Shown: positions 1-33,028 of the stretch, one piece after another | Position numbering within the stretch: position 1 is the first letter of the stretch | Layout: each line of letters starts with the position of its first letter | DNA from: Leptolyngbya sp. FACHB-36 | GTDB lineage: Bacteria > Cyanobacteriota > Cyanobacteriia > Leptolyngbyales > Leptolyngbyaceae | Reading direction: 5' to 3' | Length of the DNA: 33,028 nt | Assembly: GCF_014695955.1 (NCBI RefSeq) | Contig: NZ_JACJPG010000591.1 | Location: 1 to 33,028, forward strand | Made by a program: the position numbers and the translations under genes | The notes under the pieces: generated by a model | Databases searched by the model: none | What the model was told of the DNA's origin: nothing | What the model saw: only the letters and a program-made list of their open reading frames with translations

Positions 1-897
1 CGGCAGAAATTTCTTCAGCGATTTACCGGCTTTGGGCTGGCGCTGCTGGGGGCGATTGTTCTCTACGCACCGTGGCTCGTCGTTTTGGTCAACAACGCCG
101 ATCGGGCTACTGCTACCACGGACTGGACGCGCTATGCTCCCGGTTTAGACTACCTGATCAAGCTGTGGACGCTCAGCTTTACGTCGCTGTTTCTCGATTT
201 GGACTTTGGCTTCAACAATCCCGTCACGTATTTGCTGCGCGTGCCGATCGTGCTGCTAATTGGTGCTGCTCTCTATACGCTGTGCCGTCGCTCTGAGCGA
301 TCAGTCTGGGTTTGTGTGTTGACCTCGATTCTGGTGCCGTTTTTGGTGCTGGCGCTGCCCGATTTGCTGCTGGGGGGCAAGCGTTCTGCTGTCAGTCGCT
401 ATTTGATCTCGTGCTACCCCGGTGTGCAACTGGCGATCGCCGCCTTCTTTTCTGTGAAGCTGGCAGAAAAGGAGACGTCGCCTCAGTCGGCTGCACCTCT
501 GTGGCGTGGCACCTTGGCGCTGCTGCTAACGGCTAGCGTTGTGTCTTGCACGGTTAGCGCGCTGTCGTTCACCTGGTGGAACAAGGACCTGAGCTACTTC
601 AATGCCGAAACGGCTCGCCGAATCAACGCTGTGCCATCCGCGATCGTGGTCAGCGATATCGGCAACGACTTCACAAATACAGGCGACCTGATCTCGCTCA
701 GCTATCTACTGAAGCCGGATGTAAGGCTGCTACTGCTAAAGGAGGCGGCTTGGGTTCAAACTACAGAATTCAGCGAGCAAATTAAAGGGTCCACACCGAT
801 CGTCTTTCGCCCGTCTCAACGACTGCGGGAGTCCTTAAAGCCCAATGCTCTGACGCCATTTCTTCCCGAAGCCCACGTCTGGCGCTTGAGTCAGTGA
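1..897 (+). CDS. Membrane glycosyltransferase-like protein, C-terminal part (5' end outside window)
   Basis: The reading frame is open from the first base to the TGA at 895-897, so the start lies outside the window; the TTG at 85 is only an internal codon. The visible 298 residues hold several hydrophobic segments (roughly residues 10-32, 80-97, 103-121, 140-157, 180-200) and then a soluble C-terminal domain of about 90 residues. This layout, with Trp- and Tyr-rich loops, resembles the C-terminal half of GT39/ArnT-like polytopic glycosyltransferases found near cyanobacterial cell-envelope genes. That assignment is by general resemblance only, since the catalytic N-terminal loop is not in the window. 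The gene overlaps the convergent downstream gene by 7 bp. Confidence 0.6.
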   Translation, partial: RQKFLQRFTGFGLALLGAIVLYAPWLVVLVNNADRATATTDWTRYAPGLDYLIKLWTLSFTSLFLDLDFGFNNPVTYLLRVPIVLLIGAALYTLCRRSERSVWVCVLTSILVPFLVLALPDLLLGGKRSAVSRYLISCYPGVQLAIAAFFSVKLAEKETSPQSAAPLWRGTLALLLTASVVSCTVSALSFTWWNKDLSYFNAETARRINAVPSAIVVSDIGNDFTNTGDLISLSYLLKPDVRLLLLKEAAWVQTTEFSEQIKGSTPIVFRPSQRLRESLKPNALTPFLPEAHVWRLSQ

Positions 898-1334
898 ACC
901 TGCGCCATCTGGCTGCGTGATCGCACTCCAATCTCTGCGCCTCTGCGCTGCTGTGGTTTGCTTACCGTCTCATTATTGGAAAACTGCGTTTTAAAGGTTC
1001 TCCACCTGGCGTGAGCGGGCGATCGTAAGCTCACCCAAACGGTGTAGCGGGTTAATGAACCCGTGATCACGGTAGAGATCTCATGCTCCATCAGTTCACA
1101 GGCAGACTGAAAGGCTTCCGAGCGCGATCGAGCATTGAATTCGTATGCCAGTTCATACAGGTCATCCCCGTAGCGCATTCCCTGCCGCATCCCATCACCA
1201 AACCAGAAGTTAAAGCGGTGAATTAAGCCCTCTGCAAGTAGCACGGGGAGGACGCTAAGAGGCTCGGCCTGAGTAGAGGCGTCTACCTCTACGTCCGGTT
1301 TCAACAGCGAGTCCTTACTCGTTAGGTTCAGCAT
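891..1334 (-). CDS. Conserved hypothetical protein, about 147 aa
   Basis: I chose the ATG at 1334. A GTG at 1355 would add seven residues but has no better ribosome site. The protein is soluble, without signal peptide or membrane segment. Its central part (about residues 28-105) is well ordered, with an aromatic run FNFWFGDGMRQG, an acidic YGDDLYELAYEF stretch and a strand-rich ITGSLTRYTVWVSL segment. The last 30 residues look disordered and may be a poorly conserved tail. I do not recognise a named family. It stands alone, convergent with the gene before it and divergent from the Mn2+ exporter leader, whose promoter begins about 55 bp upstream. Confidence 0.55.
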   Translation of the reverse strand: MLNLTSKDSLLKPDVEVDASTQAEPLSVLPVLLAEGLIHRFNFWFGDGMRQGMRYGDDLYELAYEFNARSRSEAFQSACELMEHEISTVITGSLTRYTVWVSLRSPAHARWRTFKTQFSNNETVSKPQQRRGAEIGVRSRSQMAQVH

Positions 1335-1388
1335 CGGGATATGTATCCTAATCACAAATCGGGTATACAGAGTTACAAGGTGGGACGA

Positions 1389-1417
1389 TTGCGTCAGGCT
1401 TCGGCAACCAATATAAT
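1389..1417 (+). promoter_or_regulatory. Sigma70-type promoter of the Mn riboswitch leader
   Basis: TTGCGT at 1389-1394 and a perfect TATAAT at 1412-1417 are separated by 17 bp. The predicted start of transcription is near 1424, only a few bases before the first base-paired position of the riboswitch (1428). This agreement between promoter and aptamer edge is the main support. It is read from sequence, not mapped. Confidence 0.6.
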
Positions 1418-1427
1418 CATTTAAGTT

Positions 1428-1649
1428 TGAAGGGGAGTAGCTGCTGGTAAAATCCAGCTCACCTGAATCAACACGCTGGCGATGAGCCTGGTTCAGGTGA
1501 CAAATAGCGCACTTAGCTGTCCAAACCGTATCTTTCAGTAGTATTGCTGGCGTGGCTTTGAGTCATCACTGCCTGAGGGCGGATGTTCGCCACGTATCGG
1601 TTACGACCTCTGGCTAGTTGCGGACTAAAATTTGTAAGCGAGACCTTCA
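1428..1649 (+). promoter_or_regulatory. yybP-ykoY (Mn2+) riboswitch aptamer
   Basis: Two hallmark segments of the yybP-ykoY class are present: AAGGGGAGTAG (1430-1440) and GAGACCTTCAC (1640-1650). They close as P1 by TGAAGG (1428-1433) with CCTTCA (1644-1649). Inside are hairpin GCTGG/CCAGC (1443-1447/1454-1458), helix CACCTGAA/TTCAGGTG (1460-1467/1492-1499), and a distal arm closed by CAAAT/ATTTG (1501-1505/1630-1634) with further pairing CGTGGC/GCCACG. Members of this class bind Mn2+ and often precede UPF0016, MntP or P-type ATPase genes; here a UPF0016 exporter follows directly. At about 222 nt the aptamer is on the long side because of the distal arm. Confidence 0.85.
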
Positions 1650-1731
1650 CTGAGTTCACTTCTGTAGTGAGCTTGGTGAGGTGTACGCCGTCATCAAGCT
1701 CACTCAGGTAGCGTTTAGAGATCCTGAGGAG
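1648..1731 (+). promoter_or_regulatory. Expression platform of the Mn riboswitch with masked Shine-Dalgarno
   Basis: Three stems can be drawn. Stem A (1648-1660 with 1666-1678, several G-U pairs) overlaps the 3' strand of aptamer P1. Stem B (1666-1679 with 1691-1704) uses the same bases as the right arm of A, so A and B exclude each other. Stem C (CTCAGG 1703-1708 with CCTGAG 1723-1728) covers part of the ribosome site GAGGAG (1726-1731), which sits 9 nt before the exporter ATG. No U-tract follows any stem, so control of translation is more likely than transcription termination. Which fold is the Mn-bound one is inference. Confidence 0.55.
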
Positions 1732-1740
1732 CCTGAAGAT

Positions 1741-2355
1741 ATGTTGACTGCATTTACCGCTGGCTTGCTGCTAATTACCGTCTCTGAACTGGGCGATAAG
1801 ACGTTCTGCATCGCCATGCTTCTGGCGATGCGGCACTCGCGGCGTTTAGTGTTTGCAGGGGCTGTAGCGGCACTGGCAGCGATGACGGTGCTGTCGGTGC
1901 TGCTGGGGCAAATGCTAAGTTTCCTGCCCCAGACCGTCCTACACTATGCGGAAATTGTGCTGTTTATTGGATTTGGATTCAAACTGCTGCTAGAGGCGCG
2001 ACGGATGCCAACTGCTAGCGCCTGTGAGGTGGATGAGGCAGAGGAGACGATCGACCAGTCGTTTCGCTCGGCAGCAAAGCGCGGGATGAAACGCAGTATT
2101 GTGCTTCAGTCATTTACGCTGACTTTTATGGCAGAGTGGGGCGATCGAACGCAGTTTGCCACAGCTGCCCTCGCCGCTTCCAACAATCCCTGGGGAGTAA
2201 CCGCAGGCGCGGTCCTAGGACATGCGATTTGTGCCGCGATTGCGGTGCTAGGAGGACGGCTAATCGCAGGATACCTGTCGGAACGTCTGCTAACGGCGCT
2301 GGGGGGCGGGCTGTTTATCCTGTTTGGCATTGTTGCGATGGTGGAGGGTGCGTAA
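1741..2355 (+). CDS. GDT1/UPF0016 family Mn2+ (Ca2+) exporter
   Basis: The 204-residue membrane protein belongs to the GDT1/TMEM165 family. It has the duplicated family motif E-x-G-D-[KR]-T twice: ELGDKT at 16-21 and EWGDRT at 132-137. Each starts a three-helix repeat, with a charged linker at about 88-118 between the repeats. The paired acidic motifs form the cation path. Cyanobacterial members (the Synechocystis Mnx type) move Mn2+ out of the cytoplasm and protect photosynthetic cells against Mn overload. The start is ATG 1741, preceded by GAGGAG at 9 nt; the GTG at 1681 lies inside the riboswitch platform and is rejected. The upstream Mn2+ riboswitch independently supports Mn as substrate. 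Confidence 0.88.
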   Translation: MLTAFTAGLLLITVSELGDKTFCIAMLLAMRHSRRLVFAGAVAALAAMTVLSVLLGQMLSFLPQTVLHYAEIVLFIGFGFKLLLEARRMPTASACEVDEAEETIDQSFRSAAKRGMKRSIVLQSFTLTFMAEWGDRTQFATAALAASNNPWGVTAGAVLGHAICAAIAVLGGRLIAGYLSERLLTALGGGLFILFGIVAMVEGA

Positions 2356-2424
2356 TAGTGGCGATCGACTTCCTGATGCATCTATGATGAATGCGGTGAC
2401 ATCTGCTATGATGTAATACCGTCT

Positions 2425-2516
2425 GGAGAGATGGCTGAGTGGTCGAAAGCGGCAGATTGCTAATCTGTTGTATGGCAGGTAACTCCATACCGAGGGTTCG
2501 AATCCCTCTCTCTCCG
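2425..2516 (+). tRNA. tRNA-Ser (anticodon GCU)
   Basis: This is a complete type II tRNA. The acceptor stem is GGAGAGA (2425-2431) with TCTCTCC (2509-2515), discriminator G 2516. The anticodon arm is GCAGA/TCTGT with loop TTGCTAA, giving anticodon GCT (reads AGC and AGU). A long variable arm follows, then T arm GAGGG-TTCGAAT-CCCTC (2492-2508). The long variable arm and G discriminator fit serine. The 3' CCA is not encoded, so it must be added by the tRNA nucleotidyltransferase. Confidence 0.96.
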
Positions 2517-2528
2517 TCCAGCATCTTG

Positions 2529-2967
2529 CTGATGCCCCATTCCAATCATCGTTTGGTTTGCTGTACCGATCGAGGTGCTGCGGTTAAGTACTGTAGCCAC
2601 CGGAAGCGTGAGCCGATCAGGTTCAGGTCCAAATCAGTTGTTTCTGAATTAAGCTCCACCTGGACCGTTTTGCCCTTGAGCCTGAGTCTTCGACCTTAGA
2701 AGCAAAACGGTCCACCATTTTGCTCGAAGTTTTTAGTTCTGAAGGCGGCACATGGAGTTCTGAAGGGGAATGATGAACTTTTTTGCTCGAAATTCCGAGT
2801 TCTGACGCCGATCGACGCGGTGTAAAAGCTGAGCGATCGATGTTCCTGATAATTAATCTGCCATCAGCCGTTGCGTAAGCTGAATCTTTATTAAGTTTCA
2901 GCGATATGCGCGACCACACTCCAAGCCTTCAGCCGCTTTCGTTGTTTTTCATACGGCATCCTATCCC
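2529..2967. repeat. Gene-free stretch with degenerate short repeats and a 13-bp inverted repeat
   Basis: No credible gene is seen. A perfect 13-bp inverted repeat, TGGACCGTTTTGC (2661-2673) and GCAAAACGGTCCA (2702-2714), is separated by 28 nt. Just after it come direct repeats: TTTTGCTCGAA at 2718 and 2781, and AGTTCTGA at 2735, 2756 and 2798. AGTTCTGA-type arrays resemble the short tandemly repeated (STRR-like) DNA common between cyanobacterial genes, here in a decayed state. A 98-codon minus-strand frame across this region translates the repeats and is not a gene. Confidence 0.5.
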
Positions 2968-2973
2968 TATAAT
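2968..2973 (+). promoter_or_regulatory. Candidate -10 box of the substrate-binding protein gene
   Basis: A perfect TATAAT lies 38 nt before the ATG at 3011. The best upstream element is TTGTTT at 2942-2947, but the 20-bp spacing is longer than usual, so the promoter may lack a proper -35 or depend on an activator. Confidence 0.35.
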
Positions 2974-3010
2974 CTGAAATACTGTGGACTATTGAAGGTT
3001 TAGCGTGCTC

Positions 3011-4345
3011 ATGAATCGCGTATCTGCAACCCGTTTTCGGCTAACTAAGGCGATCGCCCTGGGACTCGCAGCGTTGACCACTGGGTTCCTGGCGTCTGCC
3101 TGCCAGGAATCGGCTCCCCCCGCTGCAACGGAAGGCGGTACCGCCTCACCGGGTGCGTCTCCGGCTTCTAGCAGCACAGCAGGCTTGAAGATTGGCTCGC
3201 TGCTGCCTGCAACTGGCGATTTGGCATCGGTTGGGCAGGCGATGTTGGCGTCGGTGCCCATGCTTGTAGAAACGGTTAACCAGTGCGGCGGCGTCAACGG
3301 TGCTCCGGTGTCGCTAGTTTCTGTGGATGACCAGACCGACCCGACCGCAGGCTCCGAAGGCATGACCAAGCTGGCAGAAGTGGATAAAGTCGCAGGCGTG
3401 GTCGGCTCGTTTGCCAGCAGCGTGTCTACAGCAGCCCTGCCGATCGCCATTCGCAACAAGGTGATGCTGGTATCTCCTGGAAGCACGAGTCCTGTGTTTA
3501 CCGATCGCGCTAAAAAAGGCGAATTCCAGGGCTATTGGGCACGCACCGCTCCACCAGACACCTATCAGGCGCAGGCGTTGGCGACGCTGGCAAACGAACG
3601 CGGCTTGAAGCGGGTCGCGACGATCGTGATTAACAACGACTACGGCGTTGGCTTTGAGAGGCAGTTCGTCGAAGCGTTCAAAAAGCTGGGCGGCACCGTG
3701 ACCAACGAAGCCAAGCCAACCCGCTACGACCCCAAAGCCACCACGTTTGAAACCGAAGCCCAAGCGGCGTTTAGCGGCAAGCCGGACGGAGTGGTTGCGG
3801 TTGCCTATGCAGAAACCGGAGCGCTGCTGCTGAAGACCGCCTATCAGCAAGGCTTGAGCAAGGGTGTACAGGTGTTGCTGACCGATGGCTCTAAGTCGGA
3901 CCAGTTCCCGGAGCAAGTCGGCAAGTCGGGTGATGGAAAGTACATTCTGACGGGGGCGATCGGCACGATTCCGGGCGCGGATGGCAAGGCGCTGGAAACG
4001 CTGACCAAACTGTGGCAGGCGAAGTTCAACAAGCCGCCAGCCGAATACGCTGCTCAAGGCTGGGATGCAGCGGCACTGCTGGTTCTGGCGGCTCAGGCGG
4101 CGAAGTCCAACACGGGTGAAGCCATCAAGGGCAAGATCCTTGACGTTGCCAACGGACCCGGTAAGGACGTGTCGGATGTGTGCGAAGGTCTGAAGCTGCT
4201 GCAAAACGGCGAGGACATTAACTACCAGGGAGCCAGCGGCAATGTGGACATTGACGAGAATGGCGATGTATCAGGCGTGTATGACGTTTGGCAGGTTGAG
4301 GACAGCGGCAAGCTGAAGACGGTCAGCAAAGTGAATCCTAAGTAG
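3011..4345 (+). CDS. ABC transporter substrate-binding lipoprotein (NatB/LivJ-like, amino acids)
   Basis: This 444-residue protein is a type I periplasmic binding protein of the branched-chain/neutral amino acid group. It starts with a signal peptide (KAIALGLAALTTGFLASAC) ending in a lipidated Cys at residue 31, then a Pro/Ala/Ser/Gly linker to about 60. The binding-protein fold opens with IGSLLPATGDLASVG, followed by conserved segments DDQTDPTAG, VVGSFASSVSTAALP and VINNDYGVG. It resembles NatB of cyanobacterial N-I transport more than LivJ, but the ligand cannot be told from sequence. No permease or ATPase gene is adjacent, so it must serve a transporter encoded elsewhere. ATG 3011 is preferred over the GTG two codons earlier. 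Confidence 0.85.
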   Translation: MNRVSATRFRLTKAIALGLAALTTGFLASACQESAPPAATEGGTASPGASPASSSTAGLKIGSLLPATGDLASVGQAMLASVPMLVETVNQCGGVNGAPVSLVSVDDQTDPTAGSEGMTKLAEVDKVAGVVGSFASSVSTAALPIAIRNKVMLVSPGSTSPVFTDRAKKGEFQGYWARTAPPDTYQAQALATLANERGLKRVATIVINNDYGVGFERQFVEAFKKLGGTVTNEAKPTRYDPKATTFETEAQAAFSGKPDGVVAVAYAETGALLLKTAYQQGLSKGVQVLLTDGSKSDQFPEQVGKSGDGKYILTGAIGTIPGADGKALETLTKLWQAKFNKPPAEYAAQGWDAAALLVLAAQAAKSNTGEAIKGKILDVANGPGKDVSDVCEGLKLLQNGEDINYQGASGNVDIDENGDVSGVYDVWQVEDSGKLKTVSKVNPK

Positions 4346-4385
4346 CGATCGTGAACTGCATACAGCGACGGGGAAGGTAGCGAAC

Positions 4386-4414
4386 AGCGAATAGCTGTGC
4401 AATAGCTATTCGCT
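4386..4414. terminator. Bidirectional terminator-like hairpin
   Basis: AGCGAATAGCT (4386-4396) and AGCTATTCGCT (4404-4414) form a perfect 11-bp stem with a 7-nt loop. It sits between the convergent binding-protein and MFS genes, 40 bp after one stop and 4 bp before the other. There is no U-tract on either side, which is usual for cyanobacterial terminators. Confidence 0.5.
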
Positions 4415-4418
4415 ATCA

Positions 4419-5651
4419 CTAAGTGGCTCTGGGGCTACAGTTGACGATCGACTTCAACCGCAGCGCGAACGCAGCCGTAAGCAGCGTTAGCACTCCAGAA
4501 ACCCAAAACGGCGTGCTGTAGCTGACGCTGACAAGCAGCCCGGCTACAGCAGGACCCAAGGCGTTTGAGATACTGAGAAACGAGGCATTGATGCCTAAAA
4601 TTTCTCCCTGTTCGCGATCGCCGCTGTTGGTTGATAGGATGGCATTCAGCAACGGCAGCGGAAAGGAATTCGTGATGCCGAGAACGCCTGCCAATATCAC
4701 AAACGCTGACAGCATCGGAAACAGCGGAATCAGAAAAAAAACCGCTGCGCGTCCGGCGATCGACGCGGCAAGAATATCCGCAAGATTGAACCGTCGCGTT
4801 AAGGGTTCAACCGCGAAAATTTGCGTCACTACCCCTACAACTCCAATAAATGTAAACACGATCGCCAGCATTTCTGGCGTTTGATGCAGCGTATTTAAGA
4901 AGAACGGTTGAAAGGCAAACGCAAAAATCGTAAACGTAAATCCGCTCAAAAATGTTAGAAGAAACGCCTGCCTAAGCCGAGGACGCCGAGTCGCTTCCAG
5001 AATTTTACCCAGCCGAAACAGGTCCCAGTTCAGATGAAACGTTTGTCGCTGCGGCAGAGTTTCCCCTAGCAGCCACACAGTCAGCACTACCGCGATCGAC
5101 GCAAAGATTGCACCTGCAAAAAAGCTCATACCGAGTGGGGTAACGCCCGGAACAGGTGGCAACTGTTGAGCCACGTAGCTAATAGCAGGACCCATCACAA
5201 ATCCCAGTCGAAAGGCGGCATCCAACAGCCCAAAGGCTCTTGGTCGCTGCTCTGCCGTGGTCGTGTCGCTGATAATTGCCGTGGCGATCGACGTGTTGCC
5301 GCCTGTCAATCCGTCAAGGATACGGGCAATAAATAGCAGACTGGCGATCGAGGTGAAGCTAGCAAGCAGATTCGCCGCCACCGTTCCCACCAGACTAATC
5401 ACGAGCAGCGGTTTGCGTCCAAACACGTCAGACAAGCGCCCTAAAACTGGCGTTGCAAAGAACTGCGCTACGGCATAGCCCGACACTAGCAAACTCGCTT
5501 GAAAATCATTCAGCCCAAATTTTTGAGCGTAAGGATATAGAACCGGAATAATGATGGTAAAGCTGACGGAATTGATAAAGGCAATCAGCGCCACAATCCA
5601 AAATTTCAGGGGCAGATTAAACTTCGCCTTCAGGGTTCTAATGAACTGCAT
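4419..5651 (-). CDS. MFS transporter (drug:H+ antiporter, TetA-like)
   Basis: The protein has 410 residues and about 12 hydrophobic segments in two halves, the length expected for the family. The loop between helices 2 and 3 carries the MFS signature GRLSDVFGRK (residues 71-80), and the mirror position in the second half is less conserved. The helix 5 region GLLDAAFRLGFVMGPAIS matches the antiporter motif typical of 12-TM drug exporters such as TetA. It therefore most likely exports a small organic compound across the plasma membrane in exchange for protons; the substrate is unknown. The start is ATG 5651. The gene is divergent from the histidine kinase after it (about 250 bp between starts). 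Confidence 0.85.
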   Translation of the reverse strand: MQFIRTLKAKFNLPLKFWIVALIAFINSVSFTIIIPVLYPYAQKFGLNDFQASLLVSGYAVAQFFATPVLGRLSDVFGRKPLLVISLVGTVAANLLASFTSIASLLFIARILDGLTGGNTSIATAIISDTTTAEQRPRAFGLLDAAFRLGFVMGPAISYVAQQLPPVPGVTPLGMSFFAGAIFASIAVVLTVWLLGETLPQRQTFHLNWDLFRLGKILEATRRPRLRQAFLLTFLSGFTFTIFAFAFQPFFLNTLHQTPEMLAIVFTFIGVVGVVTQIFAVEPLTRRFNLADILAASIAGRAAVFFLIPLFPMLSAFVILAGVLGITNSFPLPLLNAILSTNSGDREQGEILGINASFLSISNALGPAVAGLLVSVSYSTPFWVSGVLTLLTAAFALRLKSIVNCSPRAT

Positions 5652-5901
5652 TGACCAATGTAGAGAGTGTGAATCAAAGGACGCTCTCGAAGAACCCGCT
5701 GTAGCGAGGTGTTCGGCTCGGACCCAGATCGAGAGTATACGACTGTTTGGCAGATTGAGCGACGGCTCAAACGCTTAACGCACAGGCACGATCGCGCTTG
5801 ACCAGCCACGGCTTGCCACCGTTCTCTCTCTGGAACGAGTATGATTTGAGTCAACGTTCGTGACACTGAATAAAGCTGCTCAACTGACCAAGAGGTGGAC
5901 G

Positions 5902-7296
5902 ATGCTGTGCGTTGATGAGTTGCTGAATCTGGAATTGTTTCAGGCGCTACCGCAAGAGCGCCTGGACTGGATGTGCGATCGAGCAAAAGCCATTGATGTG
6001 AAGACTGGCGACGTGTTGGTGCACGAAGGCGATTCCTCCCTAGGATTTTTCTTGCTGCTGTGCGGCTCCATAGGCATCACCCGCAAAAGCGAAGGGATCG
6101 AAATGCCATTAGGTCAGCACGACGCCCCAGCATTTTTTGGCGAGGTCCAAGTGCTGACCGATCAGCCCGTGCCCGTAACGCTGCGCGCCCTCAGCGACTG
6201 TCGGCTGTATCAGCTTTCCGCTGATGATTTCCTGACGCTTCTGCACGACTGCCGCACCTTTGAGCGGATTATCTTTCAAACCGTCGAAAAACGAATGCGC
6301 GGCTTGGAGTCGTTTATCCGAGGCCGGGAAAAAATGGCGGCGTTGGGGACGCTGGCAGCAGGATTAGCGCACGAACTCAATAATCCAGCGGCAGCGCTGG
6401 TCCGCGCGCTTAAAGACATTACGCCCGCGCTACTTGAGCTACAGCGAATGAACTTGGTGTACGGACAGCACCACGTAGACGAGGAGCATACGAAGCAATG
6501 GCTCAGCGCTAGAGACAAAGGCTATGACACGATCGTCCACAAGCGCATTGACCCGATGACGCTGGGCGATCAAGAAGATAAACTGCTTGACTGGCTAGAA
6601 GAGTACGGCGTGGAGAATGCTTGGAAAATAGCAGAGCCGCTGGCGGAAGCAGGCATGGACGTGGAAACCCTGGAGCAGTTAACGGCGCGCTGGCAGGATG
6701 AGCCAACCGAACTGCGGGATATGGGAGTCCGCTGGCTGGCGCTGTCGTTTGAGGTCATGTCGATGGTGACGAGCGGCTTACGAGGTGCCGAGCGAATTGC
6801 GCAACTGGTGCATTCAATGAAGTCTTACTCTCATCTGGATCAGGGCGCTCGCCAGCTTGTGGACGTACATGAAGGCTTAGAGGATACGATTCGCCTGTTC
6901 TCGTACAAGCTAAAGCACGGTGTCGAGATTCGGCGATCGTATGCGTCAAATCTGCCCAAAATTTGGGCATACGGCAGTGAGTTGAATCAGGTGTGGACAA
7001 ATTTACTCGACAACGCCATTGATGCAATGAATGAGAGCGGCGTTATTGAGCTTGCCACAACCGATCATGGTGATCACATTCAGGTTTACGTCACCGACTC
7101 TGGACCGGGTATTCCACCGGAAATTCGATCGCGCATTTATGAGCCATTCTTCACCACAAAGCCCGTTGGCAAGGGATCGGGTCTGGGGCTAGAGATGGTT
7201 CGCCGCATCGTTGAAAATCGGCATCAAGGCACCATTACGCTAGAGTCGCAGCCTGGCAAAACCCAGTTCATTGTCTGCTTACCCGTTAGTCATTAA
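5902..7296 (+). CDS. Sensor histidine kinase with N-terminal cyclic-nucleotide-binding domain
   Basis: The protein has 464 residues from the ATG at 5902, which has AGAGG 6 nt upstream; a GTG at 5860 has no ribosome site. Residues 10-125 form a cNMP-binding fold (GDVLVHEGDSSLGFFLLLCG, then FFGEVQVLTD). The phosphoacceptor is His157 in LAAGLAHELNNP. Between this helix and its partner (about 290-315, GLRGAERIAQLVHSMKSY) lies an unusual insertion of about 110 residues. The ATPase domain has the N box NLLDNAIDAM (367-376), DSGPGIP and GKGSGLGLEMV. There is no membrane segment, so it acts in the cytoplasm. No response regulator is adjacent. The ligand is uncertain because the sugar-phosphate loop lacks the classical Arg. 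Confidence 0.88.
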   Translation: MLCVDELLNLELFQALPQERLDWMCDRAKAIDVKTGDVLVHEGDSSLGFFLLLCGSIGITRKSEGIEMPLGQHDAPAFFGEVQVLTDQPVPVTLRALSDCRLYQLSADDFLTLLHDCRTFERIIFQTVEKRMRGLESFIRGREKMAALGTLAAGLAHELNNPAAALVRALKDITPALLELQRMNLVYGQHHVDEEHTKQWLSARDKGYDTIVHKRIDPMTLGDQEDKLLDWLEEYGVENAWKIAEPLAEAGMDVETLEQLTARWQDEPTELRDMGVRWLALSFEVMSMVTSGLRGAERIAQLVHSMKSYSHLDQGARQLVDVHEGLEDTIRLFSYKLKHGVEIRRSYASNLPKIWAYGSELNQVWTNLLDNAIDAMNESGVIELATTDHGDHIQVYVTDSGPGIPPEIRSRIYEPFFTTKPVGKGSGLGLEMVRRIVENRHQGTITLESQPGKTQFIVCLPVSH

Positions 7297-7342
7297 CTTG
7301 CAGAAGTAGAGATTGCGCTTATCCCTGGGTCTCACTGAGTAG

Positions 7343-7364
7343 CCAATTTACAAATTGGTATACC
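7343..7364. repeat. Palindromes downstream of the kinase gene
   Basis: CCAATTT (7343-7349) and AAATTGG (7352-7358) form a near-perfect 16-bp palindrome. It runs into a second, GGTATACC (7357-7364). They lie about 47 bp after the kinase stop and about 70 bp before the next small gene. This could be a terminator or a dimeric-repressor site; there is no U-tract. Confidence 0.35.
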
Positions 7365-7430
7365 GGGAAATTTCGGTTGCCAAATCCTTGGCTACGATCG
7401 TTAACCAATGCACGGGTTAGCGATGGAACT

Positions 7431-7580
7431 ATGAAGGAGATAAAGCCGAAGCTTTTACCAACGCTGCTATGCCTCGTCGTGGTCGGACTAACCGCAGCGT
7501 TTCTTCCCTACCCAGGGTTTAACAGCGGCGTCACGGTACTTGAGAGCGATTTTACAGAGGCAGACCGAACTGTTGAGTAA
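7431..7580 (+). CDS. Small secreted or single-TM hypothetical protein, 49 aa
   Basis: ATG 7431 opens a 49-codon frame. The N-terminus is basic (KEIKPK), followed by a hydrophobic stretch of about 18 residues (LLPTLLCLVVVGLTAAFL) and a short polar, acidic tail. This is the shape of a small membrane-anchored or exported protein. The ribosome site is weak (a GGA 5 nt upstream). The frame can be extended in-frame to an ATG at 7377, but the added residues are polar and unlike a signal peptide. I do not recognise a family. It precedes two other small envelope proteins on the same strand. Confidence 0.4.
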   Translation: MKEIKPKLLPTLLCLVVVGLTAAFLPYPGFNSGVTVLESDFTEADRTVE

Positions 7581-7663
7581 TCCTTGAGATCTAGCTGCTG
7601 CTAGAGGACGATCGCTCCTCGTATTGTCTAGACTCGAAGCACAGCAACGGTAATTCAAGACAC

Positions 7664-7840
7664 ATGAACAATCCAATCGTGACGCTATTCCTGCTGGGGA
7701 TATTTTTGCTGCTGATTGTCTCTCCATTTTCTCTGCTGGCGATCGTGATGCTGTTTCTCGCGGCGAGTCTACTGGTCTGGATGGTGTCGATCGTCGTAGG
7801 CAGTTTGTTCTCTAGCCGCAATCCACAGAAGCAGGAATAG
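7664..7840 (+). CDS. Small hydrophobic membrane protein, 58 aa
   Basis: ATG 7664 to TAG 7838-7840 encodes a 58-residue protein that is almost entirely hydrophobic from residue 5 to 50. It probably makes two closely packed membrane helices with a Ser-Pro break (IVSPFSLLA) between them, and has a short polar C-terminus (SRNPQKQE). The stop lies 3 nt before the ATG of the next gene, so the two are very likely translated from one mRNA. No homologous family is recognised. The ribosome site is poor (AAGA). Confidence 0.6.
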   Translation: MNNPIVTLFLLGIFLLLIVSPFSLLAIVMLFLAASLLVWMVSIVVGSLFSSRNPQKQE

Positions 7841-7843
7841 AGT

Positions 7844-8212
7844 ATGTCTAGAGTCATCCTGAGACGAGTTGGGCTGGTTCTGGTCGTCGCAGTGCTGATG
7901 GTTCTGGCACTGCAAGGTCGATCGGCGGCTCAATCCACAATTAACTTGCAAGCGGACATATTCCAACTGCGGCAGCAGGTCAACCAGCTTCAGGCACAAG
8001 TCTCCCAACTGAGCCGACCCAATTATTCTGCGCCCAGAGGCGGCACTGCCCCTAGAGGCAGTGCGCCCACATCCCGCCCTCGTAGTCCGGAGCTTTCGGA
8101 CGCAGACATTGTCGATCGCTTAGCGATATTGGCGATCGAAGCCAAGGACCGCCTGAATGCGCTAGAGCAACGGGTAACGAAGCTAGAACGATCGAAGCCG
8201 CAGGCTAGGTAA
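7844..8212 (+). CDS. Exported coiled-coil protein, 122 aa
   Basis: The N-terminus is a signal peptide or anchor (VLRR-type charge, then VGLVLVVAVLMVLALQG, probable cleavage after SAA). Next comes a heptad-rich coiled coil (LQADIFQLRQQVNQLQAQVSQL region, residues 33-57). A Pro/Gly/Arg/Ser linker (58-82) contains a duplicated PRGGTA/PRGSAP unit. A second helical segment (about 85-118, LAILAIEAKDRLNALEQRV) ends the protein. It probably lies in the periplasm and oligomerises through the coiled coils. It is coupled to the 58-aa membrane protein before it, suggesting a small envelope complex. The AGAGT just before the ATG overlaps the upstream stop codon. Confidence 0.7.
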   Translation: MSRVILRRVGLVLVVAVLMVLALQGRSAAQSTINLQADIFQLRQQVNQLQAQVSQLSRPNYSAPRGGTAPRGSAPTSRPRSPELSDADIVDRLAILAIEAKDRLNALEQRVTKLERSKPQAR

Positions 8213-8398
8213 AGGACAGGGCGATCGCATCTTAATCGCGGCGAGGACATTTTTGCGACACATACGCTGCTACCCGTTTCGTCACCGCTTAGCAGCACAT
8301 GCGCTGATTGCAGCTAGCCTTCCCTAGAGGAGTTTGAATACAGAAGTCTTCTCGATAATGTCTTGTGGCACGACATCGTGAGGCAAAATTCGCGGTAA

Positions 8399-8494
8399 TA
8401 CAGCGTTTTTCTACCTGGTGAGGTACGTTCTGGCTCTCAGAACCTTTGTCGTTCAGGGAATTTAATGCGCTTCATCGGCTTAGAAAACGCTGTA
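8399..8494. mobile_element. MITE-like element, copy 1 (96 bp)
   Basis: The ends are inverted repeats: TACAGCGTTTTTCTA (8399-8413) and TAGAAAACGCTGTA (8481-8494), differing by one T. The outer TA on both sides may be the duplicated target of an IS630/Tc1-type element. It encodes nothing. A second related element lies at 29207-29340: both have AGC followed, at exactly the same distance, by TGAGGTAC[AG]TTC, and both end in G[AG]AAACGCT[AG]TA. Confidence 0.6.
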
Positions 8495-8513
8495 CTCTCA
8501 GCGGGCGAATATC

Positions 8514-8568
8514 CAGAAAAGAAGTTTACGTAATATCCCTATTTGGGTATTACCTAGACTTCTTTTCT
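8514..8568. repeat. Long palindrome (hairpin of about 24 bp)
   Basis: CAGAAAAGAAGT (8514-8525) pairs perfectly with ACTTCTTTTCTG (8557-8568). Pairing continues inward through TAATA/TATTA to CCC/GGG with a short ATTT-type loop and one or two mismatches. It ends 10 bp before the first possible start codon of the following gene. It may be a terminator or a palindromic repeat element; together with 8213-8398, where I see nothing, it fills the 366-bp gap between genes. Confidence 0.6.
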
Positions 8569-8578
8569 GTGTAATAAG

Positions 8579-9265
8579 TTGTTAAACAGATCTCCTTTCA
8601 TTCTTATTCGTCCAATTACTTCAGTGGTTTTAATAAAGAAGATTATTTCAGCGTTAATTGCAACTGGTCTTGTTACCGGAACCGTTTATCTTGGAATTCA
8701 ATCTGGGAAAGATAATCGGTTTGTAGTTTGGTTTGGTATTGCCTCTGCTACCGCCGCTCCCATTGGTCTAGCCTTATTTAGTTATGCAATTAGCCGTTCT
8801 GATGATGAAATCATACAGCGACTTTCCAAAGTTCCAGAGATCGAAAGATTAATTGAGCAAGCTAAAACACAAGAGGAAAAGATCCAAGTTCTCGAAGCAG
8901 AACGTTCACGGCTTGCGGAAATTGTAAAAATTGAATCGCGACGACAAGCAGCTTTGGATAGGATAGATAGCTTAGAGCGTGATGCTGTCAGAATTTTAGC
9001 TGAACTCGAAAATCTAGATAGAGAATTGGTTTTAATAGATGAGCAGGTTGTCAAAAGCGCTATCAGTGAAGAAATTCGACGTCTAAGAGAGCGTGTAAAA
9101 GCTCGTGAAGATGGAGATGTTATCCTTCGACTTGGTTCTAGAGTTTATCGTATTGATCGAGATATCATCAAAGCATTACCTTTTGGGCTGGGGAACCCAT
9201 TAATTGCATACTTCCGAATTGCAGGAAAGCTGAAGAAGACATTACTACCGAAAATACGCCGATAA
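8579..9265 (+). CDS. AT-rich membrane-anchored coiled-coil protein, unknown function
   Basis: The frame of 228 codons has two N-terminal hydrophobic segments (about residues 18-40 and 48-70). Then comes a long charged helical region, probably coiled coil (about 75-170), and a C-terminal globular part rich in basic residues (ending KKTLLPKIRR). No family is recognised. Start choice is uncertain: TTG 8579 or GTG 8624, neither with a ribosome site, and the frame contains no ATG at all. Base and codon use (many AAA, GAA, ATT, TTA codons) are clearly more AT-rich than the genes around it, and it is flanked by a MITE-like element and a long palindrome. This suggests it was acquired by transfer. Confidence 0.6.
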   Translation: MLNRSPFILIRPITSVVLIKKIISALIATGLVTGTVYLGIQSGKDNRFVVWFGIASATAAPIGLALFSYAISRSDDEIIQRLSKVPEIERLIEQAKTQEEKIQVLEAERSRLAEIVKIESRRQAALDRIDSLERDAVRILAELENLDRELVLIDEQVVKSAISEEIRRLRERVKAREDGDVILRLGSRVYRIDRDIIKALPFGLGNPLIAYFRIAGKLKKTLLPKIRR

Positions 9266-9459
9266 ACAGATATGTAGTACTATTTTACCTTTGTAAGTTT
9301 TGCACACTTTCAGTTCTGTCTAACAATTGCAGGGCAACGGATTGAAGGAAGCCGCTGGTGCTGAGTTGAAGTTCTTGGCAGCCGCTGACCGCAAGCGTTA
9401 GCATGCTTGTGTTATTTGTAATAGCAAGCTGAAGGTTATCTGTTGATATTTTAGACAAG

Positions 9460-10050
9460 CTACGTTGAGACACCTCTAAAAAGTAGATCGAGGGCGCGGC
9501 GGACATGGGCTGTCCATGATTCAGAGTTTGGTTGAAAGATGAGTGCATAAAGCATAATGCCACTCATGGAGTCAAAGACCAATCCAGGATCTAAATCTTC
9601 TTGAAGTTCGTTTCTCGCCTTTGCTCGTTCCAAGACAACTGCAAAAGCTTCTCGTCGAGGTTGCATGTATTTTGTCCAATAGATCTCGGCAAATTGAGCA
9701 TTACTTGAAGCACTGCTGATAATCATGGCAGCAGTTTGTCTACCCAGAGGGCTGAGCGTAACCTGTGCTGCATTCTCGATCAATACATCCAGATCATCCC
9801 AAAAACGACCTGTATCAGGAATAACCACATCTTGCCGGAGGCTTTCGATCGCATCCGCAACCAATTCCGCTTTTCCACTGTAGCGACGGTAAATAGTAGT
9901 CTTGCCCACACCCGCACGAGCGGCGATCGCATCAATGCTCATCGCCTCAAAACCAACCTCTGCTAGCAGTTCTAGAGTAGATTGCAGCATCGCTTGATGA
10001 GATTGAGTGCTACGAGGTCTTCCCGGTAATTTTTTATTGATCTCGTTCAT
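9460..10050 (-). CDS. TetR/AcrR family transcriptional repressor
   Basis: The protein has 196 residues from ATG 10050; a TTG one codon earlier is less likely. The N-terminal HTH (about 15-62) shows the TetR pattern: a helix LLAEVGFEAMSIDAIAARAG followed by the recognition helix VGKTTIYRRYSGKAELVADA. The C-terminal ligand domain is helical and of usual size, so the inducer cannot be inferred. The gene is divergent from the Coq4-like gene, and the gap between them holds a palindrome that fits a TetR operator. Control of itself and its neighbour is therefore likely. Confidence 0.9.
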   Translation of the reverse strand: MNEINKKLPGRPRSTQSHQAMLQSTLELLAEVGFEAMSIDAIAARAGVGKTTIYRRYSGKAELVADAIESLRQDVVIPDTGRFWDDLDVLIENAAQVTLSPLGRQTAAMIISSASSNAQFAEIYWTKYMQPRREAFAVVLERAKARNELQEDLDPGLVFDSMSGIMLYALIFQPNSESWTAHVRRALDLLFRGVST

Positions 10051-10065
10051 CAATGCTAATATGAT
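10037..10065 (+). promoter_or_regulatory. Promoter of the Coq4-like gene
   Basis: TTGATC (10037-10042) and TATGAT (10060-10065) are spaced by 17 bp. The predicted transcription start near 10072 falls inside the adjacent palindrome, so a bound repressor would block the polymerase. The -35 lies inside the start of the tetR gene. Confidence 0.5.
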
Positions 10066-10067
10066 AT

Positions 10068-10084
10068 TACGAAACTACTTCGTA
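10068..10084. promoter_or_regulatory. Putative TetR operator
   Basis: TACGAA-ACTAC-TTCGTA is a perfect inverted repeat with 6-bp arms and a 5-bp spacer, 17 bp in total. It is the usual size and placing for a TetR-family operator. It lies between the divergent start codons (10050 and 10094), overlaps the predicted transcription start of the plus-strand gene, and lies upstream of the tetR start. Confidence 0.6.
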
Positions 10085-10093
10085 TCGAAAATC

Positions 10094-10588
10094 ATGGGCA
10101 AGCTTACTCGTCCTCGCTACATGGACAGAACCAGTACGCAGACCCTTCAAGAGGGTCTTAAGGAATACTATGCTTCTAACCCTCATCTCACTCCTCCCGA
10201 AACCCAACCGTCTGAATTTGCAAAAATTCTGCTAGCTCATGATGTAGGTCACGTCATCTATGGCTGCGATACAGGAATGTACGACGAAGCAAAAATTTTG
10301 CCTCTATTCTGGTGGACGAGTGAGTGTACGTTTCAACGCTTCCGTGAGATGAGAAATACACCCGCTGTCGATGTGATGTACGATGACATGATCAAAGAAA
10401 AGGGAGTGCTTTGGCTTTATAGCGAATTTATCAAAGTGATTCCTCCACTCATTCCGGAGCTAATTTCAATTTGGTTGAAAACCCGTAAACGCAGCAAACG
10501 AGTTCCTTTTTTAGAGTTTGAACCGCTACTTGATCGAACCCTGCTAGATATTCGTCAAGAGTTTGATCTTTTGCAGTTCATCAAGTAG
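10094..10588 (+). CDS. Coq4-family protein
   Basis: The protein has 164 residues from ATG 10094; earlier in-frame codons (10007, 10061) lie in tetR or in the promoter. Residues 49-65 contain the Coq4 zinc/metal motif H-D-x-x-H-(x11)-E: HDVGH at 49-53 and Glu65. Flanking segments (PPETQPSEFAKILLAHD before, helical LFWWTSEC after) also fit the family. Coq4 acts in ubiquinone synthesis in mitochondria, but cyanobacteria make plastoquinone and phylloquinone. A Nostoc homologue (Alr8543) was crystallised with an isoprenoid phosphate. A role with a prenyl-lipid is plausible; the reaction is unknown. Expression is probably repressed by the divergent TetR protein. Confidence 0.75.
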   Translation: MGKLTRPRYMDRTSTQTLQEGLKEYYASNPHLTPPETQPSEFAKILLAHDVGHVIYGCDTGMYDEAKILPLFWWTSECTFQRFREMRNTPAVDVMYDDMIKEKGVLWLYSEFIKVIPPLIPELISIWLKTRKRSKRVPFLEFEPLLDRTLLDIRQEFDLLQFIK

Positions 10589-10641
10589 GTAGTCGTAATC
10601 TGTGTGCCAGCAGTTTAACAACTTGCACTGATCAAAATTCT

Positions 10642-11871
10642 CTAGCGAAGCAGCAGCGACGCTGACTGAAGCAGACCGATCGTAAAGCCCAGAACGCCGC
10701 CCAAATTGACGATCGCTTGCAATTCGCTCTTGACAATGCCGTTGATGGCTTGCTCTAGCTCCTGTGGTGAGGTGGACTTAACGCGATCAATAATTACCTG
10801 ATCGATGTTGAGAATGGGAATGACTTGAGCGACGATCGTCTCTAAATCCCGTTCTAAATAGCGCTCCAAAATTAGCGCCAGTTCCAGGCTCACGCTCTCA
10901 AGTGAGGCAGTCACCGCTTCCGACGATTGCAGGCGGCTCAAAATTACGCCCGCTAAATTCTCCCAATCGACCGATTTCCCTAATTCTTGTAGAAAATCTG
11001 ATCCTCGGTCTTGAATATAAGTCCGTACGCTGTCGCGCAGGGTTTTTCGCAGCTGCCGCACCGTCGAGACTGGCAGATTTTGCAGCGATATATTTTGTAG
11101 CCATTCTCTTAAGCGCTGGCGCACGCTCAGCGAAGCGATCAACTCCTTGAGCCGAGTATTGCTGGCGTCTTTCTCGTCCAGGCAAAATGTCCGCAGCCGC
11201 GTCAGGGCATTGCGAACGCCAAACAAATTTGCCACAACCCAATAAGTGCCACTGGTCTTCTCGCGAAAGCCCTCGTCGATAACTTGAATATTGCGATCGG
11301 TGAGAAAATCGACCAAAATTTGCCGAATCATATCCGGCGGCAGCACGGTCTCCAGCAGCCAATCTGCCAACTTTGTTGCCTGCTCATCGCTAAGTTGAAA
11401 CTCCAACAGCACTTGGTCAAAAATCTGGTTGAGCTGCGCCTCTAAAAAATCTTCGCGTCGAGCCAGCACTTTCAGCAAGCGCGGCAACGACTCTCCCAGC
11501 AGATCTCGTAGAACGTTCGCCAGAATCCTGGCAGTTCTAGGATTCTTGTCGGTCTGAATCTGTTCCAGACCCAGCTTCAGCAGCCACAGAATCGCTGCCT
11601 GGACGCGATCGGTTTGCAGCAGCCGCCGCGCCAGATTTTGCAGCTCCTCTGGCGTCAGCAGCGACCCCATAATCGTGTCAGAAATCCGCTTCGCCAGTCG
11701 CTCTTGATTGCGCGGAATCAGTCCCGGCGTAAAGGGTAACTGCCGCCCACCCACATAGAGGGAACGATACGGACGGAACAGCATTTTGATGGCGATATCG
11801 TTGGTGAAGTAGCCGATGACACCGCCAACTACAGGAGGACCGACAAAGAGCCAGAGGGTAGGGAGTTCCAA
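10642..11871 (-). CDS. DUF445 family membrane protein
   Basis: The protein has 409 residues and an N-terminal membrane segment containing the DUF445 signature [17 protein letters not shown], followed by [12 protein letters not shown]. The large middle part is soluble and helical (residues about 55-380). A C-terminal hydrophobic helix ([18 protein letters not shown]) closes it. This matches the two-end anchored layout of the YheB-like branch of the family; no molecular function is established. The start is a TTG at 11871 without a ribosome site, but the family signature begins soon after it, so little can be missing. It is the last gene of the minus-strand series with menG, the acetyltransferase and the response regulator. 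Confidence 0.85.
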
Positions 11872-11889
11872 GGGAATAACAAATTTTGA

Positions 11890-11954
11890 GTTGTTAGTGA
11901 CTCGTTATTAGTCTTTTAGCTGCGTCTAACAACTAATCACTACCGACTAATAAC
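11890..11954. repeat. Interleaved short inverted repeats
   Basis: GTTGTTAG (11890-11897) is complementary to CTAACAAC (11926-11933), and GTTATTAGTC (11904-11913) to GACTAATAAC (11945-11954). The two pairs are interleaved and could form a pseudoknot or alternative hairpins after the menG stop, with which they overlap by one base. The repeated TTAGT-type units also fit decayed STRR-like DNA. Confidence 0.4.
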
Positions 11955-12643
11955 TACTTGGTGAGGACCAATACTCCCATCGTACCGCCCGCGATGGGGT
12001 AATGTGTAGCCGTAGAAAAGCCCGCGTCCAGAGCGAGTTTGACCTGTTCTGCTCCGGTTGGGAATTTGTCAAGGCTGGGAGCAATGTAGGCGTATTCTTG
12101 AGTAAACCCAAGCTGTTTGGCAGTCGGAACAACGATTGTATCCAAATACCACTGTTGAAAGGTCTGCACTAAAGGACTGCTGGGATGATTGAAATCGAGA
12201 ATAGCCGCGGTGGCAGCAGGCTTGAGAACACGATAGATCTGCTTCAGACTGCGCGGAATGTCAGTGACGTTGCGGAGTCCGTAGCCCATCGTCACCGCGT
12301 CGAAGTAGCTGTCGGAAAATGGCAGTTCTAAGGCATCGCCTTCTAACCAGGTAATTGCCAGGGGACGATGCTGCGTGCGCTCACGCGCGATCGCCAGTTG
12401 CGCTGTAGAAAAATCAACGCCAATCACGTGTCCGCTGGGTCCCACCTGCTGCGCTAGCATCTGCGCCAAATCGCCACTGCCGCAGCACACATCCAAGCAG
12501 GTATCTCCCGCCTGTGCACGGCTCCACTTGACCGCCATCCGCTTCCAAATGCGGTGCTGTCCCAGACTCAGCCACGTGTTCAACTGGTCATAAACGGGAG
12601 CGATGCGATCAAATAACTGACGAACCTGATCAGACGAAGTCAT
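11954..12643 (-). CDS. menG: Demethylnaphthoquinone methyltransferase (phylloquinone synthesis)
   Basis: This 229-residue UbiE/MenG family enzyme transfers a methyl group from S-adenosylmethionine to the quinone ring. In cyanobacteria that is the last step of phylloquinone synthesis for photosystem I. It opens with the family signature FDRIAPVYDQLNTWLSLGQH (11-30) and has the SAM loop LDVCCGSGDLA (50-60). Further family motifs are GYGLRNVTD, RVLKP and LDFNHPSSP. I chose ATG 12643 because the family normally begins right before this signature. The in-frame ATG at 12706 would add 21 Cys-rich residues and overlap the upstream gene by 4 bp. It lies downstream of the acetyltransferase, probably co-transcribed. 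Confidence 0.88.
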   Translation of the reverse strand: MTSSDQVRQLFDRIAPVYDQLNTWLSLGQHRIWKRMAVKWSRAQAGDTCLDVCCGSGDLAQMLAQQVGPSGHVIGVDFSTAQLAIARERTQHRPLAITWLEGDALELPFSDSYFDAVTMGYGLRNVTDIPRSLKQIYRVLKPAATAAILDFNHPSSPLVQTFQQWYLDTIVVPTAKQLGFTQEYAYIAPSLDKFPTGAEQVKLALDAGFSTATHYPIAGGTMGVLVLTK

Positions 12644-12702
12644 GGTTAAACGACTGAAAAATGGACAATAACAGACGCCGCAAACTGCGCCTGTCTCTAT
12701 CT

Positions 12703-13314
12703 TCACCCTGTCGGTCCATAAAAGTGCGCCACGCGCTGCTTCAGCAATTGCGGCTCTAGTTCAGCATCAAACCCGCCCTCGCGCTGGTGAATCAGGTCTG
12801 CCCACGGCAGAATTTGAGTCGAGGTCTGCAATTTTTTCACCAGATTTTCGACGCGTCCGATCGGTCTAGCAGGCACTCCCGCGACAATATCCCCCTCTGC
12901 CACATCTTTTGTGACGACGGCTCCTGCCGCCACAATCGCGTTGGGACCAATGGTGACATTTGGCAGCACAATCGCGTTAAAGCCGATGAACACATTGTCT
13001 CGAATGTCGATTTTGCCAACGGAATCCAGCTTTGCGTTGTACGCTCGGTTCAGCATCGCGATCGACCCATCGTGCCCGATCAGCGTACAGCTAGAGAAGT
13101 GCACGTTGTTGCCGATGCGGACGTACTGCGGATCGGTAAACACCGTTGAGGTGAGAATGCTGCAATGTTCCCCGATCGCGTACAGATTTCCGTGCCGCCG
13201 CAGGTACTCGGCGTACTCGTCGCCCATCGGCTTGCAGAGTTTGACATACAACCCGTGGAGTTTTCCGTAGCGTAAGGCGATCGTCCGAACCAGATGAGTG
13301 ACTACTGCTTGCAT
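12703..13314 (-). CDS. Hexapeptide-repeat (left-handed beta-helix) acyltransferase
   Basis: The protein has 203 residues, with a short helical N-terminus (1-45) and then left-handed beta-helix coils at about 45-165. The coils are seen as repeating [LIV]-G-x-x units: IGEHCSILTS, IGNNVHFSSCTLIG, IDIRDNVFIGFNAIVLPNVTIG, IVAAGAVVTKDV. The ending VVTKDVAEGDIVAGVPARPIG is typical of sugar O-acetyltransferases. His92 (LIGHDG) may be the catalytic base. It probably acetylates a surface or capsular sugar, but the acceptor is unknown. It lies 21 bp downstream of the response regulator and upstream of menG, so it is likely part of an operon. Confidence 0.85.
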   Translation of the reverse strand: MQAVVTHLVRTIALRYGKLHGLYVKLCKPMGDEYAEYLRRHGNLYAIGEHCSILTSTVFTDPQYVRIGNNVHFSSCTLIGHDGSIAMLNRAYNAKLDSVGKIDIRDNVFIGFNAIVLPNVTIGPNAIVAAGAVVTKDVAEGDIVAGVPARPIGRVENLVKKLQTSTQILPWADLIHQREGGFDAELEPQLLKQRVAHFYGPTG

Positions 13315-13335
13315 GATTGGGATAGTTTTGGGTTA

Positions 13336-14274
13336 TCAACGGGCGCTGATGAGCACAAGCGCAAGTTGTTGTCCGGCAAGGTGCAGCATCATCAACTCGT
13401 CCTCGCGCAGGGTGCAGGGCTGCTTCCACTGCAACGACAGCACCGCTAGTACTTGCTTCCGGTAGCTCACGGGAACGACTAAGTGCGCCTGCGTCCCTGA
13501 TGCCGTGTAATGTTCGACGCTGCTCAACGTGCTATCTGCTGGAATATTGACCGATGCCTGCATGGTCCCCGACGCGATCGCGGACTGAACTAAGGGGTCG
13601 TCTGCCAGCCAATTTTGAGCGGTGCCGTTCGCGCTGTAAATGCTTTGTGTCGCCGTCAGTTTTGTGTCGCTCACACGTTGCAGGATGCAGCAATCAGCAT
13701 GAACGATTGAGCCAAACGCGGCTGCAATTGGGGCAAGACTGTCTTCACCATTGACGGCTTCATGGGCAGTCTGCACAATAATCGAAAGCAACGAGGTCTG
13801 CGCCTGCGATCGCCGCAGTTCTTCGGTACGCTGTTTTAGCAACTCGTAAGTCTCAGCGGCTCGTTGCACAACAGCTTTAAGTTCGTTCGGGTCCCAAGGC
13901 TTGGTGATGTAGCGGTAGACCTGTCCAGAATTAATCGCTTCTACGAGGTCTTCCACATCGGTGAAGCCCGTCAGAATGATCCGCATCGTATCGGGAAATT
14001 CTGGAACAGTGCGGCTGAGGAACTCCGTTCCCTTCATCTCTGGCATCCGCTGATCAGAGATAATTACGGCAACTTCTCCCTCAGTCGCTAGCAGTTCTAG
14101 AGCGTGGATGCCACTCTCTGCCTTGAGAACCTGAAAATCTCGGCGGAAGGTGCGGTAGAGCAGATCTAGATTATCTGGCTCATCATCCACTACCAGCATC
14201 TTGGCTTTTTTGGGTCGTTCCAGGCTGGTCAATTGGCGATTGACGGTATCTAGCTCAGGAATAGCGTAGGTCAT
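13336..14274 (-). CDS. Response regulator with C-terminal GAF domain
   Basis: The protein has 312 residues. Residues 25-140 form a receiver domain with acidic pair Asp30-Asp31, phosphoacceptor Asp74 (IISDQRMPEMKG), Thr102 and Lys125 in ITKPWDPNEL. The last motif is typical of receivers in RpfG/HD-GYP-like regulators. A helix (about 130-162, probably coiled coil) joins it to a GAF domain (162-305). The GAF lacks a bilin-binding Cys-His pair, although it has CCIL near residue 195. No output DNA-binding or enzymatic domain follows, so it probably signals through protein contacts. It is first in a minus-strand group with the acetyltransferase and menG. No kinase is adjacent. Confidence 0.85.
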   Translation of the reverse strand: MTYAIPELDTVNRQLTSLERPKKAKMLVVDDEPDNLDLLYRTFRRDFQVLKAESGIHALELLATEGEVAVIISDQRMPEMKGTEFLSRTVPEFPDTMRIILTGFTDVEDLVEAINSGQVYRYITKPWDPNELKAVVQRAAETYELLKQRTEELRRSQAQTSLLSIIVQTAHEAVNGEDSLAPIAAAFGSIVHADCCILQRVSDTKLTATQSIYSANGTAQNWLADDPLVQSAIASGTMQASVNIPADSTLSSVEHYTASGTQAHLVVPVSYRKQVLAVLSLQWKQPCTLREDELMMLHLAGQQLALVLISAR

Positions 14275-14486
14275 AAATAGATCCTTCAGGAGAAAACACG
14301 GCGATCGCTTGCCTCAAGATAGGGCATATGCAATCCAAAGCGTGCAGCGAAGCAATTGACGGCAAGTCTAGCAGGTATCACTGGACAGAACCGCCGGGCG
14401 CTATGAGCGATCGCGGTTGCATTCCTAGTCTTGCCACGTTAGACCTATTTCTAACTCTCGCTCCAAAAGTTCCACAACAGAGCCAC

Positions 14487-14795
14487 TTACCGCACATCGG
14501 CAGGCTCAATAGCCTCCTGCCAATAGGAGACGGCTGACTCCTCTAATTCTGGTTGAAGCACCCACACCATTGACTCCGATGCATCGGATGTCAGCGTTGC
14601 TGCATGGGCTGGATTGCTGACATAGCCAATGTAATTTCCCATCAGAAAGTAAACAGCTACCATTGCAGCGGCTGAGAACGCAACAAGTGTTCCAGCTAGC
14701 ATCAGCGAAAATTCACGACGATCGACTGCCTGCTGCATCAAATGCAGCGACCAGGCGACTAGAGCGATGACGATAGCAAGGATGGAAATTAACAT
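14487..14795 (-). CDS. Small two-TM hypothetical protein, 102 aa
   Basis: ATG 14795 is preferred to the GTG at 14804. Two hydrophobic helices (about residues 2-20 and 30-54) are joined by a short charged turn (QQAVDRREF), and the C-terminus is acidic and soluble (about 60-102). This suggests a small integral membrane protein with both helices in the plasma or thylakoid membrane. I do not recognise the family. It lies downstream of hisF on the same strand with an 81-bp gap, so it could be co-transcribed with it. No clear ribosome site is seen. Confidence 0.55.
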   Translation of the reverse strand: MLISILAIVIALVAWSLHLMQQAVDRREFSLMLAGTLVAFSAAAMVAVYFLMGNYIGYVSNPAHAATLTSDASESMVWVLQPELEESAVSYWQEAIEPADVR

Positions 14796-14876
14796 AGTTA
14801 ACACATTGTAACATCTGCTCTAGAAATGGCATCCCTTTACTGAGCCGCAGTGGCAAACGCCACAACGCAGATTTTG

Positions 14877-15656
14877 CTATCGGAACGAGTGTGCTCGGAC
14901 GGGAACATTATGCTCAGATAAGTAAGATTTGATTTGAGCAACCGTTAACGTTCCGTAATGTAGCAGCGATGCTAGCAGCGCTGCTTCCGCTTTGCCCTGC
15001 GTCAGCGCCGCATGAATGTGCTGGCAGGTGCCTGCGCCACCAGAAGCGATGACTGGGATTTGCACTCGCTCAGCGATCGTTCGAGTTAGGTCCAAGTCAT
15101 AGCCTGCTTGGGTTCCATCGGCGTCCATGCTAGTGATCAGCAATTCTCCGGCACCGCGCTGCTCGACCTCCTGTGCCCAAGCGATCGCGTCCAGTCCGGT
15201 GTTTTCTCGTCCGCCGCGCACATAAACATCCCAGCCCGGATTCTGCGGGTCAGGACGCCGACGCGCATCAATCGCGACTACAATACACTGCCGCCCGAAG
15301 CGATCGCTGGCGCGGTTAATCAAGCTCGAATCGCGAACAGCAGCCGAGTTAATGCTGACTTTATCGGCTCCGGCTCTTAACAATTGTTTAATGGTTTCTA
15401 AGTTTTGAATGCCGCCGCCGACGGTTAGCGGAATAAACACCTGCTCTGCGGTGCGATACACCACATCAAAAATAATGCCGCGGTCCTCATGGGTCGCTGT
15501 AATGTCCAGAAACACGAGTTCGTCTGCTCCGGCTTGGTTGTAAACCTGCGCGAGTTCGACGGGATCGCCTGCGTCGCGCAAATTAACAAAATTCACGCCC
15601 TTGACGACTCGTCCGGCTTTGACATCTAAACAGGGCAGAATTCGCTTAGCTAACAT
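14877..15656 (-). CDS. hisF: Imidazole glycerol phosphate synthase, cyclase subunit HisF
   Basis: This 259-residue TIM barrel carries the HisF signatures. The N-terminus [18 protein letters not shown] includes catalytic Asp11. [12 protein letters not shown] holds the second catalytic Asp (about residue 129). The phosphate-binding segments are LTVGGGIQ and [11 protein letters not shown]. Together with HisH it makes imidazole glycerol phosphate and AICAR from PRFAR, using ammonia from glutamine, in histidine synthesis. Length is normal. Other his genes are not adjacent, as is usual in cyanobacteria. It is divergent from the DUF2862 gene, with about 160 bp between the starts. Confidence 0.95.
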
Positions 15657-15816
15657 GGGAACTCCGGAAAAAACCGCTGAGACACTGGATTGTAGCGTTC
15701 AATACTGCTAATCATTGCAGGCTAACCCAGGAGTTTTAAGGTTCTGTTTCGTCAGCGGCTGAATCGGGTACACGACGCTGATACACTGGGGTTTGGTCTA
15801 TAGTCTTGGAATTACG

Positions 15817-16008
15817 ATGGAAGTCGGTCAGAAAGTTCGCGTGCGTCGATTGCGCGATCGCGTCTCAGCGGTCATCATTAAAAAACTCGGTCAAGTGGGC
15901 ACAATCCGCGACTTTAGAATGACCGATGGCAGCGGAGTTGGCGTCCTAATTCAGTTTGAGGATCAGTCCGCCACCTGGTTTTTTGAGGACGAAGTGGAGT
16001 CAGTGTAG
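15817..16008 (+). CDS. DUF2862 family protein, 63 aa
   Basis: This small soluble beta-rich protein follows the DUF2862 pattern found in cyanobacteria and plastid-bearing algae. It begins VGQKVRVRRLRDRVS, continues GTIRDFRMTDGSGVG, and closes with VLIQFEDQSATWFFEDEVE. It probably has an SH3-like barrel fold. Function is not established. ATG 15817 is chosen because the conserved part starts right there; the upstream in-frame ATG at 15793 would add eight poorly conserved residues. It precedes the Get3-like ATPase and chlG on the same strand. Confidence 0.8.
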   Translation: MEVGQKVRVRRLRDRVSAVIIKKLGQVGTIRDFRMTDGSGVGVLIQFEDQSATWFFEDEVESV

Positions 16009-16206
16009 GCGTTCAAGGGCTAGGTTTATGGTGATTTGGTCACTCAGCGGTTAGCATTCCTGCAACTAAACCACAATCAGTTGGTTAACGACTAAAACGA
16101 GATCGCTACCATAGGAGACAGTGATCCATCGCTGAGCGTATTGCGTCAGTCAGGAGCTTTGCGAATCACTGACTTGTTGCACCGTTTGGCTTGGGACGCT
16201 AAAAAT

Positions 16207-17304
16207 ATGGCTTTAATTTTGACGTTTTTAGGAAAAGGCGGCGTTGGGCGATCGACGATTGCGCTCGCCGCCGCGAAGCGATTTGCACGTCAGGGCAAGC
16301 GGGTTTTGTTTGCAGGACAGGATGCTGGACCCGCGTTGGGGCTGCTGTTGGGGATAACCCCCAGCGCTGATCCGCAGGAGCTTGAACCCAATCTACAGGT
16401 GGTGCAGTTCCAGACGACGACACTGCTGGAGCGCAGTTGGGAAGATGTCAAAAAGCTAGAGGCGCAGTACCTCCGCACGCCGTTCTTTAAAGATGTGTAT
16501 GGGCAGGAACTCGGTGTGCTACCGGGAATGGACAGTGCTCTGGCGCTGAATGCCATTCGGGAGTACGACAGCAGCGGCAGCTACGATGTCATCGTGTATG
16601 ACGGATCAGGTGACCAGACAACACTGCGAATGCTGGGAATGCCAGAAATCGCTAGTTGGTACGTGCGCCGATTCCGCAACGTGTTCGCTGACTCTGACTT
16701 GGGCAAAACGGTGTCGCCGTTTATCCAGCCGATCGCGGCTGCCGTGCTAAACGTTAACTGGTCGGGCGATATGTTCAATCAGCCCGTGGCGCAGCAAGCG
16801 AACAATCTGCTAGAACAGGGACGCGCCGCGATCGCCGACCCCAACCGCATCGCTGCCTATTTGGTAACGACGAGCGATGAAGCCGAGATTGCCACAGCAA
16901 AATACCTGTGGGGTAGTGCGCAGCAAGTCGGTTTAACCGTGGGCGGCGTGATTCTCAACCGTGCCAGCGGCAGCGACAATCTCTCTGAGGCATTTGCGCC
17001 ACTGACGGTTCACGCGGTACCAACGCAAGCCGTCAACGACTGGCAACCGCTGATCGACGCGCTACCTGATTTTGATCAGGCGACGCAGGTTCCTCGCCCG
17101 ATCGCGGTTAACGTGGCAGAGCGCAAAGTTAGCTTGTTCCTGCCGGGCTTTGACAAAAAGCAGGTGAAGCTGACCCAATCTGGACCTGAAATTACGATCG
17201 AGGCAGGCGACCAGCGCCGCAATGTGTTTCTACCCGATGAGCTTCGCGGACGCGCCGTGACGGGTGCTAAGTTCCAAGACAATTTTTTGATCATCTCGTT
17301 CTAA
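16207..17304 (+). CDS. Get3/ArsA-like ATPase with C-terminal HSP20-like domain
   Basis: The 365-residue protein has a deviant Walker A motif GKGGVGRST (residues 9-17). It keeps the signature Lys10 of the Get3/ArsA/MinD class, but Arg15 stands where the P-loop Lys normally is. A switch I-like GQDAGPALG follows (37-45), and VIVYDGSGDQTTLRML replaces the Get3 switch II form D-T-A-P-T-G-H-T-L-R. No CxxC zinc motif is seen. Residues about 275-365 form an ArsA-type HSP20-like beta-sandwich. ATG 16207 is preferred over the far upstream TTG 16141. Get3 proteins deliver tail-anchored membrane proteins. The gene ends 14 bp before chlG and is probably in its operon. Confidence 0.82.
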   Translation: MALILTFLGKGGVGRSTIALAAAKRFARQGKRVLFAGQDAGPALGLLLGITPSADPQELEPNLQVVQFQTTTLLERSWEDVKKLEAQYLRTPFFKDVYGQELGVLPGMDSALALNAIREYDSSGSYDVIVYDGSGDQTTLRMLGMPEIASWYVRRFRNVFADSDLGKTVSPFIQPIAAAVLNVNWSGDMFNQPVAQQANNLLEQGRAAIADPNRIAAYLVTTSDEAEIATAKYLWGSAQQVGLTVGGVILNRASGSDNLSEAFAPLTVHAVPTQAVNDWQPLIDALPDFDQATQVPRPIAVNVAERKVSLFLPGFDKKQVKLTQSGPEITIEAGDQRRNVFLPDELRGRAVTGAKFQDNFLIISF

Positions 17305-17318
17305 CTTGGTGAACTGCG

Positions 17319-18350
17319 ATGCCTGACCTGAATTCTTCTCCAGCCGAACCGATCGTAGAAGCCGGGGCAGACGAACCCTCCGACATCGACGCATCAACCA
17401 CTCAAGGATCGGCTGTCCGGCAAATCTTAGGGATGCGCGGTGCGAAAGCAGGCGACACCTCGATTTGGAAAATCCGGCTGCAATTGATGAAGCCGATTAC
17501 CTGGATTCCGCTGATGTGGGGCGTGATCTGCGGGGCAGCGTCCTCTGGCAACTACACTTGGACGCTAGAAAACGGCTTGATTTCTGCCGCCTGTATGCTG
17601 CTGGCGGGTCCGCTGCTGGCAGGTTATACCCAGACCGTCAATGAGCTTTACGATCGCGACATCGACGCCATCAACGAACCTTACCGTCCGATTCCCTCTG
17701 GCGCGATTTCGCTGCCTCAAGTGGTGACACAGGTGTGGGTGCTGCTGATTGCGGGCATTGGGCTAGCGTTCACGTTGGATCGCTGGGCAGGACACGAGTT
17801 CCCCACCATTACTGTCATGGCGATCGGCGGCTCCTTTCTTGCCTATATCTACTCGGCTCCACCATTAAAACTGAAGCGGAACGGCTGGTTGGGCGGCTAT
17901 GCCTTAGGGGCTAGCTACATCGCTATTCCCTGGTGGACGGGACATGCCCTGTTTGGTGATTTGAACTGGACGATCGTCTTGCTAACGCTGTTCTACAGCT
18001 TGGCAGGCTTGGGAATTGCTGTGGTCAACGACTTCAAGAGCGTTCAGGGCGATCAGCAACTGGGTCTAAAATCGCTGCCGGTCATGTTCGGAGTCATGAC
18101 TGCCGCTTGGCTTTGTGTGTTGATGATCGATATCTTTCAAGCAGGCGTGGCGGCTTATTTGATTCGGATTCATGAGAATCGGTACGCGGCGATTCTGCTG
18201 CTGCTGATCATTCCGCAGATTACCTTTCAGGATATGTATTTCCTCCGCAATCCTCTAGAGAACGACGTGAAATACCAAGCCAGTGCCCAACCCTTTCTGG
18301 TACTTGGCATGTTAGTAACGGCATTGGCGCTGGGACAGGCAGGTGTTTAA
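17319..18350 (+). CDS. chlG: Chlorophyll synthase (chlorophyllide a prenyltransferase)
   Basis: The protein has 343 residues, of UbiA prenyltransferase type, with about eight or nine membrane helices from residue 60 on. The Asp-rich prenyl-diphosphate motif is NELYDRDIDAINEPYRPIPS (108-127); the second polar motif is VNDFKSVQGDQQLG. This precise form is specific for ChlG. It attaches the geranylgeranyl or phytyl tail to chlorophyllide in the thylakoid membrane, the last step of chlorophyll synthesis. The first 50 residues are polar and variable. The start is ATG 17319 with weak ribosome site GGTGA. It lies 14 bp after the Get3-like gene. Confidence 0.95.
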   Translation: MPDLNSSPAEPIVEAGADEPSDIDASTTQGSAVRQILGMRGAKAGDTSIWKIRLQLMKPITWIPLMWGVICGAASSGNYTWTLENGLISAACMLLAGPLLAGYTQTVNELYDRDIDAINEPYRPIPSGAISLPQVVTQVWVLLIAGIGLAFTLDRWAGHEFPTITVMAIGGSFLAYIYSAPPLKLKRNGWLGGYALGASYIAIPWWTGHALFGDLNWTIVLLTLFYSLAGLGIAVVNDFKSVQGDQQLGLKSLPVMFGVMTAAWLCVLMIDIFQAGVAAYLIRIHENRYAAILLLLIIPQITFQDMYFLRNPLENDVKYQASAQPFLVLGMLVTALALGQAGV

Positions 18351-18600
18351 TCACTAATTCAGTTAAATAAGCTACACACTTCCAGGCAACGGTTGTGCCA
18401 CTGTGACGGAGGAATTGATGCGATACGGTTGAACTTTAGGGGATTCGGAGTTTAACGTGGTCGTGTGATTTCGATCTGGATCGATAAGGGCTTCTGCTAA
18501 CAAATTGGACACGGTAGGATTTCAGGTGCTCTGGGACAAGCATCTAACCTAAATCCCGTACAATAAGGACCAATAATTGCTGGGTGGTGGTGAGGCGCAG

Positions 18601-20940
18601 GTGGAAAACTTTCTTTCAAAGCTAAAAAACATCTCAACTCGATTTAATGGTTCAGGCTCACTACCATCCGATACTCTGCGAAACGAAATTTCGTCTCGTC
18701 ATTTATCTGAATCTGAGTCGCAAGTTCCGGCGCGATCGCGCAATCAACGGCGTTCCGGCAAGCTAAAGCAAGTCCTCACGCCTCTGCGTCAACTGCTGCC
18801 GCGGACACCGCTGTATCGCAACCGTCGCTTCTGGCTGCTGCTGCTGCTGGGAGGTGGGGGAGGTGTGCTGGCATGGGGCTATTGGACGATCGAGCGCAGC
18901 CTGCCCAACACCGCAGATATTTCTAGCTTTGTTCGCGATCGCACCCTTACCATTCGGGCAGCCGATGGCTCCGTGCTTCAGCAGCTAGGACCCGCGACTC
19001 GCGACAAGTTGACCTATGCAAAACTTCCCGCTCGCGTCGTCAAAGCCTTTGTTGCCGCTGAAGATCGGCGGTTTTACCAACATAACGGCGTAGATTACCA
19101 ATCGATCGTTCGAGCGCTTGCCTCAAACCTGGTCGCACGAGACGTGGTAGAAGGTGCCAGCACAATCACGCAGCAGCTCGCGCGGGTTGTCTACCTAAAC
19201 CAAGAGCGCAGCATGTGGCGCAAACTGCAAGAAGCGTTTCTGGCTCAGAAAATTGAGCGAGAACTGAGCAAGCCGCAGATTTTAGAGAAGTACCTGAACC
19301 TGGTGTACCTAGGGTCAGGTGCTTATGGCGTTGCGGATGCTGCCTGGGTCTATTTTGGTAAAACAGTTGATCAACTGACCCTTGCCGAAACCGCGATGAT
19401 CGCAGGCTTACCTCCTGCACCAAGCGAGTACTCACCGATCGTCAACCGCAAATCTGCCGAGGAGCGTCGCGGCATCGTGCTGGACCGCATGGTCGAGCAA
19501 GGCTATATCTCTTCGGCTGAAGCAGAGGCAGCGCGTGCGCAGCCAATCACGCTGAATCCAAAGGTGCCCAAGAAGCTCTACAGCGATACGCCATACTTCA
19601 CCAGCTTTGTGCAGCAGGAGTTGCCCAAATATGTCTCGAAAGAGCAACTTGAGATTGGAGGATTGACGGTAGAAACCACGCTGCATCCTCAGTGGCAGAA
19701 GGCAGCCGATCGAGTTGTCAGAAATGCGGTGCAGAATGCAGGACCCAGCGAAGGGTTTGGACAGGCAGCATTAGTCGCAATTAACCCGCGCAATGGCGAG
19801 ATCCGCGCAATGGTCGGGGGCACGGACTTTGCTAAGAGCCAGTTCAATCGGGTTGTACAGGCTCAGCGACAGCCAGGATCGTCGTTTAAAACCATCCTGT
19901 ATACGACGGCGATCGCCACGGGCATGTCGCCTTGGGATAGCTACCAGGACGCCCCGCTGCGGGTAGACGGATACGAGCCACAGAACTACAGCCGTAAGTA
20001 CAACGGTTGGATGTCGCTGCGGGATGCGCTGACCAGCTCAATTAACATTATTTCCGTGCGGCTGATTCTGGATGTCGGCTTTGATCCAGTGATCAACATG
20101 GCGAAAGGCATGGGGATTAAGTCGAAGCTGATGCCGACCTACTCGCTGGCGCTGGGGGCGTCAGAGGTGAACCTGTTAGAGCTAACCGGCGCCTATGGAA
20201 CCCTAGCGGCTCAAGGAGAACACGTAGAATCGCATGCGATTCGCCGGATTGTCGATCGCAAGGGGCAAGTGCTTTACGACGGTGACATCAAACGCAAGCG
20301 CGTAGTCGATAAAGTCAGTGCCGCCATCATGACGTGGATGATGCAGAACGTTGTCAACAGCGGCACCGGGCGTGCCGCTCAGCTTGGTCGTCCAGTAGCA
20401 GGTAAAACGGGCACCTCTGAGAAAGCGCGCGACCTTTGGTTTGTTGGCTTTATTCCACAAGTGGTCACGGGCGTCTGGCTCGGCAATGATGACAACAGTC
20501 CGACCTATAGCTACAGCAGTACGGCAGCAACCGTCTGGCATGATTTTATGAAGGTCGTTGTTCAAAAGCTGCCTGTTGAGCAATTCCCCGACGTTCCCAA
20601 ACTAGAGGGACGCAAGGGCAGCATTAAAGCCAAGAAGATCAACAATGCCCGCATCGGCGTTGGGCGCGGACCTGAACCAGAGTCCGAGGGGTATTCTGGT
20701 GGCTCAGAACGCTCTTGGGAGCGCGGCTATGATGAGCCTGCACCCGCTGCACCATCCGAGGACTACTCGCCCAGAGAAGAGGAACCCCCGGTAGAGGCTG
20801 AGGCGGCTCCAGAACCGGCTCCTGCCGATCCAGAACCGGCTCCTGCCGATCCAGAACCCGTAGCTCCGCCTCCTGAGAATACGGCTCCTGCTCCGGAACC
20901 TGCTGCAGAGCCTGCACCAGCAGCGCCTGCAGGCAACTAG
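18601..20940 (+). CDS. Class A penicillin-binding protein (PBP1A-type)
   Basis: The protein has 779 residues from GTG 18601, chosen for the GAGG 6 nt upstream; a TTG at 18577 also has an AAGGA. The layout is a cytoplasmic tail (1-70), a membrane helix (about 75-97) and a GT51 transglycosylase domain with catalytic Glu154 (AAEDRRFYQHNGVD) and GASTITQQLAR. The transpeptidase domain has Ser427 in SSFK, SIN (480-482) and KTGTS (602-606). It polymerises and cross-links peptidoglycan. The C-terminal 100 residues are a Pro/Ala/Glu-rich tail containing a perfect 21-bp tandem repeat. Its start is 226-250 bp after chlG, so it is probably transcribed separately. Confidence 0.92.
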   Translation: MENFLSKLKNISTRFNGSGSLPSDTLRNEISSRHLSESESQVPARSRNQRRSGKLKQVLTPLRQLLPRTPLYRNRRFWLLLLLGGGGGVLAWGYWTIERSLPNTADISSFVRDRTLTIRAADGSVLQQLGPATRDKLTYAKLPARVVKAFVAAEDRRFYQHNGVDYQSIVRALASNLVARDVVEGASTITQQLARVVYLNQERSMWRKLQEAFLAQKIERELSKPQILEKYLNLVYLGSGAYGVADAAWVYFGKTVDQLTLAETAMIAGLPPAPSEYSPIVNRKSAEERRGIVLDRMVEQGYISSAEAEAARAQPITLNPKVPKKLYSDTPYFTSFVQQELPKYVSKEQLEIGGLTVETTLHPQWQKAADRVVRNAVQNAGPSEGFGQAALVAINPRNGEIRAMVGGTDFAKSQFNRVVQAQRQPGSSFKTILYTTAIATGMSPWDSYQDAPLRVDGYEPQNYSRKYNGWMSLRDALTSSINIISVRLILDVGFDPVINMAKGMGIKSKLMPTYSLALGASEVNLLELTGAYGTLAAQGEHVESHAIRRIVDRKGQVLYDGDIKRKRVVDKVSAAIMTWMMQNVVNSGTGRAAQLGRPVAGKTGTSEKARDLWFVGFIPQVVTGVWLGNDDNSPTYSYSSTAATVWHDFMKVVVQKLPVEQFPDVPKLEGRKGSIKAKKINNARIGVGRGPEPESEGYSGGSERSWERGYDEPAPAAPSEDYSPREEEPPVEAEAAPEPAPADPEPAPADPEPVAPPPENTAPAPEPAAEPAPAAPAGN
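20809..20850 (+). repeat. Perfect 21-bp tandem duplication in the PBP tail
   Basis: Copies at 20809-20829 and 20830-20850 are identical, with a partial third copy beginning at 20851. They encode the seven-residue unit PEPAPAD twice and keep frame. The unit is prone to slippage, so its copy number may vary between strains. Confidence 0.85.
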
Positions 20941-21082
20941 TGGTCTATCAAACTACATTGGACAAGTATTTAAGAGCTAGGAAGTTGATTAGGGTTAAAT
21001 TTGAGGGTCTTGGACCCATCAAAATTCTTCCGGTAGAACATTAGCAGGGCGTCTGAGACGATCGACACCCCAGGGATCTTGT

Positions 21083-21103
21083 TCATGGGGATCAAACCCA
21101 TGA
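21083..21103 (+). repeat. Hairpin upstream of the Psb35-like gene
   Basis: TCATGGG (21083-21089) and CCCATGA (21097-21103) form a 7-bp stem with a 7-nt loop, and outer bases (GATCT with AGATG-type) may extend it. It lies 66 bp before the next ATG, so it could be in the leader of that mRNA or be the end of the preceding transcript. Confidence 0.4.
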
Positions 21104-21169
21104 GAGATGTCCTGCTATGCTCAGTCTTGTACTCTAGCCCTAGGATTGACATCGAAAGGAGTTTAATCA

Positions 21170-21379
21170 ATGAATCTATTAATGGAACTGGATGTATCCA
21201 CTAACACTGGAATGCACTTTCCTGTATCGTTTACGCTTGTTTATGTTGTTGGTTTTATTGCAGCTGTTACGTTTGGATCGATCGCTTGGTACAACTCTAA
21301 GCGCCCAGTCGGTTGGGAAAACAAAGAGCGTCCCGACGTTGTGCCAGAAGTGAAAAAAGAGGAAAATCCTGGTCTGTAA
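21170..21379 (+). CDS. Single-TM photosystem II protein, probable Psb35 (Ssl2148-like)
   Basis: This 69-residue protein has one membrane helix (about 19-41, FTLVYVVGFIAAVTFGSIAW). The helix is followed by the conserved stromal motif YNSKRPVGWENKERPDVVPE and a Lys/Glu-rich tail. This matches my recollection of the cyanobacterial Psb35 family, whose Synechocystis member binds the CP47 assembly module of photosystem II. I could not check it by alignment, so the name is tentative while the small thylakoid protein assignment is firmer. A strong ribosome site AAAGGAG (21155-21161) sits 8 nt before the ATG. It faces the TerB-like gene with a 3-bp gap. Confidence 0.7.
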   Translation: MNLLMELDVSTNTGMHFPVSFTLVYVVGFIAAVTFGSIAWYNSKRPVGWENKERPDVVPEVKKEENPGL

Positions 21380-21382
21380 CTG

Positions 21383-21799
21383 CTAAGCGTTTAACGTAGA
21401 GACCCAGCGTTGGTAGACGGTGCGAATTGCTTTCAGCACAGGGGGCAAGCTAGCTTCCGTCGAACCCGTCGCTGGGTCAAGGTTTTGTAGATCTGTTAAC
21501 AGGCGGGCTTCCTCAGTTGTGATTGTGCCATCGCTGTAAATCAATCCGCTGATTGCTTCTACAAGCTGCTGATAATGCTCTAAGCTCGGAGCTTCGCCTA
21601 AATAATTTTGAACCCAGCCATAGCACTCCTCGGGCTTGATGGCTCTTAGCTCATGCAGTAGCGGATAGATATCTGGCTCATCTGCGACCTTGTGCTGCGC
21701 TGCCAGACGTTGCAGATAGTCCCGCTCCTCTGGTTGAACTTTGCCGTCGATCCAGGCAGCCCCTATCAAGATCTTAATCAGCAATTTAGTGTTTGACAT
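21383..21799 (-). CDS. TerB-like protein
   Basis: This 138-residue soluble helical protein has the TerB pattern of two acidic metal-binding-like loops. The first is AAWIDGKVQPEERDYLQRLA near the N-terminus, the second YSDGTITTEEARLLTDL at about 88-104. TerB-domain proteins were named for tellurite resistance, but stand-alone members in cyanobacteria have no proven role, so resistance should not be assumed. It lies between the convergent Psb35-like gene and rsmB, which is on the same strand 76 bp upstream. The start ATG at 21799 begins right before the conserved part. Confidence 0.78.
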   Translation of the reverse strand: MSNTKLLIKILIGAAWIDGKVQPEERDYLQRLAAQHKVADEPDIYPLLHELRAIKPEECYGWVQNYLGEAPSLEHYQQLVEAISGLIYSDGTITTEEARLLTDLQNLDPATGSTEASLPPVLKAIRTVYQRWVSTLNA

Positions 21800-21875
21800 C
21801 GCTAGAGGTGCGGGGTGAAAGAGTACAAGCGTCTTGCAAATCTAAGACAGAGATTATCAGCTTTATTGTACTGAG

Positions 21876-23243
21876 CTACGCTGCTTCCTCCTCACTTTCT
21901 TCACTCCGCCGCAGCCGCACCATAAAAAATCCATCCATGTCGTGTCGATGCGACCACACCTTCACCCAGCCTTCCGAAGTGACAAATGCGGCAGGCGGCG
22001 ATCGCGGATTGGGCGGTTCGATTTGCCAAGTCGGGTGACGAGCCAGAAACGCCTCAATCTGTTGCTCATTCTCGGCGGGATGCAGCGTGCAGGTAGAATA
22101 CACCAGCGCACCGTCAGGTTTCACCCACGTTGCAGCATTATCTAAAAGTGCTTTCTGAAGGTCGCAGAGTTCCTGTACAGAGTTTGGCGTTTGTCGCCAA
22201 CGGGCATCCGCATGACGATGCAGCGTTCCCAATCCAGAGCAGGGTACATCTAGCAGCACGCGATCGCCCAATCCGACAAACTGCGGTAAGTCCTGACTAT
22301 CGCCCACGCAAGGCTTGATCGACTGCAACCCCAGCCGCTCCACGTTCTGTTGAAGTCGCTTTAGACGAGATGCCGCCCGATCGCACGCCCAGACCGTGCC
22401 GCGATCGTGCATTCGCTCTGCCAAATGCAGCGTTTTTCCGCCCGGAGCTGCGCAGGCATCGATGACAACGCTTCCCGGCGGCGGGTCCACCAGATAGCTA
22501 ACCAGTTGAGCGCTGCTGTCCTGCACCATCCACCAGCCGTCTTCGTAGCCGGGTAGTGCCTGAAGCGCCCCGACAGGACCGGACAGCCGCAGTGCGTCGG
22601 GTAAATGCGGCACACGGTGCACCTCGATGCCTGCCGCTTGGAAAGCAGATTCCACTGTCTCCACCGTCGATCGCAGCGCGTTCACCCGCAAGTCAATGTG
22701 CGGTGGGTGATTCATCCACTCGCCTAGCCGCTCTGTTTCGTCTAATCCCAGCTGCTCCAGCCAAACCTGAACAATCCAATCTGGGTAGCTGTGCTGCACG
22801 CCTAGCTGCTCTACCGGATTTGCCACAGATGGCAACAGATGTTCCCATCCGCCTTCTGCTTCAACTCGCCGCACAACCTGCCGCAATAGCCCATTTACAA
22901 AGCCTGATAAACCAGGGAATCCAGCCTGCTTCGCTAGATCAACAGTGGTGTTGACAGCTGCGGAGACTGGAATTTGCTGTAGAAAAATTAGTTGGTACAG
23001 CCCCACCTGTAGAATCAGGCGGAGATCGGGCGGTTGCGCTTTGCGCTGGGCAAACTGGTCGATTAGGGCATCGAGGGTGCGCTGCCGTCGAATACAGCCG
23101 TAGACGAGTTCGGTGAGCAAGCCTCGATCGCTCGGCTTTAAATCTGCTTGCTGGAGCGCTTTGTCCAGAGCAACATCAGCAAAGGCGCCTTTTTGTACAG
23201 ACCGCAGCACCCAAAACGCAAGTTGTCGAGACGATTGAGCCAC
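21876..23243 (-). CDS. rsmB: 16S rRNA (cytosine-967 C5) methyltransferase RsmB
   Basis: The protein has 455 residues. The N-terminal NusB-like RNA-binding domain spans about 1-140. The methyltransferase domain has the SAM motif VIDACAAPGGKTLHLAERM (260-278). The catalytic cysteines are Cys335 (DVPCSGLG) and Cys385 (VYSTCTLHPAENE), where one attacks C6 of the base and the other releases product. Length and layout are normal for RsmB/Sun. The start is GTG 23243; the MAQSSRQLAFWVLRSV opening is typical, so this start is likely right. It lies upstream of the TerB-like gene. Confidence 0.92.
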   Translation of the reverse strand: MAQSSRQLAFWVLRSVQKGAFADVALDKALQQADLKPSDRGLLTELVYGCIRRQRTLDALIDQFAQRKAQPPDLRLILQVGLYQLIFLQQIPVSAAVNTTVDLAKQAGFPGLSGFVNGLLRQVVRRVEAEGGWEHLLPSVANPVEQLGVQHSYPDWIVQVWLEQLGLDETERLGEWMNHPPHIDLRVNALRSTVETVESAFQAAGIEVHRVPHLPDALRLSGPVGALQALPGYEDGWWMVQDSSAQLVSYLVDPPPGSVVIDACAAPGGKTLHLAERMHDRGTVWACDRAASRLKRLQQNVERLGLQSIKPCVGDSQDLPQFVGLGDRVLLDVPCSGLGTLHRHADARWRQTPNSVQELCDLQKALLDNAATWVKPDGALVYSTCTLHPAENEQQIEAFLARHPTWQIEPPNPRSPPAAFVTSEGWVKVWSHRHDMDGFFMVRLRRSEESEEEAA

Positions 23244-23461
23244 AAAAAACCTAGTAACGATTTCTAATTACTTCTATCCTGGCTAATTTTTGCGGCACTT
23301 TGGAGAATTGTTGTTAACATGCAGCTCAGGTTTAGCAGAGTCTGAAAGACCGTGAATACTGCTAGAGGACTATATTTCTTGAATGGAAAAACGGTCTATA
23401 CTGCCTCCAAGCAGGGCTGCATATGATTTTGGGCATCGTTTTGTGTGGGTAGAGGAAGTCA

Positions 23462-24913
23462 GTGGTTCCAAATCAACGTCCGTCGTCGCGATCGCGCAAG
23501 CTACAACCCGTTAAGACGCCACCAGCGGCTTTAAAGAAACGCGCTAAGCACGGGAAGCTGCGCTGGCTTTGGTTCATATTCGGATTGGCAGGAATTGCGC
23601 TGGTGTCAGCGACAGCAGGGGGATTGCTGGCCGTTTCGCTGACCAGCACCCCGTTGATGCAGCGCAAACTAAGTCCGTCAGAGTCGTCTGTGTTTTCCAA
23701 GGGCGATCGCATCTCGACGAGCGGCAATTTGCAGCTGCCGGAGTTGACTCGTCCGGTGAACATTCTAATTTTGGGCGTCAAAGTTCTGACAACTGACTTG
23801 GCAGAACCGCCCGCAGGCATGGCTAATCTCAAGTACCATGCGCTCGTTAACTCATTTGATGGGCTAACCGACACGATGCTGCTGCTCCGGTTCAGTCCGC
23901 AAACCAAGAAGCTGTCGGTGCTGTCGATTCCTAGAGACACGCGCGCCTTAATTCCGGGCTACGGCGTTAAGAAAATTAATGAGGCGAACGTAGACGGCGG
24001 TCCGGCACTCGCGGCAAAAACAACGAGCGACCTTCTAGGTGGAATTGGCATTGATCGCTATGTCACCATCAACGTGCAGGGCGTGCAAGCGCTAATTGAT
24101 GCTCTTGGCGGTGTCAAGGTCTACGTGCCTAAGGACATGAAGTACCGCGATGAAAGTCAGCACCTCTACATCAACCTGAAAGCTGGACAGCGACACCTCA
24201 ACGGCGACCAGACGCTGCAACTGTTGCGCTTCCGCCACGACGAGTACGGGGATATTGGCCGCATTCAGCGGCAGCAAATGGTCATGCGATCGCTGATGGA
24301 GCAAACGCTGAATCCAGCCACGATCGCTCGCTTGCCTAAAATCCTTTCGGTGATTCAGTCCTATGTAGACACGAACCTCAGCGTTGAGGAGCTGGTGGCG
24401 CTGGTCGGATTCGCGTCGCAGTCAAGTCGATCGAATGTTCAAATGCTCACAGTGCCAGGGACCTTCAGCGAGCCAGGCGAGTACGATGCCAGCTACTGGT
24501 TGCCTAGTGCCGATCGCATCACCACCCTAATGGCGCAGCACTTCGACGTCGGCGCAGTGGTACCTGCTGATAACTCCTCTGGTGCTCTCCGGGTCGCAAT
24601 TCAGGACAGCACTCGCCAGGCGAATGCGGTGCAAACCCTTGTTAGCAAGCTTGGCACCGCAGGCTACGGTAACGTCGTAAACGCTCAACCCTACACAGAG
24701 CCACTGGCTGTCACTCGTATCATCGCTCAGCAGGGCAACGCTGAAAGCGCTGAAGCCGTTCGCCGCGTTCTTGGATTTGGCGAAGTTCGCGTCGAGAGTA
24801 CGGGCGAATTAGATTCGGACGTAACCATTCAACTCGGTCAAGACTGGTTAAGAAAGCACGCACGATCGCAGCAGTCTGCCAATCCGGCTAAGCCCTCAAG
24901 CATCGCCTACTAG
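23462..24913 (+). CDS. LytR-CpsA-Psr (LCP) family cell-wall ligase
   Basis: The protein has 483 residues, with a basic cytoplasmic N-terminus (1-34), one membrane helix (about 35-62) and an LCP domain at about 100-290. The LCP domain shows DTMLLLRFSPQTKKLSVLSIPRDTR, INEANVDGG and LLRFRHDEYGDIGRIQRQQ, with the conserved Arg and Asp residues that hold the polyprenyl pyrophosphate. A LytR_C domain follows (about 365-455). LCP enzymes move glycopolymers from a lipid carrier to the wall. GTG 23462 has AGAGGAAG just upstream. It is divergent from rsmB. Confidence 0.9.
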   Translation: MVPNQRPSSRSRKLQPVKTPPAALKKRAKHGKLRWLWFIFGLAGIALVSATAGGLLAVSLTSTPLMQRKLSPSESSVFSKGDRISTSGNLQLPELTRPVNILILGVKVLTTDLAEPPAGMANLKYHALVNSFDGLTDTMLLLRFSPQTKKLSVLSIPRDTRALIPGYGVKKINEANVDGGPALAAKTTSDLLGGIGIDRYVTINVQGVQALIDALGGVKVYVPKDMKYRDESQHLYINLKAGQRHLNGDQTLQLLRFRHDEYGDIGRIQRQQMVMRSLMEQTLNPATIARLPKILSVIQSYVDTNLSVEELVALVGFASQSSRSNVQMLTVPGTFSEPGEYDASYWLPSADRITTLMAQHFDVGAVVPADNSSGALRVAIQDSTRQANAVQTLVSKLGTAGYGNVVNAQPYTEPLAVTRIIAQQGNAESAEAVRRVLGFGEVRVESTGELDSDVTIQLGQDWLRKHARSQQSANPAKPSSIAY

Positions 24914-24917
24914 CTCA

Positions 24918-24954
24918 GGCTGAAAAGCGGGTTGTAGGAACGGGTGTTTCAGCC
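24918..24954 (+). terminator. Terminator-like hairpin after the LCP gene
   Basis: GGCTGAAA (24918-24925) pairs with TTTCAGCC (24947-24954) with a 21-nt loop, then a T-rich GTTGTTTGCTCTTTA stretch. A second smaller stem, AGGGTC/GACCCT (24994-24999/25013-25018), follows. The first begins 5 nt after the LCP stop. Confidence 0.6.
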
Positions 24955-25180
24955 GTTGTTTGCTCTTTATTTCCTGCAAATCCTCACATTCAGAGGGTCA
25001 AATTTCAAGTCGGACCCTTCTAGACTGATGATCGCTAAACATAGCAGTTAAGCTACAAATCATGGTGAATAACCAGAATGACCAGTGGGTCTTTTGCAAG
25101 ACTTAGCAGATCGGTCGAGTGTTTACTTCCAAACAAGGGAATCTACCATCACATTCACCCTTTTTGGAGTTTTCCAACTC

Positions 25181-25861
25181 ATGTTCAATCTCAAGTGGAT
25201 TTTGCTTCCTGCCGCCACGATCGCCGCTGCTGTAACTGTTAGCATCTCAACCGCCGCCCAAGCCCCCATTCTAGGTGGACAAGCCACCGGAATTTGGCAG
25301 TATGACTACGATGAGGAGGATGGTTTCAGTGTGGGAGAGAGCTTCAGAGCCGACTACACCTACAACAGCGACAACATCACAACCACTACCAGCAGCAGCG
25401 AGTTCTTTAGCTTCTATTCGTATAGTTCGGTGCCATTGCTCAGCCTCGTGCTCAATTCTGGACCAGTTAGTCTGACGTATGATTTCAGCACTCCCGGAAA
25501 TGATTACAGGCTGATCTGGAGAGAATTTCGGCAAAATCCTGCTTACGGGCAAACCAAAGAAAAAAGCCGCCGCATCGTTGCGTACGACTACTCAGGAGAA
25601 AACCGTTTTTTCGCCGGCACATCTCTGGTGCAGTACGACGACGGATCTCTGGAGTCTACCTTCTTCGCTGAAGCTTCGTCCTTCGACTCCAGCACAAGCA
25701 CCTACCTAGCTTATGGACAGACTTACACTGAAGTCATTTTCTCTGACCCCTCTCCAGTCACAGCGGTTCCCACGCCTGCCCTACTGCCAGGGCTAGTTGG
25801 GTTAGGTCTGGGTATCCTGCGAAAGCGCAAGGCACAAGCAGCTTCAGAACAAAAGGTGTAG
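25181..25861 (+). CDS. PTPA-CTERM sorted exported protein
   Basis: The protein has 226 residues from ATG 25181, which has GGAG upstream at 11 nt inside a small TTGGA/TCCAA hairpin. The N-terminal signal peptide is KWILLPAATIAAAVTVSISTAAQA, cleaved near residue 26. The mature part is rich in Tyr, Ser, Asp and Thr and probably a beta-sandwich; no enzyme motif is seen. The C-terminus VPTPALLPGLVGLGLGILRK is the PTPA variant of PEP-CTERM, a sorting tag (motif, hydrophobic helix, basic end) recognised by a cyanobacterial exosortase. It is likely exported and attached to, or released at, the cell surface. The longer frame from TTG 25085 is rejected. Confidence 0.85.
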   Translation: MFNLKWILLPAATIAAAVTVSISTAAQAPILGGQATGIWQYDYDEEDGFSVGESFRADYTYNSDNITTTTSSSEFFSFYSYSSVPLLSLVLNSGPVSLTYDFSTPGNDYRLIWREFRQNPAYGQTKEKSRRIVAYDYSGENRFFAGTSLVQYDDGSLESTFFAEASSFDSSTSTYLAYGQTYTEVIFSDPSPVTAVPTPALLPGLVGLGLGILRKRKAQAASEQKV

Positions 25862-25995
25862 GTATTACAAATGGCGATCGCCCCTCAGCAAGCCAAAGGA
25901 CGATCGCAACTCATTCCTCATCCAGACGCATCACAAATCTTTGCACGATCGATATAGCTCCCTACTCAGTCGCCTGTCTGCTGTAGGCATTGAGC

Positions 25996-26163
25996 TTAGG
26001 AATGCTGAAGCGTCTTCTGGTACTCTCTCGTCAGTTGGACTTGTTCCCAGGAAGACATGGACTTCAGTCGATCGGGATCCATACCCTTAGACTGTAGAAA
26101 CGCCTGTAGCTGTGCTCGAGTGGGTAATAAACTGAGCGTTTTTGTGGGTCGTTGATTAGCCAT
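25996..26163 (-). CDS. Small hypothetical protein, 55 aa
   Basis: ATG 26163 opens a 55-codon frame for a small, soluble, helical protein rich in Gln, Leu and Lys (LPTRAQLQAFLQSKGMDPDR, then SWEQVQLTREYQKTL). An alternative start further up (ATG 26223 or GTG 26235) would add about 20 residues of lower quality. The ribosome site is AAGG at short spacing. The MDPDR-x(7)-W pattern looks conserved rather than random, but I do not recognise a family. It lies downstream of the convergent PTPA-CTERM gene. Confidence 0.5.
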   Translation of the reverse strand: MANQRPTKTLSLLPTRAQLQAFLQSKGMDPDRLKSMSSWEQVQLTREYQKTLQHS

Positions 26164-26295
26164 AACCTTAATGGACGTAGCGATTAATCTGTATTCTGAG
26201 TGTGTCTTAGAAACCTTTGACATTACCTCTATCACTCAGCAGAATTTGTGCGATTTACTCAGATCCCAGTCCACGATCACCAAGAAAAACACGCG

Positions 26296-28290
26296 CTAAA
26301 CCAAGGTGTACACCTTGGCTTCCCAAGGGACGATCGCCTCTCGATTGACGAAACCGTCTGCGACTTCCCGGTCCTGTGTGACTTCGCGCCAGCGCTTTCC
26401 CGCTGGAGTTGGTGCCCAATTCGGAACGCTGTATTCAGCAACACCTATGTCCGAAAAGTTAGCCACAATGATCGCAATGTCCGATCCAGTTCCCCGCTGC
26501 CAAACCAGAATCCGTCTGCCATTTGAGAAGTCGCTGTGCAGAAATTGGGTGTCATTCACGGCGAGTGCTGGAGAGGCGATCCGAAATCGAACCAGCCGCG
26601 CCACATAGTCGAAGACGCGCCGCCGCCAATCGTCAGACAGACGGCTGTAGTTCACGGGGTCAATTTGCTTGTTGGTGTCACCCTGGGGCAGTTGGGCAAT
26701 ATCCAGGTCTTGCTGGTCGGCAAACTCATCGCCCGCCAAAATCATCGGAATCCCTACTGCTGTCAGCAAGCACACAAATGCCAGCTTAATCCGGGTCTCT
26801 AGGTTCGTGACGCCGTTGTTGGCGAGCCAGTTGTAAAGCCGCTCGTTGCCAAAGCCGCCGACATCGTGGGAGGTGAGATAGTTTACTGCCTGCGTTCCAT
26901 CGCTAAATCCCAGCAGCCGACAGTCGATTAGCCTGCGGACGGTTTGCTCAAAGCTGTCGCCACCGCGTCCCAGAATCACCTGCCGGACAAGCTGCTTAAA
27001 GGTCTCGTTCCATAAGCCATCGACGCGGTTCTGTCGCACCAGCGCCAGCGGCACGCTCAGGTCTTCGCCGACGACGAGAAACCGATCGCCCAGTCCTCCT
27101 GCCCGCTCTTGCCACAGAGATCGGGCACGGTCTTTGAACTCTTGCACGAAGTCATAGCTGCCAATGTTGTTCACGCTGTCGAGGCGGATGCCGTCCAGTC
27201 GATAGAACTCCATCCAGTGCGTCAGCATTAGCTGCATGTATTCTCGCGCTGGCACAAGAGACGCTAGCTTACCTGTAATGGGATGGTAGCCCTCAACGCG
27301 GTAGTTGTACTTGAACAAGTCGCCGCCAAATCCCTCACGAGCGATTTGCTCCGGGTCGCCGCTGGTTGCCTGCACATAAAAATCGAGAAAATTCAGATTG
27401 CGGTAGGGATTGTTGCGAGAGAATGCCATCACGGCATCGTAGAAAAAGCGCAGCCCTTGCTGATGGCAGAGTTTGATCAGCGTAGCGAGATCCGTTGACG
27501 CAGTGGGCGCTGCTTGGTTGTCCGGGAATCCTAAATCAAAATCTGCTGCAAAATAGTTTGCCGTACCATAGCCCCAGTTGAGGATATCGTCGCTATCGGA
27601 AACGGGCAGCAGTTCCAAGGCGTTGACGCCCAACTCCAGCAGGTGCGCTCGATCGTTTAGGGCTGCCACTGTAGAAAAGTTCGGAGACGCTTTTCCTGGT
27701 ACTACTAACGCCTGCACATCTTGGAAGGTGCCAATGCCCGATTCGATCGCACCCGTCGAGCGAATCCGCGTCCAGCGAGGCGGCAGTTCGTAGATCACCA
27801 GTCGATTGTTGGAAGCAAACGTAGCAGGAGATGCATCCCCTCGCCAGTCCACCCGCTGTCCAGTGGAATCGCACGGCACCAACTGCCCGTTTTGATACAG
27901 CACGACACTAGCCGGGTCGCCACTTGCAGCGGCGTTGGCATCTTTCGGCGTTGGGGCAAGAAAGCGTCGATCGACCGTCCACGCGATTGGGTCGGTGATG
28001 TAGAGGCGCTGACCTGTTTGAGTGTAGGGATCAGTATCGCGGATGTTAAACCAGTAGAAATACACCGTCCCGTCTGTCAGTCCACAGTTGATCGCGGCAG
28101 CATCCCACAGGTCTGGGAACTCTGGCGAGGGGCGTAGCGGAATTTCTCGGAACGGTTCAAAGCTAAAACTGTTGGGTGCTTCGGGTGTTGGTTGCGGTTG
28201 CGGTCCGATGAACAGCGTCGGCGCATCCACGCTACCCGGACGCCAAAGAACGAAGTGAGTTTGCTTACGAGTCAGAAGATCAGCGGGCAT
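26296..28290 (-). CDS. GH13 family glycoside hydrolase-like protein
   Basis: The protein has 664 residues. An N-terminal beta-rich domain (1-165, CBM48-like position) is followed by the TIM barrel (about 200-560) and a C-terminal sheet (580-664). Catalytic residues of the alpha-amylase clan can be placed: nucleophile Asp371 in DGIRLDSVNN, acid/base Glu409 in VVGEDLS and Asp476 in LTSHDVGG. Conserved region I, normally D-x-x-x-N-H, reads FYDAVMAFSRNNP and lacks the His. It probably acts on glycogen or another alpha-glucan in the cytoplasm (no signal peptide). The bond hydrolysed or transferred cannot be stated. Confidence 0.85.
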   Translation of the reverse strand: MPADLLTRKQTHFVLWRPGSVDAPTLFIGPQPQPTPEAPNSFSFEPFREIPLRPSPEFPDLWDAAAINCGLTDGTVYFYWFNIRDTDPYTQTGQRLYITDPIAWTVDRRFLAPTPKDANAAASGDPASVVLYQNGQLVPCDSTGQRVDWRGDASPATFASNNRLVIYELPPRWTRIRSTGAIESGIGTFQDVQALVVPGKASPNFSTVAALNDRAHLLELGVNALELLPVSDSDDILNWGYGTANYFAADFDLGFPDNQAAPTASTDLATLIKLCHQQGLRFFYDAVMAFSRNNPYRNLNFLDFYVQATSGDPEQIAREGFGGDLFKYNYRVEGYHPITGKLASLVPAREYMQLMLTHWMEFYRLDGIRLDSVNNIGSYDFVQEFKDRARSLWQERAGGLGDRFLVVGEDLSVPLALVRQNRVDGLWNETFKQLVRQVILGRGGDSFEQTVRRLIDCRLLGFSDGTQAVNYLTSHDVGGFGNERLYNWLANNGVTNLETRIKLAFVCLLTAVGIPMILAGDEFADQQDLDIAQLPQGDTNKQIDPVNYSRLSDDWRRRVFDYVARLVRFRIASPALAVNDTQFLHSDFSNGRRILVWQRGTGSDIAIIVANFSDIGVAEYSVPNWAPTPAGKRWREVTQDREVADGFVNREAIVPWEAKVYTLV

Positions 28291-28541
28291 AGGAGTCCGT
28301 CAGATTCACTGCTCCGATTATGCAATGGAGATCACGGGGCGGGCAGCGAATGAGCAACGAAGACAATGCAGGAAAAGTCTCTTATCTCTTTGCTCCTAAA
28401 ACAAAATATTCACATTGATAAAGTTTTGGTCCAAATTGCCCGTAGTCGTCCGGTTGACGGAACTTAACTCGATCGCCCTCCTTCCTAGAGCTTGGAGTTC
28501 CGGTCACGATGCATCGTACAACTACGCTCAAGGGACAAACG

Positions 28542-28982
28542 ATGAATCTGCTGAAACATTTTGACCTGAACCGACGCACGACACAGGCAAAACGAGGGAA
28601 CGATCGTCGAGTCGGAGATATTCGAGGAGCCGTGCAGCAGCGCTGGCGACTGAACACCACAAATTCGTCGGATACCCGCTTGGAGCATCTGATGGAGCGA
28701 TGCTGGGCTGCGCTGACCCGTCATGACGAGGGCGACCAGTCGATCGCCGAACAACTACTGATGTATGTCGGGGTGCTACTGGGCGTGTATTGCAGCGGCA
28801 TGATTCGGGGACAGGAAGTGCAGCCTACACTGCTGCTGGCGGCGCTAATTGCACTCATTATCGTTCCAATCTCGTTTGAGAAGCTAAACGTGAATCCGCG
28901 CGCTCCGTTGCTAGTGCGTTTTGGACTATTTGTGCAGAATGGAGTGTTTTGGGATGTGCTGCTAGAGGCACTGCAAGGCTGA
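28542..28982 (+). CDS. Hypothetical membrane protein, 146 aa
   Basis: ATG 28542 has AGGGA 6-7 nt upstream and is preferred to the ATG at 28509. Residues 1-60 are basic and soluble. Two hydrophobic segments follow (about 72-92 and 97-112), then an amphipathic C-terminus. Only a short turn (RGQEVQP) separates the helices. I do not recognise the family. It is divergent from the GH13 gene and stands alone on this strand, followed by nested inverted repeats that may end its transcript. Confidence 0.65.
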   Translation: MNLLKHFDLNRRTTQAKRGNDRRVGDIRGAVQQRWRLNTTNSSDTRLEHLMERCWAALTRHDEGDQSIAEQLLMYVGVLLGVYCSGMIRGQEVQPTLLLAALIALIIVPISFEKLNVNPRAPLLVRFGLFVQNGVFWDVLLEALQG

Positions 28983-28984
28983 CG

Positions 28985-29062
28985 TTATTAGCCAGCAGTA
29001 AGCATCAAACGATCGATCCGTTGATGTGGAGACAGCGAACCAATCAAGCGAGCGGCTAATAA
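28985..29062 (+). terminator. Nested stem-loops after the two-TM gene
   Basis: An outer 9-bp stem TTATTAGCC (28985-28993) / GGCTAATAA (29054-29062) encloses an inner hairpin CATCAAACG/CGTTGATG (29003-29011/29019-29026). It begins 3 nt after the stop. There is no U-tract, so it may act as a terminator or as a protective 3' structure. From 29063 to 29206 I see nothing further. Confidence 0.4.
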
Positions 29063-29206
29063 GATGGCTAATCAGAGTGAACACAAATCAATACCCGACC
29101 CGTAAGGTAAGCATCTTGCTTGCTGGAATACTGGAATAGCAGTATGGCTGTCCCATAATTGATTCAGCCTAGTGCAGATGGGGCGACACTGAACACCCGA
29201 TCGACT

Positions 29207-29340
29207 AATAGCAATTCTCGCTCTGTTGAGGTACATTCGCCCCTACCCAAACCCTCCCCGTTTCGGAGAGAGAGCGAGGTTTTTCCCTTCTAGGAGGGGT
29301 AGGTTCTGGCGGCGTATCTCGCTGAATTGGAAACGCTATA
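29207..29340. mobile_element. MITE-like element, copy 2 (about 134 bp)
   Basis: It is related to the element at 8399-8494. The left end AATAGCAATTCTC has AGC at the same distance from TGAGGTACATTC (29227-29238) as in copy 1. The right end GGAAACGCTATA (29329-29340) matches GAAAACGCTGTA of copy 1. Internally, complementary CCTACCC/GGGTAGG and CCCTCCCC/GGAGGGG segments make it foldable. The right end supplies the stop and part of the last codon of the hybrid kinase. Confidence 0.55.
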
Positions 29341-31741
29341 CTGCTGCATTCGATTCCGTCTCGTAGAGGTATTTGACGGCGAGATGGTGAGCAATCTTCT
29401 CAAAAATTTCTTGAACTTTGAACGGTTTGCGAATAAAGTCATCGCAGCCCGCGGCTAACATGTCTTGACGCTGTTCAGCAAATGCGCTAGCCGTCAGAGC
29501 CAAAATTTTTGTGCGGATTGCCTCGCTGCAAGTTGTTTCAGCTTCCCAGGTCCGAATTTGCTGCGTTGCTTCGTAGCCGTTCATGACTGGCATCTGAAGG
29601 TCCATAAAAATTAGGTGAGGCTTCCAGGTCTGCCAGAGGTCGATCGCTGCCTGACCATTGACTGCCTCTCTCGGCTCAAACCCAATTTTCGTCAATAGTT
29701 TCATGAGTACCAAACGGTTTGATGGGCTATCTTCTGCAATCAAAATTCGATAGCTGGGCTGCTGAGGCGCAAGACCAATCACTTTGCCAACGATCGTAGG
29801 AGACGAATGAGACTTCAGTTCGGCTGAGGTAGCGAGGGTAGCAGAAATACAGAAGGAAAATACGCAACCCTGCCCAAGTTGGCTGTGAACGCCAATTTCC
29901 CCACCGAGTAGCTGAGCATAGTTCTGACTAATTGCCAAACCTAAACCAGTTCCTTCGTTTGCTTTTAACCCCGCTTGGGTTTGCTGAAACGGTTTAAACA
30001 ACTGCTTGACCTCATCGGGCGCAATGCCAGGTCCAGTGTCTTCAATCTCAAAGACAATGCCCAATTGGGCATTGTCTTCTCGAATTTTTAATTCTGAATT
30101 TTCAATTTCTTTGACTCGCAGCGTCACACTTCCCTGATTTGTGAACTTAATTGCATTTCCTAATAAATTAATCAAAATCTGGCGTAGCTTTCCTTCATCC
30201 GTTTTAATGATGGACGGTAAGTGAGGGCTGTACTCAAGGCTTAACTGAAGCCCTTTAGATGCGGCTCGAAAGTGCAGCATCGCTCTCAAGCCCTCTAGTA
30301 AATGGTGCAGATTAAACGTCGTTTCTTGAAACGTCAATCCTCCTGCTTCAATTTTGGACATCTCTAAGACTTCGTTAATCACGCTCAGCAGATGCTCGCC
30401 ACTGTCACCGATCGTTTGCAAGAAGTGTTGATGCTCAACGGTGAGCGTGTGATCTCGGTTGAGTAGCTGAGTGAGTCCCAAAATCACGTTGAGCGGAGTC
30501 CGTAATTCATGACTCATACGCGCCAAAAATTCGCCTTTTGCCCGGTTTGCAGCATCCGCCGCCTCTTTTGCGTGCTTGAGGGCTTCCGCTTGCTCCTGAG
30601 TCTGGGCAAACAGTTCTGCCTGCTGGACAGCAACGCCTAGTTGACTGCCGATTTGCGTCACCATTTGAATTTCAGCCGTTTGCCATTCGCGGGAACCGCT
30701 GTTTTGGTAGGTCGCAAGCAAGCCCCAGAGTTGGCTGCCGCAGAAAATAGGAATCGTGACATAGGCTCGCGCTTGTAGCGATTCCAGCAATTTCAAATAG
30801 CAGGAATCCAACTCTGTCTGATAAGTGTCTGTCACACAGCAGAGGTTGGACGTGTGGCGATACAGCCCACCCTCATTTTCTTCCAGGTAAGTATTCTGGG
30901 GTGCACCCTCTGTGTGATTGAGCGGCATAACACTAGAGTTGGACGGGTCCACTGCGACCTTAGTCGGGTGCGCAGGTTCAGCCACGGTTGAGATAGCAGC
31001 ATTCCAGCCTTGAGCAACTGACTCGGCGACCACCTGTCCGCTCCAATCGGAGTTGAACCGATAAATTAGGGTGCGATCGCATCGAATTGCCTGCCGCAAC
31101 TCTTCTGTAGTCGCCCGAAAAATGGCATCCAAATCCAAACTCTGGCGCATCCGCTCAATCACAAGTGAGGTTGCTCGTTCTCGCTCTGCCACGAGTTGGA
31201 GTTTGGCTTCCGCCGCGATGCGCTCCTGAATTTCGGTTTGCAGCACAGCGTTCGTCTGAACCAGCTCTGCTGTTCGCTCGGCGACCCGCACCTCCAGCAT
31301 CGCCTCAGCCTGCTTGCGTTTAGCGACTTCGGCTTGTAACTCCTGGTTAATTTGCTCTAGGTGCTTTGGGCTTTTGAGCGATAGAAACTGGGGCAGCAGT
31401 TCAACCAGTTGCAAGGCGGTGTAGCAAGAAACCAACCCGGTAACTGCCCGCTCTGCACCAGACAGCCAATAAGCAGGATGCCAGAGGGTCCAAATGTCGA
31501 GTAGGTGCCCCGTGCCGCAAAGGACAATGAACGCCCCAAACAGCACAAACACCCGCGAAAACGGAATATCCCCTCGCTTTCGCACAAAGTAAATCAGCAT
31601 GGCTGGAATCGAGAAGTAGGCAATAGCGATTAGTCCATCGCTAACGATGTGCAGCCACACCAGCGGAGTCTGCCACAGATAGCAATGCCCATGAGGGATA
31701 TACTGACTGGGCGACAGCAGATTCTTAACCAGTTCCAGCAT
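29336..31741 (-). CDS. Hybrid histidine kinase with ethylene-binding domain and bilin-type GAF
   Basis: The protein has 801 residues. Residues 25-120 form an ETR1-type ethylene-binding domain of three helices. At a constant offset of ten, Asp35, Tyr42, Ile45, Pro46, Ile72, Cys75 and His79 equal the ETR1 pocket residues Asp25 to His69. A coiled coil (125-190) leads to a GAF domain (about 195-375) of cyanobacteriochrome type, in which Cys314 sits at the chromophore Cys position but is followed by Tyr. Then come HisKA with His411 (MSHELRTPLN), ATPase (Asn529, DTGPG, GTGLGLAIS) and receiver (Asp714, Lys772). The closest known type is Synechocystis SynEtr1/UirS. No UirR-like partner is adjacent. 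Confidence 0.9.
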   Translation of the reverse strand: MLELVKNLLSPSQYIPHGHCYLWQTPLVWLHIVSDGLIAIAYFSIPAMLIYFVRKRGDIPFSRVFVLFGAFIVLCGTGHLLDIWTLWHPAYWLSGAERAVTGLVSCYTALQLVELLPQFLSLKSPKHLEQINQELQAEVAKRKQAEAMLEVRVAERTAELVQTNAVLQTEIQERIAAEAKLQLVAERERATSLVIERMRQSLDLDAIFRATTEELRQAIRCDRTLIYRFNSDWSGQVVAESVAQGWNAAISTVAEPAHPTKVAVDPSNSSVMPLNHTEGAPQNTYLEENEGGLYRHTSNLCCVTDTYQTELDSCYLKLLESLQARAYVTIPIFCGSQLWGLLATYQNSGSREWQTAEIQMVTQIGSQLGVAVQQAELFAQTQEQAEALKHAKEAADAANRAKGEFLARMSHELRTPLNVILGLTQLLNRDHTLTVEHQHFLQTIGDSGEHLLSVINEVLEMSKIEAGGLTFQETTFNLHHLLEGLRAMLHFRAASKGLQLSLEYSPHLPSIIKTDEGKLRQILINLLGNAIKFTNQGSVTLRVKEIENSELKIREDNAQLGIVFEIEDTGPGIAPDEVKQLFKPFQQTQAGLKANEGTGLGLAISQNYAQLLGGEIGVHSQLGQGCVFSFCISATLATSAELKSHSSPTIVGKVIGLAPQQPSYRILIAEDSPSNRLVLMKLLTKIGFEPREAVNGQAAIDLWQTWKPHLIFMDLQMPVMNGYEATQQIRTWEAETTCSEAIRTKILALTASAFAEQRQDMLAAGCDDFIRKPFKVQEIFEKIAHHLAVKYLYETESNAAV
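30051..30078. repeat. Perfect 28-bp palindrome inside the kinase ATPase domain
   Basis: The half-site AAGACAATGCCCAA (30051-30064) is followed immediately by its exact reverse complement (30065-30078). Next to it (30079-30110) is an AT-rich stretch with TTTTTAATTCTGAATTTTC, like intergenic cyanobacterial short repeats. It is translated in frame as the insert ENSELKIREDNAQLG (residues 548-562). Confidence 0.9.
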
Positions 31742-32660
31742 GTTTTTTTACAGAAAGTGGCTCTAGATGTAGAGCGAATTCACTAAGCGGTGACGTGTCC
31801 AGCTTCAGCCTCTGGAGGTTAAGACAGTGCTCAACTCAATCTCGTTCAGATAGATGCACAACGCTTTCGCTAGCACTCTGCTATGAGCGCTCGATTCATC
31901 AATCTACACAATTTAGTGATCGAGCGGTGACAGCGGTAGCGTAAATGACAGTTAAGGGAGAAAGTGAAGGAGTAGACCAACTGCTGAAGCAGCGGAAAGA
32001 TCAAGGCAATCTCTGCGATCGTTGCAGTAGGCTGTTCAGTGATGAGTAGGACTAAGGGCAGCGCTCAATTACTTAGCTGAAGAATGCACCAATGATTTCT
32101 CAGATAATAGAACAAGATAGCAAACTGATAGGTAATATGGCGTCTGGTTAGCCAGAGTGACTGCACCGATCGAGGGCGAGGGGTAGGTATCCGATGTAGC
32201 AATTATTTCCGGTTCTAGTGGCAACACACTGAACCCAGTTGATGAAGCGATCGACAGAATTGCAAGTGCACAATTTCAAGGGTATGGCACCGGAGAAGTG
32301 CAGGCGATCGTAGCGAAAACATTCGATCGTTTTGGTGACGCACTCGGGTGCGATTACCAGCAATTCTCTTGAGAGAATTAGGCTAAAAAAGAACGAATTT
32401 GAGTCTGTCTCAGTTATCAATCAACGCATCTTAACGAATGGAGAATGCTCAACTCAAGTGAGCAATACTTCGCTTCGATTCTTCAACTACCAAGCGTATA
32501 GAATCGACCACAGCAGAACAGTATCGATGCGCGATAAAGATGTTATGTAGAGATTGATTGCTGAAACTTTAAGCTTACGAATCGCATTTTTGGCGCAGTT
32601 GTTTCTTGAAGCGCATTAGCACGATAAGTTAACAGCTATTAGTGACTTAATAGCAGCTAT
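31742..32660. other. Long gene-free region upstream of the hybrid kinase
   Basis: No intact gene, tRNA or clear RNA element is visible in about 900 bp. Minus-strand (32148-32420) and plus-strand (32332-32550) frames have no ribosome site and atypical composition. Only the coding-like remnant at 32142-32372 stands out. The promoter of the hybrid kinase must lie in the left part, but no convincing boxes were found. Confidence 0.5.
32142..32372 (+). pseudogene. Decayed 3' remnant of an unidentified gene
   Basis: From the TAG at 32184-32186 to the TGA at 32370-32372 there are 61 open codons without any ATG, GTG or TTG near the front. The translation has ordinary protein character: VDEAIDRIASAQFQGYGTGE, then AIVAKTFDRFGDALGCDYQQ. 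The same frame reads protein-like for 14 codons before the TAG (WLARVTAPIEGEG) and then meets further stops at 32133 and 32118. This fits the tail of a gene broken by point mutations. The family is not recognised, and the opposite strand also has a 90-codon frame, so confidence is low. Confidence 0.3.
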
Positions 32661-33028
32661 CTAGCTGTGCGCCATCCGATTTGTGCGGAATGTAACGTTG
32701 CTGCCTTCTTGCGTTTGTTCCAGCACTAGAAGCGGCGTTGGTTTAGCTTTTTGGTCCCAGTGCATGTTAGCAATGCGTCCCTGGATAGTGGGTTGCCAGG
32801 TGTCTTGCTCTGTAGCAGGACTAAGGAATGTTTCGATGCAGTCGATGATTTGATTGATCGTGACTGAGGTCGGCTGAGTTGGCAATTTGAGAATCTTGAT
32901 TTGAATCCGGAACAGCACCCGCTTGGTTCCCTTCGGCAAATCGCCCGGTTCGTACTCAACATCAAAAACTTCGTCAATTTGGCGTCCAGTGCTGGCAATT
33001 CCAATCTCCTGGTTTGCCTGACCAGGAC
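32661..33028 (-). CDS. Hypothetical protein, C-terminal part (5' end outside window)
   Basis: The frame runs from the window edge to the TAG at 32661-32663 with about 121 visible residues. No start in view is needed; the in-frame TTG at 32939 lies within a well-formed sequence. It is soluble and strand-rich, with ASTGRQIDEVFDVEYEPGDL followed by RVLFRIQIKILKLP and a Trp-containing segment (WQPTIQGRIANMHWDQ). It resembles a conserved cyanobacterial hypothetical protein, but I cannot name the family. Its end is about 290 bp from the decayed remnant. Confidence 0.6.
   Translation of the reverse strand, partial: PGQANQEIGIASTGRQIDEVFDVEYEPGDLPKGTKRVLFRIQIKILKLPTQPTSVTINQIIDCIETFLSPATEQDTWQPTIQGRIANMHWDQKAKPTPLLVLEQTQEGSNVTFRTNRMAHS

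Follow-up and report, generated by a model that had tools for sequence, protein, structure and literature searches.

The window, a 33,028-nucleotide stretch of DNA from Leptolyngbya sp. FACHB-36, encodes a hybrid histidine kinase that is, on balance, best read as an intact ethylene receptor with phycocyanobilin (PCB) probably attached to its GAF domain and its light switch disabled. What can be read directly is the architecture, the intact motifs, the residue changes, their rarity, and their derivation within a clade whose members bear a second cysteine in an insert loop of the GAF domain (the insert Cys). The sequence belongs to a single, fragmented assembly (82% complete, 4.26 Mb, 692 contigs).

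Domain architecture of the kinase

A sequence-only reading of the window had picked out the open reading frame, leaving its strand unstated. The frame is real: it runs intact from an ATG at 31741 down to 29336, and the stop-to-stop frame is only two codons longer, extending before the ATG. A plus-strand reading of the same interval contains many stops and was rejected. Pfam assigns an ethylene-binding domain (EBD), a GAF domain, a HisKA-HATPase_c kinase core and a receiver to the 801-aa protein (Table 1) and finds no PAS domain in it, in agreement with the earlier remark that, unlike SynEtr1, this protein lacks a PAS and has a fused receiver. The Pfam GAF match covers aa 203-372 (1.2e-18), and the 61 aa between the EBD and GAF matches recur as the same spacing in relatives L006, L007 and L066. 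Everything expected of a hybrid histidine kinase is intact: His411 in HisKA, the N and G boxes of HATPase_c (NLLGNAIKF, DTGPGI, GTGLGLAI), and Asp714 and Lys772 in the receiver.

Table 1. Features located in the window, with the evidence for each
Feature	Position	Strand	Evidence
Whole ORF, 801 aa; EBD-linker-GAF-HisKA-HATPase-REC hybrid histidine kinase	29336..31741	-	Translation, Pfam
EBD (Pfam ETR1_N), aa 27-122	31376..31663	-	Pfam 1.4e-42; whole-genome search, identical coordinates
Stretch with the seven ethylene-binding residues D35, Y42, I45, P46, I72, C75, H79	31505..31639	-	ETR1 alignment; conservation in 109 EBDs
EBD-GAF linker, aa 126-195, putative coiled coil (from sequence)	31157..31366	-	Pfam; no PAS
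GAF domain, aa 196-378, cyanobacteriochrome (CBCR) lineage	30608..31156	-	Pfam; sequence and structure matches
Family insert loop, aa 255-283	30893..30979	-	Alignments to relatives
Ser269 (TCT), insert-Cys position	30935..30937	-	Cys in 104/105 relatives
Asn283 (AAT), position of the Asp of D-T-Y-L; equivalent by alignment to AnPixJg2 Asp291	30893..30895	-	Asp in 101/105 relatives
Cys314-Tyr315, canonical bilin Cys and family-wide Tyr	30797..30802	-	Cys in 100/105, Tyr in 105/105 relatives
HisKA, aa 401-467, phospho-acceptor His411 in SHELRTP	30341..30541	-	Pfam 1.4e-19; conservation in relatives
HATPase_c, aa 515-633	29843..30199	-	Pfam 8e-25
Receiver (Response_reg), aa 666-783, phospho-acceptor Asp714, Lys772 in RKPF	29393..29746	-	Pfam 8e-23
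tRNA gene	2425-2516	+	Rfam 63.7 bits; sole Rfam match in the window

The EBD scores 144 bits against profile PF25487, whose curated cut-off is 27. Alignment with ETR1 places all seven ethylene-pocket residues at a constant offset of +10, as had been claimed, from their ETR1 counterparts (D25, Y32, I35, P36, I62, C65 and H69). Since these residues are near-universal among the 109 EBDs collected, the set represents the ordinary state of any intact EBD. The EBD is under strong constraint: its identity to the orthologue in genome G011 (93/106) is the highest among the domains of the protein, and dN between the two is 0.07 against a dS of 1.67, dS being mostly saturated across the domains so that mainly dN is usable. 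Among the 109 EBDs, the Asp of the ethylene site is Asn in six, and the Pro, Ile, Cys and His of the site are each replaced in isolated members; by sequence, these are possible non-binding candidates.

Orthologues and genomic setting

Close orthologues in genomes G011 and G012 have the EBD-GAF-HK-REC layout and likewise no PAS. In both (L148:5169-9233 in G011; L149:3-4024 in G012) a REC-HK gene, likely a partner, comes immediately after the EBD-GAF hybrid kinase gene. No REC-HK gene lies beside the window gene; the best REC-HK match in the parent genome is on contig C162, adjoining an MHYT-PAS-GAF hybrid kinase whose GAF is from the same family. The two orthologues also run about 90 aa past the receiver (SEWIEQLYQAAIQGND...; C-terminus of L148:5169-7838), a stretch that has no Pfam match. 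A truncation scar in the window gene was considered and rejected: the gene ends after its receiver, and no remnant of the ~90-aa extension lies below the stop. The guess, made from spacing, that relatives of about 1050 aa contain a PAS was also dropped, as L009 (1072 aa) carries a second GAF domain and no PAS.

A whole-genome search of the parent genome gave four EBD matches. The same genome encodes an EBD-HK protein, an EBD-HK-REC-HK protein and one EBD protein cut by a contig end (L145, L146 and L147), the last combining, by eye, an EBD with a PAS-like stretch. It also encodes an MHYT-PAS-PAS-GAF-GAF-HK-REC protein (L144, G000:C162) with an insert-Cys, Cys-Tyr GAF. Judged by the translations of its genes, for example chlorophyll-synthase-like and HisF-like ORFs, the window is cyanobacterial.

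The GAF domain belongs to a family with insert-Cys-type motifs

The best sequence matches of the GAF domain among solved structures are the CBCRs NpR6012g4 (6bhn, 2.7e-46) and AnPixJg2 (5zoh and 3w2z, 7.8e-45), with Slr1393g3 (5dfx), another CBCR, also among them. A Foldseek search of the PDB with an AlphaFold model of the domain returned AnPixJg2 at the top (5zoh/3w2z, TM 0.78/0.82 on the target); the model, built with 33 relatives, has a mean pLDDT of 72 and falls below 50 in the loop (model residues 66-103), too low to define the pocket geometry. Cys314 aligns with AnPixJg2 Cys321, the canonical bilin-attachment Cys.

For comparison we used 105 other non-redundant GAF domains of the same family, 47 of them EBD-linked in the stretch examined. 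The family pattern in these relatives is a conserved Cys within an insert loop, often as C-x-x-K, followed by D-T-Y-L and then Cys-Tyr. For insert-Cys CBCRs, a loop Cys that forms part of a loose C-x-x-R/K motif has been described, together with a DTYL motif (PMC5240096). The family thus looks like an insert-Cys-type CBCR lineage that is widely fused to EBDs, an assignment made by motif, the tree covering the collected relatives and not the characterised UG1, UG2, VO1 and UB1.

Against this family background, most of what had been flagged as GAF alterations is ordinary. The earlier reading was correct that Cys314 occupies the canonical bilin position and that Tyr follows it, but its view of Tyr in place of His as unusual was rejected, Tyr315 being fixed in every relative. 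The polar insert at about 250-285 is the family's own loop, equal in length to that of the relatives, and the supposedly shortened segments are no shorter than theirs: the loop aligns with close relatives without gaps.

Two further features of the family were noted. A Cys-Cys pair at aa 301-302 (30836-30841, minus strand; Y-C-C-V in relatives) is widespread among the EBD-linked members and has been retained in the window protein; it lies on a strand near the pocket, where by sequence either Cys could possibly serve as an alternative thiol near the bilin. Separately, five members without an EBD in the stretch examined (L022, L239, L259, L271 and L082) have replaced the canonical bilin Cys (by R, T, N, A and P) and kept the following Tyr; in four of them the insert Cys is still present, so that they show the opposite pattern to the window protein.

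Two near-invariant GAF residues are replaced

Thirty-nine GAF sites are at least 95% fixed in the 105 relatives, and the window protein departs from them at two only, C269S and D283N. It therefore lacks both the second Cys and the D-T-Y-L Asp of the insert-Cys CBCR subfamily, having Ser269 and Asn283 instead. The chance that two random departures among the 39 sites would strike exactly this pair is ~0.0013, a figure to be read loosely, as the pair was spotted before the counting. In all 47 other EBD-linked members, insert Cys, Asp, canonical Cys and Tyr are present. The five other proteins that depart in these columns are members without the canonical Cys, and the window protein alone among the members collected has kept the canonical Cys and lost the insert Cys.

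The suggestion of an unusual light signal or a lost pigment was therefore reasonable in that the GAF domain is altered, although the grounds given for it, the Tyr and the insert, are family-wide. At the level of sequence the alteration is real but consists of C269S and D283N, which the earlier reading missed, and these two changes argue for a disabled or rewired photocycle in a GAF domain that has kept its bilin-attachment Cys.

The insert loop carries most of the divergence

In the GAF tree, the window protein is nested among members that bear the insert Cys (support 94/90), which makes the loss of this Cys a derived change on the protein's own branch. A tree of the EBD, kinase and receiver groups it with L008, L006 and L007 (100/97). 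Only 6 of the 29 loop residues are identical to those of the sister orthologue, and dN in the loop is 0.69-0.81 to the sisters, as compared with 0.16 between them; for the rest of the GAF domain the values are 0.18 and 0.14. The terminal branch for the GAF domain is 0.37 in the window protein and about 0.15 in each of two sisters, whereas over the remainder of the protein the corresponding lengths are 0.20 and 0.24-0.25. Relative-rate tests on the whole GAF domain were not significant (p 0.11 and 0.28). Decay across the entire GAF domain was not supported as an explanation, since the divergence is confined mostly to the loop.

Proposed function and alternatives

We propose that the protein is a cyanobacterial hybrid kinase, anchored in the membrane and acting as an ethylene receptor; its binding of ethylene and of bilin, its spectrum and its signalling are all predicted from sequence. 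Ethylene bound through copper in the membrane domain at the N terminus would alter how active the C-terminal kinase is. This kinase would autophosphorylate at His411 and pass the phosphate to Asp714 of the fused receiver. In this proposal the GAF domain descends from insert-Cys-type CBCRs, which by analogy with characterised members would switch between short-wave and longer-wave states as a second thioether to the bilin forms and breaks. It would now probably retain PCB on Cys314 and sit in a red/orange-absorbing state with weak or no photoswitching, so that the light input is disabled and the ethylene input retained.

The expectation for the GAF domain comes from laboratory mutants. UG1 (Mbr3854g4), UG2 (Mbl3738g2), VO1 (NpF2164g3) and UB1 (NpR1597g2) have an insert loop before D-T-Y-L and a canonical Cys, as here; the window protein differs from them in having Ser at the insert Cys and Asn at the Asp. 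When the insert Cys of UG1 and UG2 was changed to Ala, PCB was still bound, absorption lay at 620/592 nm and no further significant light-induced change was seen, and variants of the Asp bound PCB with lowered photoconversion (PMC5240096). By analogy, the window GAF is expected to carry PCB on Cys314, absorb red/orange light and switch weakly or not at all. There are two caveats to this analogy: (i) Ser and Asn are not the replacements made in those proteins (Ala/Glu) and (ii) the motif described for insert-Cys CBCRs is CH (PMC5240096), as opposed to Cys-Tyr in the window family. The parent genome encodes one PcyA-family bilin reductase, and a supply of bilin is therefore expected.

The main rival to a disabled light input, and an unlikely one in our estimate, is a retuned photosensor, that is, a single-Cys red/orange-sensing CBCR that still photoswitches and combines ethylene with light of another colour than that sensed by its relatives. 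Single-Cys CBCRs can photoswitch well, for example those of the red/green type such as AnPixJg2. The closest solved structures by sequence and fold, the red/green CBCRs AnPixJg2 and NpR6012g4, have one canonical Cys, as here, and this is in keeping with retuning, as are the preserved canonical Cys and GAF core with normal evolution outside the loop, the restriction of change to two near-fixed sites, and the presence of Cys301 and Cys302 near the pocket in sequence. The pocket itself points the other way: AnPixJg2 has Asp291, Trp289 and His322 where the window protein has Asn283, Pro281 and Tyr315 plus a long insert loop, so that Trp289 has no counterpart and the Asp that bonds the nitrogens of bilin rings A, B and C (PMC8156171) is lost as well. 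The near light-inertness of the UG1 and UG2 insert-Cys mutants (PMC5240096) also speaks against a working single-Cys switch.

Loss of two pocket residues and a loop divergence suggestive of local relaxation could instead mean that the GAF domain carries no pigment and acts as a structural or dimerisation relay in a pure ethylene sensor, as in plant ethylene receptors; the GAF domain of ETR1 itself is non-pigmented. We consider this quite improbable, given that Cys314 and Tyr315 are kept, although loss of this Cys does occur in the family, in five relatives, and that UG1 and UG2 mutated at the insert Cys or the Asp still bind PCB (PMC5240096). Finally, sequencing or assembly errors could account for the codons of Ser269 and Asn283 or for the loop: the genome assembly is fragmented and each change is possibly one base from the family codon (TGT to TCT, GAT to AAT). 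Against such an artefact, which we regard as very improbable, the loop carries many further substitutions with its reading frame and length intact, and the remaining protein is conserved. A PCB-bearing ethylene receptor with a disabled light switch thus remains our preferred reading. As a more tentative proposal, the protein would be a co-receptor losing one of its senses, in which dual-Cys photochemistry has been specifically disabled while the EBD and kinase stay constrained, giving a bilin-bearing, light-deaf receptor that parallels the non-pigmented plant GAF.

Relation to known receptors

SynEtr1 (UirS/PixA, Slr1212) of Synechocystis PCC 6803 is a bifunctional ethylene and light receptor (PMC6682694, PMC7700396). 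Like the window protein, it joins an N-terminal EBD, a CBCR GAF and a histidine kinase in one protein; it differs in having a PAS before the GAF and a separate receiver, Slr1213, whereas here there is no PAS and the receiver is fused. GeiEtr2 of Geitlerinema PCC 7105 is an EBD-PAS-PAC-GAF-kinase-receiver protein of 1025 aa with the seven ethylene residues conserved (PMC6682694). Compared by this description, it shares the EBD, GAF, kinase and C-terminal receiver with the window protein and differs in the PAS/PAC annotated between EBD and GAF. The EBD-CBCR kinase class is already known from SynEtr1 and GeiEtr2, and so, since GeiEtr2 was published with one, is a receiver fused to an EBD-GAF kinase. 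The GAF domain of SynEtr1 is of the DXCF type, whereas that of the window protein is insert-Cys-derived and lacks the second Cys. Arabidopsis ETR1 and ERS1 also combine an EBD bearing the seven residues with a GAF domain and a kinase, ETR1 having a receiver as well; unlike them, the window protein has a CBCR-lineage GAF with a bilin Cys and a bacterial kinase core. In the open-access papers searched we found no description of the insert-Cys, Cys-Tyr EBD lineage or of a member with the double loss.

Significance

Plant ethylene receptors are thought to be of cyanobacterial ancestry, and cyanobacterial EBDs often adjoin light-sensing GAF domains. The analysis delineates a broad group of EBD hybrid kinases from cyanobacteria, 47 plus the window protein, that carry an insert-Cys-type Cys-Tyr GAF. 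Within this set the window protein is a natural counterpart of the UG1 and UG2 laboratory mutants, lacking exactly the two residues of the dual-Cys photocycle, and together with intact sister receptors such as L006 it forms a clean pair for the separability of ethylene and light inputs in one kinase. It may represent a naturally occurring intermediate between a sensor of both ethylene and light and a sensor of ethylene alone.
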